Source: Spiroplasma sp. (lineage in GTDB: Bacteria > Bacillota_I > Bacilli_A > Mycoplasmatales > VBWQ01). From it: a stretch of 64,000 bases of DNA. Below the pieces are notes generated by a model, which was given only the letters and a program-made list of their open reading frames with translations, was not told the origin of the DNA and did not search any database. The stretch lies in assembly GCA_031119525.1 (NCBI GenBank), contig JAVHXO010000002.1:1903-65902 (forward strand). Direction: 5' to 3'. Shown here piece after piece: positions 1-64,000 of this stretch (the first letter of the stretch is position 1; every line of letters starts with the position of its first letter). Both the position numbers and the translations under genes were made by a program.

Positions 1-560
1 GTAAACTTGAAGATCAATATAATAAACTTGAAAAAAACAAAAAAGAAGTTGAAGATAGATTCTATAACCTAAACATTAAAAACAAGATGCTCGGCCAAAA
101 ACTAATAATACTTGTAGACGAAAAACGTAAACTTGAAGATCAATATAATAAACTTGAAAAAAACAAAAAAGAAGTTGAAGAACAACTAACAAAGAAAGAA
201 AACGAATACAACAAACTTGAAGACGAAAAAAATGAACTTCAAGAAAAATATGATGAACTTGAAACAGAAAAAACAAAAATCAATAACGAACTAACAAAAA
301 ATCAAGAAAAATACAAACAACTTGAAATAAAACACAACAAACTTGAAGACGAAAAAAATGAACTTCAATATCAATATGAAGAACTTGAAACAGAAAAAGC
401 AAAAATCAATAACGAACTAACAAAAAATCAAGAAAAATACAAACAACTTGAAATAAAACACAACAAACTTGAAGACGAAAAAAATGAACTTCAAGAAAAA
501 TATAATGAACTTCAAAAAGAAAAAGAAACATTAGAAAAAGAATACCAAATACTCCAAGAA
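1..560 (+). repeat. 126-base tandem repeats inside coiled-coil gene
   Basis: The opening 55 bases are repeated almost exactly 126 bases later. The block around 219-344 is repeated at 345-470 with few changes, and its start recurs once more at 471. The period equals 42 codons, or six heptads, so gain or loss of a unit keeps both the reading frame and the coiled-coil register. Confidence 0.85.
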
Positions 561-1667
561 AATTATGACCTTAGTCAAACTAAAATAACTGAATTGCAAA
601 AAAATATTACTTATTTAGCAAAAGAAAAAAAAGAAATAAACGATAAATTTTATGAGAAAAATAAAAAGTATAATTATTTAAAAAATAAGCAAGAAAAACT
701 TGAAATTTCCATGATTCAGTATTATTTTGACACGTGATCATTAAATAATCCTTTTGATTTAAAAAATACCATTAATATTGACAATACCTGATACGATGTT
801 TTAATAAAAATGAAAGAACATATGATTACATATGTTCCAGGAGTATCAGAAGAAATTTTTAATCTGAATGAGTGAGCTGGAGAAAATGAATCATCACTTG
901 ATATTAAATTAAAAAATGACGGAGTAAAAAATATTAATCATTCTAAAATATTTTTATTTGATAATTTTACATTCAATTTGCATTTTAAAAATATTGATAC
1001 AAAAAAAACTATCACTGAAGCTTTTTATGAAATTGAAAAATACCTTCAAACTTGAACAAAAGAAAATCCTTTTGATTTAAGAAATGAAGTTACTTTTGAA
1101 AACACTTTTATGGATATTATAGAAGTGATTAGAAAAAGATTATATTCTGAAGAAGGCATAAACGAGGAAATAATTTATCATATTCGTTGAATAATACCAT
1201 CTGAAGTTGTTGGCAAAAAATTAAAAGATATCAATTGAAAATTCCAATCTATAGGAATTAATAATCCTGATAACAACGAATCTCGCGAGATAGATATAGC
1301 GTTTAAAAATATTTATACAAAAGGCAAACATGTTGAAGATTATTGAAAAATCAAGAACTATTTAGATAAATGAGGTTTAATGTCAAAATTTGATTTAAGA
1401 TACAGAATTTCTGCTTTTGATGATACCTTACTAGATCTTACAAAAGAAATTGAACGAAGATTAGTCGCAGAAGAAAACTTTGATAAAAAATTAATTAAAA
1501 ATATTGAATGAAGAGGAAAAAGTGGTAGTTCAATTCGACAAAAAATAATACGCAATGAAGGAGAAGATGGAAGATATCAAAATTTACAATTTAGATATTT
1601 ACCTTTTTTTGACAAATGAAGTGATAATATTCCTGTTTATTTTGATAATTTTACTAGCAAAAGATAA
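1..1667 (+). CDS. Coiled-coil repeat protein, 5' end outside window
   Basis: The frame is open from base 3 to the TAA at 1665-1667, with TGA read as Trp; the start lies upstream of the window. The first ~235 visible residues are Lys/Glu/Asn-rich heptad sequence with almost no Gly or Pro, a long coiled coil. It is built of a 42-residue (126-base) tandem unit: bases 1-55 recur at 127-181, and the KLEDEKNELQ block recurs at about 219, 345 and 471. From about base 745 it changes to three diverged modules of about 100 residues, each opening with an FDL motif (near 763, 1072 and 1392). No signal peptide or membrane segment is visible in this part. It is the only plus-strand gene in the first 20 kb and converges on rplQ. 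Function unknown; a structural, surface or cytoskeletal role is only a guess. Confidence 0.85.
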
Positions 1668-1715
1668 CTCCATAAAGGAAATTTTAAATCTTTCTAAATT
1701 TACAATCTAATAAAT

Positions 1716-1750
1716 AAAAAAAGATTCTTTTATTAAAGAATCTTTTTTTT
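1716..1750. terminator. Bidirectional Rho-independent terminator
   Basis: An 11-bp inverted repeat (AAAGATTCTTT / AAAGAATCTTT) around a TATT loop is flanked by A's on the left and T's on the right. It can therefore end both the plus-strand coiled-coil gene and the minus-strand ribosomal operon after rplQ. Confidence 0.9.
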
Positions 1751-1762
1751 ATTTTTCTTTTT

Positions 1763-2128
1763 TTATACAAAAGTAATAATCACCATCTTAGCATTATCAC
1801 CAATCCTTGGGTTAACTTTAATCAATCTTGTATAACCACCAGCACGGTCTTGATAACGATCAGCAATTGTCGTAAACAAAGTATCTATGACAATGTCTTT
1901 ATTACTATCTTTGTTAGTGATTTTTCTTAGTTTAGCAATTGCCAATCTTCTTGAGTGTAAATCACCACGTTTAGCTAATGTTACTAAGGGTTCAATAAAG
2001 CTTTGTAATTTTTTACCAGTATTTTCAGTTACAACTAATTTACCATGTAAAATTAATTGACTAGACAAATCACGCATCTTACCGTACTCTTTAGTACTAG
2101 TATTACCTTTATCATTAATATATGACAT
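1763..2128 (-). CDS. rplQ: 50S ribosomal protein L17
   Basis: A 121-residue protein matching bL17 along its length, including the N-terminal RDL..QL and the RRLAIAKLRKI segment. It binds 23S rRNA near the exit tunnel. It is the last gene of the ribosomal supercluster. The ATG at 2128 has a perfect AGGAGG ribosome site that overlaps the end of rpoA, 18 bases upstream. The bidirectional hairpin at 1716-1750 follows the stop. Confidence 0.96.
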   Translation of the reverse strand: MSYINDKGNTSTKEYGKMRDLSSQLILHGKLVVTENTGKKLQSFIEPLVTLAKRGDLHSRRLAIAKLRKITNKDSNKDIVIDTLFTTIADRYQDRAGGYTRLIKVNPRIGDNAKMVIITFV

Positions 2129-2146
2129 CTTTAATCATTACCTCCT

Positions 2147-3205
2147 TTATTTACCTTCATCTTTATATTCTTCAACAATATTTTCTAATGACTTTTCTTT
2201 TCATTTATCAAAGTTCTTTTTGAAACTTTTAATGATTTTATCAATAGTTTCTTTACTAATGCCAAAGACAGTTAGAACAGAAGTAATAATATCTTCCAAT
2301 GATTTATCACCTAAATTTTCCATATCTTTTAATTCAATTAATTTTTTGTGATAAAAATCAGTTAAAGTTTTGCAACCTTCACGTTTTAAACAATTATATG
2401 AACGAGCAGATAAATCTAAATCTTCCAATAATAAATTCAAGTTATCATTTTCTTTGTTATCAGATGTTGCAATAACTTCAAAGCTTCTAACTTCATCATC
2501 TAAATTAATAAATAATTCTAAATGGCTGAAGAAAATTTTAGCTGCTGTAGCAATTGCTGATGATGGGCTAATAGCACCATTAGTTTCAACAGATAACAAT
2601 AACTTTTCATAATCAACACCTTTAATTGTTTTTGTTATTGGTTCGATCTTGTAAGTTACTTTAGTCACTGGTGAGAAGTTAGCATCAATTGCAATAATTC
2701 CCATACCATTACCAACTAGTTTCTTATTTTCTTCAAAACTAGCATAACCACGAGATTTTTTAACAAAAAATTCAATTGTTAAATTAACATTACGATTAGT
2801 TGTACGACAAATAACTAAGTCTTTATTAACAACTTCAATGCCAGTTGGGCAATCAATATCACCAGCTGTGACAGTTTCTTCACCTTTAATTTCTAACGTT
2901 AAGTTTTCAAGTTTATTTTCTGAAAAAGTATTATTATGTGATGTTAAAACAATGTTTTTAACATTCAAAATTATTTCTGAAACATTTTCAACTACACCTT
3001 TGATTGTGCTAAATTCATGAGTTACACCATCAATTTTAATAGCATAAATTGCAACTCCAGGAATTGATGATAAAAGAGTTCGTCTCAAAGCATTACCTAA
3101 AGTTGTCGCAAAACCACGCTCTAATTGGTTAACATTAAATTCCATGTAATTATCATGGTTATTTTCTTGATTTAAAAGAAATTTTGGTCTTAAAAATTGA
3201 TTCAT
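2147..3205 (-). CDS. rpoA: DNA-directed RNA polymerase subunit alpha
   Basis: Alpha subunit of RNA polymerase, 352 residues. The N-terminal dimerisation domain spans roughly residues 1-230 (RGFATTLGNALRRTLLSS near the start). The C-terminal helix-hairpin-helix domain follows at about 260-325 (EDLDLSARSYNCLKREG). A TGA=Trp codon at 2201-2203 extends the protein about 17 residues beyond a standard-code stop. I chose the ATG at 3205 because AAAGGTGA stands just upstream, overlapping the rpsK stop; an upstream in-frame start near 3253 would overlap rpsK. The position between rpsK and rplQ is the conserved bacterial order. Confidence 0.96.
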
Positions 3206-3218
3206 TTCCGTATCACCT

Positions 3219-3614
3219 TTATTTTCTTGGTTTCTTTGGTGGACGACAACCATTATGAGGTAACGGTGTTACATCATTTAAGTCAGACAATTCAAAATTT
3301 AATGCTTGAAAACTTCGAATTGCTGGTTCTCTTCCTGGCCCTGTTCCATTAACATTAATTGATAAAACTTTAATACCATGTTCCAAGGCAATTTTACCAA
3401 CTGCTTCAGTTGCTTTTTGTGCTGCGTGAGGTGTTGATTTTCTTGTTCCTTTAAATCCGACTGCACCAGCACTTGATCAAGTAATAACATTACCATTAAT
3501 ATCAGTAATAGTTACAATGGTATTATTAAAAGTTGCTTTAATATGAGCTTTAGCTTTAAGGAAATTAGGATTAACTTTAATTTTCTTTTTTGTTGTTGTT
3601 GATTTATTAATCAT
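3219..3614 (-). CDS. rpsK: 30S ribosomal protein S11
   Basis: uS11, 131 residues, read with a TGA=Trp at about residue 50. It carries the family segments [23 protein letters not shown] and the C-terminal [13 protein letters not shown]. It forms part of the platform of the small subunit. It starts at ATG 3614 behind GGAGGAAC, 15 bases after the rpsM stop, and ends 13 bases before rpoA. Confidence 0.96.
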
Positions 3615-3629
3615 TTTAATTTGTTCCTC

Positions 3630-4025
3630 CTATGATGCTTTCTTCTTATTAGCTACAGTTTTTCTGCGACCCTTACGAGTTCTAGCGTTAGTTTTAGTAG
3701 ATTGACCATTAACTGGCAATCCCTTTCTGTGTCTAATGCCACGATAACAACCAATTTCCATTAAACGTTTAATATTTAAAGAAACATCTCTTCGTAATTC
3801 ACCTTCGGTTTTATAATTTTTTTCAATTTCTGCACTAATAGCACTGATTTGTTTTTCTGTTAATTCAGCAATTTTAGTAGTTGGGTTAATATTTAAACCA
3901 GATAAAATCTTGATGGCACTACTACGACCAATCCCATAAATTCTTGTTAAACCAATATCAGAGTGTAAATTCCCTGGGATATTAATTTGACCAATTCTTC
4001 GACTTGTTATATTAATATTTGACAT
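3630..4025 (-). CDS. rpsM: 30S ribosomal protein S13
   Basis: uS13, 131 residues, in the small-subunit head where it contacts the P-site tRNA. The family core [12 protein letters not shown] and the C-terminal [14 protein letters not shown] are clear. The start at 4025 is supported by TGGAGG just upstream; a longer in-frame extension to 4073 would run into rpmJ and is not needed. The tail is the usual basic one. Confidence 0.96.
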
Positions 4026-4038
4026 GTAATCCTCCATA

Positions 4039-4152
4039 TTATCCTTGACGTTGTTTGTGTTTTGGATTTTCACAAATAATCATATTACGATTTTTGCGTT
4101 TAATTGTTTGACAGTTATCACAAATTTTCTTTACTGATGATTGTACTTTCAT
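4039..4152 (-). CDS. rpmJ: 50S ribosomal protein L36
   Basis: A 37-residue bL36. The three Cys and one His that bind zinc are present (Cys11, Cys14, Cys27, His32), so this is the zinc-containing form. It is easily missed because of its size. It starts at ATG 4152 behind an AAAGGAGC site and sits between infA and rpsM, its normal place. Confidence 0.95.
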
Positions 4153-4178
4153 AATTTTTTAGCTCCTTTATTTAAGCT

Positions 4179-4499
4179 CTAATTGTTTTCTTGATTAGTA
4201 TTTGATGGTTTTTTACCTTTATGACGAAAAGTAATTCGACCTTTTGTTAAGTCATAAGTTGACAATTCGACACTAACAAAATCGCCTTTCAAAATTCTAA
4301 TGTGATTTAACCGAATTTTGCCTGACGGAGTTGCTTCAATAATAGTATTAAAATCTTTTAATAAAACCTTGAACTTTGCATTTGGTAAAACTTCTACTAC
4401 TTGTGCTTCACATAAAATTGTATTTGGTTTACTTTTCTCAAAATTATTAGTATTTTTATTACCATTATTTTTTTGTGCTTGTTGTTTCTTTTTGGCCAT
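4179..4499 (-). CDS. infA: Translation initiation factor IF-1
   Basis: IF-1 occupies the ribosomal A site during initiation. The S1-like OB fold (about residues 30-98) is recognisable from [14 protein letters not shown] and [14 protein letters not shown]. At 106 residues it is longer than the usual ~72 because of a Lys/Asn/Gln-rich N-terminal extension of about 25 residues and a short polar tail. It is followed by rpmJ, as in most Gram-positive relatives. Confidence 0.93.
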
Positions 4500-4537
4500 T
4501 AATTACCTCTCTAAATATATCATAATTTAATCTTTTT

Positions 4538-5287
4538 TTAAATAGCAGTTAAGATTTCACAACCACTATCTGTCACAAGCAAGGTGTGCTCAAAATGTGC
4601 GGTTGGTTTTTTATCTAATGCTACAACTGTTCACTGATCACTCAAAACTTTAACTTTATCAGTTGAAGTTTGGACCATTGGTTCAATACAAATGGTCATA
4701 CCAGCTTGTAATTTAACTCCCGTGTTGGCAATACCAACATTAGGAATTGCTGGTTCTTCATGTAATAATTTACCAATACCATGACCAGTATATGATGTTG
4801 GTAAATAAAAGCCTTGACTTTCAACATAAGTCTGAATTGTTGCACCAATATCACCAATTCTAGTGCCTGGTTTCACAATCTTGATCGCTTTCATTAATGC
4901 CTGTTTAGCTACATCAATAATCTTTTCTTGTGCTACAGTTGTTTTACTACCAACCGCCATTGTGAAGGCTGCATCAGCATGATAACCATTAACTGAAGCA
5001 CCAGCATCAACTTTAACAAGATCATTAAGTTTAAACGGCTTATCATTGGGAATCCCATGAATTAGTTCTTCATTAACTGAAACACAAATTACTGCTGGAA
5101 ATCCATGATAATTAAGAAATGACGGTTTAGCTTGATTTGCTTTAATAATCTGCCTTGCCTTCAAATCAAGCATCTTTCCCGTTGTTCCAACCTTAATCAT
5201 TTTCGCTAATTCTTGATGAATTAAAGCAACAACTTTGCCTGCTTGCTTCATATTAGCAATTTCTTTAGCACTTTTAATACTAATCAT
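4538..5287 (-). CDS. map: Methionine aminopeptidase, type I
   Basis: Removes the initiator Met from nascent proteins; 249 residues with one TGA=Trp near the end. The five metal ligands of the family can be placed: two Asp in DAGASVNGYHAD, His in GHGIGKLLHEEP, Glu in ICIEPM and the last Glu in FEHTLLVT. It lacks the N-terminal SH3-binding extension, so it is the short type Ia. Its ATG overlaps the end of adk by 8 bases, which indicates translational coupling. Confidence 0.96.
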
Positions 5288-5954
5288 AATTAGCTCCTTT
5301 AGCAGAATTAACTACTGAGTCAATTATTGCCTCCAACTGTTGGTTAACAACTATTTTATCTTGATTAGCATTAATTACTTTTAAAGTGCCTTGCTTTTTA
5401 AAATAATCAATTAAAGGTTGAGTTGATTGTTGATATTCTTGTAATCGCGTAATAATTTTTGTTTGATCACTATCATCAGTGCGTTGCACTAATGGTGTTT
5501 GATCTTTATCGCAAAGAGTATCAACTTTTGGTGGTGAGCTAATGCGATTATAAGTTGCCTTACAAACAGGACAAATTAATCTCGTTTGCAGTCGCTTTAT
5601 AATAGCATCCTTGCTAACCTGTAAATAAATAACAAAATCAATTTTTGCTTTGATTTGTTTTAATGTTTTTTCTAAAAATTTCACTTGACTAATTGTTCTT
5701 GGATAACCATCCAAAATAAAATTAGTTTTAATTTTAGTAAGTTTAGTTGCAACAACTTGATTCATTAAATCATCAGGAAAATATTTACCTTGATCAAGAT
5801 AGTCTTGTGCTAATAAACCAAGTTTTGTTTTTTGACGAATTTCTTCTCTTAATAAATCACCAGTAGATAAATGTAGTAAATGATAATGATTTACTAAAAA
5901 TTCTGATTGTGTGCCTTTACCAGCACCTGGTGGACCCATAATAATTAAATTCAT
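5280..5954 (-). CDS. adk: Adenylate kinase
   Basis: Interconverts ATP + AMP and 2 ADP. The P-loop GPPGAGKGT is at residues 7-15, the DGYPR motif follows, and the LID (about 125-160) holds a CPVC...C-x2-D set. That is the Cys3-Asp zinc site typical of Gram-positive and Mollicute enzymes. At 224 residues it has the normal long-form length. Like its relatives it lies between secY and map. Confidence 0.96.
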   Translation of the reverse strand: MNLIIMGPPGAGKGTQSEFLVNHYHLLHLSTGDLLREEIRQKTKLGLLAQDYLDQGKYFPDDLMNQVVATKLTKIKTNFILDGYPRTISQVKFLEKTLKQIKAKIDFVIYLQVSKDAIIKRLQTRLICPVCKATYNRISSPPKVDTLCDKDQTPLVQRTDDSDQTKIITRLQEYQQSTQPLIDYFKKQGTLKVINANQDKIVVNQQLEAIIDSVVNSAKGANYD

Positions 5955-5982
5955 ATATGTCTTACCTTAATTCCTTTGATCT

Positions 5983-7347
5983 TTATGATCATAAATGTTC
6001 TTGTGAAACTTTTTCTTCTTTATAGTTTAAGAATGAGTGTTGAGTAATTCTACCCTTAATTTGTTTTGTTGTATCTAAAGCCACTCCCACCATAATGATA
6101 ACACCAGTACCACCAATAGCTAATGATGATGGTAGGTTGGCAATCTTGGAAATTAAGAATGGTAGAACAGCAACAAAGGTTAAGAATGTTGCTCCAATGG
6201 TACTCAAACGATTTAACATTCGCTTAATATATACTTCAGTTTCTTTACCTGGTTTAATTCCGGGAATATAGGTTCCCGATTTTTGGAAGTTTTGTGTCAT
6301 TTGTTCAGGATTAATTTGAACTTGAGCATATAAGAAAGTGAATAAAATTGTTAAAATTGCGAAGATGCTAATCCCAGACCACGATTGTAATGATAAGTAG
6401 TTTTGTGTGAATTTAGCAAAACCACTCGTGGGATTACCACTTTGAATAATTTGAGCAATCGTCATCGGCGCTGTAATCAATGCCGATGAGAAGATAACTG
6501 GAATAACTCCAGCTGAATTAATTTTTAAGGGCAGATAAGATGATTTATCACCCTTCAATGTTAGACCGCTCCCTGATTGTTGAATTGGCATATGTCTCTC
6601 AGACTCATTGAAAAATACAACAATCAAAATGATAAATAAGAAAGCCAATAAATATAAGGCAAACTGTAGAGCACCTTGGAAGATAACGGCATTGTTTGAA
6701 TCTGGTGCTACTCAATATTTAAAAGTAGCAACTAAATTGAATGGTAAATTAGCGGCAATGCCACCAAAAATAATTAACGAAATTCCATTACCAATTCCAC
6801 GATTAGTAATTTGGTCTGCCATTCATAATGATAACATAGTACCTGCTAGGAGCACCATTGGAATCAAGAAATAATAAAACATTGCTGGTCCAACTCCAGA
6901 ACCTGAAGATCAATCAACAGTGATAATCCCTTGTGATTGTAGGCCTAGAATTGTGGCAAATGCTTGCATAATAGCAAATGGTACAGTTAGAACTCGATTC
7001 AATAGTTCTAATTTTCTTTTCCCTTTTTCACCTGATTTGGCTCAACGTGTTAAAGTTGGTACAACATCAGTTGATAATAACTGCACAATAATTGATGCAG
7101 TAATATAGGGAGAAACTCCAAGAGCAAAAAGTGAGAAACGATTAATCGCCCCACCACCCAACATTGAAATTAGATTAAAAAACTCTAATCCACTGTTATT
7201 ACTATCACTTAAATCAATATTTAAATGAACTCCTGGAGCAGTAATAAAGGCTCCTACCCGAAAGATTACTAAAACAAAGATAGTAAATAAAATTCGAATA
7301 ATCACTTCTTTATACTGTTTTGTTACTTCGCGAGCGGTTTTAAACAC
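5983..7347 (-). CDS. secY: Preprotein translocase subunit SecY
   Basis: The channel subunit of the Sec translocon, 454 residues with about ten transmembrane helices. Family motifs include [10 protein letters not shown] near residue 80, [15 protein letters not shown] and PGIKPGKET. Several TGA=Trp codons split the frame under the standard code. The start is a GTG directly abutting the rplO stop, with GAGGTGA a few bases upstream, suggesting coupled translation. SecE and SecG are not in this window. Confidence 0.96.
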
Positions 7348-7791
7348 CTAAATCACCTCAGCTTTTCCTCCATTTTTTTCAATTGCTGCTAAAGCAGTCT
7401 TTGAAAATTTATGTGCTTGAATATTTTTAGCTGTTGCTAAAGTTCCTTTACCAAGAACTTTAATTTGATGTTTTTTATCTTTAATAATTTTTAATTGATA
7501 TAACAATTTTGGTGTTACATCAGTTTCTTTAATTTTATTAATTTGATCTAAATTAATAATTGTATAAGTTGTTGTTGTTGGATTTGTAAAACCTCGTTTT
7601 GAAATTCTACGATATAAAGGAGTTTGCCCTCCTTCAAATCCTGGTCTTACTCCACCACCAGTTCTGGCATTTTGCCCTTTAGTACCTTTACCAGCAGTTT
7701 TACCAAGACCTGAGCTAGTACCTCGACCTTTACGTTTTGGTTTTTTTCTAGCTAAAGGAGAAGATGTTAATTGATGTAATTTTAATTCCAT
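7348..7791 (-). CDS. rplO: 50S ribosomal protein L15
   Basis: uL15, 147 residues. The glycine-rich basic N-terminus (KRKGRGTSSGLGKTAGKG) and the PLYRRISKRGF segment identify it. It directly follows rpsE. In many bacteria rpmD (L30) lies between these two genes, but here only 12 bases separate them, so L30 is missing from its usual place. Confidence 0.96.
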   Translation of the reverse strand: MELKLHQLTSSPLARKKPKRKGRGTSSGLGKTAGKGTKGQNARTGGGVRPGFEGGQTPLYRRISKRGFTNPTTTTYTIINLDQINKIKETDVTPKLLYQLKIIKDKKHQIKVLGKGTLATAKNIQAHKFSKTALAAIEKNGGKAEVI

Positions 7792-7803
7792 ATTTTTAAT
7801 CTC

Positions 7804-8466
7804 CTATCTTTTGCTCTCAGTGTGAGCTACTGGTGTTCTTTTTTTAACAAATTTGTTCTTAAAAAAATCTTCTGATTTAAGGGCAGTTAAACCTTGAATT
7901 GTTGCTCGAGCTAAATTAATTTTGTTATTTGAGCCTAGTGATTTAGAATAAATATTTTGGATTCCTGCAAGTTCAATAACATCCCTTGCACTTCCTCCAG
8001 CTTTTACTCCAATACCTTCCTTAGCTGGTTTTAAAATAATTTGGCTAGCACCATAATGGCCAATACCATGATGGTAGATTGAAGAATTTGCATTAATTGC
8101 TACTTGTTTTAGATTTTTATGAGCAGCAGCAATACCTTTTTTAATGGCATCATTAACTTCGTTAGCTTTAGCAACTCCAAGTCCCACTGTTCCTTTTTTA
8201 TTACCAATAACTACAGCCGCTGAAAATCTTAATCTTCTACCACCAGTAGTTACCTTATTAATTCTTCTAATTCAAATAACTTTTTCTGTAAATTCACTTT
8301 GTTCTTTTGGTTTACGAAAATCTTGTCTTGATCTTGTTGGTCTTTGACCAGTTGGTTTTCGATCTTGTGGGTTAGGGCGGAATGGTTTTTTAGTATTGCT
8401 TTGAGCAACTTCAGAATTTCTTGGTTTTGATAATTCTGAAGGATTATTTACTTTATTTTCTATCAT
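7804..8466 (-). CDS. rpsE: 30S ribosomal protein S5
   Basis: uS5, 220 residues, important for decoding fidelity. The core begins around residue 60 (IRRINKVTTGGRRLRFSA) and includes GLGVAKANEV. The first ~60 residues are a polar extension rich in Pro, Lys, Gln and Arg, absent from the compact family core. One TGA=Trp lies at the boundary. The start at 8466 has an AGGAG site and follows rplR by 14 bases. Confidence 0.95.
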
Positions 8467-8480
8467 TTCTTAATCTCCTT

Positions 8481-8831
8481 TTAAAACTCTAATCCGTTTT
8501 CTCTGGCAGCATCAGCAAACGCTTTAATTTTACCATGATATAAATTCCCACCACGATCAAAGACAACTTCTTTAATTTTTTTTGTTTTTGCTAATTTAGC
8601 AATTTCGCTACCTAATTTTGTTGCTGCTGTAATATTTTTCTTTGACTTTAAATCTTTAAAAGTCAAAGATGATAACCCAATCATTGTTTGTCCTTTATTA
8701 TCGTCAATTATTTGTGCGTAAAGACTAGTATTTGATTTAAAAATACTTAAACGTGGTCTTGCTTTAGAACCAACAATTTTTTTTCGAATTCGCAAATGAC
8801 GAATCTTACGAGCTTTTTTTCTATCAAACAT
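8481..8831 (-). CDS. rplR: 50S ribosomal protein L18
   Basis: uL18, 116 residues, binds 5S rRNA with L5. The motifs RPRLSIFKSNTSLYAQIID and VVFDRGGNLYHGKIKA are typical and the length is normal. It starts behind an AAGGAG-type site, 28 bases after rplF. Confidence 0.96.
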   Translation of the reverse strand: MFDRKKARKIRHLRIRKKIVGSKARPRLSIFKSNTSLYAQIIDDNKGQTMIGLSSLTFKDLKSKKNITAATKLGSEIAKLAKTKKIKEVVFDRGGNLYHGKIKAFADAARENGLEF

Positions 8832-8859
8832 ATTTTTTCTCCTTAATCTCTGTTAAAAG

Positions 8860-9414
8860 CTATTTGCTTTTACCAGCTGATTTTCCTTCTTTACGACGAA
8901 TAACTTCATCGGAATATTTAATTCCTTTACCTTTATAAGGTTCAGGAGTTCTGAACTGACGAATTTGGGCAGCAACTTGACCAACTAATTGTTTATCAAA
9001 CCCACTAATTTGAATTGATGTTGGTTTTGGAGTTACAACTGTAATTCCTTGTGGGATTTGATATTTGACTGGGTGTGAATATCCTAAATTAAGATTTACA
9101 ATATCACCTTGAACATTAGCACGATAACCAACACCATTAATTTCTAATTCTTTAATAAAACCTTTAGAAACTCCAATTAACATACCATTAATTAAAGAAT
9201 TAACAGTACCATGTAGTTGTTTATTTTTTTTATTATCATTTGGTCTTGTTGTGCTAATAGTATTTTTTTCTTGATCAATGATAATTTTAATTTCTTTTGG
9301 TAGGGCCTTTTCTAAAGTACCCTTACCACCAGCAATATTTAAAAGATTATTTTCTGTTAATTTAACTTGAACACCATTTGGAATTGTTAAAATTCGATTA
9401 CCGATTCTTGACAT
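8860..9414 (-). CDS. rplF: 50S ribosomal protein L6
   Basis: uL6, 184 residues. The MSRIGNR start, the two-domain layout and the C-terminal [11 protein letters not shown] signature are all present. It binds near the sarcin-ricin loop. The tail has the usual [12 protein letters not shown]-like basic end. Confidence 0.96.
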
Positions 9415-9433
9415 ATCTTTTACTCCCTATTAA

Positions 9434-9838
9434 CTATCAAACATAAGCTAGAACTTCGCCACCAAGGCCAAGTTTTTTAGCTTGTTTGTTTGTCATAATT
9501 CCTTTTGAAGTTGAGATAATAGCAATTCCATAACCATTCAAAACACTTGGTAAAGATTTAGCTTGTGCATACACTTTTAACCCAGGGCTTGAGATACGTT
9601 TTAAACCAAGAATATTATTTTTGGCAGTATTGCCTAATAAAATTTCTAAGGTTGGTTTTTTTGGTTCATGTTCATTAACACGATATTTTTCAATATAACC
9701 ATTTTTATATAAAATTTCAGCAATTTTCACTAATTGTTTTGATGATTGAACACTAACAGAACGATGTTTGCTCTTATCAGATGTTTTAATTGCATTACGA
9801 ATTACTGTTAATAAATTGCTTATTGGATCATTTGTCAT
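9434..9838 (-). CDS. rpsH: 30S ribosomal protein S8
   Basis: uS8, 134 residues, a primary binder of the 16S central domain. It has the N-terminal DPISNLLTVIRNA and the C-terminal GIAIISTSKGIMT signature. The last residue is Trp encoded by TGA, immediately before the TAG stop, so the protein ends in the family's usual AYVW. Confidence 0.96.
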
Positions 9839-9855
9839 TTAACATACCTCCTTCT

Positions 9856-10041
9856 TTATCATGAAGCTTTTTTTAAGCCTGGGATTTGTCCATTATATGC
9901 TAGATCTCTAAAGCATAGACGACAAATCATAAATTTACGAATTACTGCATGTGGTCTACCACATTTTTGACAACGAGTATAAGCTCTAGTACTATATTTA
10001 ACTTCTCGTTTTTGTTTTACTTTTAACGATTTCTTTGCCAT
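9856..10041 (-). CDS. rpsN: 30S ribosomal protein S14, zinc-binding type Z
   Basis: A 61-residue uS14 of the short, zinc-containing class, with CQKCGRP and CRLC supplying four cysteines. It ends KKASW, the Trp coming from TGA just before the TAA. It sits between rplE and rpsH as usual. Confidence 0.96.
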
Positions 10042-10042
10042 A

Positions 10043-10645
10043 CTATGCCTCCTTTACACCCTTGTTATCTTGTTTCTTTACGTTATCTTGTTTTGGTTGC
10101 TTTGGTTTTCGCTTGAATGGAAAACCAAATTGTTCTAATAATCTAATTGCTGCTTCTTTGTCTGATGTTGAAGTAATAATAGTTATCTCTAAACCTCTGA
10201 TTTTATCAACATCTTCATAGTTGATTTCAGGGAAGATAATTTGTTCTTTAACACCAAAAGTATAATTACCATTTTTGTCGAAAGAATTTCTTGATAAACC
10301 TTGGAAATCACGTACTCTTGGTAGCGCAATTGAAATTAATTTATCTAAGAAGTCTATCATTTTTTGACCCCTTAGGGTTACCTTACAACCAATTGCCATA
10401 CCTTCACGAAGTTTAAATCCAGCAATTGATTTCTTTGCTTTTGTGATTACTGGTTTTTGCCCAGTAATTTTTGTTAATTCTAATACAGCTTTATCTAAAG
10501 CCTTAGGTGTAGCAACAGCATCACCAACACCAATATTAATAACAATTTTTTCAATTTTCGGTACTTGCATAATTGATGAGTATTTTAAGTCTTTTTGTAA
10601 TTGGTGAACAATCTTTGATTGATATTTTTCTTGTAAACGATTCAT
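10043..10645 (-). CDS. rplE: 50S ribosomal protein L5
   Basis: uL5, 200 residues, binds 5S rRNA. Family segments include [15 protein letters not shown] and GCKVTLRG. I chose ATG 10645 because the protein then begins MNRLQEKY, like other L5 proteins. A longer start at 10666 (MGGQEF) overlaps the rplX stop and itself contains the GGGAGG that may serve as ribosome site. It has a basic C-terminal tail of about 20 residues ([15 protein letters not shown]). Confidence 0.94.
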
Positions 10646-10665
10646 ATTAAACTCTTGTCCTCCCA

Positions 10666-11022
10666 TTAATTAACTTCTGATCCAGATTTACGATAAATCC
10701 GAATTTTCTTATCATCTTTAATTATGTACCCAAGTCTTGAAACTTTTTTTTGCTTTGCTTGTTTACCATCAATAATCATGACATTAGAAATATGAATTGG
10801 AGCAGGAATATCAATAATTCCGCCTTCTTTTTCTTCTTGTGATGGTTTTTGATGTTTCTTCATTGTAATACCTTCAAGGACAACACGATTTTTATCACGT
10901 AATACTTTAATAATTGGTGCAACAGTTCCTTTATGTTTTCCAGCGATAACTTTTACTTTATCGCCTTTCTTTAATTTAGTATCAAGAATTGTAATTGCTT
11001 TAGTTTTTTTATTTAATGCCAT
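10666..11022 (-). CDS. rplX: 50S ribosomal protein L24
   Basis: uL24, 118 residues, an early assembly initiator of the large subunit. The KOW motif ([17 protein letters not shown]) is near residue 20 and HISNVMIID follows further on. Its stop overlaps a possible long start of rplE. Confidence 0.96.
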
Positions 11023-11038
11023 AATAATTCTTTTCCTT

Positions 11039-11407
11039 CTAAACTATTTCTTCTGCTAGAGAAGCAATTTTGTTGAAACCACGTTCTCTAACTTCTCTTG
11101 CTAAAACACCAAATACTCTAGTACCTCTTGGTGTTTTATCATCTTTTATTACTACTGCTGCATTATCATCAAATTTTACACAACTGCCATCATTTCTTTT
11201 AACGCCAAATTTTGATCGAACAATAACTGCTTTCACAATTTGTCCTTTTTTAACAGCTGAATTTGGTGTTACTACTTTAGCAGAACAAACAACAATATCG
11301 CCAATATTAGCAGTCTTCTTATTACTTCCACCTAAAACTCTAATTACCATAGCTTCTTTAATACCCGTATTATCGGCAATATTAATTCATGATAAATTTT
11401 GTAACAT
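11039..11407 (-). CDS. rplN: 50S ribosomal protein L14
   Basis: uL14, 122 residues, part of the intersubunit face. The true start is ATG 11407. The first 19 residues ([19 protein letters not shown]) include a TGA=Trp, so a standard-code reading would begin too late. It starts only 2 bases after the rpsQ stop. Confidence 0.96.
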
Positions 11408-11409
11408 GA

Positions 11410-11733
11410 TTAATCTTTCTTTGCCTTTGCTTTAGTTTCTTTTGCTTCTTTAGTTTCTTTAACTTGTTGTTTAGGTTTAACAACCTTTAACAAACGGAAG
11501 CGTTTTAAAGCTGATAATGGACGAGTTTCAATGATTTCAACAACATCACCAATTTGAGCTTGGTTATTTGCATCATGAGCATGGTATTTTTTAGTTGATT
11601 TAAAACGTTTGTTATACATCGGGTGAGTTTTAGCTGTTCCAACGCTAACAGTTATTGTTTTGTCGTTCTTATCAGATACAACGGTACCAATAAAAGTTTT
11701 ACGTCTTTTTACAAGAGTATTACTATTTGTCAT
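11410..11733 (-). CDS. rpsQ: 30S ribosomal protein S17
   Basis: uS17, 107 residues. The OB-fold core ([31 protein letters not shown]) covers about the first 85 residues. A Lys/Glu/Thr-rich tail of about 20 residues is added. Its start overlaps the end of rpmC by 11 bases. Confidence 0.95.
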
Positions 11734-12181
11734 TGTTTTTGTCCTCCTTAGATGAAGATTTTGTTGTCTTTGTTGCTGTTTTTTTAATTTCTTTAGGTTT
11801 TACTTTAGTTTCTTTTGTTGCTTCTTTTTCAGAAGCAATTTTTGTTTTTGTTGTTGGTTTTTTATCAACAACTTTAATTTCTTTATCTTCTTTAGATGTA
11901 GATTTTGATTTTTGTGCTTTTTTAGTTTTATCTTTTGTTTTTTCTTCAGGTAGTGTCATCTTTTGAATATTTAATGGTTTAATAATTTCACCATTCAATG
12001 CTCTAGTTTTTAACTCAGTTTTGATTCTTGCAATATCTTTACGTAGTTGATTAATCATATGAGGTGTATCCAATTTACCAATCGCTTTTTGAATTCTTAA
12101 AGCAAATAATTGCGCACGAAGATTTTCTTCGTGTTCTTGTAATTCAATTGTTTTTTTAGATTTAATTACTTGCATTTCCAT
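11723..12181 (-). CDS. rpmC: 50S ribosomal protein L29 with long basic tail
   Basis: uL29 sits at the peptide exit. The ~65-residue core ([30 protein letters not shown]) is clear. The gene then continues with a low-complexity Lys/Thr/Glu/Ser extension of about 80 residues, more than doubling the normal size. I chose ATG 12181 because AGGTGA lies five bases upstream; starts at 12190 and 12175 are possible. The start overlaps rplP by about 20 bases. Confidence 0.93.
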
Positions 12182-12659
12182 TGCTTTCACCTAATTCTTT
12201 AATTTCTTGGTTTTTTGTTACTAATGATATTGGATCTTCATCTACTTGATTATCAGCACGAGTAACAATCTTACATTTGATTGGTAATTTATGCATTGCC
12301 AAACGTAAAGCTTCTCTTGCCATATCTAAATTTGGATAATCAACTTCAAACATAACAGTACCTTTTTTAACAACCGCCACTCAATGATCAATAGATCCTT
12401 TACCAGAACCCATTCTTACTTCAGCTGGTTTTCTAGTAATTGGTAGGTGAGGAAAAATTCTAATTCAAACTTTCCCACCACGCTTCATATATCTTGTCAT
12501 TGCCACTCTGGCTGCTTCAATTTGTCTTTCAGTAATATAACTACCTGCTTCAGCACGTAATCCTAAAGTACCAAAATCAATATTTTTACAACCTTTAGCT
12601 TTACCTTCATAACTTAAACGATGAACAGCAGAATATTTATATCTTTTTGGAATTGCCAT
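12162..12659 (-). CDS. rplP: 50S ribosomal protein L16
   Basis: uL16, 165 residues, near the A-site tRNA. Motifs are [21 protein letters not shown], split by nothing but followed by TGA=Trp codons, and [13 protein letters not shown]. The C-terminus carries about 25 extra polar residues. It starts one base after the rpsC stop, whose last codons contain the GGAG ribosome site. Confidence 0.96.
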
Positions 12660-12660
12660 T

Positions 12661-13395
12661 TTATTTAGCCTCCCTACGATGATTTACTGCTTGATGATGG
12701 TTTTGGTTACGTTGATGTCTTGGCTTAAAGTGGGTTGGTTGTCTTAATTTTTCACCTGGTAGAATTTCACCTTTATAAACTCAAACTTTAATACCAATTT
12801 TACCTGAAACAGTATTTGCTTCAGCCTTAGCAAAATCGATATTACTTCTTAGAGTTGCTAGAGGTACACTACCTTCTGAATAACCTTCAGTTCTTGCCAT
12901 ATCAGCACCACCTAAACGACCTGAAACTTTAGTTTTAATACCTTTAGCTCCAGCTCTTAAAGCACGACGGATCGCCAATTTTTGCACAGCACGGTGTGAT
13001 AAACGATTTTCAATTTGTTGCGCAATTGTATTCGCTAGAATTTGAGCATCCAAATCTGGATTGATAACTTCAACGACATTAATTTTGATACCAATCTTAC
13101 GATTATTAATTGTTTTTTGAATTAATTTTGTTAATACTTCAAGGTTTGCAGCACCTTGACCTAAAACTGATCCAACACGAACACAGTGAATGAATAAGGT
13201 AATTTGTTGTTTTGTTCTTTCAATTTCAATTTTTGAAACACCAGAATTTTTTAATTGATTTAATAAAGTTGTACGAATCTTGTTATCTTCAATGATTCAT
13301 TTTGCCATTTCTTGATCGTTAACAGCATATCAACGAGATTGTCAATCTTTATTAATACCATATCTTAAAGCGTTTGGACTAACTTTATGACCCAT
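12661..13395 (-). CDS. rpsC: 30S ribosomal protein S3
   Basis: uS3, 244 residues, at the mRNA entry channel. It opens [14 protein letters not shown], has a KH domain (GQGAANLE, about residue 80) and the C-terminal [18 protein letters not shown]. At least four TGA=Trp codons interrupt it under the standard code. The tail is rich in His, Gln and Asn. Confidence 0.96.
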
Positions 13396-13408
13396 AATTT
13401 CTTACCTC

Positions 13409-13744
13409 CTACTTTTCATCACTAAGAACGATTGTAACGTTACTTGATCGTTTTAAAATTTGAAATGCTCGACCATGTGCTCTTGGTCGATATCTTTTTA
13501 ATGTTGGATCTTCATTTACATAAATTGTTTTAATTTTTAACTTATCGGCTTCCATACCGTGATTATTTGTTGCGTTAGCAATTGCTGAATTTAATAAATC
13601 TCTGATTGGTTTGGCTGCTCTTTTTGGTTCATGAGCTAAAATTGTGATGGCTTTAACAACGTGTTGATTGCGGATTAAGTCAGTTACTAAACGTACTTTT
13701 CTTGGACTCATTCTTAACTTAGTTAATTTTGCTTTTGCTTCCAT
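13409..13744 (-). CDS. rplV: 50S ribosomal protein L22
   Basis: uL22, 111 residues, lines the exit tunnel. LRMSPRKVRLVTDLIR and RYRPRAHGRAFQI are diagnostic. Spacing to rpsS (10 bases) and rpsC (13 bases) is tight. Confidence 0.96.
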   Translation of the reverse strand: MEAKAKLTKLRMSPRKVRLVTDLIRNQHVVKAITILAHEPKRAAKPIRDLLNSAIANATNNHGMEADKLKIKTIYVNEDPTLKRYRPRAHGRAFQILKRSSNVTIVLSDEK

Positions 13745-13754
13745 TACTTAACTC

Positions 13755-14027
13755 CTACTTTTTCTTCTTGTCATTACCATGACCACCAAATTTTCTTGTT
13801 GGTGAAAATTCACCTAACTTATGACCAACCATATCTTCTGTTACATAAACTGGTAAATGAGTTTTACCATTGTAAACTCCAAAAGTGTGACCAACAAATT
13901 CAGGAAAAATTGTTGAACGACGTGATCAAGTTTTAACAATTTGTTTTTTCTTTGCTTTATTTAGGTCTTCAACTTTATTAATTAAAGATTGATCAGCAAA
14001 GGGACCTTTTTTTAATGATCTTGCCAT
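13755..14027 (-). CDS. rpsS: 30S ribosomal protein S19
   Basis: uS19, 90 residues, in the subunit head. It reads [12 protein letters not shown] at the start and [15 protein letters not shown] in the middle, the Trp from TGA. It ends with the PTRKFGGHG motif and a lysine tail. The gene is too interrupted by TGA to show as one standard-code frame. Confidence 0.95.
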
Positions 14028-14049
14028 GATTACTTAATTCTCCTTTTTC

Positions 14050-14919
14050 CTATCTTTTCTTGGCAGCATGTCTAGTTCTAACAATGAACTTGTTTGATGC
14101 TTTCTTTTTATCACGAGTTTTCAACCCTAAGGCTGGTTTACCTCATGGAGTTACTGGTGTTTTTCTACCAATTGGAGCTTTACCTTCACCACCACCATGT
14201 GGGTGATCGTTAGGGTTCATAACACTACCACGAACAGTAGGTCTAATACCTCTTCAACGGTTTCTACCAGCTTTACCAATGTTTACTAAATTAAAATCTT
14301 CATTACCAACAACACCAATTGTTGCTCGACAATTACTTAATACTTTTCTAACTTCACCTGAAGCCATTTTCAATAAGGTATATTTACCTTCTTCATCACG
14401 ACCTAAAATTTGTAAACTTGTTCCAGCACTTCTTGCTAGTTGACCACCCTTACCTGGTTTTAATTCAACATTATGAACAAAGGTTCCCTGAGGGATTTTG
14501 TTTAATGGTAAACAGTTACCAACAAGAATATCAACTTTAACTTGATCATTGTTACCAGAACTACTAATAATTTTATGCCCTACTTTAATTGTTTTTGGTG
14601 CTAAGATGTAACGCTTTTCACCATCTAGATAATTAACTAAGCAAATATTAGCATTACGGTTTGGATCATATTCAATCGTTTTAATTGTTCCAACAATATC
14701 ATCTTTATTTCTTTTGAAATCAATTACCCGATATTTTCTTTTATGACCACTACCTTGATGTCTAACAGTAATTTTACCTTGGTTATTTCTTCCTGCTTTG
14801 CGAACTAACTTTTCTACTAATGTTTTTTCTGGTTTATTAGTAGTAATAACACTTTTATAGTCAAGTACTGTCATATTACGTTGACCATTTGTGATTGGAT
14901 TTTTTGTTTTAATTGCCAT
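14050..14919 (-). CDS. rplB: 50S ribosomal protein L2
   Basis: uL2, 289 residues, needed for peptidyl transferase activity. Motifs include [18 protein letters not shown] near residue 45, the conserved loop [17 protein letters not shown] and the basic C-terminus. A TGA=Trp at residue 222 splits it under the standard code. The sequence is about ten residues longer than usual, at the N-terminal side. Confidence 0.96.
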
Positions 14920-14938
14920 ATCTTACTCCTTCTAAACC

Positions 14939-15232
14939 TTACTTAGTTTGTTCATCATTAAATAGACTTAATTGTTCACCAGCAGCTAATTTAATAACTG
15001 CTTTTTTCACAGCAGAAGTTTTACCAACAAATCTACCAACAGCTTTAGTTTTTGGTTTATTGTTAACAATGTTAACTTTTTCTACTTTAACTTCAAAAAT
15101 TTGTTCAAAAGCTTTTCTAATATGAGTTTTATTAGCTTTACGATTAACAGAGAATGTGTAAACACCATTTGCCATCTGCGCATAAGTTTTTTCTGTCAAG
15201 ATTGGACCTTTAATTACTTCACTTAAATGCAT
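14939..15232 (-). CDS. rplW: 50S ribosomal protein L23
   Basis: uL23, 97 residues, docking site for trigger factor and SRP at the exit. It has the family GPILTEKTYAQM and NKTHIRKAFEQIFEVKV segments. Its ATG shares one base with the rplD stop (TAATG), so the two are probably translationally coupled. Confidence 0.95.
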   Translation of the reverse strand: MHLSEVIKGPILTEKTYAQMANGVYTFSVNRKANKTHIRKAFEQIFEVKVEKVNIVNNKPKTKAVGRFVGKTSAVKKAVIKLAAGEQLSLFNDEQTK

Positions 15233-15876
15233 TATCCTAAAGCCTCCTCAATATTTTTAACTGCTTGTACTGTTAATAAAATTTTATTAGCATGCAATAA
15301 TTGGTAAATATTAACATTATTGCTACTAATAACTGCTGTTTTTTCTAAATTTCTTGCTGATTTAATTACTGTTTTTTGATTTTCTAAATCGCTAATAATT
15401 AAAGTTTTATTATTAGCTAATTTTAATTTTGTCAATGTTTCTAACATTGTTTTTGTTGATGGTTTTTCAAATATTAATTTATCAATAATTACGATATTAT
15501 CATTTTGTAATTTCGCAGCTAGAGCTGATTTTAAAGCTAAACTACGAACTTTTTTATTTAATTTAATCGTATAGTTTCTTTCAGGGGTTGGACCAAAAAC
15601 AATTCCACCACCTTTTCATTGTGGTGCTCTAATTGATCCTTGTCTTGCATTCCCAGTACCTTTTTGTTTTCAAGGTTTTCTTCCACCACCAGATACTTCA
15701 GCACGAGTTTTAACTTTGTGAGTACCTTGTCTTTGAGCAGCATTATAACTTAATAAGCTATCAAACTGAACACTTTGGTTTGGTTTAATACCTCAAACTT
15801 TTTCATTTAATGTTACTTCACTAACTTTTTTACCATTATGATCAACAACATTAATTTTTAGATTAGTTTTGTCCAT
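15232..15876 (-). CDS. rplD: 50S ribosomal protein L4
   Basis: uL4, 214 residues. The conserved loop reads [20 protein letters not shown] and continues with [14 protein letters not shown], with Trp from TGA. The C-terminal half is the usual Rossmann-like domain. In E. coli L4 represses its own S10 operon; whether that holds here is unknown. Its start overlaps the rplC end by 14 bases. Confidence 0.95.
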
Positions 15877-16570
15877 TATTTCCTCCATCTGTTGATACCT
15901 CAACATTTTGACTAGGATTTACTCATTGGTGTAAGTTAGCTGCTTTTGTTGGTTTTGAATTTTTAATTGCTGATTTAATTACAACAAATCCTTTTTTTGG
16001 TCCTGGAATTGAACCCTTAACTAATAAATAATTACTATCAACTTTGATAACCTCTAAATTACTAATCGTTCTTTTTACATTCCCCATATGCCCTGGCATT
16101 GGTTGTGCTTTAAAAACACGGTTAGCAGCGATTGAACCAGTTGAACCCATTTGTCTGTGTAATCCAGACCCATGTCCCATTGGTCCACGAGATTGGTTAA
16201 AACGTTTAATTCGTCCTTGAAACCCTTTACCTTTTGAAATTCCTGTTACATCAACAAATTCTCCGGCTTTGAAAATGTCTCCAACATTAATAATGTCTCC
16301 AACATTAAAACCTTCCATTGTCCGAATTTCTTTCACGAAGCGCTTAGGTTGACTATCAACTTTTTTAAAATGACCAGCTACAGCTTTATTTGTTAAATTC
16401 AAACGTAAATCAAATGCTGAAAGTTGTAAACTATTGTACTTATCTTTATCAGCAGTCTTAGTTTGACTAACAAGATTTGGTTGAACCTCAATTACTGTAA
16501 CAGGAACTAGTTGTCCATTGCTTAAGAACACTTGTGACATACCTAGTTTTTTTCCTAAGATTCCTTTCAT
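15863..16570 (-). CDS. rplC: 50S ribosomal protein L3
   Basis: uL3, 235 residues, an early assembly protein. Motifs are [35 protein letters not shown] and [16 protein letters not shown]=Trp near the end extends the protein by about 20 residues (to the TAA at 15863), so it overlaps rplD by 14 bases. Confidence 0.95.
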
Positions 16571-16605
16571 CTCTTTTCTCCTTATTCTTCTAAACTTTTA
16601 AAATA

Positions 16606-16992
16606 TTATTTTTTAACTTTATTTCGTTTAATATTTTTTTGTTTCTTTGATTGTTGTCTTACATTAGCCTGATTTTTTGATTCTAAAACTAATGACACAC
16701 TAACACTACTTGGAAGTTTAATTCCACTCAAAGCATTTAAAGCTTTTTGTGATAACTTAGCAGTAATAATTCTCTTGTGAATTCTTCTTTCAAATTGTTC
16801 ACGTGAGTCTTTGTGTTTATGTGGTGAACGAAGAATTGTATACAATTCACGATGGGTTGGTAATGGAATTGGTCCAGACATTTCAACGTTTTCTTCTTTT
16901 AACGTATTAGTAAATTTTTTCACAATATCATCAAGTGCTTCTTGATCATATCCTACTAAACGAATTTTTACTCGATCTTCAATGATTGCCAT
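16606..16992 (-). CDS. rpsJ: 30S ribosomal protein S10
   Basis: uS10, 128 residues, first gene of the supercluster. The core (DRVKIRLVGYDQEALDD, GPIPLPTHRELYTILRSPHK) is about 102 residues, followed by a basic tail of about 25. The ATG has a GGAGGAAAC site. A leader of about 140 bases separates it from the proposed promoter. Confidence 0.96.
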   Translation of the reverse strand: MAIIEDRVKIRLVGYDQEALDDIVKKFTNTLKEENVEMSGPIPLPTHRELYTILRSPHKHKDSREQFERRIHKRIITAKLSQKALNALSGIKLPSSVSVSLVLESKNQANVRQQSKKQKNIKRNKVKK

Positions 16993-17078
16993 TGATTGTT
17001 TCCTCCTATTAGAACAAATATTGATAATTTTCTTTTAAATTACCAATTTAGATAAAGAACAATACAGGGTTATTTTTG

Positions 17079-17138
17079 TGATACAACTAACATCAGTGTA
17101 TCAAAAAAGACACAAAACAACCATGCCTAGTAAGTATA
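17079..17138 (-). promoter_or_regulatory. Promoter and leader hairpin of S10 operon
   Basis: On the minus strand an extended -10 element, TGCTATACT, occupies 17133-17141; no good -35 is visible. About 30-55 bases downstream the leader contains a 7-bp inverted repeat (TGATACA at 17079-17085 with TGTATCA at 17097-17103, as written on the plus strand) around an 11-base loop. No U-tract follows, so it is not a simple terminator. It could be a regulatory hairpin. Confidence 0.55.
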
Positions 17139-17195
17139 GCATATAGTTATGTTGTATGGGAAGAGGAAATTAGGATTTTTTATTATAATTTTGGG

Positions 17196-17990
17196 TTATT
17201 TTTTACCATTTTTAAAATTAATAATTTTTTCTGGATAATCATTATTATTTCTTGATATTGCAAAGTAAACAAGGACAATATCTTTTAATCATTTTAAAGC
17301 ATTTAATTTTTCTTTTTCATCAAATTGAGACAATAAATTAATATTTTTAGAATCTTTATGTTTGATTAAACCATTATTAAATAAATAAAAAATATCACTA
17401 TGAATTTTATTACCTAAACATTTTTTAATCTGTTCTTTTTCATTATCCAAATAATTGTTATAAATAATGCTTAAGTAATTTTCTAAGTCTTTTTTCTCTA
17501 AATTTTCTTTTGATAATTCTAATAATAAAGTTTTTAAATTCTTTTCAATTGGCAATTTATCAATTATCTCTGCAATTTCCTTTTTTACTAAATGATATTC
17601 TTTATATCTTGAACTTTTATTCAATGTATTATCAAATTTAATTAAGTTATAACCATTTCAATTTAAAAATTTTTCTAACTCATTTTGAAATTCATTAAAA
17701 ATCTCAAATCTTTCTCAAAATCTTTTATTTCCTACATTAGAAGTATTTGCTTTTAATTCTTTAAGCGCAATTGATATCATAGTTTCAAAAATATTATAAA
17801 AAAATTCCAAAGTTGGCAGAAATCAATCATTTGTATTAAATTCTTCTTCAATATCAAATTGATTTCAAATTCTTTCATAATTCTCATTAATTTTTAAAAG
17901 CAATTTAAAATTTGAAATTTGAAAAAGTTCCTTAGCTGCTCAATTTAAATAATTATCATAATATTCAAAATTATCATAATATGTTCGCAT
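17196..17990 (-). CDS. Unknown protein next to RM island, possibly frameshifted
   Basis: A 264-residue frame with several TGA=Trp codons, mostly helical, acidic and Asn/Glu/Lys-rich, with no signal peptide or membrane segment. I recognise no family. The best ribosome-site-bearing start is upstream at 18087 in another frame (MKKEYSMFEQLKNIEL). Joining the two requires a one-base shift in the T7 tract (A7 on the coding strand) at 18020-18026. The native protein may thus be about 295 residues, with this gene broken or phase-variable. The first ATG in the intact frame is 17990, without a clear ribosome site. It lies between the S10 promoter and the hsdS cassette. Confidence 0.6.
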
Positions 17991-18262
17991 TAAATTATCT
18001 CATGCTAATTTTAATTGAGTTTTTTTGAATATTAATTTTAAGTTCTATATTTTTTAATTGTTCAAACATTGAATATTCTTTTTTCATAAATCCCTCTTTT
18101 AATATTTATTATATAATTTTAAATATAATTAAAAATAATTTCAACTTTTAATATGATTAAAAAGTAAATTAATTTGCAAAAAGTCTTAATATTTTAATTT
18201 TTATACTCTAGTAATAATAATTCAGTTAAAAAGATTTTAATAAAAAACTACAAAAAATAATT

Positions 18263-19201
18263 TTATTTTATTAACAAAAATATTAATTGTTGTTGTAATT
18301 TCTTAAGGTTTTCTTCAAAAAAATTAATTCTTAGCAATAAATTATAAAGATTTTTCAAAATAAATTCATGAGAATTAGAATATTTATTTATTGATAATAT
18401 ATCTTCTTTTTTAATAAATTTAATCACAGCTCCGTTTGATCTTTGACGTAAATTATCTAACTCTTTATTTAAAGAATAAAATGTAGTATAAAAATCTTTT
18501 TTTTCTTTTAAAATATATACTCTTTGATAAGCATCAAAAATACCATTATAAATTCAAGTGAATATCTTTCCATTGCCTGATAAAATTATATTTCTACCAG
18601 AAAAAGAAGAACTATTTGTTTTTAAAATTCTTTCACCACAAGTATAAAAATTAAATTTGCCATTACCAACTGCTGCATCAGCATTTAATTTGCCAGTATT
18701 TATTGTTTTAAATATATTTTTTTCATCAGTTTTTTTAATTTCCAATTTATTAATAAAAATAATAATTTTATTTTTAATATTTAATAATTTATTATTTATT
18801 TTTTCTATTGGTTCGATAATGTCAATTATTTTTTGTTGTATATTTATTTTTATTGGATTTATTAAATTTATAAGTCTTTTTCATTCATTTATATTTGCTC
18901 TTTGAACGGTTGTACCATTACTTATTATTTTATTAATATAAAATAATAACCCATAATATAAATATTTTGTAAGAAATTCATTACTAGTAATTCTATATGT
19001 TTTTTGATGATGTGAAAATTTTCCATTAACATATTGAATTGAAAAATTTCCTTCTGAAGGCACTATAATATACTCTCCATTATATGAAAAAGAATTTATA
19101 TTTTTAAATGTGTTAGATCTATCAAAATATTTATATTTATATTTATTTGAAAATTTCATTAACGATGTTGCTTTAATATCTCCTGTATGTATAATAGCCA
19201 T
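18263..19201 (-). CDS. hsdS: Type I restriction specificity subunit HsdS, silent cassette
   Basis: A 312-residue frame with the two-half organisation of HsdS. The first target-recognition half runs to about residue 135, then the conserved hinge IIDIIEPIEK, then a second half ending LIFLLIK like the other hsdS. Its start (MAIIHTGDIKATSL) enters the first domain about 35 residues late compared with the plus-strand hsdS. No ribosome site or promoter precedes it; the recombinase terminator lies immediately upstream instead. It therefore looks like a stored, unexpressed cassette. The hinge DNA (18801-18829) is an inverted copy of that in the other hsdS, so inversion could join its second half to the expressed gene. 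Confidence 0.85.
18801..18829 (-). repeat. Inverted repeat IR2, copy in silent hsdS
   Basis: On the minus strand this 29-base stretch differs at one position from 20469-20497 on the plus strand. It encodes the IIDIIEPIEK hinge. It is the outer arm of an inverted pair enclosing the recombinase and both hsdS 5' halves. Confidence 0.85.
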
Positions 19202-19205
19202 TAAT
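19193..19205 (-). repeat. Inverted repeat IR1 at hsdS start, silent copy
   Basis: ATTAATGGCTATT on the minus strand, identical to 20000-20012 on the plus strand. Both copies contain the hsdS start codon. The pair immediately flanks the recombinase gene and its terminator. Confidence 0.75.
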
Positions 19206-19214
19206 AAACAAAAA

Positions 19215-19239
19215 ACAAGTTCTATTTAATAGAACTTGT
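19215..19239 (-). terminator. Terminator of recombinase gene
   Basis: An 11-bp perfect stem (ACAAGTTCTAT / ATAGAACTTGT) with a three-base loop, followed on the minus strand by six T's. The TAA stop of the recombinase (19226-19228) lies in the loop. It insulates the silent hsdS from readthrough. Confidence 0.85.
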
Positions 19240-19942
19240 CGTATATTTTTTTATTTTCTTCAATTGATAATTGTAAATATCGAAATGTAGTTTCAACCTT
19301 TTCATGGCCCAATTGCATCATTACCATTTTTGGATTTGCTCCCTTCAAAAGTAAATGAGTTGCGTGGGATCTTCGTATTGAATGGGGAGTATATTTTTTT
19401 CCAAGTATTTCTTTTGTTCATAATCTAATTGTTTTAGTAGTAACATTTTTAAATTGAATTTTATTTGTTGTATTAAAATTATGAAAAATTTCTCTGACTT
19501 TATTCCCTTTTCCAATCACTGTTATTGTTTTTTTATTAAAAGTAACAATTTGATTTAATTCACAAACTCTGAGTCCTGTTTCAAATAAAAATTTAATTAA
19601 CATTTTTTTATTAATTTTTTCTAAAGTATCAATGTCTTTAATTTCTGTTTTTGTTAGTAAATATTTTTTATTAAAAACAACCATAAATTTTTTTGGAATT
19701 CTAGGCAGTTTCATTTCTTTTAATAAATCTAACCTTTTATCTTTAGTTCATTTTAAATAAGAAGAAATCACATTATAATGTGTTCAAACTGTATTAGGAC
19801 TTTTAAAGTAATAAGAAAGTTTTTTCTTAATTAACCTAATGTCTTTTAAAGCATGTTGGTATAAACTTAAAATACTTTTATATGTTTTAATTGTATTTTC
19901 AGAATATTTGTTTCTTTTTAAATAATTTATATATTCTTTCAT
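19226..19942 (-). CDS. Tyrosine site-specific recombinase (XerC/D-like, hsdS inversion)
   Basis: A 238-residue integrase-family protein. Residues 1-75 form the SAM-like DNA-binding domain (NKYSENTIKTYKS). The catalytic domain carries the Arg of FETGLRVCEL, then HSIRRSHATH (His-x2-Arg), LGH and the nucleophile Tyr in FRYLQL, so all key residues are present. It begins at ATG 19942 behind GGAGG and is divergent from the plus-strand hsdS across about 60 bases. Placed exactly between two inverted hsdS genes, it most likely catalyses their inversion, as HvsR does in Mycoplasma pulmonis; that role is inferred. It is short for chromosomal Xer proteins (about 300). Confidence 0.9.
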
Positions 19943-19999
19943 TTTTTTACCTCCATACTATGTTATATAAGGTAAAATTAAATAATACAAAGGAGGTTC

Positions 20000-20012
20000 A
20001 TTAATGGCTATT
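20000..20012 (+). repeat. Inverted repeat IR1 at hsdS start, expressed copy
   Basis: ATTAATGGCTATT overlapping the start codon of the expressed hsdS; its inverted partner is at 19193-19205. Here it is preceded by AAAGGAGG, which the partner lacks. Confidence 0.75.
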
Positions 20013-21161
20013 TATAAACTTGGTGATATTTGTAATTATGTAGAAGGCTATGTTAATCCAGAAATTGCAAATGAAGATTATTTTGATTCAACTGGTACAC
20101 CTTGATTAAAAGTTGCTGATTTAATACATGGCTCTAATATTTATTCTACAAAAACTTATCTATCAACTTTAGGTAAATCATTAGCTAAACATGAAAATCA
20201 ATTGTTTAAAAAAGATTCAATTGTTTGATCAAAATCAGGTTCTATTGGTGTTACATCTATTTTAGGAATAGATGCTATGGCTAATAGAGGTATTCTTAAT
20301 ATTAAACCAAATACTAAATATATAAAAAATAAATATTTATTTTATTTTTTATGTAAAAATAAAACTATTTTTTCAAATAAAGGGTTTGGTGCTGTGTTAA
20401 AACACTTTTATGGACCTAATTTAATGAATGAAAAAATAAATTTGCCTTTATTAAAAAAACAACAAAGTATAATTGACATTATTGAACCAATAGAAAAGTT
20501 ATTTTTAAAATATTCAAATTGTGTTAGAATTAATACTTTTGAAAATGTTCAAAGTGACATAAAAAATTTAATTGACATTATTGAACCAATAGAAAAATTA
20601 GAAAATAATATTTATAGACAAATAAATAAAATAAATTTTTTAATAAAAAATATAAAAATAACAAAACAAAAAATTAAATTATCAGATATATTGGAACCAA
20701 TCAAAAATCCTCCTAAAAGACTAGAACAAGCATCGGCAAAAGTATTGATGAAAAATACAACACTAATATCAAGTTTAGAAAAAAAAGGAACCTATAATAC
20801 AAATTCATTTTTTTGTCCTAAAGAAACATTTTTATTTTGCTCAATAAGAACATATTTACAAAAATATTGTATTTTGCCTATTGATGCAGATGTAAATGGA
20901 ACACTTTATCAATTTAAAATAAAAAGAAATTTTACAAGTCTCTTAAATGCCTTGCAAAATAAAGAATTTTGACAAAAAACTAATTTATTAAGTACAGGTA
21001 CAAAAATGCCAAAAATATCACAAAAAGATTTTTTAAATATAAAAATAAATAAAACTACATTTGAAATAAAAAATTTAACAAAACTATTAGTAATTCAAAA
21101 TAAAGTTTTAATAAAATTAGATAAATTAAAAGAAAATTTAATTTACCTCCTAATAAAATAG
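20004..21161 (+). CDS. hsdS: Type I restriction specificity subunit HsdS, expressed copy
   Basis: HsdS chooses the DNA sequence cut and methylated by the HsdRMS complex. The protein has 385 residues: first target-recognition domain about 1-155 (MAIYKLGDICNYVEG), the hinge IIDIIEPIEK, a second in-phase copy of the hinge 33 residues later, then the second domain to the end (NLIYLLIK). Two TGA=Trp codons occur early. A strong AAAGGAGG site precedes ATG 20004. It converges on hsdM with 8 bases between the stops, so it is transcribed separately. The duplicated hinge would lengthen the helical spacer between the two domains, which in type I enzymes can change the length of the non-specific gap in the target. 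Confidence 0.92.
20469..20596 (+). repeat. Inverted repeat IR2, two direct copies in expressed hsdS
   Basis: Copy one at 20469-20497 and copy two at 20570-20596 are identical over at least 27 bases and lie 99 bases apart, in phase. Both are inverted with respect to 18801-18829 in the silent cassette (one mismatch). They encode the hinge motif EPIEK. Confidence 0.85.
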
Positions 21162-21169
21162 AAAAAGCA

Positions 21170-22705
21170 CTAGGCTTCTTCACCATCATCTTGGAAGTCC
21201 AGTGCTTTTTGAATTGCATCTTCTACTTTAGGAGCTAAATCATTAAATTCTTTTAATAAAGTTGAAATTTCAGTTGACAATTTTTTAATTTCTTTTTTAA
21301 CTTGTTCTTTATCAATTTTTTCTTCTTTGGAACCAACATAACGTCCTGGAACAAAAGAAAAATCATTTTCAATTAAATCTTCTTTAGCAATTGATTTAGC
21401 AAAACCAATCTCTTCAACTATTTCACCAGCTTCATGTTGATCAAAAAGATTAACAATTCGATCAATATCTGATTTTTGTAATTCTCTTAATTTTTTAGAA
21501 ATCATCCGACCTTCAATTGTTGAAGCAGAAATCATTAAAACTTTATCCGTTTTTTTATTATTGTTAAAAAATCAAACACAAGCAGGAATACCGGTTGTAT
21601 AAAATAATTTATCTGGTAACTCAACAATTGCGTCAATTTTATTTGCTGCAATTAAATTCTTTCTAATTGCTAATTCATCTTTTTGCGATGATGATAAAGA
21701 ACCATTAGCCAAAATAACTGCTGCTCGACCATTTGTATTTAATTTAGAAACTATATGTGATAATCAAGCATAATTAGCATTACCTGATGGTGGTACTCCC
21801 CATTTTCATCTAGGATCATCTAATAAAGCATTTTGACCTCATACTTTTAAATTAAAAGGTGGGTTAGCCATAACAAAATCAAATTTTTTATTTTTATGCA
21901 AATCATTAGCAAATGTATCAGCAGAAAGTTCACCCAATACCCCATTGTCATGGGTATCAAATAAAGCAAAACCGTTAAGAACTAAATTTAATTTAGCTAA
22001 TTTTCATGTAACATTATTATATTCTTGCCCAAAAGCAATCATATTTGCAACATCACCATGATGCTCTTTAATATATCTTTTTGATTGTACTAAAATACCA
22101 CCAGTACCACAACAAGGATCATAAATTGTTCCTTTCATTGGTTTTAAAACATTAACCATTAATTGAACAATTGATGTTGGAGTATAAAATTCGCCTCCTT
22201 TTTGTCCTCGATCTCTAAAAAAGTGACCTAAGAAATATTCATAAATTCTACCAATAATATCTTCTTCTTCATTTTGAGAAAAATCTTCATCAGAAAAAAT
22301 TTTAACTACCCCACCAAGTTTTTTTTGATCTAAACCTTCCTTGTTATAATTTTTATTAAAAATACCAACTAACATCTTATTTGTATTTTCTAATTCAATA
22401 AATGCTTCATCTAATTTATTTCCAATATCTGGAGTATTAGCAAACGTCATAATATAATCTCAAGATGCTTTTTCAGTAACTTTAAATGTCTTATATGTAT
22501 AATATAATTCTTCAGGTTCTAATAAATCTTCTGTTATCTCGTCAAGTGCTATTTGTTTTAAAGCCACTTTATAACGATCAGAAATATATTTTAAAGATAA
22601 TATACCTAAAATAATGTGCATATATTCTTCAGCGGACATATTACCTCTTAAAGTATCTGCTGCCAACCAAAGTTTTGATTCAATTTCATTAATATTTTTT
22701 GCCAT
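21170..22705 (-). CDS. hsdM: Type I restriction-modification methyltransferase HsdM
   Basis: N6-adenine methyltransferase subunit, 511 residues. The N-terminal helical domain (about 1-150) is followed by FFRDRGQKGGEFYTPTSIV, the SAM motif DPCCGTGGILVQ and the catalytic NPPF (in FVMANPPFN). The C-terminal helical region pairs with HsdS. Several TGA=Trp codons fragment it under the standard code. It starts 2 bases after the hsdR stop, so the two are co-transcribed. Confidence 0.96.
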
Positions 22706-22707
22706 TT

Positions 22708-25700
22708 TTAATCATCCCTTCTAAAAAATTCTTTGTCAATTTTAATTTCTCTTGTTAGTTGATCAACTAAAATTCCTGAAACACCACCTAAATGATCTGG
22801 TGGATAATTATATTTTGTTTTTAATAAAATTTTTAATTTTGTTTTAATTTTTGATCGTACTTGTGGGTTATTTTCATATTGTTCAGTACCACTTTTTTTA
22901 ATTTCATCAACTAATTCTTCAGCTAATCTTCTCAAAACTTCTGAATTTTGATTATTTTTTAAATAATCATCATTTGAAAGAACTTCAAAAAATGCTTGTA
23001 ATTGACGATCTTTAAATTCTAATGGCTTATTTTTTTCATTAACAATATCTTTACTTAATGCTTTTAATAATTCCATAACTTGTTGAATATCTTCTTGTCT
23101 TTGCAAAGCATTAATAATCTCTCTTAACTTATCAGAAGCTTTCTTGGCAAAAACTGGCCTGATATTTTGTAAGATTTTTAGATTTGCTTTAATTGAATGC
23201 TTCATGAATTCAATCGCAACATATGGGGAAGATTTTTCTAATTCTTTAGCTTCTAAAGCTAAAATTTTAGCAACTTCATTAATATTTTTAGAAATTTTTG
23301 TTGCTGAAACAAAAACTTCAGACGTTTTTGAATCAACAGCTCGAGCAATTGCTGCTTTAATTAATGCAATTGTATTTTGTAATTCTTCATCTGTTTGAAT
23401 TGAAGTTGATGAAATAAAAGAATTAATAACTTCAATACATTTAGCTGTCGTTGCTTCTGTTTGATTAATAACTGAATAAGCCATTTTAAAAAATCTTTTT
23501 GTTTTTCTTGCTAAAAGAATAAATTCATTTTTTTTATCAACAACTTCAGCTAAAATTTTATCAACTGCAGAAATAATAAATCGATATTGTTCTTTTGGAT
23601 TTAATAAAATAAATTTATCTAAATCTTTAACATAAGAATCATTAATAATTGCAAAAGCTTCAAGTAATTTTTCTTTTGCTTTATTAACATCTTCAATTGA
23701 AATATCAACAGTTTGTTCTTTACCAGAAGCATAATGTAACAATGCATCTGCTAATAACTTTCAAATCCCAATATAATCAACAATTAACCCATTTTCTTTA
23801 ATTTGTTTAGTAATTTTATCTTCATATGTTCGATTAACTCGAGCAATTGCTTGCATTAAATTATGTCATTTAATAATTTTATCAAGGTAAAGAACATCAA
23901 GATCTGGAACATCATAACCTGTTAATCACATATCAACAACAATTGCAATTTGATACTTAGAATTATCTTTTCTAAATTCTTCAGCCACTTTATTAACATC
24001 TCTTTTAGGAACTATTGCTTTTCACATTTCATCTAAAGTATCTTTATTACTTTCAGTAATAACAAGAATTACTTTATCTTTTAATGAAGGATCGAGTGAA
24101 ATAATTGTTTTATAATACTTAAAAGCTGCTAACCGAGTACTAGCAACAATCATTGCTTTACCATGTAAAACTGCCGATCTTTTCGCTAAATGCCTCAAGA
24201 TATCTGTTGCTTTGGCTCTAATAACATCATCATCTTCTAAAATTTGTTTAAGCCGAACCGATTTTAATAAAGTATCAATTTTTTGTTGTGAAGTAATATC
24301 ATTAAGATTAAGTGTTTTAAGATATTCATTTTGAATAAAATCCATCTCATCTAACTCATCTTGATTTAAATCAAGATTAACTTTTCGCATTTCATAATGA
24401 ATTGGCACAACAGCATTATCAGCAACAGCATCATTCATTGAATAAATATGATTATAATCACCAAAAACTTGCGTAGTTTCTTTATCAAATTTCATTAATG
24501 GTGTACCAGTAAAACCAATAATTTTGGCATTTGGAAAAGCATCACGCATATATCGAGCAAAACCAAATTTATTAATAAATTCTTCGTTTTCTTTTGAAAG
24601 AATCTTTTCACCATCAATGTTATTTTGTGTTCGATGCGCTTCATCAACTAAAATGAATAAATCACCTCTATCTGTTAAAACACTTGCTTCTTCAGTAAAT
24701 TTTTGAACTGTTGAAAAATAAATACCAAAATGTTTTTTATCTTTAAGTTTTTGCTTTAAATCTTTTCTGCTTTCAATTGTTACTGCTTTATTTCGTAAAT
24801 AATCTTCAGCATTTAAAAATCGTTTATGTAATTGTTGGTCTAAAGTATTACGATCTGTAACAACAACAATTGTTGCATTATTTATTTCTTCAATAATTGC
24901 TTTAGCAAGCATGACCATTGTCACTGATTTACCAGAACCTTGAGTATGTCAAACAACTCCACCACGATTATCACCAGCAATTTTTAATTTTGCAATTGTT
25001 TTTATAACAGCTTCAATTTGATGTGGAGCTGCCATATATTTAACAAACGCATTATTTTCAAGAGAATAAAATGAAAAAGTTGTAATAAATTTATAAAAAT
25101 TATCCTTATCAAACAAATACTCTAAGATATCAATTCCATCCTTTGTTTTGAAATTGTTAATAGTATGCATTCTTTTAAAACCTGCTAAACTTGAACCATA
25201 CAACGAAACAATCCGATTAGATAAAAAATTCATAACATTAAAAGCTCATAACTTTGGTAATTGTTGTTTTAATGATTGATTTTGATTAAACGCATCTTCA
25301 AGGTTTTCAGTTGCCAAAGGTGCTTTCAATTCAAAAACTACAACAGGTAAACCATTAATATATAAAACAACATCTGGTACTCGTAATGTACGACCATCAG
25401 AAACTTCTAATTGTCTAATGACTTGATATACATTTTGACTGTTATTTTGGGAAATTAATTTAATTGTTTTATATAATTCAGTTTTTTGATCATAAACTTT
25501 AATTCCTTCAACTAAAAAATCTCAACATTCTTTGTTCATACTAATATAAGTATCATTAATTCTTTTAATTTTATTAATTGCAACAACTGCAATCTCATCA
25601 TCAACATGATTAATTTCTTTAATTTGCTCTTGTAATAAAGAAAAATCAATTACTTCTTGAGTATTATTTCTTTTAATACTAGTAATTTGTTTTCATCCTA

Positions 25701-25779
25701 AAGCATTAAGTTTTTCAACTATTTCTTCTTCAAACCTAAACTCTTTAAGAAACCTTAAATCTTTTTCTACAACGTTCAT
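22708..25779 (-). CDS. hsdR: Type I restriction endonuclease subunit HsdR
   Basis: The motor and nuclease subunit, 1023 residues. The N-terminal PD-(D/E)xK nuclease is visible as VPDVVLYINGLPVVVFELK (near residue 130). The SF2 helicase follows with Walker A HTQGSGKS, the DEAH box (LVDEAHRTQ), FTGTPL, and motif VI-like QAIARVNRTY. The C-terminal 340 residues are helical and contact HsdM. The frame is intact when TGA is read as Trp. It begins at ATG 25779 behind GGAG and leads the hsdR-hsdM transcript. Confidence 0.96.
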
Positions 25780-25983
25780 AATCTCCAAATTCCCTCACAA
25801 TCTTATATACCCTTAATTAAACATCTATCTTTCATAACCTAGATTTAACACTTAACTATTATAAATAGTATAACTTAATACTAAACTTTGCAATTTAATC
25901 AGTGAAAAAAATAATTTGCAAAAACATAATCTTAATATATAATTAATAAACTTAATTTAAAACTATTATCAATGATAAAAAAT

Positions 25984-26003
25984 AAGTCCCTTAGGGCTTT
26001 TTT
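25984..26003. terminator. Orphan hairpin with T-tract
   Basis: AAGTCCC-TTA-GGGCTT followed by T's on the plus strand and by an AT-rich T-tract on the minus strand. It lies between the divergent hsdR and uvrA, where no gene ends. The rest of 25780-26093 holds only AT-rich promoter-like sequence. Confidence 0.5.
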
Positions 26004-26062
26004 ACTGACAATCAAACCAATAATTTAAAAGAAAATAATAATGATAAAGCAGTAAATTTTAG

Positions 26063-26068
26063 TATAAT
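26063..26068 (+). promoter_or_regulatory. -10 element of uvrA
   Basis: A consensus TATAAT stands 25 bases before the uvrA start, with a GGGAGC ribosome site between. The leader would be very short. No clear -35 is seen. Confidence 0.5.
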
Positions 26069-26093
26069 TAACGATATACGGGAGCTAAGAAAG

Positions 26094-28964
26094 ATGAATG
26101 AAAAACAAAACTATATTATTGTTAAAGGTGCCAGAGAACATAATTTAAAAAACATCAACATTAATATTCCCAAAAATAAATTAGTTGTTATTACTGGTGT
26201 TTCAGGTAGTGGTAAATCATCACTAGCTTTTAATACCATTTATGCTGAAGGAAGAAGAAGATATGTTGAATCATTGTCTGCCTATGCCAGACAATTTTTA
26301 GGTAATAGTGAAAAACCTGATGTTGACTCAATTGATGGCTTAGCACCAGCAATCTCAATTGATCAAAAAACAACGAGTACAACCCCAAGATCAACGGTTG
26401 GTACAGTAACAGAAATTTATGATTACTTACGATTACTTTATGCACGAGTTGGAACACCTTATTGTAAGAATGGTCATGGAGTTATCAGCCATCAAACTTT
26501 AAAAGAAATGATCAAACAAATTCAAACACTAAAAGCAAATGCGAGAATTGAAATTTTAGCACCAGTCATTACTAGTAAAAAAGGTAGTCATCAGGAATTG
26601 TTGGCACAATTAAAAAAAGAAAATTACTTACGAGTAAAAATTGATGGCAAAATTTATAACCTAGACGATGAAATTAACTTAGATAAAAATAAACGTCATG
26701 ATATTGATGTTGTTATTGACCGAATTGTTTATCATGATGATGATGAAACAATTTCTCGTATCCATGATGCTTTAGAAGTTGCTTTAAATCAAACTAGTGG
26801 TTTAGCTCGAGTAGCAGTTAGTGACCCCAAAGAAACTTGATTGTTCTCACAAAAGTATGCCTGCAAGGTTTGTGGTTTTGCTTTACCCAATTTAGAACCA
26901 CGATTATTTTCTTTTAATGCCCCTGCGGGTGCTTGTTTTGAATGTAAAGGGATCGGCATGAGATTAGAAGTTGATGAAAATCTCATTATGCCTGAAATGA
27001 AATTATCAATTAATCAAGGTGGGATTGAATACTACAAAAACCTTGTTAATACAACTAATTTAGAATGACAAAAATTAACAGTTTTATGTCATCATTATTT
27101 AATTGATTTAAATCAACCATTAAATACTTTAAGTAAAGAACAAATTAATATCATTATGCGTGGTAGCCAAGAACCAATTAGTTATACTTTAACTTCAGCT
27201 AATGGTCGTAAATATCCAAACCATGACTATATTGAAGGTGTTGCATCAGCGATTGAAAGAAGATATTTAGAAACAACTAGTGATTTTGCCAGAGAATACT
27301 ATCGTAAATTTATGGAGCAAAAGATTTGTATTACTTGTAAGGGTTCAAGATTAAATCAAGATGTTTTAAGTGTCAAAATTAATACTAGTTTAAAACACAA
27401 ACCAATCTTATTAAATATTAGCCAATTAACTAATTTAGATATTGAAGAAAATTTAGAAGCAATTAGCAATATTAAACTATCAGAACACCAACAAGAAATT
27501 GCTCGTTTAGTTCTAGATGAAATTACTAAACGATTAAACTTCTTAATAAATGTTGGTTTAAACTATTTAAACTTAGCACGTAGTGCCCAAACATTATCAG
27601 GTGGTGAATCACAAAGAATTAGATTGGCAACACAAATTGGTGCCCAATTAACTGGCGTCTTATATGTTTTAGATGAACCATCAATTGGTTTACATCAAAG
27701 AGATAATAATAAATTAATTAATACATTAAAAACAATGCGTGATTTGGGAACAACATTATTAGTTGTTGAACATGATGAAGATACAATGTTATCTGCTGAT
27801 TGATTAATTGATGTCGGACCAAAAGCAGGAATTCATGGTGGTAAAATTGTTGCCGAAGGAACGCCAGAACAAGTGATGGAAAATCCGAAATCAATTACTG
27901 GCCAATACTTAATTGGTAAAAAATATATTGAATTACCAAAATCAAGAAGAGCAGGCAATGGCCAAGTATTAGAAGTACAAAATGTTAATGCTAACAATCT
28001 CCACAATTTAGCTGCTAAATTTCCTTTAGGTAAATTTATTTGTGTTACTGGTGTTTCAGGTAGTGGTAAATCAACTTTAGTGAACCAAGTTTTATATAAT
28101 GATCTGCACAAAATCTTAACTAAAAAACAAAAAACAAGTAGCACCATTAAAGGTTATGAAAATATTGATAAAATTATTGCAATATCACAAGACCCAATTG
28201 GTCGAACACCAAGAAGTAACCCAGCAACCTACACATCAGTTTTTGATGATATCCGAGATTTATTTGCTAGTAGCCCCGAAGCTAAAATTCGTGGTTATAC
28301 TAAAAGTCGGTTTTCATTCAATGTTCCTGGCGGTCGTTGTGAAAGATGTAATGGTGATGGTGTTATCAAAATTTCAATGCATTTTCTACCAGATGTTTAT
28401 GTTGCTTGTGAGATTTGTGATGGTAAACGTTATAATAGCGAAACCCTGCAAGTTAAATATAAAGGTAAAAACATCTTTGATGTGTTAGAAATGCCAGTTG
28501 AAGTTGCTTTAGCATTCTTTGCTAATTATCCAAAAATTAATAAAAAACTAACAGTTTTAGAAGAAGTTGGTTTAGGTTATATTAAACTTGGCCAACAAGC
28601 AACTGAATTATCAGGTGGTGAAGCACAAAGAATTAAGTTAGCATCTTACCTACATAAAAAAGCAACTGGTAAAACAATGTATATCCTTGATGAACCAACA
28701 ACTGGTTTACATATTGATGATATTAAAAAATTAATTAAAGTTTTAAATAAGATTGCTGATAATGGTGATACAGTTATTGTCATTGAACATAACTTAGAAG
28801 TTATTAAAGTATCTGATTATATTATTGATTTAGGTCCTGAGGGTGGTAAGTATGGTGGTAAAATTATTGCTACTGGAACACCAGAGCAAGTAATTGCTAA
28901 TGATAAATCATATACTGGCCAGTTTTTAAAACCAATTTTAATTCGTGATCAAAAGAGGAAGTAA
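26094..28964 (+). CDS. uvrA: Excinuclease ABC subunit A
   Basis: DNA damage recognition ATPase of nucleotide excision repair, 956 residues. It has two ABC modules: Walker [10 protein letters not shown] near residue 40 and GVSGSGKST near 650, with signatures [11 protein letters not shown] and [11 protein letters not shown]. Zinc modules include CKVCGF...CFECKG and CERCNGDG...CEICDG. Three TGA=Trp codons split it under the standard code. It stands alone; uvrB is about 10 kb away on the other strand and uvrC is not in the window. Confidence 0.97.
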
Positions 28965-29214
28965 TAATATTGCGATTATTTAAACTAAAATTTAATCCTA
29001 TCTACAAAAAATAATTAATATAAAATTTATATTAATTATCTTGATACCAATTTAATCCCATGTTAATATTAAATTAACTTAGTTGTCTTAAGTTTTTAGC
29101 CGCAAGGCAGACCTAATTAAGGTCATTTTATTGAGTAACTTAGGCTTTTAAAAAGTCTATTGGTAGTTCTCTTGATTAAGAAAACTACATTATATTTAAA
29201 TTTAACTAAAAAAT
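28965..29214. other. Structured intergenic region after uvrA
   Basis: No convincing protein gene. It contains a 14-bp-arm palindrome (29011-29039), a 10-base direct repeat (AATTTAATCC at 28989 and 29049), and four successive hairpins. These are a GCC-GCAA-GGC tetraloop stem (29099-29108), GACCT/AGGTC (29110-29124), AGGCTTT/AAAGTCT (29142-29158) and GTAGTT/AACTAC with an inner TCTT/AAGA (29163-29188). It might encode a small structured RNA; I recognise no known class. Confidence 0.4.
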
Positions 29215-29250
29215 AAAAAGATCTATTTTCACAAAAATAGATCTTTTTTT
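29215..29250. terminator. Bidirectional terminator after fruK
   Basis: A long stem, AAAAGATCTATTTT pairing with AAAATAGATCTTTTT, flanked by A's and T's. It ends the minus-strand fruA-fruK transcript and could also stop transcripts coming from the uvrA side. Confidence 0.9.
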
Positions 29251-29255
29251 AATAA

Positions 29256-30188
29256 CTAACTAATAACTTTAATTTTAATCTGAGATTTCAACTTATTAAC
29301 TAAAGCTAAATCACCAATACCCTGACTAAATGCTGTTGCACCACCAGCTGCTGTAGCAATTTGTAGGCTCGTTTTTGGATCATCCGTTTTAAGATAACTA
29401 CCAATAAAACCAGCCACCATTGAATCACCAGCACCAACGGAATTAACTAGTTTACCACTGGCTGAGTTAGCATAATAACTACCTTTTGATGTCACTAAAA
29501 TGCTACCCTCTTTACCATGACTAATTAAAACATTTTGCGCACCTTGTGCTAACAATTTTTGCCCCAATTGAATTACTGCTTTTTGGTTATCAAATTGATA
29601 ATCAGTATTAAAAATTTCATTCAATTCTGCTAGGTTTGGTTTAATTAACAATGGTCGATATTGTAAGGTTGGCAGTAAATTTGCTTTCGTTGCATCAATT
29701 GCGAAAGCAATTTTTTGTTTAGCACAAACTCCAGCAATTTTTTGGTATAAAGTAGTTGATGTTCCCATAGGAGTTGAACCAGAGATTATTAAAAAGTCAT
29801 CCTTTTTTAATTTTTTTTTCAATCAATTGAGGATTGTTTTTTCATCATCTTTGTTAAGACTAAAACCTAAACAATTTAATTCTGTTTCTTGATTATTAAC
29901 TAAATCTTTAATCTTCAAATTAACTCGCACTTGGCCTTTAACAACAAGGAAGTCACTTTTAATTGTTTGTTCTTTTAAATAATCTTCAAATTGTTGTTGA
30001 TTATCTTTACCAATAAAACCTAAAGCAATATTGTTAACACCTAAATGTTTTAGCATTACTGAAACATTAACACCTTTACCACCAAGAATTTGATATTGGT
30101 CGACAGCTTTATTAGTTGCTGTTAAAGTAAAGTTTTTAACTGATATCATTTGATCAATGGCTGGATTTAAAGTTAATGTATAAATCAT
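29256..30188 (-). CDS. fruK: 1-phosphofructokinase
   Basis: PfkB-family sugar kinase, 310 residues, phosphorylating fructose-1-phosphate to fructose-1,6-bisphosphate. Seen are TLNPAIDQ at the start, GGKGVNVS near residue 38 and the catalytic GAGDSMVAGF near residue 255. One TGA=Trp splits it under the standard code. It follows fruA by 30 bases in one transcript. The related tagatose-6-phosphate kinase is an alternative, but the fruA neighbour favours FruK. Confidence 0.93.
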
Positions 30189-30218
30189 TGCATCATTTAT
30201 CCTTTTTATCTTTTTAGT

Positions 30219-31850
30219 TTACTTTAAAATTAACTTACCTTTTTTAACATCATGCATACGTCAGAATCCCAGCATAGCAGCACTAACTAAAGCACCAACA
30301 AATAAAGCAATTAAGGTAATTGAAATTCCAACACCAATCGAACCGGCAGTTGTTGGCATTTGAAATCAGTTTGTGCCATTATCTTGAATTCCCATTAATG
30401 GGAAAACAAAGATTCCACCATGGGGGGCACTCAAAGTAACGCCAAAACCAGTCATAATAGCACCAGTAACTCCACTACCAATCACAGCAGAAGGAATTAC
30501 CCGTTTTGGATCTTGCGCTGCATAAGGGATTGCACCCTCAGTAATAAAACAAGCAGCCAAGAATCAGTTAGTATTACCACCCTCAACATCTTTTTCAGTT
30601 CAATATTTCTTAAAGATTCTTGTTGATAAAGCAAGGGCCAATGGTGGTGCCATACCTGCAACCATTGAAGCAGCCATAAAGATTGTGCCATTATTACTTG
30701 AACGAATTGATTCAAAAGCAGTATTTGAAGAATCAATTGTTGCAGTACCAAAAACATAAGCTGCCTTATTAATTGGACCACCCATATCAACTGCCATCAT
30801 CACACCAATAATTAAACCTGCCAAAGCACTTAAATTATATTGCGCTAAATATTTTAATCCTAAACCTAAACCATAATTTAAGTATCCTAAAGGAATATTA
30901 ATACCAAACATAATAACACCAGCAGCCAAAGCACTAACAACGGGAATGAAAACAATATCTCGAACACCCCGTAATGCTTTAGGTGATTTTTGTAAACCTT
31001 TTGTTAAGCCAAAAACTACAAAAGCTGCTAAATAAGCACCAATAATTGCACCAAAGAAACCTGAGTTAAAACTAGAAATACTATCAGGGAAAATTCGCCC
31101 TCAAGTATTAGCTCAACCCGTTTTACCAGCTTGATATAACATCTCGGGGGCATTAGCAGCTAAACCACAGACCATACCAGGCAATAAACCTTGTGGTCCA
31201 ACAATTGAATAACAAACATAAGCACCCAAAATTGGGATCATCATTGAGAAAATAACTTTCCCTAAACCTGAAAATCAAGCAGCAACTGAACGAGTAACAC
31301 CAAAGTCACCACCTGAATTACCAGTATCTAATAGGAAACCAATTCCTAAAATAATTCCTCCTGCAACAACAAAAGGTAACATTCGTGAAACTCCACCTAA
31401 TAAGTTTCTTGTAACAAATTTAAAGTTTGAAAATGAAAAATCTACTGCTTCACCATCTTTTGCTGCTTTTTGATTAATTGTTGTTAATTTAACTTTTTCA
31501 CCCAAATAATCTTTAATTAACTTTTTGCTATCAACAATGGCTTCTTTTGTTCCAACTTGCAAAACTTGCTTACCGTTAAAGCGATCAACACCAGTCAAAG
31601 CTTTATCATTAGCAAAAATAATTACTTTAGCATGATCAATATCTTCTGGAGTTAAAACATCTTCATTGCCACTACGACCTTGAGTTTCAACTTTACAACT
31701 CATATTTAATTCTTTTGCCGCTTCAAGAATTTTTTCTTTTGCCATATAAGTATGAGCAATACCAGTTGGACAAGCAGTAATTGCAATTACTTCTGGAAAT
31801 TTTTCAGTTTTTGAGATAACTTTATTGCCAGAATTTTTTTCAATCGCCAT
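30219..31850 (-). CDS. fruA: PTS fructose transporter subunit IIBC
   Basis: Imports and phosphorylates fructose to fructose-1-phosphate; 543 residues. The EIIB domain (about 18-115) holds the phospho-Cys in [16 protein letters not shown] (about 150-540) is a multi-span membrane domain starting [14 protein letters not shown], with [10 protein letters not shown] and SAPHGG further on. There is no EIIA domain, so phosphate must come from an EIIA or HPr-like protein encoded elsewhere. Several TGA=Trp codons. It leads the fruA-fruK operon; no fruR regulator is adjacent. Confidence 0.94.
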
Positions 31851-32070
31851 TCTTATCTCTTTTCTCCTATTCTTTGATCTTAAATATTTAATTTTATATT
31901 ATTAATTACAAAAATTAATTATTAATAACATTAACTTTATCATACCATATAACTATTAAAATAGACAAATTAAAGGATTATCAATAGTTATTTTCAATAT
32001 AAATAAAGAAATCAAGTTTTTTTATTATTTTATCAAGTAACGTCAGCAATATTAACAATTATTACTTTTG

Positions 32071-33567
32071 CTAAGTTTTGATATTTGGTTTTTTTACTTG
32101 CGTTGCTTTTGTTCTTTTACCTTGGCTTGTTGTTTTACTTTTCGTTTTATTAACATTTTTAGTAACATTATCTTCCCGACCAATTGTTTTAATATTTAAT
32201 TTTTTAATTAAGAGCATAAAGATAAGTAAGTATGAACCTGCAGCGATGGCAGTTAATGCTAGAGTTCATAGTGGATTTGCTAAAATACTTTCTTTATAGA
32301 CAGCAAAACCTCATGATTGTGAGAATGATATAATGTAATCAATTAATCCAGCACTAAAATCAAAACCAATTTGAATCCCCATAGCAGTTGTAATTGCCAT
32401 AAAAACACCTGTTAATAATGAATGAATACTATAAAGTAATGGTGAAATAAAAGCAAATGAAAATTCAATTGGTTGAGTAATACCACTAATAACAGAAACT
32501 AGCGATGTGCCACCAAGAAAAGTAATAACATTACTACGATTTTCTGGTTTAGCAGTTAAAATCATTGCTAATGCAATCGCTGGAATTCCACCCATCATAA
32601 TTGGAAAAAAACCTGATTGAAATAAACCAGAATTTTCAATCCCTTTGGCAAAAGCATTAATATCACCATCAACACCACCAATAACTTTGCCAATAATTTC
32701 TCCTGATGTACTAATTATATTTTCAAAGCCACTATTTAGTTGATTTCAAAATATATCACTAGAAATTTCATCTAACCCAAATGGTAATAATAAACGATTT
32801 ATAACACCATAAATTGCTGTTAATGGTGTTGCTGAATCCATATGATTTGAGGCATATGTACCAAATTTAAATAATCCAAATTGGATTCAAGGTCAAATTA
32901 CAGCAAACAATAAACCAACTGGTAATACTAGGATTAACACACCCATTAACACAAATCTCCGACCACCAAAAAATGATAATGGTTTAGGAAGGTTAATTGT
33001 TGAATATTTGTTATGTAATCAAGCAGATAATCCACCAGCAACAATTCCTCCCAAAGCACCAATGTTTAAAATGTACTTCATATTTGGAATTTTCTTAAAA
33101 ACTCCTTCGCTTTCTTCAATAATTTTCATACCATCTTTAAAATAAACTAATCCTTCTTTATGACCATAAAACATCTCTGGTAAACTTCCAGCAATTGAGG
33201 TCATAGCAAATAATACTAGATAAAATACTGCACCTGCTAATGCTACTTCACCGCGATAATCTTTCGCCAAACCAAAAGCAACACCAATTGCAAACCATAA
33301 TGCGATGTTATCAAAAACAGCTTTACCACCAATTTCAATGATATATGAAATTCAGTAACCTACTTCATTAGTTATTACACCATTTTCGATTGTATAATTA
33401 ATACCTAAAGCTCCAAAACGTAATAAAATAGCAGCAAACGCTAACACAGTAATAGGAAATTGTAACGTTTTACCTATTTCTTGTAATAATTGTAAGGCCT
33501 TCCCTTGTATTTTTTGTCCGTTCATATTACTTTTATTTTCTTTATTTTTAATAATACTCAAACTCAT
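32071..33567 (-). CDS. PTS EIIC permease, glucose/N-acetylglucosamine family, no EIIB
   Basis: A sugar permease of 498 residues with about ten membrane spans. Family landmarks are FGLAKDYRGEVALAG, NLPKPLSFFGGRRFV and GITQPIEFSFAFISPLLY (His and Glu positions of the sugar site). After the last span (about residue 460) only a basic Lys/Thr tail of ~40 residues follows. The EIIB domain with its catalytic Cys, normally fused here in PtsG or NagE, is absent. The sugar cannot be named from sequence. A GGAAG site precedes ATG 33567. It follows a small membrane-protein gene by 21 bases, probably in one transcript. Confidence 0.9.
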
Positions 33568-33588
33568 TTTTTAATCTTCCTTTTACAT

Positions 33589-33822
33589 TTAATTAATGCC
33601 AATTGGAATAAAAACCAATGCCATTATTGTTAAACTAAAAATAATAAAAATATATATTGTGTGACCCCAAAATTGTGATATTTCTTTAATAAAACTTTTT
33701 TGTTTTACTTTGAAATTATTTAAATTATGACGATCATTTTTTAATTTTCTTATGTATAAAAAAACTATTAATGGTATTAATATCAAAGCAGTTATCCCTG
33801 CTATTAAAAAACCAATCCGCAT
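33589..33822 (-). CDS. Small membrane protein, function unknown
   Basis: 77 residues with two predicted membrane helices (about 5-24 and 54-75) separated by a Lys/Asn-rich loop. It has a GGGG-type ribosome site and sits 21 bases ahead of the PTS EIIC gene, so the two are likely co-expressed. No recognised family. Confidence 0.65.
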   Translation of the reverse strand: MRIGFLIAGITALILIPLIVFLYIRKLKNDRHNLNNFKVKQKSFIKEISQFWGHTIYIFIIFSLTIMALVFIPIGIN

Positions 33823-34133
33823 TTTTTTAACCCCTTATAAAAAAGAATATCTTATTTGCTTAATAATCAAATCTGCTTGAAATGTGTGCTATCTTGACCT
33901 GCAACATTCATGACATTATAAAATAAGTTACATGATTAACACCTCCAGAACTTGTTCTTGATTTACTTTCTTTTCAAGATACTTCCCAAACTGATAATTT
34001 TTTAAAATAAGACAATCTATGATAATTCACCTTTAATCGATATTAAGTTTCTCAAATTATTATAACCCTTAAAATATTCAAAATTAAAAAATATTCATTA
34101 TTATTATCAAGATAAAAATCACAACCAGATAAT
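33823..34133 (-). promoter_or_regulatory. Long leader upstream of PTS EIIC operon
   Basis: On the minus strand a -10-like TATAAT (34059-34064) is followed by about 235 untranslated bases before the small membrane gene. Inside are an AAAGGTGA site and a 30-codon frame (34020-33928) without ATG. That frame ends in a GGAGG site placed eight bases before an ATG directly followed by TAA (33933-33928). An imperfect stem (33879-33889 with 33901-33909) comes next. No intact gene is visible; it may be a regulatory leader or a decayed gene. Confidence 0.4.
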
Positions 34134-34169
34134 AAAAAAACTTGTTTACATAAATAAACAAGTTTTTTT
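34134..34169. terminator. Terminator after guaC
   Basis: A 9-bp stem, ACTTGTTTA / TAAACAAGT, with a six-base loop between A and T tracts. It ends guaC on the minus strand and works in both directions. Confidence 0.9.
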
Positions 34170-34229
34170 ATTTCGACTTTTGATATTAAATAACTAAATC
34201 AATAATTGTAGTAAAAATTAATTGATTAT

Positions 34230-35219
34230 CTAACGATCATCACCATTATTGATCGTACCTTTAACCATAACATACTGACATTTTCTTAACGCCATCAAAT
34301 CTTTGCCACCACCATATGAAATTGCTGATTGTAAATCTTCAGCCATTTCTTGATATGTGTGCGCAATTGGTCCTTTATAAGAGACAAGGATTTTTTTACC
34401 TTCAATATTTTTCGCTTCAACTTTATTAAAAACACTAGCTGAACCATAATACTCTTTATATTTTTTGCCATTATTAACTACTAATTTACCTGGTGATTCA
34501 TCATGACCAGCTAAAATACTACCAGCCATAACCATTGTCGCACCAAAACAAATTGCTTTGGCAATATCACCATGACAACGAATACCACCATCAGCAATCA
34601 ATGGTTTTTTAGCAACCTTACTTAAATCTTGTAAGGCATTTAATTGTCAACCACCAGTACCAAAACCAGTTTTTAATTTTGTAATACAAACCTTACCAGG
34701 GCCAACACCAACTTTTAACGCATCAGCACCTCAAGCTTCTAAATCTTTCACCGCTTGAACACTCATAATATTACCAGCAATCACAAATGGTTTTTTCTTA
34801 CTAGTTTTGAAAGTTGCTTTAATAAACTTTAACATATCTTCCATAACTAAACTATGACCATGAGCAATATCAATCGTAATAAAATCAGGGATTAAATCTT
34901 GTTTTTTTAACTGTTCCAATAATTCTTTATGCTCTTTTTTAACACCAACACTAATTGAGGCATACAAATTATTTTTTTTCATCATCTTAACAAAAGCAAT
35001 TTGATCAATATCAAAACGATGCATAACATAAAAATAATTATTTTTTGCTAATCAAAAACAAAGTTTTTCATCAACAACTGCACTCATATTAGCAGGAACA
35101 ACGGGAATTTTAAATTTAAAACCATTTAATTCAACACTTGTATCACATTCTTGCCGTGAACTAACAATCCCCTTACCAGCAATTAGATTAATGTCTTCAA
35201 AATCAAATTTTATTTCCAT
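34230..35219 (-). CDS. guaC: GMP reductase
   Basis: Converts GMP to IMP with NADPH; 329 residues of the IMPDH/GMPR barrel. The catalytic Cys lies in [12 protein letters not shown], and [15 protein letters not shown] forms the phosphate site. There is no CBS-domain insertion, and the length matches GMP reductase and not IMP dehydrogenase (~490). Two TGA=Trp codons. It follows pepF by 34 bases. Confidence 0.9.
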
Positions 35220-35253
35220 ATTTTTTCTCCTGTAAGTTTCTTAATTTCTTAAA

Positions 35254-37075
35254 TTACTTTGTGTTAATTAAATCTTTTAATTGATTAAGTAAACTTTCTA
35301 AGTTATTAACTAATGGATTATAAACATTTATTGTTTCTAAGTCAACACCAGCTTTTTTTAAAATTGCTAATGGATAATCATTACCACCAGATTTTAAAAA
35401 GTTTAATAGATTTTCTTTATTACCTTGTTTAATATCTTCATAAAGTTTATAAGACACGGTAATCGATGTTGCGTACTTATAAACATAAAATGGTGAGTGG
35501 AAAAAATGTGATACTCGTGGTCAATGATAATGTTTTTGTTTTGGATCAACAACATCCAAAACATCTTGACCATATTTATTAGAAATATTATGATATAAAT
35601 CTGCCAAAATATCAGCATTTAATGGTTCTTCTTGTTCAACTAATTTATGTGCCTGCCACTCAAATTCAGCAAATTGAATTTGCCGAAAGAAAGTACCAAT
35701 TATTGTTTCAATATGAGTTTGCAATAAATAAATTTTTTCTTCCTTACTACTTGCTTTATTATATAAATAATCAAAAATTAAATGTTCATTAACGGTTGAA
35801 GCAACTTCAGCTAAAATAATTGGATAATTATTATTCGGATAAACTTGATGTTTTTCTGATAATAAGGTATGAACTGAATGACCTAATTCATGACCAAGGG
35901 TATTAATTGAATTAATTGTATCATCCCAATTCATTAAAATAATCGGCTCAACACCATCACCACCAGATGAATAAGCACCAGTTCTTTTATTAGTGTCCTC
36001 AAAATAATCAATTCTTCCTGGCAATAAAGCTAAATCTAATTGTTCTAAATATTCAGAACCTAAAACACTTAAAACTGACTTAATAATCGCAGTTGCTGTT
36101 TCAATATCATATGTTTGACCTGGCAAAGAAGCCATTTTCAAACTGGCATCAGTTGCATAAAACTTTTTTAATTTAAAAAACTGTTTTTTAATTTTGTAGA
36201 AATCGCGAACTAAATATGAATATTTATGACCAACATTAATTAAATTTTGATAAACCGCCAAACTAACATTATCACCAAGTAAACTATAAGTTAATGGCGT
36301 TAAATTTTTATCATTTTCAAGATTACGAACTTTTATTTCCTCAATTGATGACTCAATAATTCCTTGATAAACTTGGGCCAAAGAATGTTTTTTACTGGCA
36401 ATATCTTGATAAAACTTTTTATTTACCGCTATTCGTAACTGTTGATCTTTAATTGGGTTGGTATTTTCTAAAATATCTAAATATAATGTTTGGGTTAATT
36501 CTTGGTTTTTCTTTTGGTAATCAATCATGATTGTTTCTTTATCAGCAAAAACTAACGGATCATATAAATCACCAACAGCACCACGAGATTTACTAACTTT
36601 ACTTAATAAAGTTTCATCATGTTCACTCAAAATAAATTTTTCAAATTGAAAAAATACTTTCATACTATGTTGATAATTTGCTAAATCAGGGTTAACTTTC
36701 AATCATTGTTGAATTTTTTGATAACCAATGGTTTTAATTTCTGGCTCAGTTCATGATAATTGTTGACTAAGGTTGCTAGCTTTGTTAGCAAATAAATTAT
36801 TTAAATTTTGGTAAGTTAAATTTGTTTGATCTAAATCACTATAATGTAAATATTGTGATAATTTTGTTAAATTTAATGATAATTCTTTATTAAGAATTAA
36901 ATAAGTTTTAAAGTTTTTTAAATCTTTTAATTTACCTTTTAATTTAACAATTTTAGCAACAAAGCTATCACAATTATTTAATTCTTGTTTTCAAGCATTT
37001 TCATTTTTAAACAAATGCGAAAAGTCTCAGCAATATTTTGTTTTTTGCTCTTTTGTTAATTGACTACGTTTCACG
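35254..37075 (-). CDS. pepF: Oligoendopeptidase F, frameshifted near N-terminus
   Basis: An M3-family zinc peptidase of about 607 residues that degrades peptides in the cytoplasm. The active site HELGHSVH is clear in the C-terminal half, with GDGVEPIILMNW nearby. The GTG at 37075 has a GGAG site and gives MKRSQLTKEQKTKYCWDF. The rest (SHLFKNENAWKQEL onward) is in another frame. One base too many in the run of five A's at 37020-37024 (T's on the coding strand) causes the shift. With four the protein reads through as the family expects. It may be inactivated, expressed through slippage, or an assembly error. Downstream there are TGA=Trp codons but no further stop. Confidence 0.85.
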
Positions 37076-37170
37076 AGTTTAATCTCCTTTATTATTTTTT
37101 AATTAACGATATAACAAAGATTTAATAACAATATATATCATACCATCTATTAGAAATGACAAAAATATAT

Positions 37171-37176
37171 TATAAT
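37171..37176 (+). promoter_or_regulatory. -10 element of pepA
   Basis: TATAAT lies 71 bases before the pepA start. The -35 region is weak. The divergent pepF start is about 95 bases upstream. Confidence 0.4.
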
Positions 37177-37247
37177 AAAACTCATAACTATTTATTAACT
37201 TAGTCAAACGATATTAAAATACTAAATACACTAAAGGAGAACTATAT

Positions 37248-38630
37248 ATGGACAATTTTGTTCAAATTAATCAAAAACAACTTTACCAATTAAAATTAGT
37301 TGCTATTACAAAAAGTGATATCAAAAATGATTTAATTGCCAAAGTTAATAATAAAATTACTTTAATTAGTCAAGAAAAAACTTATTTTCTTTATTTAGGT
37401 GAAAAAAATCACTTATCAAGAACTAGTTTAAGAAAATTATTTATTAATATTATTAATAACCAAGAACTGCAAGATGATATTGATATTGATATTAAAACCT
37501 TTACGAATGAGAAAATTGATGATTCAGAAGCACTGCAAACAATTTATGAAGCAATTCTTTTTGCTAGTCATAAATCTTATAGTTTAAAAACTCAAACAGC
37601 AGAAAAACTAAAAATCAAATATAATTTATTATCAAATAGTAAATTACCAGAATATACATCACCAAATCAAATTGAAACACAAAGTCAATTTTTAAACTTT
37701 GCTCGTGATTTACAAGATATGCCACCAAATATTTTATATCCCGAAATTTTTGCCAATCATATTAGCGAAAAAGCTAAAGGTATTGCTAATCTAAAAGTAA
37801 CAATTTTAGATAAAAAAGCAATCCAAGACTTAGGCATGAACTTATTATTAGCAGTTAATGCTGCTGCCCACTATGAACCAAGAGTCGTTGTTTTAACATA
37901 TAATGGTAACCCAAAAACTAAAGATGTTTTAGGGTTAGTTGGTAAGGGCATTACTTTTGATAGTGGTGGTTATTCTTTAAAACCTAGTCAATTTATGAAG
38001 GGTATGAAATTCGATATGTCTGGGGCAGCAATTGTTTGCAATAGTGCTTTAGCTGCTGCTAAACTAGGATTAAAAACTAATTTCATTGCTGTTGCTTGTG
38101 TAACAGAAAATAAAATTGGTGGTCATGGAACCTTAGTTGAAACCGTTGTTAAATCAATGAATGGTAAAACTGTTGAAATTAATAATACTGATGCTGAAGG
38201 GCGATTAGTGTTGGCTGATGGCATGACTTATGCTTTAAGAAAAGGTAAAGCAACTAAAATTATTGAATTATCAACTTTAACTGGGGCAATTTTAGTAGCT
38301 CTTGGTGAATATATGACCGGTGCTTTTAGTAATAGTGATCAGTTATTTGATAACTTCAAAATTGCTGCTGATCAAGCCAATGAAGAACTTTGAAGAATGC
38401 CAATTCATGAAGAAAATATTGCTAGCATTAAAACTTCGCCAGTTGCTGATTTAAGCAATATTAGTAAAGGCAGTTATGGTGGTTCATCAAGTGCTGCAGC
38501 GTTCTTGCAAGAATTTTGTGAAGATAAACCATTCTTACATTTAGATATTGCTGGTACAGCATCTAATAATGATCGTGGTCAAGCAATTTTAGTTAAAAGT
38601 TTAGTGCAATATATGAAGAACAATAAATAA
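37248..38630 (+). CDS. pepA: Leucyl aminopeptidase, M17 family
   Basis: Releases N-terminal amino acids from peptides; 460 residues. The C-terminal catalytic domain has GLVGKGITFDSGGYSLKP (metal and catalytic Lys/Asp) and the signature NTDAEGRLVLADG. One TGA=Trp at residue 383. It has an AAAGGAG site seven bases before the ATG. Divergent from pepF, another peptidase. M17 enzymes are normally hexameric and bind two metals. Confidence 0.95.
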
Positions 38631-38638
38631 TTTAAATT

Positions 38639-38673
38639 AAAAAAATAGTTACTTAATTAAGTAACTATTTTTT
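38639..38673. terminator. Terminator shared by pepA and ogt
   Basis: An almost perfect palindrome, AATAGTTACTT / AAGTAACTATT, with A and T tracts on both sides. It overlaps the last codons of ogt and ends the convergent pepA. Confidence 0.9.
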
Positions 38674-39121
38674 CTAATCTTTGCAGAAATAGTTTTCTTT
38701 CTTTACCCCAAAAATAATTAATTATTTTATTATTGCTAGCAACAACGCGATGGCAAGGAATAAAAATTGCTAAGCGATTTTTGCCCAAAGCAGAACCAAC
38801 AGCACGAACAGCAGTTGGTTTATTAATTTTTTGTGCTAATTCTTGGTAGGTAATTGTTTTACCATAAGGAATTTTACTTGCTTGTTTTCAAACAAGTTCT
38901 TGAAATGGTGTTCCCTTAATATTTAATGGTAGATTAAAAGTTGTTAATTCTTGTTTAAAATATTGATCTAATTGCATTAAACATTGATTAATAACTAAAT
39001 TATTAGGATTAATTAAATTATCATCAACAATTTCTGTTACAAAGCCTAAACTAATAATTTTGTCATCAGCAATAATTTCAATTAAACCAATTGGACTTTG
39101 ATAATATCCATAATCTTTCAT
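38657..39121 (-). CDS. ogt: Methylated-DNA-protein cysteine methyltransferase
   Basis: Suicide repair protein removing alkyl groups from O6-alkylguanine; 154 residues. The active-site PCHRV is present (IFIPCHRVVAS), preceded by the winged helix (IPYGKTITYQELAQ, AVRAVGSALGKN). I start at ATG 39121 with a GGGGG site just upstream. It lies 10 bases after uvrB, so two repair genes share a transcript. Confidence 0.94.
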
Positions 39122-39131
39122 ATTGTTCCCC

Positions 39132-41126
39132 CTATTTTTTTTCTTGTTCTGCTTCAATATTTAAAATTAAATCCCTTAAAGCTGCTGCTCTTTCAAAATT
39201 TAACTGTTTCGCTGCTTGCAGCATTTCAAGTCGCAAATCAGCAATGATTTTTTCTTTAGCAGTAATTTTTGCCTTACCTTTAGCTGTTCGTAATTTTTTC
39301 AAGTCCGAATCTAATTCTTTGGTAGTAATAATTTCACTTAACGGTTTTTTAACATTCACAGGTTCAATGTGATGTTTTTCATTATAAACCATTTGAATTT
39401 TTCGTCTTCGTAATGTTTCTTCAATTGCTTCTTCCATTGCCAAACTAACTTCATCAGCATAAAGAATAACATGACCATGAACATTACGCGCTGCTCGCCC
39501 AATCGTTTGAATTAATGATCTCGTATTTCTTAGAAAACCACTTTTATCAGCATCCAAAATACAAATTAATGATACCTCTGGCACATCCAAACCTTCTCTA
39601 AGTAAATTAATTCCAACCACAGCATCATAAACGCCACGCCGTAAATCTAATAAAACTTTTGTTCGCTCTAAAGTTTTCAATTCATTATGCAAGTAAGCAA
39701 TTTTAATTTTTTCTTCTTGCAAATAAGCAGTTAATTCTTCAGCCATGCGAATTGTTAAAGTTGTAATAAATACTCGTTCTTGATTTGCTGCCCGTAATTT
39801 AATTTGCTTAATAATATCATTAATTTGATCAACTGATGGTTTAATTTCAATTGTTGGATCTAATAATCCTGTTGGTCTAATTACTTGTTGAATTGTTTGA
39901 TTAAATCCAGCTGGTTCTTTTTTTATTAATTGCAATTCATAATCACCAGGTGTTGCTGAAGTGTAAACAGTATAATTAATTTTTTTAGAAAACTCATGAA
40001 AGTTTAAAGGTCGATTATCTAAAGCACTTGGTAATCGAAACCCATATTTGACTAAAGTTTCTTTGCGACTACGATCAGTATTATACATACCCCGCACTTG
40101 TGGTAAAGTCATATGTGATTCATCAATAATTGTTAAGTAATCTTGGGGGAAAAAATCAAATAAAGTGTACGGTGATTCACCCGGTTGTCTTTTTTCTAAG
40201 TATCGCGAATAATTTTCAATCCCACTACAAAATCCAAATTCTCTTAAGTTTTCCAAATCATTATTAGTTCTTTGCTCTAACCTTTGTGCTTCCAATAATA
40301 AATTATTTTTTTTCATTTTTGTTAAAGTTTTTGCTAATTCTTCTTCAATTTTACCAATCGCCAAATTAACTCTTTCTCTAGTACTAACATAATCTTCAGC
40401 TGGGAAAATTGTTAAAAACGGATATCGTTCTAAAACAGTACTATTTAAAATATCAACCTTAGCAATTTCTTCAATTTCATCGCCAAATAAACTAATTCTT
40501 AGAAAATATTGATCAGTTCATGATGGAGCAATTTTAATTACATCACCTTTGGCACTAAAGGTACCAGGAATTAACTCCAAATCATTCCGTTGATAACCAA
40601 TTGTCACTAAACGATTTAACAAATCTTTGCGATTAATTTTGTTATCCTTACGCAATTCAAAAAAAGACTTTTGATATTCCCTTGGATCTTGCGCACCATA
40701 AATTGCTGCAACTGATGCAACAACAATAACATCCTTATTCGTTGATAAAGCATTCAAAGTACTTAATCTTAACATTTCAATTTCTTGATTAATTTTAGAA
40801 TTTTTATCAATGTAAGTATCAGTTTTTGGTAGGTAGGCTTCTGGTTGATAAAAATCAAAATAAGAAACAAAGTATTCAACACGATTTTTTGGAAAAAATG
40901 TTTTTAATTCGCCATATAATTGCATCGCTAAAGTTTTATTATGAACTAAAATTAAAGTTGGTTTTTGCACTTGTTGAATGACATTAGCCATAGTAAAAGT
41001 TTTACCTGTCCCTGTCGCACCAAGTAAAACCTGATTTTTAATATTATTTTTTATTCCGTTAACAAGTTGTTTAATTGCTTCTGGCTGATCACCGGTTGGC
41101 TGATAAGGAGCAACTAGTTTAAACAT
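39132..41126 (-). CDS. uvrB: Excinuclease ABC subunit B
   Basis: Damage-verifying helicase of nucleotide excision repair, 664 residues. Walker A GATGTGKT is near residue 40, the beta-hairpin region follows near residue 90 ([14 protein letters not shown]), then IIDESHMT and QTIGRAARN. The C-terminal UVR motif ([11 protein letters not shown]) binds UvrC. Two TGA=Trp codons in the middle. First gene of a uvrB-ogt pair. Confidence 0.97.
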
Positions 41127-41312
41127 AATTCACCATTATTAATTTATTATTAATTTAACTTTCTGATTAAATTATAGTACAATTTCAAGAATTTTATCAT
41201 TAAAATATCATTTAAAAACCGAACAAAACTCAATAAAACCTTGTAATTAGGGGAATAATTTTATACAATTTATCAATATATAGTGTATATAAATAAACTG
41301 GGAGTTACTTTG

Positions 41313-42899
41313 ATGAAAAACAAAAAGACAATATCAGCATGAGGCTTTATTATGTCCGCTTTGGGTACTTCAATTGGTCTTGGTGGAATTTGAGGATTCC
41401 CAACAAAAATGAACCAATATGGTGGTACTTTTTTAATACCGTTTTTAATCGCCTTAATTGTTTGTGCGATACCATTATTACTAGTTGAACTTAATCTTGG
41501 AACAAAATATCGGAAAAATCATGTTATGATCTTTGAAGAATTAGCAAATCGACCAGGCAAATTTTTTGGTTTCTTGCAATCTACTATGGTGTGATTACTT
41601 GGGATCTTTTATAGTGTTTTAGTTGCTTGATCATTATTAGCTTTAATCATGGGATTTCTACCAGGGTTAACACAACCAGATTTCTTTTTACACTTGATTG
41701 GTCAAACTAATGATAGTCCAAAAGGATTCTCACAATTGGGTAACATTAGTGTTTGAGTTTTACTTAGCTTATTAGCAGTTTGATTAATCGCAGGATTAAT
41801 TGTTCTAGGTGGCGTCACAAAAGGACTTGATATTGCCAATAAAGTATTCGTTCCTGGTTTATTTGTTTTAATGTTAGTTATGATGATTTATAGTATGACT
41901 TTGGATGGGGCAACTGATGGTTTAAAAACAATGTTTAACTTTAAAGGTAATAACCTTTTAAGTCCCAGCATTTGAACTGATGCTTTTGGTTCAGCATTCT
42001 TCATGTTATCAACTGGTACTGGAACAATGATTATCTTCTCTAGTTATGCTCCAAAAAACCAAGATAACGCTAATAAGACATTAATGATTGCTGGTGGGAC
42101 AACAATTGTTGCTTTGATTACTGCAGCAACAGTTTTTGCAGGAATTGGTGCGATTGCTAAACATCAAAATTTACCAATTGATCAAGTCTTTCAACCAGGG
42201 CCAACATTAATCTTCCAAGTTTTTCCACAAATCTTTGCCATTATCGCCGGCAATAGTTTTGGCTTATTAGTCTTAAGCCATATCCTTGCAATTTTCTTCT
42301 TCTTATCGGTCTTCTTTGCTGGTATTTCATCATTAATCGCGATGTTAGAATCAATTGTTAATCCTTTAATACCAGAATTAAAAATAAAACGATCAAAATT
42401 AATTATTGGCACAATCGTTACTAGCCTTTTAGTTGATATCTTATTTATCTTCAATAATAGCTCGGTCTTAATTGATGGTTTATCAACTTGAGTTGCAGGA
42501 ATTTGACAAATGATTATCGGCATCTTTGAATTAATTGGTGTTGCTTGAATTTGAAAAATTTATCCTGAATTACGAGAATTTAATAATAAAAAATCATGAT
42601 TTAAATGAGATAAGTATGGCTTTCGAATTCTATGTTTAGTTTTTATCCCAGTTATTATTGCCTTAAATTTAGGTTTTGCTTTTTACCAACTAATTAATAA
42701 TATTCAAGATAATATTTTTGTTTTCTTAACAATTGGTACAACTTTGGGTGCTTTTGTTACTTTAATAGTTACAGCAATCTTTACTTATCATCTGAACATT
42801 AAAAATCAAGCTAATAAATTGAAAAATAAAATCTTCAAGAATAAAATTTCAGAAGAAAATAAAGTTGTTGAAGTTGTTGATGATAAACCGCATGAATAA
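41313..42899 (+). CDS. Sodium:neurotransmitter symporter family transporter
   Basis: A 528-residue membrane protein with about 11-12 helices. The first helix carries SALGTSIGLGGIWGFP, the sodium-site signature of the NSS/SNF (LeuT) family, and FMLSTGTGTMIIFSSY marks a later substrate helix. Many TGA=Trp codons. The substrate is probably an amino acid but cannot be specified. A GGGAG site precedes ATG 41313. Monocistronic, ended by the strong hairpin at 42921. Confidence 0.92.
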
Positions 42900-42920
42900 A
42901 TAATAATTATCTTCATAATA

Positions 42921-42947
42921 AAAAAAGTTCCGATCGGAACTTTTTTT
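42921..42947. terminator. Bidirectional terminator after symporter
   Basis: A perfect palindrome (AAAAAAGTTCCGATCGGAAC then T's). It serves the plus-strand symporter and the convergent minus-strand unknown genes. Confidence 0.92.
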
Positions 42948-42952
42948 ATTAT

Positions 42953-43513
42953 TTAACTAAGATTCAATTGTTTACTAGTGTTAAATGAGTTATTTAAACA
43001 TTTGTTCAAATCTTTAATATCATAATTTTTATTAACCTCATTGATAACTTTATGGAGTGATCGTTTTTTTGCTACTTCTTTTTTAGTAACAACCGCTTCC
43101 TTTTTATATTTATCAAAAAATCTATAAATTTCTAAAAAACAAATATTTTGTGATTCTTCATCAAATGTAATCGCCAATAAAAATAAATAAGATTTAAATA
43201 TTGATTTAAAATAAGGATTAACATTTAAAAATTCTTCCATTGATTCAAATTCCAAAGGTAATTTTAAATTGTTTTTTTCTTTATCAAAAATTTCTGCAAA
43301 ACTAATTTTTCTTCCTAAATTTTCATCAATCAAATTTAATAAATCGATTAATGGATCAAATTTGTTTGTTATATACTTATTTGCCTCTTGATTTGGATCT
43401 TTTGCTTTTAATTTTAGATAATCAGCAACTAACTTATACAACAAATTAATTTGAATATTATTAATAATATTCTTCTTCTGTCTTATTTGTTTTCTTGTAA
43501 AAATTAATTCCAT
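42953..43513 (-). CDS. Unknown helical protein
   Basis: 186 residues, Lys/Asn/Leu-rich and predicted largely helical, with no membrane span or motif I recognise. ATG 43513 has a GGAG site nine bases upstream, inside the preceding gene, which it overlaps by 53 bases in another frame. The overlap suggests translational coupling. It ends at the shared terminator. Confidence 0.7.
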   Translation of the reverse strand: MELIFTRKQIRQKKNIINNIQINLLYKLVADYLKLKAKDPNQEANKYITNKFDPLIDLLNLIDENLGRKISFAEIFDKEKNNLKLPLEFESMEEFLNVNPYFKSIFKSYLFLLAITFDEESQNICFLEIYRFFDKYKKEAVVTKKEVAKKRSLHKVINEVNKNYDIKDLNKCLNNSFNTSKQLNLS

Positions 43514-43895
43514 CTGTATCTTCTCCAACCTCAATATTATCTTTTTTTGGTTTATTTTCAATTCCCTGTGTTTCTTTTTTATTGTTTAATTCATAAATTG
43601 TTCTAATTTTTCCATCATTTTGATTTGTTTCAGTTTCAATTATTACTTTTCGTTCTTTCGAATCATTTTGATAATAAGCCTTTATTATGTTCTGATAATT
43701 CTTTGAATCTTTTTCAAGAAAATTTTTTCCCAGAATTTTATCAACAAAATCCATCTGTTGTTGATGAAATATCTTTGATGACTCAGTATCATGTTTATTA
43801 TTTTCTTGATTAACTTTAAACTTAATTCTATTTTTTAATCATTTATCAAATCATCGTTTAAGAAATCCAATTATTCTGATAACTCAACCTTTCAT
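43461..43895 (-). CDS. Unknown membrane-associated protein
   Basis: 144 residues. The N-terminus (MKGWVIRIIGFLKRWFDKWL) is amphipathic and rich in Trp and Arg/Lys, with four TGA=Trp-type positions in the first 25 codons. The rest is polar and Lys/Asn/Glu-rich. It may attach to the membrane through its first helix. A GGGG site precedes the ATG. It is the first gene of a two-gene unit. Confidence 0.7.
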
Positions 43896-43965
43896 AAGAA
43901 AAACCCCTTATCGTATCAAATAATCCTGCCTCCTTTTATCCCTCCATAATTAATAATTTTAAGAA

Positions 43966-43974
43966 AGTATATCA
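43966..43974 (-). promoter_or_regulatory. Extended -10 promoter of the unknown gene pair
   Basis: On the minus strand TGATATACT forms an extended -10 about 70 bases ahead of ATG 43895, the same pattern (TGnTATACT) as proposed for the S10 operon. Two strong purine-rich ribosome-site-like stretches (GGAGGG, AGGAGG) follow in the leader with no usable start behind them. Confidence 0.5.
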
Positions 43975-44063
43975 TAAATTTTAACACTTATTTTATACAA
44001 ATACTATTACTTTTAAGCCTAAGTCACCATAATTAATATTTAAAAATCAATAATAAATTTGAT

Positions 44064-44105
44064 AAAAAGAAAAGGACCACTAATATTTTAGTCCTTTTCT
44101 TTTTT
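44064..44105 (-). terminator. Terminator of rpiB-glyA operon
   Basis: A stem of AAAAAGAAAAGGAC with GTCCTTTTCTTTTT around a 13-base loop, overlapping the glyA stop and followed by a T-rich stretch on the minus strand. Confidence 0.85.
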
Positions 44106-45537
44106 AAAGTGTTAAATTTTGATATATCGGAAATTCAGCCAATAATTGATCAACTTCAGCACGTAAAGCAAGCAAACCTCGATCTTCAATTCCTTTTGGT
44201 AATTTTCAAGCTTTAATAATAATTTGTGCTAACTTTTGAAAATCTTTTTCTTTAAAACCTCGTGTTGTCATCGCTGGCGAACCAAAGCGAACACCACTAG
44301 TAATTTTAGGTGGTAATTGATCAAAAGGTACAGCATTTTTATTAGCAACAATATTAATTCTTTCTAAAATATCAACTGCCTTCTGACCATTCAAATCATT
44401 AATCTTTAAAACATTAATTGTGAATAAGTGCGTATCAGTACCACCAGCAACAACATGAAACCCAGCATCACTAAATTCTTTGGCAAAAGCACGAGCATTT
44501 TTAACAATTTGTTTCTGATATTCAACAAATTCTGGTGTTAAAGCTTCATAAAAAGCTTGAGCTTTAGCAGCAATAATATGTTCTAATGGACCACCTTGAT
44601 TACCAGGGAAAACAGCACTATCAACTTTTCTTGCTAATTGGGCAGTAGATAAGATAGCACCACCACGAGGACCTCGTAAAGTTTTATGAGTTGTAGTTGT
44701 AATTATATCAGCATGACAAACTGGTGTTGGGTGTTGTTTACCAGCAATTAAACCAGCAATATGAGCCATATCAATCATTAAATAAGCACCAACTGCTTCA
44801 GCAATCGCCCTAAATTTAGCAAAATCAATTGTTCTTGAATAAGCAGAAGCACCAGCAACAATAACTTTAGGTTGCGATTCTTTTGCTAATTTTAAAATAA
44901 CATCATAATCTAATTTTTCGTCCTTTTCACTAACACCATACGCTCAACCATGATACGTTTTACCAGAAAAATTAACCTTATAACCATGAGTTAAATGACC
45001 ACCAGCATCTAAAGCCATACCCAAAATTGGATCTAACGGATTTAAAATAGCTGCATAAGCTTCAGTATTTGCTTGACTACCTGAATGTGGTTGAACGTTA
45101 GCATGAGCATTAGCTTGTTTGCAAGTTCAAATTTTACCACTAGCATCTTTAAATTTTTCGCCAGGTTGATGACCACAAGCAAATAATTTTTTAAATCGTT
45201 CTCTTGCTAAATCTTCAGCAACATCAACATTTTCACAACCGTTATAATATCTAGCATTAGGATAACCTTCAGCATATTTATTTGTTAAAACACTGCCACC
45301 TAATTTTAATACTGCTGGCGATACATAGTTTTCTGAAGCAATTAATTCAACATGATTTTGTTGGCGAACAATTTCTTTTTTAACAACATCTGCTAATAGC
45401 GGATCTAAACCTTTATTAAATGCCTGATCAAGGTTATTTGTTTGATTATTTAACATTAGGTTTTTTATATCTGATTTTTTCATATTTGTTTGATCACTAT
45501 CCTCATTATTTTCATTTAACTTATCTAAATTATTCAT
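44104..45537 (-). CDS. glyA: Serine hydroxymethyltransferase
   Basis: PLP enzyme interconverting serine and glycine and charging tetrahydrofolate; 477 residues. The PLP Lys is in [14 protein letters not shown]; also seen are [20 protein letters not shown] and VDMAHI-like [12 protein letters not shown]. It is about 55 residues longer than the family's usual ~420. The excess is an Asn/Asp-rich N-terminus, so translation may begin at a downstream ATG, though no better ribosome site is seen there. Second gene after rpiB. Confidence 0.94.
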
Positions 45538-45597
45538 ATTTATGACCTACTTTCTTTAGCTTCCTTTAGTTTTCTTTACCTTTTTAAATTTCATTAT

Positions 45598-46053
45598 TTA
45601 ATTCAACTTTTTCATCCGCGATTGATGACGCTCCTCATTACTTGCTGGCGTTTCCAAAAATATTCGCACCAACTCAACAGCTTTTTCAGGAGCAATAATT
45701 CTTGCTCCCAAAGCTAAAACATTAGCATTATTATGGAGGCGAGCCAATCTGGTGGTTTCTTCTTCATAGGTTAAAGCACACCTAATACCATGAACTCGAT
45801 TAGCAGCAATGCTAATACCAATTCCAGTACCACAAATGGCAATTCCTAAATCAGCTTTTTGATCAGAAATAGTTCGGGCAATTTTAAAACCATAATCAGG
45901 ATAATCAACTGGTTTAGCACTGGTTGAACCCAAATCTAAAACTTGATAACCCGTCTTCTTTAAATATTCAATAATTGGTTGGCGAAATTCAAATGCAGTA
46001 TGATCATTAGCAATTGCTACTCTAATTTTTTTTTCCATGACATCATTTTTCAT
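45598..46053 (-). CDS. rpiB: Ribose-5-phosphate isomerase B
   Basis: Interconverts ribose-5-phosphate and ribulose-5-phosphate, linking pentose and nucleotide metabolism; 151 residues. The active-site Cys is in ICGTGIGISIAANR, with ANDHTAFEF at the N-terminus and NNANVLALGARI later. ATG 46053 has AGGAG upstream. It could also act on allose or galactose phosphates (LacAB/RpiB family), but RpiB is most likely. Co-transcribed with glyA. Confidence 0.93.
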   Translation of the reverse strand: MKNDVMEKKIRVAIANDHTAFEFRQPIIEYLKKTGYQVLDLGSTSAKPVDYPDYGFKIARTISDQKADLGIAICGTGIGISIAANRVHGIRCALTYEEETTRLARLHNNANVLALGARIIAPEKAVELVRIFLETPASNEERHQSRMKKLN

Positions 46054-46219
46054 GCCTAACTCCTAATTCTTAAACTAAACTTCTTGAATATCAAGATTCG
46101 TTAAGTTTAAATTAACTTAAATAATAAATCTCATTAGTACAATTTTAACAAAAATTAAAAAAAATAACTAATAATCGAAAATATTAGCTATTTTAAAAAT
46201 TAAACTTAAATTTTATTTA

Positions 46220-46372
46220 TTAACTTTTTGCTTCAACTTTAGTTTTACTTGGTTTTGTTTCCCTTTTATCACCATACATTAAAGTTTTAAGCGCGAAATG
46301 AATTGGGATTCACACAATAGTAATACATAATAAAACAGAAATAACACTAGTAATTCTTTTTAATACTGTCAT
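46220..46372 (-). CDS. Small single-span membrane protein
   Basis: 50 residues: a hydrophobic segment at about 8-30 with one TGA=Trp, then a short basic tail. The GGGAGTG ribosome site is well placed before ATG 46372. No family recognised. It is flanked by AT-rich gaps and is probably its own transcript between rpiB and fba. Confidence 0.6.
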
Positions 46373-46462
46373 TTTTTTAACACTCCCTTTTTATTTTATT
46401 TACACATATTATACTTTAAAAAAATAAAAGTTAAAAAATAATATTGAAAATAAATCAACCAA

Positions 46463-47332
46463 TTATGATCGGCCAAAAGAACCAAATTCTTTTAACAATT
46501 CAATTGCTTTATTTTTAATTGCTAAAGATGGGTTCTTCATAATACTTCTTGGGTCATAACCTTTTTTTTCTTGGTCTTTATTACTAATAATATAATTTCT
46601 AATTTCTGCTGCAAACACTTCTTGCAATTCAGTATTAACATTAACTTTGGAAATTCCCAAACTTATTGCTTTTAGGACTTGGTCTTTTGGAATTCCTGAG
46701 CCACCATGCAATACTAATGGTTTATTACTTGCTTGAGCAATTTTTGCTAATATTTTAAAATCTAATCCTTTTCAACCTGACGGATAAGGACCATGAACAT
46801 TATTAATTCCAGCAGCTAAAATATCAATTCCTAATTTAGCTAAATCTTGGCATTCTTTTGGATTAGCAACTTCACCCAAACCAATAACACCATCTTCTTC
46901 ACCACCAACACTGCCAGCCTCAGCCTCAACAGATGCGTGATATTTTTTTGCTAAAGCAACAACTTTTTTTGTGATTTCCAAATTTTCTTTAAAACTTAAA
47001 TGTGAACCATCAAACATAACAGAACTAAAACCAGCTGCTAATGCTTTAGCGCATGATTCATATGATTGTCCATGATCTAAATGTAAAACAATTGGAACAG
47101 TAATTTTCAAATCTTCGATTAAAGATTTAACTAAGTTAGCAACCACATTATAGCCACCCATATATTTAACTGCTCCCTCTGAAACACCTAAAATAATACC
47201 ACTATTAGTTTCTTGAGCTGCCTCTAAAAGACTTCTTGTTCATTCTAAATTATTAATATTAAAATGAGCAACAGCATATTTACCTGCTTTAGCATGATCA
47301 ACTAAAGCTTTAGCATTGACAAAATTTTTCAA
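46463..47332 (-). CDS. fba: Fructose-bisphosphate aldolase, class II
   Basis: Glycolytic zinc aldolase, 289 residues. Zinc and catalytic motifs are VLHLDHGQSYE (catalytic Asp, zinc His), EAEAGSVGGEEDG and VLHGGSGIPKD. The only sensible start is a TTG at 47332 (MKNFVNAKALVDHA) with AAGGTG placed just upstream; no ATG fits. One TGA=Trp at residue 20-40 and another in the middle split it. It would process the FruK product. Confidence 0.94.
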
Positions 47333-47429
47333 ATTTACACCTTCTTATTATTTTAATATATTAATATCTTAATTCTTTTTATTAAGCACTGATAAAATAA
47401 TATCATAATTTAAAAATATTAAATAGTAA

Positions 47430-49031
47430 TTATTTAATCGTGGCTTTAATAAAACCTAAAAATAATGGGTTAGGGCGATTAATTCTTGAAGTAAATTCAG
47501 GATGAAATTGACTAGCAATAAAAAATGGGTGAACTTTGGTTGGCAATTCAATGATTTCAACCAAATCTTTTTCTTGATAAATCCCACTAAATGTTAGACC
47601 ATTATCATTTAATCTTTGACGAAATCGGTTATTAAACTCATAACGATGACGATGTCTTTCTTCAACAATCGGTTTTTGATAAAGTTTTCGTGCTAAAGTA
47701 TTAGCTTCTAATACTGAAGGAAAATTACCTAAACGTAAAGTACCACCAATTTGATCAGTAATTGAATTCCCCTGCATTAAATAAAAGATTGGATATTCTG
47801 TTTCAAGATCAAATTCAGTCGAATTAGCATTATGTAAACCACAAACATTCCGAGCAAATTCAATGCAAGCTAATTGCATTCCCAAACAAAGACCTAAGAA
47901 AGGTATTTTATGAGTGCGAGCATAATTAATTGCTAAAATTTTACCTTCAACACCCCTTTTACCAAAACCACCAGGAACAATAATTCCTTGATATTTACTC
48001 AAAGTCTCTTTAACATTCTTACTAGTTATCTTTTCAGAATCAAGAATTTCATACCGCACTTTAACATTACAACTATAACCAGCAATTTTTAATGACTCAA
48101 TCACAGATAAATAAGCATCACCTAAATTAGCATACTTACCAGCAATAGCAATTTTTACTTCACTGTTAAGATTTTCAATCCGATTATTAATTGATTGCCA
48201 TTCTTTTAAGTTAACTGCTGTTTTATTTAATCCTAATAAATTAGTTAAAAGTAAATCTAATTTTTGTTGTGCTAAAATTAACGGCACTTGATAAATGCTA
48301 TCACAATCAGGCACAGATAAAACATAGTCTTTTTGAACATTACAAAATAATGATAGTTTATCTAAAATATCGTTTGGTACTTGGGCATCACTGCGACAAA
48401 GTAAAATATCTGGCTGAATACCCAAAGATAATAATTCTTTAACAGAATTCTGGCTTGGTTTTGTTTTAAATTCACCAACAACAGTTAAATAAGGAATTAA
48501 AGTTGTATGTAAGATTGCAACATTATCTTTACCTTTTTCATAACGAATCTGTCTAATTGCTTCAAGAAAAGCCAAAGATTCAATATCACCAACTGTACCA
48601 CCAATTTCAGTAATAATCACATCCGCTTGACTATCCTCGGCAACTTTAAAAATCCGATTTTTAATTTCATCAGTGACATGAGGAATTACTTGGACAGTTG
48701 TCCCATTATAATTTCCCCTTCTTTCCTTACTAATAACTGTTTGATAAATTTTACCAGCTGTGACATTTGATGCTGAAGTTAAATTTTCATCAATAAATCG
48801 CTCATAATGACCTAAATCTAAATCAGTCTCAGCACCATCACTAGTAACATAAACTTCACCATGTTGGTATGGACTCATTGTTCCTGGATCAATATTAATA
48901 TAAGGATCAATTTTTTGCATAAAAACTTTTAATTTTTTTTGTTTTAAAATTCTACCAACTGAAGCGGCAATAATTCCTTTCCCCAAAGATGATACTACTC
49001 CGCCAGTAACAAAAATATATTTAGTATTCAT
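47430..49031 (-). CDS. pyrG: CTP synthase
   Basis: Makes CTP from UTP with glutamine; 533 residues. The N-terminal synthetase opens KYIFVTGGVVSSLGKGI. The C-terminal glutaminase has GLCLGMQLA (nucleophile Cys) and the His/Glu pair in FHPEFTSR. Unusually for this window it contains no TGA codon. It follows rpoE by 17 bases, the delta-CTP synthase order common in Firmicutes and Mollicutes. Confidence 0.97.
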   Translation of the reverse strand: MNTKYIFVTGGVVSSLGKGIIAASVGRILKQKKLKVFMQKIDPYINIDPGTMSPYQHGEVYVTSDGAETDLDLGHYERFIDENLTSASNVTAGKIYQTVISKERRGNYNGTTVQVIPHVTDEIKNRIFKVAEDSQADVIITEIGGTVGDIESLAFLEAIRQIRYEKGKDNVAILHTTLIPYLTVVGEFKTKPSQNSVKELLSLGIQPDILLCRSDAQVPNDILDKLSLFCNVQKDYVLSVPDCDSIYQVPLILAQQKLDLLLTNLLGLNKTAVNLKEWQSINNRIENLNSEVKIAIAGKYANLGDAYLSVIESLKIAGYSCNVKVRYEILDSEKITSKNVKETLSKYQGIIVPGGFGKRGVEGKILAINYARTHKIPFLGLCLGMQLACIEFARNVCGLHNANSTEFDLETEYPIFYLMQGNSITDQIGGTLRLGNFPSVLEANTLARKLYQKPIVEERHRHRYEFNNRFRQRLNDNGLTFSGIYQEKDLVEIIELPTKVHPFFIASQFHPEFTSRINRPNPLFLGFIKATIK

Positions 49032-49048
49032 AATTTTATAACCTAACT

Positions 49049-49489
49049 TTAATCTTGAAATTCTTCTTGTAAAATTCTTTTATTTAAATCTAAATTAATA
49101 TCTTCAACATCACCATCATCATAACTATCTTCAGCAATAAAAATATCATCATCAAGTTCTTCTTCTTTTTCTGATAAATTCTCTGTTTCATCGCTAACTT
49201 CTTCTGATAAATCAAATTCATCCTCATGATCATTTGAGATTGATGTTACTTGTGATTTAATTTCTTCTAACGGAACTTCATTTCGTGGATATCATAATTT
49301 GTCACTTTTTAAAAAGAATTGTGTATCTAAAATCATGCCCGTATAAAGATTACCAATTACCTTTTCTTCATATTCAGGAGTAATATTTAATTCTTTTTTA
49401 ACATATTTTCAAATATCACCAAAACTTGCTTTTTTATGTTTTACTAAAAATTGATATGCTATTTCAAGTAGCTTAGTACGATTTTCCAT
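49049..49489 (-). CDS. rpoE: RNA polymerase delta subunit
   Basis: 146 residues. Residues 1-75 form the HARE-HTH domain (LLEIAYQFLVKHKKASFGDIWKYV, broken by TGA=Trp). The remainder is a highly acidic Glu/Asp tail, as in RpoE of Gram-positives, where it speeds RNA polymerase recycling. The ATG follows a GAGGTGA site. Two TGA codons hide it under the standard code. Between argS and pyrG. Confidence 0.93.
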
Positions 49490-49518
49490 TCTTTCACCTC
49501 AACCTTATTACCTTTTTA

Positions 49519-51207
49519 TTACATCTTATCTGGCGCACTAACACCAATTAATTTTAAACCATTAAATAATAAATACTTAATTGTTAATACTAACATTAAA
49601 CGTTGTTGTGTTAACTCTTGGTTATCAACGTTAATAATTTTACACTCATTATAGTAGGAATGAAAAGTTTTTGCTAATCTTTGTAAATAATTTGCTAGTA
49701 AATGGGGTTGTAAAGTTGTAACAATTCGATTTAAGACAAATAAATATTCATCAATTAAAATTAATAATTCTTTTTCTTTTTTATGAGTTAATAAATCAAT
49801 TTTTTCTGTAATTTTAAAATTCTTAGCTTGACTAAAAATTTGATTAATTCTGGCGTGAGCATATTGTAAGTAAAATACTGGATTATCTTGATTTTTCTTT
49901 GTTGCTGTTTCTAAGTCAATATCTAAATGGCTTTCAGAAGCACGAGAAATCATATAATAACGTAAAACATCTTTACCAACAACTGCTAACAATTCTTTCA
50001 TTGTAATTGAAGTACCTGCTCGTTTTGACATTTTTTGTTCAACCCCATTTTTTACTAATCGCACTAATTGGGTTGGAACAATAATTAATGTCTTAGGATC
50101 ATCATTCAAAGCAGCCATACCCGATTTAATTCGCGCAATATAACCAGAATGATCAGCACCCCAAACATTAATTAATCAATTACTACGATGATATTTAATA
50201 TCATGGTAAGCTAAATCAGGCAACATATAAGTATAAGAACCATCTGATTTAACAATTACTCGATCTTTATCATCACCAAATTTTGTGCTTCTCAACCAAG
50301 TAGCGCCATCAGTTTGATAACTATTACCATTTTCTTTTAACCTTGCCAATACTTTCTTAATTGCTCCAGTATCATAAACACTTTTTTCAGAAAATCAAAT
50401 ATCCATTTCAACACCAAAATTTGCTAAATCAGTTTTAATTTGTTGTAACATATAAGCAATTCCAAATTGCGCAAAAATTTTATGAGTTTTATCATCTAAT
50501 TTTTTTTGATAAAACTTATTTTGATATTGTTCTTTAAATGCTAACGCAGCATCAATAATCTCTGCACCACGATAACTATCTTCTGGCAATGCTAAATTTC
50601 AACCACAAAGATTTTGATAACGAACAAAAACTGAATTAGTTAAAATATTAATTTGATTACCAGCATCATTAATATAATATTCACGAACAACAGAAAAACC
50701 ACGATGTTCTAAAATATTAGCTAGTGTTGAACCAATCGCAGCATTACGAGCATGGCCTAAATGTAATAAACCTGTTGGGTTAGCACTAACAAACTCAACA
50801 TTATATGTTATTTTTCTTGGACTTATTTTAGCATAATCTGTTTTAGCAGTTAAAACTTCTTGCAAAATTGGATAAAAAGCATTAACTTTAATTGTAAAAT
50901 TAATAAATCCAGGGCCTAAAATCGTAATTTTTTCAATTAATTCTTTTTTACCAATTTTAGCAACAATTTCTTGTGCGATTTGATTAGGATTTTTTTGATA
51001 TTTTTTTGCTAACTGTAAGGCAATATTCGACCAATAATCACCAAAATCATTTTTTTGTTGATTAAACTCAACATTAACTCGATCATCAATAACGATATAA
51101 TCAGTTAATTTTAAAGCTTTAATCAAAATTGCTTGTAATTGATCAACAAGATAACTATTTTTTTTAGTTTCTTTACCTTCTTTAGGGTCCTGCTTATTTT
51201 TTTTCAT
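49519..51207 (-). CDS. argS: Arginyl-tRNA synthetase
   Basis: Class I synthetase, 562 residues. Motifs are [12 protein letters not shown] (HIGH) near residue 145 and QKMSKRAG (KMSKS) near residue 365. The N-terminal Add1 domain and the C-terminal anticodon domain ([10 protein letters not shown]) are present. The first 18 residues are a Lys-rich extension. TGA=Trp codons occur in the middle. It overlaps the preceding gene by 14 bases. Confidence 0.96.
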
Positions 51208-52348
51208 TAGTTATTTCCTCAATCAAATCTTTCTCTAATAAATTCTTATCTTCTTTAGTAAATAATTGGTTCACAATTTGATTAACATATTGCATATAAC
51301 CAATCCGAATTAAAAATCGTAAAATAATTAATTCTTGATAAGTTAAATTAATTAACTCTTGATAATCACCAAAAATTTCTTGATCTAACAAATTCTGTAA
51401 TTTGTTATTAATTTGATTATTATCATCAAAATCATTAGCACCAATTAACTTAGCAAGATTTTCATCTAATTGTCGCGATGCTAAGTTATCATTTTTATTA
51501 TCATAAATTTCAATTAACTTCAAATATAATCTTTGCAATAAACTTAAAGCACGAACAAAATTTTCTAATAATTCTTTTTCATTAACAACTAAGTAACTAC
51601 TTTCATTAAAATAACTATTATTAGGTCCCGCCTCATACCTTGCTGCTTGACCACCAGGGTTAATTTTTTCAAAATAACGTAAATATTCACGTAAATCTTT
51701 TAAAATAATAATCATTTCTTGATCAGTGACTTTGCTAGTACTAATCAACTTAATTAAACGAACTAAATTATGAAAATTAATTTGTTTTTTTTCTGCTGTT
51801 GGTTCACTACTAATATATTTTTTTAAACAATGTTTTAATTTTAATTCTAAAGATTGATAAACCATAAATAAGGTAATATGAAAATTATCAAATCCAATTC
51901 CCCGTTTAATATTTAATAAAGCATTGACAGCAAACATATTAGCACGATCATTATCATTACCTAAAAAAGAAGTAAGATCAATCGTACGATGATAATCATT
52001 AATTAATTTTTTTAATGTTATCGTAAATAATTGATGTTCTTGTGCTTGCAATCCACTATTAAGATTATTAATTGCATTTAAATCATTATATTCGTCACCA
52101 ATAAAAAGATAAGCAAAAATTGCAAAATCAATAATCATTGTTTCATGAAAAGTATTGCCTTGTAAATTTAACTTTTTTTTAGTATCATCAATCGCTTTTT
52201 TATTTAAAAGAATTCCCAGAATCACAACAATCTCATCATAATTAAATTGATAACCCGTTATCTTTTGATAAAAATCATTGACTGACATGTTTAAAATTTG
52301 CGCTTCTGGATAGTTAAAAATTTTTTTAAGGGCAGAAAAAATATTCAT
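51194..52348 (-). CDS. Unknown helical protein coupled to argS
   Basis: 384 residues, all-helical in character, no membrane span and no TGA codons. The middle (about 150-255) includes YQSLELKLKHCLKKY followed by HNLVRLIKLI. That pattern resembles HEPN-type helical domains, but it is weak and the HEPN catalytic RxxxxxH is not evident. I start at ATG 52348 because GAGG stands nine bases upstream; an ATG at 52363 is possible. It overlaps argS by 14 bases, so the two are coupled. Confidence 0.75.
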   Translation of the reverse strand: MNIFSALKKIFNYPEAQILNMSVNDFYQKITGYQFNYDEIVVILGILLNKKAIDDTKKKLNLQGNTFHETMIIDFAIFAYLFIGDEYNDLNAINNLNSGLQAQEHQLFTITLKKLINDYHRTIDLTSFLGNDNDRANMFAVNALLNIKRGIGFDNFHITLFMVYQSLELKLKHCLKKYISSEPTAEKKQINFHNLVRLIKLISTSKVTDQEMIIILKDLREYLRYFEKINPGGQAARYEAGPNNSYFNESSYLVVNEKELLENFVRALSLLQRLYLKLIEIYDNKNDNLASRQLDENLAKLIGANDFDDNNQINNKLQNLLDQEIFGDYQELINLTYQELIILRFLIRIGYMQYVNQIVNQLFTKEDKNLLEKDLIEEITNEKK

Positions 52349-52370
52349 TGATTGATACCTCATTTTAAAA

Positions 52371-52403
52371 AAATAAAAAGTCTTAATTTTACTAAATTAA
52401 GCT
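52371..52403 (-). terminator. Terminator after HD-domain gene
   Basis: An 8-bp stem (CTTAATTT / AAATTAAG) with a four-base loop, followed on the minus strand by T-rich sequence. It separates the gltX-HD transcript from the argS unit. Confidence 0.7.
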
Positions 52404-52455
52404 TAAGACAATGTCTTACTTTGATTTTACATTGAAATAAATAAAAAACAAACAA

Positions 52456-53643
52456 TTATTTTTCTGTTAAAAAATAATACAATTTTTGTTCTTTGATTGG
52501 ATTTTTTAAAATTTGCGAAACTTTTTCTAACGGTACGATTTTTTTATCACTAACTTTAATCATGATTGGTTCTTTTGTTGGATCATAAATCACATTTTGT
52601 AATACTTGAACTTGCGATAAAGTATTAGGTTTGATGTTTTCTAAAATTAATTGATATGGTTCTTGATTAAATAAAATTGCTTTTGCTCAGCTAAGTAAAA
52701 TTTCATCAGTTTCAAAAAGAATAATATCTTGTACTAATTTAAGAATTGTTGCATCATTCAACTTTAAATATTCATTAATACTAATAACTTCTTGTTTTAA
52801 GATTGGAAGAATTATTTCAATATTAATTTTTCATTGATAATTTTCTTGCAATAACTTTCTCAAGTGATTAAATAATTTTTGTAATTTTAAATCAAAAAAG
52901 ATACTACCTTTATGAAAATAAACTTGAAAATACATATGAAATCTTGTGACTAAAAAATTTTCAATTGATCATAATGCTTTATAATTGAAACAAATACCAA
53001 GCTTTGGATCAATAATCATATTGCTAACAACCCATTCTAAATTGATTGAACCATAATCAACACCAGTAAAATAGCAATCGCGAATTAAATAATCAATCCG
53101 ATCACAATCAAGTTGGGAAGAAATTAATTGAATTTGATATTTTGGACACTTATTATAGTCTTTGTTAATAATATTAATAATTTGATTAATATTAATATGA
53201 TATTTTTTTAAAATTTGATTAACTTCAGTGTTTTCATCACTAATAATGGCACAAGTATAAAACTCATGATTAAATTTATAATTACCATCATCATTAAAAT
53301 TAGTAATTTTTTCAAAACTATGTGAAAAAGGGCCATGTCCTAAATCATGCAATAAACCAGCAATTTTAACAATTAATTGATCTTTTTCATTAATTAATTG
53401 CCGACCTTCAACTTGTTCAAAAACACGATTTAAAACATGATAAACGCCCAAACTATGAGTAAATCTCGTGTGAGTTGCACTAGGAAAAGCAATTTGTGCT
53501 CCACCGAATTGACTAATTCATCGTAATCTTTGAAATTCTCTACTATTAATTAATTCTTTAATTATTGGTTCACTAATATTAATATTTTTATGAATGGCAT
53601 CACGAATAAAAACTTTTTGATTTAAATTCTCATTTTGCTTCAT
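52456..53643 (-). CDS. HD-domain phosphohydrolase
   Basis: 395 residues. The metal-binding HD motif is GLLHDLGHGPFSHSFE near residue 95, with upstream TRFTHSLGVYH and downstream SSQLDCDRIDYLIRD. These are typical of the dGTPase-related HD superfamily (YwfO/SamHD-like). It may hydrolyse (d)NTPs; the substrate is not deducible. AGGGGTGATT precedes the ATG, overlapping the gltX stop region, so it is co-transcribed with gltX. Confidence 0.88.
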
Positions 53644-53651
53644 AATCACCC

Positions 53652-55118
53652 CTAAAACTTTAAATTTTTAATATTTGTTAAAATATTTTTTTTGCCTAAT
53701 AATTTAATTGTTTTTGGTAATTCTGGACCACTTGTTTGTCGTGAACAAGCAATTCTAATTGTCATATATAATAATTTACCAGAAATCTTTGTTTCATCTT
53801 TAACTTGTTTAATAATATCATTAATCTTTAATTCATTTCAATCATCAAGCAGGTTGATTTTTTTACTAAAAACTTGGATTACAAGCTCTGATGAATCAGA
53901 ATTATTTTTTAAAAATTCCTGACCATCTTTTGCTAAAACTGTTTCACCCTTTAAAAAGAATTTAATTAATTGATTAATTTCAGCACCATACATTAATCGT
54001 TTTTGATAAATCAATAATAATTCTTTTCATCAAATTTCAGGTTTACTTTTTCAATCATATGCTTTTTTTACAAACGGAATTACTAAATCTAAATATTTAG
54101 CTTCAGGTAATGTTTTAATATAATGATTATTAACCCATAATAATTTTTTAATATCAAACATACCAGGTGATTTACTAAAATAATCAGGATTAAAAATTTT
54201 TATTAATTCTTCTTTTGAATAAATTTCTCGCTCTTCATGAGGATTTCAACCCAAAAGAGTAATAAAATTGAATAATGCTTCTGGTAAATAACCCTGATTA
54301 CGATATTGTTCAATAAATTGCATTAAACTACCATCACGTTTTGATAATTTTTTACCTTCTTGATTAGTAATCAACGTTAAATGCCCAAACTTTGGTGCCA
54401 ACCAATTAAAATAATGATAAACCATTAATTGTCTTGGTGTATTTGATAAATGCTCAGCACCACGAAAAACATGACTAATTTTCATTAAATAATCATCAAT
54501 CACAACAGCAAAGTTATATGTTGCAATGCCATTAGTTTTAATAATAACAAAATCGCCAATATCTTTACTATTGAATGATACTTCACCACGAACGATATCA
54601 TTAATGATAAAAGTTTTATGTTTTGGTGATTTTAAACGAATTGTAAAAGGAGTTTTATGCTCCAATTTTTTATTAATTTCTGATGGTAATAATTTAGCAC
54701 AACGACCATCATATTTAAATGCTGGAACTTTAGCTTTTTCTTGTACTTTACGCATTTGATCTAAAGTTTTTTCAGTGCAAAAACAATGATAAGCATGATT
54801 TTTATCAATTAATTTTTCTGCATAATGACGATAAATATCTAATCTTTCAGTTTGTTGATAAGGTCCATAAGGCCCCTTAGTATCAATTGTTTCATCAATT
54901 TCTAAACCCAATCAACGTAAGTTATTTAATTGTGATGCAATCCCATCAGCAACATTCCTTGCTGTATCAGTATCTTCAATTCGAACAATAAATTTACCTT
55001 CATTATGTTTAGCAAATAAGTAGTTAAAAATTGCGGTTCTTGCTCCCCCAATATGTAAATACCCGGTTGGGCTTGGGGCATATCTAACACGAATTCCCAT
55101 TGTTAATTTTTCATCCAT
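53652..55118 (-). CDS. gltX: Glutamyl-tRNA synthetase
   Basis: Class I synthetase of 488 residues. [17 protein letters not shown] (HIGH-type) lies near the N-terminus and KKLSKRDGS (KMSKS) near residue 255. C-terminal anticodon-binding domain present; several TGA=Trp codons. It has full GluRS length. In Mollicutes this enzyme often also charges tRNA-Gln before amidation, which is not visible here. The ribosome site is weak; a start six codons later is possible. Confidence 0.96.
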
Positions 55119-55122
55119 TCTT

Positions 55123-55863
55123 TTAATTTTTTTTATTTTTTTTCTGTTTGATGCGATTTTTCTTCTTTTTCTTTCACGGCATTATTTTGTCAGTAGTATC
55201 CAGATTTAAAGTAATTGTTTGTGTTTCATTAGGATCGAACTCAACATTACTAGGAAATGGTGCAGTAATTTCTAAATTTAATTCTTCTTTGTTTTCTTCA
55301 CGATTATATTTTGATAAAGAAATATTTGCTTGATGTAATCTAAGAATTAAAAAAATGCAAAGAATTAATAACAATAAGAAAAAAATAAATAATAATCAAA
55401 TTACTATAATATGAATTCAATTTTTATAAAAATAATTAGCACTAATTGGGTCCTGACCTGGTTGTTGAATCTTGATAGAACTAGTATTTCACTCACTATA
55501 AAATAATTGCGCAATAAAACCAAAATAAAATCCAATCATAACAACTAAAAAACCAACAATTAAACCAACTAGTTTCTTCCTTGGCGTGCTAGCAATTGAA
55601 ACTAATGACTGGCTAAGAATTATTCCTAAAATACCAAAAAAATTAAAGATTGTTCCAATTGTTATTAAACCATAAATTCCAAAAGAACTAGAATAATTTA
55701 ACATTTCTTTTTTTTCGCCAATCACAATAAAACCTTTAATATACAGGTTAAATAATTCATGGTTATTTCAAATTATAACTAAAAATACTAAATTATAAAT
55801 AGCAAATGACAATAAAACAATATAAAAAAATGAAAATCAAGCAATCCTACTTTTTCTTTCCAT
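55123..55863 (-). CDS. Membrane protein, function unknown
   Basis: 246 residues with about four membrane helices (near 10-32, 60-82, 96-118 and 155-178) and a polar C-terminal part ending in a Lys/Asn-rich stretch. TGA=Trp codons are frequent. First-type member of a run of three small membrane proteins; no family recognised. It ends 4 bases before gltX begins. Confidence 0.75.
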
Positions 55864-55919
55864 ACTTATTCTCCGTTCACAGAATAAATATATCATTTTA
55901 TTAGGTGTTATTTGGTAAT

Positions 55920-56546
55920 TTAGATTTTTGTTTTTGGAAATTTCTTTTGATTTTTTGCTTCTTTTTTAAGTTTTTTATTAATTGATCTTTGTTGATAAAT
56001 CTCATAATCACTTGGCATAAAAGCAAATTTATGGCGCATAATTCAAAAAAAGATTTGAATACCAAATAAAGCAAATACCATAATAACAACCAAGACTTTT
56101 AATACAGCAGGTGTAATTCAATGGTAAAATCCAGTATTTAAATATTTATCAATATATGATAATTGTAATTGCGCATTTAAAACAACACTAATTACTAAAA
56201 ACCAAAAACTAAAATAAAGCATAACAAGACTATGTTTTGGACTTTGATAAATTTTTTGTGGAGCAAATAATAATAAAGTTCAAGCAAAAATAACTAAAAC
56301 AATATTAAAAATTGGCGTACAAAAAAAATTAATATCTTCAATTTTATTACTAATTTGAAATTGATGATTAAGTGTTAAATTAACAATAATGAAAAAACTA
56401 AAAATGCAAACTAATAAACCCAAAAACCAAAATAAACCAGAGTAAGAAAAATAAGCTCTGCGAACTTTATCTTGATAAGGGAAAAATGCTTGTTTCTTAA
56501 CTTTTTCGCTTGCTTTAGAGTTTAAAAAGATTTTTGGTTTTTTCAT
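55920..56546 (-). CDS. Membrane protein, function unknown
   Basis: 208 residues with four likely membrane helices (about 38-60, 78-96, 105-125 and 140-162) and a basic C-terminal tail. ATG 56546 is preceded by AGGGG; a TTG one codon earlier is less likely. Located between two other membrane proteins, probably one operon. Confidence 0.75.
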
Positions 56547-56573
56547 CAATTTCCCCTATTAATTTAATATTTT

Positions 56574-57068
56574 CTAATTTGGTAGTGCTTCAACAACTAA
56601 GATTAAAAATACTGCTGCAACAACCTGACATATTCAAACAATCAAAGTAATTAATGAATAAAATAATAAAGTCGGAATTCCTCAAAAAACAAAAGAACCA
56701 CTTAAAATTAAGGTTGCTAAAATTAAGGTTAAAATTGCAATAACTCGGAAATGACTTTTTTTTCTTGCTTTTTGTGATGGTAATAAGAAAGCTAAAACAT
56801 CAATCAAAATTACCGGACCAATATAAGCCAAAGCCATAATTAATTGGTTTTTAGTTAAACCAGTAACAGCGTTATTACCGGCAATTAACCCAATAATTAA
56901 CAAAATTAAAAAAACAACAGCAGCACCAAGATGAATAATTGAAGAAATAAATAACATCATCCTTGCTTGCTTTAATCTTTTAAAGACTGGATCCTTTTTA
57001 TTAGGATTATGTGGAATATAAGTTTCACGGTCCTTATGATATTCAATTTGATTACTTTTATTAGACAT
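56574..57068 (-). CDS. Membrane protein, function unknown
   Basis: 164 residues. A polar N-terminus of about 33 residues is followed by four hydrophobic helices (roughly 38-62, 76-96, 106-126 and 135-158). Two TGA=Trp codons lie in the last helix pair. No recognised motif. First gene of the membrane-protein run. Confidence 0.75.
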
Positions 57069-57168
57069 TTTAATCTTACTACTCCTTTGATTATTTTGAG
57101 AAAAAATAAACTACTTAATATATTTTATAACAAATAATTAAATTTAACCAATAAAAATTTTGTTCTTT

Positions 57169-58266
57169 TTAAACATTAAATCTAAAATGACAAATATCTC
57201 CATCTTGAATTTGATAATTTTTCCCCTCAACCCGCAATTTACCAGCATCTTTAACTTTTTTTTCTTCACCAAAAGTAACTAAATCTTGGTAATTATAAAC
57301 TTCAACGCGAATAAAACCTTTTAGAAAATCAGTATGAATAATTCCAGCACACTCAGGTGCCTTCATCCCCTTAATAAAAGTTCAAGCATGAACTTCTTTT
57401 GGACCAGCAGTAAAAAAAGTAGCTAAATTAAGTAATTTATAAGTTGACAAAATAATTTGATCAATGCCTGACATCCCAATATTTAACATTTCCAAGTATG
57501 CTTTTTTTTCTTCCTCATCAAATTCAGAAATTTCGCTTTCAATTTTTGCACAAACAATAATTACTGCTAAATCTTTTTTCTTGGCATATCCCATTAAAGC
57601 TTCAAGATGATGATTTTTTTTCTGATTTAAATCAGCTTCAGCAATATTAGCAATTATAATTAATGGTTTGATTGTTAAAAAATTTAATGGTTTAACAATT
57701 AATTTTTCATCGTCAGTTAAATCTTGATCACGAACAGTTACACCTTGATCTAATTTTTGATTAATTTTCTTTAATAAAGCAATTTCTGCTAACATTGTTT
57801 TATCATTAGTTGATTTGGCTTTTTTTTCTGTTCGTTGTAAACGATTTTTAATTACTTCTTGATCAGCAAAAATTAATTCTAATTCAATTACTTCAAAATC
57901 ATTCACTGGATCAATTTTATTAGCTACATGAGTAATATTATGATCTTCAAAACAACGAATAACTTGACAGATTGCATCAACTTCCCTAATGTTAGCTAAA
58001 AATTGATTACCCAAACCTTGACCTTGACTAGCACCTTTCACCAAACCAGCAATATCATGTAATTCTAAAACTGTTGGGATAATTTTTGTTGGTTGAAATT
58101 TTTCAACTAAAACTTTAATTCTTGGATCATTGACAACACAAGTTGCAATATTAGGTTTAATGGTTGCAAAAGGATAATTTTCAATTAACACTTGTGAATT
58201 AGTTAGTGCTTTAAAAAGTGTTGATTTACCAACGTTGGGTAAACCTACAATGCCTGCTTTTAACAT
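57169..58266 (-). CDS. ychF: Ribosome-binding GTPase/ATPase YchF (OLA1 family)
   Basis: 365 residues. The G domain has [14 protein letters not shown] at the N-terminus and [19 protein letters not shown] (switch II). A coiled-coil insert and the C-terminal TGS domain ([23 protein letters not shown]) follow. One TGA=Trp joins the two parts. The family binds ribosomes and prefers ATP. Confidence 0.95.
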
Positions 58267-58347
58267 TTTTGCTTTTTTCTCCTTTTGTTCCGTTAATATC
58301 TTCTATTCATTACCTTGAATATATTTTTCATTACCACAAATACTACA

Positions 58348-58635
58348 TTAATAAGTCATAATTTTTATTTGTTGATTATATTCTTTTTGTGTTCAATCAT
58401 GATTGTGTGTTTGGTTATCTGTTTCAGTTTGATTATTATCTTGATATTGATAATTATTATCTGATTTATTTTTATTATTATATAAAAGGCAAATTCCAAT
58501 AATTAACCCAAGAAGGTTTAAACCAAAAAATAACAGAATTAAACCCAATGCATTATCATCAATGCACATCCTACAACCAAAAAAAGATAATACACCACAA
58601 ATAATCAATACGATAATTATAATAATAGCTATCAT
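58348..58635 (-). CDS. Small membrane protein with polar tail
   Basis: 95 residues: two hydrophobic helices (about 1-20 and 28-52) with CRMC between them, then an Asn/Gln/Asp-rich tail. Directly after its TAA stop the same frame runs on for 15 codons to 58303 and encodes CSICGNEKY, a CxxC pair. The stop may therefore have truncated a longer protein with a zinc-ribbon-like end. No family recognised. Confidence 0.6.
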
Positions 58636-58777
58636 TTTATTTCCTTTTTATCATATATGTATTTAATTAATGTAATTAAATATTATCATAAGTAAGATCT
58701 AAATGATAAGCAAAAATTTCAAATAATGTAGAGTTTATTTGTCAGATTAATAATAAAAAAGTTTAATTTCAAAAAAT

Positions 58778-58804
58778 AAAAAGAGATACAAGTATCTCTT
58801 TTTT
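58778..58804. terminator. Bidirectional terminator
   Basis: Palindrome AAAAAGAGATAC / GTATCTCTTTTTT. It stands downstream of the minus-strand restriction gene and separates it from the small membrane protein. The rest of 58640-58997 is AT-rich with no gene seen. Confidence 0.85.
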
Positions 58805-58997
58805 AGCCTTATTTGCTCTGCTTTTGTTCCTTTAATTATATAGGATTTATTTCATATATTATGCGAACATAAAAACTAATCATTTTTACTATAAAATTAA
58901 TTATGTTTCAATGAAATAAAATAAATAATTAATAAAAATAAAAAATTTATTTGAATTTTTGATTTTTTTATTTGAAATTTTTAAAAAAAATTATTTA

Positions 58998-61394
58998 TTA
59001 AATAATATATTTAGAATATGGCAAAGATTTTATAAAATTTTCCATATATTCAAAGTCAGGAACATCTTCTCCTTTTATTCTTTTACTTGGTAAAAAAATA
59101 AAACTATTTTTCATTCTGTAGATTCCTCATTTTCTACCATAATTAAAACGAAACTTTTCTCATTTTATCATTGTACATAAAAACATAGCTAAATAATTAC
59201 TCATTTTATAATTAACAATACTTAAGATAGTTACATCATTTGTAGCTAAAAATTTTAAATTTTGATAGAAACTCTCACCTACTGAACCATTATTAGCAAT
59301 AGTAATAACATTTTTAAAATTTAAATCATTTATATCTGTACTATCTGCATATTTAATAATTCCATTATTTAAATATGTAGTAGTAACAAATGGAAATTCA
59401 GTTCCTATATCATAATCATTAACTTTTACACCGTTAGCTCTTTTGATTTCAAAGAAATTATTATTACCTAAACTAAAAAGTTTTCAATTTTTAAATTGAA
59501 TATCTAAAATATTATCAAAATAAATCATTTGTGAATCACTTGATACTTTTTTAATTTGTTCTGAATTAAATAGAAATGTAGCGTATTCTTTAATTGTTTT
59601 TATAAAATGTTTTTTATTTAACTTATTATAATTAGTATCAATATAGTTTCGGGCAACCATTCATCGTCATATTTTAAACTACATAGTTTTGTTGTATACG
59701 AATCAGAAGTATCTTTATTTTTAATCACATTTAAGCATTTTTGTTCTATTTTATTTCATTGACCATTATCTACTCTGCCACTATATTTTTTCTTTTTAAA
59801 TCCATCATCTTTTAAAGAATATAAAATGGTATTATCATGCTTTTCTCAAGCCCTTAATAAAAGTACACAAGTTACTTAGTGTAGCAGTAGGATAAAATAA
59901 CTCTTCTGGCATAGAAATTACAGCTTCTAATTTATGATTTTCTAAAAGCTCTTTTTTCAAAATAGTATTAAAAGATTTTTTATTTCTAGACAATATTGCT
60001 GAAACTGGCACAATGCCAACACCAATTCCTCCCTTAGACAAAGAATTCATCATGTGTAAAATAAATTTTAATTCTTTTTGATCATCTTTTTTTTGAGAAT
60101 ATGGTGGATTTATTAAACCAACATTAGGATGAAATTTTTTATTAATTTCTTTAGGACTTTCTAATAAAGAATTTTTACAAAATAAGTTTGTTTTACCATC
60201 TCCTCGAATTATCATATTTGAGCATGCCAAAGCAAAAATATCATCTTGTATTTCATATCCAATCAATTGCTTTGAATATATATTATTTATTTCCTTTACT
60301 GACAAATCTTTTGTTTTATCAGTAAACATTTTATCTAAAGCTGCTATTAAAAAACCTCCAGTACCGGCGCAAATATCTATTACTGTAGATTTATAATTAA
60401 TATCTGCTAATTTAGCAAATAATGTAGTTATATGTTTTGGAGTTAATACAATACCAAGTCCCTTACCATCACCTCCAGTATATCTAACAAATTCAGAATA
60501 AAATTTTCCAACTAAATCAATATTTCGAACTTGTTTCATGAATGGGTAAACTTTTTCTTCTAAATCTATTAAAAACTTATATAAAAGATTATTATTATAT
60601 GAAGAATCATTCGGTATAATTTCTCCTTTTAATAATTCTTGTTTTTTAACAACTACCTGAAATTCTCTATTTAAAACCTTAATTTTATTGTTATCCAGTT
60701 TTGAATTTTCTAAAGCCATTCTAATAAACATTAAAATATTATCAGCAAGAATATTACTATTTAAAATAGATTTATATTGTTTTCTAAAACTATCATTATT
60801 TAAAGCTAATAAAAGTAATGAAACTAATAAAGGCTTTTCTGTTTCTTTTAATTTTGCTTCATCTCTCATAGCATTATGCAATTCTCTAGAATATTTAATT
60901 AATTCTTGTTCGTTAATATCTTGTTTAGTGCTTTCAAAAATTGTTAAATATTCATCAAAACCTACTAAATCATTAAAATTTCTAGAAATATATCTTTGAT
61001 CATTTTTTAGTCAAGAATAAGCTGAAATTTTAATATTTTCAGGATTTTTCCCGCTTACACCAATTGCAATAACATTATATTTTTCCTTTAAACTACTTGC
61101 ATAATGTAAAGCTCCATCTACAGCAAAATCTTTTGGTAAATCTAAATTTTCACTAATATGATTTTTAATATTATATTTACATTCTAGTACAATTACCAAA
61201 TTTTTATTTTTATGTCAAATGATAAATTCTGGTTTCCCATTACCTTTGCCACTCTTGCTTGAAAATTTAAGTAAATTTCTTATATTTTCATTACTTGAAA
61301 TTTGTTCATCAATTATTAGATTTTCATTTTCATAATAATTTAATTTTTTCAATTTTTCTCGAACTATATTTTCTGTAATTCTTTCATTTACCAT
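58998..61394 (-). pseudogene. Single-chain restriction-methylase (type IIG-like), two frameshifts
   Basis: About 798 residues if repaired. The N-terminal nuclease part has PEFIIW...IVLECKYN (PD-(D/E)xK, about residues 56-75). The N6-adenine methylase has DICAGTGGF (about 341) and NPPYS (about 430). The C-terminal third is an HsdS-like target-recognition domain (SLGNNNFFEIKRANG, FVTTTYLNNGIIKYA, TIANNGSVGESFY). Frame one stops at 59832. A one-base excess in the GGG at 59851-59853 (CCC as printed) shifts it to a second frame, which carries YSLKDDGFKKKKYSGRVDN. A missing base near 59647-59649 returns it to the first frame. Both breaks are in homopolymers. Separate cutting and methylating chains are not seen nearby. 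Confidence 0.8.
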
Positions 61395-61456
61395 ATCTTA
61401 TAATCTTCCCAATTACATTTTATTTTAACAATTTAACAATTTTTAATAAATTTAAA

Positions 61457-62347
61457 CTAATCCAACAACTGCAATAAAGCCAATAATCGATTCAAATCCT
61501 GATTATTAGTATAACTAATAATCATTTTTTTATCTTTAACTTTAACTCTAGTACTCAATTTACGGCTCAATCGATGCTCCAAATCAGTTAAATAAATACT
61601 ATTTTGGCGTAAATGATGTCTTTTTTTATCATGCAATAATTGTTGAACTTTAATCATATCTTCAACTTTACGGACAGATCATTTTTCTTCAAAGGCACGA
61701 TGAGCTAAACTAACAATTAAAATATTATTTGGTGTTAATTGTAATAAAGGTTTAACATGACCCATAGTTAATTTGTTATCTTTAACCATTTTTAAAACTT
61801 CAGCTGGTAAATCTAAAATTCTCATTGTATTAGTAATATGTGGTCGAGACTTATTAACTTTTCTGGCTAATTCTTCATGAGTTCACTTCATTTGATCAAC
61901 CAAAGTTTTATATGCTTGTGCCTCTTCAAAAGCATTTAAATCAACCCTTTGAATGTTTTCAATCAAAGCAAACTCCATAATTTGTTGATCTGTTGCTTCA
62001 ATAATTACTGTTTTAATTGTTGTTAAACCAGCAATCTCAGCCGCTTTCTTTCTTCTCTCACCAGCAATTAACTGATAAAAATTACTATCTTTAATTTTGG
62101 CAACAATAATTGGTTGAATTAAACCATGAGTTTTAATTGATTGACTTAATTCTTCTAGTTCTTGAGCATTAAAAACTTTTCTTGGTTGATGGGGATTAGG
62201 AATAATTTTGCTTAAAGATATTTCTTGCGCTAAATTTTGTTGCACCTCTGGTGATTTCTCAATATTAGTAATTAAATCATTAATACCATCACCAAAAATT
62301 GTTTCTAGTCCTTTTGTTCCAATACGATTCTTTTTATTATTAGCCAT
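61457..62347 (-). CDS. parB: Chromosome partitioning protein ParB
   Basis: 296 residues. The CTPase/ParB domain has IIPNPHQPRKVF and LIAGERRKKAAE. The HTH (WTHEELARKVNKSRPHITNT) includes a TGA=Trp and binds parS; the C-terminus dimerises. Its ATG overlaps parA by 8 bases. I saw no good parS copy in this window. Confidence 0.94.
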
Positions 62348-63104
62348 TATTTAACACCTCACTAACTAAATTACGATAAGCTACAGCACCACGACATCTT
62401 GGTCGATAATCAAAAATATTTTTACCATGTGATGGTGCTTCACTCAAGGTAATATTCCTTGGAATATAATTTTTATAAACTTTTTCTTTAAAGTTCTTTT
62501 TAATTTCTTTAATCACCTCAACTGATGAATTAGTATGAATATTAACCATTGTTAATAAAATACCTTCAATTTCTAAATTTGGATTAAATAATTGTTGTAC
62601 CAAACGAATTGTTGATAACAATTGTACTAAGCCACCTAGAGCATAAAATTCAGCTTGTAATGGAATAATCACTGAATCAGATGCTGCCAAAGCATTCCGA
62701 TTAATTAATCCTAAACTTGGTGGGCAATCAATAATAATATAATCATATCAATTACGAACTGGTGAAATTTTTTCTAATAAAACATTTTTCTTTGTTTTTG
62801 AATGTTCTAATAAAAAAATCTCGGCCCCTGCTAAAGAGATTGTTGCTGGTACTAAGTCAACTCCTTGACAGACATTAGGTTTAATAACTTCTTCAATTGT
62901 TGTTTCATTAACAATAACATCATAAACATCTTTATTAAGATTATTAAAACTAAAACCCATTGAAATTGTAGCGCTACCTTGAGCATCCAAATCAATCAAT
63001 AAAACTTTTTTATTTTCTAAACCTAATCCAGCAGCTAAATTTGTAGCAGTCGTTGTTTTGCCAACCCCACCTTTTTGATTGGCAACGGCAATAATTTTAC
63101 CCAT
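62340..63104 (-). CDS. parA: Chromosome partitioning ATPase ParA (Soj)
   Basis: 254 residues. The deviant Walker [10 protein letters not shown] near residue 10, [10 protein letters not shown] and [13 protein letters not shown] identify the Soj/ParA class. One TGA=Trp in the middle. It works with ParB on origin segregation and replication control. Sits between rsmG and parB. Confidence 0.95.
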
Positions 63105-63164
63105 ATTCTTTCACCTTAATTATTTTCTTTCTTACACTATATTAAAAATTTTAACAAATTAAAA

Positions 63165-63860
63165 TTATAAAGGTTTATTCTTGATTTGTTGATATGCCCT
63201 AGGATACTTTAATGGTGTTAATTTATTCTTTTTGAAAATTAATAAATTTCTTGTTCCATAATTATTTGGTAATTGATAAGTATCTTGTTGCATTAAACTA
63301 CCACCCAACAAAGATAAACTATTTTTACTAATATTTAATTCTGATTCAACATTTAAAGCTTTATAAGCAACAAATGATCCTGAAATTTTAACTAATGGTA
63401 AACAAATTTCATTAAGAATATTTAAAGCAGCAACAGCTCTAGCAACGACTAAATCAAAAGTTTCCCGATATTGGTGAGCAAAAATTTCAACTCTTTGATT
63501 AACAATATAAACATCTTGTAACTTTAAATGATCAACAACTACTTTTAAAAATTGACATTTCTTTTGGTTAGCTTCAATCATTGTTAATTGTAAATTGGGA
63601 AAACAAATTTTTAAAACAATTCCAGGAATTCCAAGGCCAGAACCAACATCACAAACATTTTGATCATTTAAACTAATTGAATTAGTAATTAATAAGGCAT
63701 CATAAAAGTGTTTATAATAAACTTCGGTTTCTTCTGTAATTGTTGTTAAATTAAATTTTTGATTATATTCAATAATTAACTGATAGTAGCTTTGTAATTT
63801 TGTTGCGATATCTTTTGTTAATTGAAAATTCTTTAAATTAGTATCCCATTTATCAATCAT
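63165..63860 (-). CDS. rsmG: 16S rRNA (guanine527-N7)-methyltransferase
   Basis: 231 residues, GidB family. The SAM site VCDVGSGLGIPGIVL is near residue 68, followed by MIEANQKKCQFLK and VARAVAAL. No TGA codons. The rsmG-parA-parB order is typical of origin-proximal regions. Confidence 0.95.
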   Translation of the reverse strand: MIDKWDTNLKNFQLTKDIATKLQSYYQLIIEYNQKFNLTTITEETEVYYKHFYDALLITNSISLNDQNVCDVGSGLGIPGIVLKICFPNLQLTMIEANQKKCQFLKVVVDHLKLQDVYIVNQRVEIFAHQYRETFDLVVARAVAALNILNEICLPLVKISGSFVAYKALNVESELNISKNSLSLLGGSLMQQDTYQLPNNYGTRNLLIFKKNKLTPLKYPRAYQQIKNKPL

Positions 63861-63910
63861 TATTATTTCTCTCCAATTTAATATTAATTAAATAAATTAT
63901 ATTATTTTAT

Positions 63911-64000
63911 TTACAATTTACTAATTCAATCTTCAAATAATTTAATAGAAAATAAATTTTCAATTTCAAAAAATGCTGTTCTCAAACTTGATTTAGTTTT
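63911..64000 (-). CDS. C-terminal fragment of unidentified gene
   Basis: An open minus-strand frame entering from the window edge, 29 codons and TAA, with one TGA=Trp. It is too short to identify. It precedes rsmG by about 50 bases. Confidence 0.4.

What the first reader, a model, noticed from the sequence alone, without database searches (positions are those of the whole stretch)
18263..21161. Invertible hsdS locus: recombinase between two inverted specificity genes
A tyrosine recombinase with a full catalytic set lies between a minus-strand and a plus-strand hsdS. The two genes share a 29-base inverted repeat (one mismatch) at the hinge (18801-18829 with 20469-20497) and a 13-base one at the start codons (19193-19205 with 20000-20012). 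Inversion at the hinge would keep the expressed gene's ribosome site and first recognition domain but exchange its second one, giving a new target specificity. The principle is known from Mycoplasma pulmonis hsd loci (HvsR) and other inverting type I systems. The specific arrangement here, with the recombinase inside the invertible segment and a single silent cassette, deserves attention.
Basis: partly seen in the sequence, partly recalled or inferred. Interest (0 to 1): 0.85.

Follow-up and report, generated by a model that had tools for sequence, protein, structure and literature searches.

The report
Eight-state invertible DNA-methylation specificity switch
A Spiroplasma-type bacterium carries a flippable DNA cassette, conserved in related mollicutes, in which a site-specific recombinase and the promoter it carries can reshuffle two specificity genes into eight different versions of its restriction-methylation enzyme; the principle is known, but this promoter-inside, two-site, hinge-changing layout looks like a new variant of it.

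Summary
The locus is an inverting type I R-M system. A Xer-like recombinase (19226-19942, -) lies between two inverted hsdS genes beside intact hsdM and hsdR. The 29-nt hinge repeat and the 13-nt start repeat are real.

At least 13 mollicute loci, from Spiroplasma to Mycoplasma todarodis, share the module. The recombinase points either way relative to hsdRM; its tree needs at least 3-4 flips. The hsdS divergent from it has a ribosome site. The other begins just after the recombinase's terminator and has none. So promoter and ribosome site lie inside the inverton: a start-site flip changes which gene is read, and a hinge flip changes TRD2. Central hexamers match between partner genes in 14/14 (hinge) and 11/11 (start) pairs while varying between loci. 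One gene of most pairs carries a 33-residue hinge cassette bounded by two site copies. In silico, the window and seven orthologues each give eight in-frame HsdS from two genes.

A relative's assembly holds both orientations of a start-site inversion, although it lacks this recombinase.

Verdict: known kind, new variant. Activity in this organism and the effect of hinge length are untested.

The parts
18263..19201 (-). silent hsdS (312 aa; TRD1 'B', short hinge, TRD2 'b')
   Evidence: ORF in code 4; PADLOC Specificity_I models, E 4.7e-14; no Shine-Dalgarno upstream
18801..18829 (-). hinge site copy 3; core ATAA|TTGACA|TTAT
19193..19205 (-). start site of the silent gene, ATTAATGGCTATT, centre TGGCTA
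19214..19240 (-). terminator hairpin of the recombinase gene; its T-run abuts the silent hsdS start
   Evidence: 4 terminator-like sites in the region against 0.2 expected
19226..19942 (-). Xer-like tyrosine recombinase (238 aa)
   Evidence: Pfam PF00589 E 2e-16; catalytic residues aligned to XerD
19943..20003 (.). divergent promoter region with Shine-Dalgarno sites for the recombinase (19949-19954, -) and hsdS+ (19989-19996, +)
   Evidence: promoter itself inferred
20000..20012 (+). start site of the expressed gene
20004..21161 (+). expressed hsdS (385 aa; TRD1 'A', long hinge, TRD2 'a')
   Evidence: PF01420 E 5e-17; best PDB fold 1yf2; SD AAAGGAGGT
20469..20497 (+). hinge site copy 1
20479..20577 (+). 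99-nt / 33-aa hinge cassette between the two direct site copies
21170..22705 (-). hsdM (511 aa)
   Evidence: PF02384 E 5e-96, HsdM_N
22708..25800 (-). hsdR (about 1030 aa)
   Evidence: HSDR_N, SWI2_SNF2; TIGR00348 above cut-off

Best explanation
[quoted passage not shown] The Xer-like recombinase, together with the promoter and ribosome site it shares divergently with one hsdS gene, forms the core of the invertible segment. There are two classes of recombination site, probably read by this one recombinase. The start site (T[AT]AA|TGGCTA|TTTATAAAC) spans each start codon; inversion there turns promoter and ribosome site towards the other hsdS and leaves the first behind the recombinase's terminator, so the expressed gene changes. 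The hinge site (ATAA|TTGACA|TTAT-TGAACC) lies between TRD1 and TRD2; inversion there gives the expressed TRD1 the other TRD2. One gene has two hinge copies 99 nt apart, so the extra 33 residues can be passed between genes. Two genes therefore encode eight in-frame HsdS (2 TRD1 x 2 TRD2 x 2 hinge lengths). Shown: anatomy, conservation, matched site centres, both recombinase orientations among relatives, open frames. Inferred: that this recombinase catalyses the inversions, that they occur now in this organism, and that hinge length alters the target.
For: Intact hsdR, hsdM, two hsdS and a recombinase with the full catalytic set. Same recombinase-hsdS module in 13 further loci. Recombinase orientation relative to hsdRM differs among relatives, 5 same and 9 opposite, with at least 3 changes forced by well-supported branches and 4 on the best tree. 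In 11 of 11 loci with both starts resolved, the divergent hsdS has a Shine-Dalgarno (duplex -6.8 to -13.0) and the downstream hsdS has a terminator hairpin at its start and at most a weak match (-4.0 to +1.0). Central hexamers identical within pairs although they vary between loci: hinge 14/14, permutation P = 5e-6; start 11/11, P = 2.5e-4. Start and hinge arms resemble each other: TTATTGAACC matched 6-10 of 10 against a null mean near 3. TRD1 and TRD2 families recombined independently across loci. Simulation gives 8 configurations and 8 open HsdS in the window and in 7 orthologues. A relative's assembly holds both orientations of an inversion bounded exactly by the hsdS start repeat, with the Shine-Dalgarno swapped.
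Against: No reads were available, so no inversion was seen in this organism. The observed start-site inversion is in a genome without an orthologue of this recombinase, so another enzyme can act on such sites. The start repeat here is only 13 nt, with one mismatch in the arm just upstream. Site conservation partly reflects conserved protein sequence (MAIYKLG, IIDIIEP). The permutation tests ignore relatedness among loci. The short gene's AlphaFold model was poor (pLDDT 49).
Confidence: 0.84

Rival explanations
1. The hinge and start repeats recombine by RecA-type homologous recombination or by another chromosomal recombinase, and the local recombinase acts elsewhere.
For: In pneumococcus some hsdS inversions occur without the local recombinase (PMC6620402, title found; PMC7096588, reports less frequent PsrA-independent inversions). 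A relative without this recombinase shows a start-site inversion. Members of the recombinase family also sit beside lipoprotein genes without hsd.
Against: The repeats are short (13-46 nt). The hinge site has dif-like inner arms ATAA/TTAT around a 6-nt centre, and the variation lies in the centre, matched between partners. The recombinase stays beside the hsdS start region in all 14 loci.
Confidence: 0.12
2. The hinge repeats are only conserved coding sequence of the HsdS helix; the locus rearranged in the past but is now static.
For: IIDIIEP is conserved across all HsdS examined.
Against: Synonymous changes covary within loci (ATA ATC GAC in all copies of L034; ATT GAT in L036 and L043). Start-site matching extends into non-coding DNA in several loci. 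Orientation differs within the genus: window and L033 against L034.
Confidence: 0.06
3. The two-copy hinge is an inert duplication and the cassette does not affect the recognition gap, so there are four useful specificities, not eight.
For: No methylome data. A 33-residue insert is far larger than the 4-residue TAEL repeat that changes the gap in EcoR124 (PMC3874165), and it may loop out: the model shows helix 150-169, a loop, then helix 179-215.
Against: One long and one short hinge in 11 of 13 two-gene loci, exactly 99 nt between copies in the 8 loci measured, and both forms occur in the expressed position (6 long, 5 short).
Confidence: 0.5

Closest known systems
Listeria monocytogenes CC4 phase-variable type I R-M (PMC7662400)
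   Same: hsdR, hsdM, an active and an inactive hsdS with a site-specific recombinase between them; TRD shuffling at inverted repeats inside hsdS
   Different: There hsdR, hsdM and hsdS are co-transcribed and the inactive hsdS lacks a proper start codon and promoter; here both genes have starts, and promoter plus ribosome site lie inside the inverton
Streptococcus pneumoniae cod/SpnD39III with PsrA (PMC4948785, PMC7096588)
   Same: Locus-encoded tyrosine recombinase inverting between hsdS genes, with a short essential repeat (15-bp IR1)
   Different: Three hsdS and three repeat classes; hsdSA is the expressed copy; no promoter-carrying start-codon inversion reported in the passages read
Mycoplasma pulmonis hsd loci with HvsR (described in PMC9465063, PMC2268961)
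   Same: Mollicute type I R-M with inverted hsdS; hinge-cassette HsdS also found in related families
   Different: HvsR also serves the vsa locus; the original hsd papers were not in the library, so site details could not be compared
Mycoplasma hominis hsd2 with psrA between S genes (PMC11096450)
   Same: Tyrosine recombinase between inverted hsdS in a mollicute
   Different: Three or four hsdS; one hsdS in tandem with hsdR and hsdM
EcoR124I/EcoR124II (PMC3874165)
   Same: HsdS hinge length differs while both TRDs stay the same, changing the gap
   Different: There tandem 12-bp repeat number; here a 99-nt cassette bounded by recombination sites, effect on the gap untested

Membership tests
Inverting phase-variable type I R-M systems | Complete hsdR, hsdM and at least two hsdS in inverted orientation | tested here: met
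Inverting phase-variable type I R-M systems | Inverted repeats inside hsdS beyond chance | tested here: met
   score 31, 0 of 300 codon shuffles
Inverting phase-variable type I R-M systems | Recombinase gene at the locus | tested here: met
Inverting phase-variable type I R-M systems | Both orientations found in one strain or species | not testable with these tools
   No reads and one genome per species; only orientation differences between species
Inverting phase-variable type I R-M systems | More than one methylated motif per culture | not testable with these tools
   No methylome data
Xer-like tyrosine recombinases | Catalytic R-K-H-R-H-Y | tested here: met
   R125, K145/K148, H187, R190, H213, Y222; aligned to XerD 1a0p
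XerC/XerD equivalogs (chromosome dimer resolution) | Score above the NCBIfam cut-off | tested here: not met
   XerC 85 bits against 335, XerD 65 against 330
M. pulmonis HvsR-hsd type | Recombinase that also acts on a surface-antigen locus | not tested
   Family members beside lipoprotein genes in L039, L045 and L046 are suggestive only
Operon-driven S-rec-S (Listeria type) | Expressed hsdS co-transcribed with hsdRM, silent hsdS without a start codon | tested here: not met
   The gene with the Shine-Dalgarno converges on hsdM; both genes have starts

The most novel reading that the evidence does not exclude
A minimal two-gene inverton encodes an eight-state methylation code because the recombinase exchanges not only the two recognition domains but also a 33-residue hinge cassette that sets the gap between half-sites, while the promoter and the silencing terminator travel with the recombinase so that exactly one gene is read in every state.
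Probability: 0.4. Interest if true: 0.68.

Novelty: new variant of a known kind. Interest (0 to 1): 0.52.

Why it matters
Phase-variable type I systems change a cell's epigenome and its phage defence at random. Here two hsdS genes suffice for eight predicted enzymes, and one module ensures that a single gene is read in each state. If hinge length shifts the recognition gap, this would be the first case known to me of one inversion system switching both half-site identity and spacing. The matched central hexamers and shared arms give a sequence signature for finding such switches in other mollicutes; none of the 13 papers that my full-text search found for Spiroplasma with hsdS appears, from titles and abstracts, to describe one there.

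Tried and rejected
Length alone as support for the 13-nt start repeat: rejected, chance level; support came from orthologues. 'Recombinase inside the inverton' as novel: rejected, known in Listeria and M. hominis. Assignment to XerC/XerD: scores far below cut-offs. The original M. pulmonis papers were not held or not found. AlphaFold of the short HsdS gave no usable model. The two contigs of G303 were considered as a true duplication; either reading implies that an inversion occurred. The promoter scan found no excess over shuffles (34 against 31.3), so the promoter is inferred from Shine-Dalgarno placement and conservation. L055 is a degenerate example without clear start sites.

Full report
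Observation. Read with UGA=Trp, the locus holds hsdR (22708-25800, -), hsdM (21170-22705, -), an hsdS on the plus strand (20004-21161) that converges on hsdM, a tyrosine recombinase (19226-19942, -) and a second hsdS (18263-19201, -). The 29-nt hinge repeat extends to 46 nt at 89%, and no codon shuffle of hsdS+ equals its score (0 of 300). The 13-nt start repeat is at chance level by length, but it lies on both start codons. A third hinge copy lies at 20568-20596 in hsdS+, 99 nt after the second. The recombinase matches XerD and XerA structures and has R125, K145/K148, H187, R190, H213 and Y222, but it is not a XerC/XerD equivalog.

Relatives. The recombinase occurs in all three genomes searched in the window's genus, among them Spiroplasma sp. 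JKS002669 and S. platyhelix, and in scattered genomes of the order (43 of 298 at the permissive cut-off; 8 of 60 in one family). Fourteen loci, the window included, have the recombinase beside or between hsdS genes. They include W. lucivorax, M. todarodis and two contigs whose taxonomic labels (Lactobacillaceae, Elusimicrobiota) are probably wrong, since their genes group with mollicutes. In L033 the neighbouring hsdR and hsdM are a different type I core (24% and 34% identity) although the recombinase is 87% identical.

Who is expressed. In every locus with both starts resolved (11 of 11), the hsdS that diverges from the recombinase has a Shine-Dalgarno sequence. The hsdS downstream of the recombinase begins right after the recombinase's hairpin and T-run and has none, or in L044 a weak match. 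This holds whichever way the recombinase points relative to hsdRM. It points with hsdRM in 5 loci and against in 9; the recombinase tree needs four changes of this state, at least three forced by well-supported branches, and within the window's own genus L034 is opposite to the window and L033. The promoter and ribosome site therefore belong to the invertible part and serve whichever gene they face. In Listeria, by contrast, the expressed hsdS is in the hsdRM operon (PMC7662400).

The sites. Aligned on the hinge, the copies share inner arms ATAA and TTAT (TTAA in copy 2 of the window) around a six-base centre, an arrangement like dif (that comparison is from my own knowledge of Xer sites). The centre differs between loci (TTGACA, TTGATA, TCGACA, TAGATA, TAGACA) yet is identical between partner genes in 14 of 14 pairs (permutation P = 5e-6). 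The start site has centre TGGCTA, TGGCAA, TGGGTG or TGATTA, again identical within 11 of 11 pairs (P = 2.5e-4). These tests ignore relatedness among loci. The arm upstream of the start centre, read in reverse, matches the hinge arm TTATTGAACC at 6 to 10 of 10 positions against a background mean near 3. This fits one recombinase reading both classes, with different centres keeping the classes apart.

The hinge cassette. In 11 of 13 two-gene loci one gene carries about 33 extra residues (LFLKYSNCVRIDTFENV..DIKNL) and the other does not; L033 has the insert in all four hsdS, L042 and L055 in none (with M. todarodis hsdS+ counted as long on inspection, and the broken second gene of L042 read). In eight loci the two site copies are exactly 99 nt apart. 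The long form is in the expressed position in six loci and the short form in five. The cassette also occurs in HsdS of other mollicute families. The AlphaFold model of hsdS+ (pLDDT 73) shows helix 150-169, a loop and helix 179-215 at this place, and its closest solved folds are HsdS 1yf2 and M. genitalium 1ydx.

What the anatomy can make. Simulating inversions at base level, with only like sites allowed to recombine, gives eight configurations of the window, each expressing a different, fully open HsdS of 312-385 residues. Seven orthologues also give eight each. TRD1 and TRD2 families have been combined independently between loci and were never found in each other's position. L033_S3- and L034_S+ share both TRDs but differ in hinge form.

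An inversion seen. In a relative of another family (G303), two contigs 99.9% identical carry the segment between two hsdS start codons in opposite orientations. The breakpoints lie in ATGGCAATTTATAAACTTGGGG, and the Shine-Dalgarno passes from one gene to the other. That genome lacks an orthologue of this recombinase, so it shows that the start sequence is an inversion site in this hsdS family, not that this enzyme acts on it.

Verdict. The kind is known. The promoter-carrying start-site inversion with the terminator silencing the other gene, and the hinge cassette bounded by recombination sites, are features I did not find in the papers I could read. The original M. pulmonis papers were not available, so part of this may already be described there. 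Activity and the effect of the hinge on specificity remain to be tested.

Noticed in passing
L033 4056-13957 (Spiroplasma sp. JKS002669): Recombinase 87% identical and four hsdS genes, but neighbouring hsdR and hsdM only 24% and 34% identical to the window's: the S-recombinase module sits beside a different type I core. Its second hsdS pair (S3-, S4+) has its own matched start and hinge centres but no recombinase between.
   Followed up: partly
L039 9480-10244; L045 1453-2151; L046 9537-10289: Members of the same recombinase family next to lipoprotein-like genes with no hsd genes, suggesting use of the family for surface-antigen variation too.
   Followed up: no
L093 (G303 C1) and L094 (G303 C2): Two contigs of one assembly, 99.9% identical, differ by an inversion exactly between two hsdS start codons; probably two phase variants assembled apart.
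   Followed up: partly
58998-61394: A separate type IIG-like R-M system (REase-MTase 520 aa, 59832-61394) with a short 220-aa specificity ORF.
   Followed up: no
L042 about 10444-11345: The divergent hsdS, the one with the ribosome site, appears truncated within TRD1 with a broken frame, so this R-M may be off in that state.
   Followed up: no
L097 8115-9181: The hsdS downstream of the recombinase is split into two ORFs, and two hsdM genes stand in tandem upstream.
   Followed up: no
17196-17990: 264-aa minus-strand ORF downstream of the silent hsdS with no Pfam or PADLOC match.
   Followed up: no
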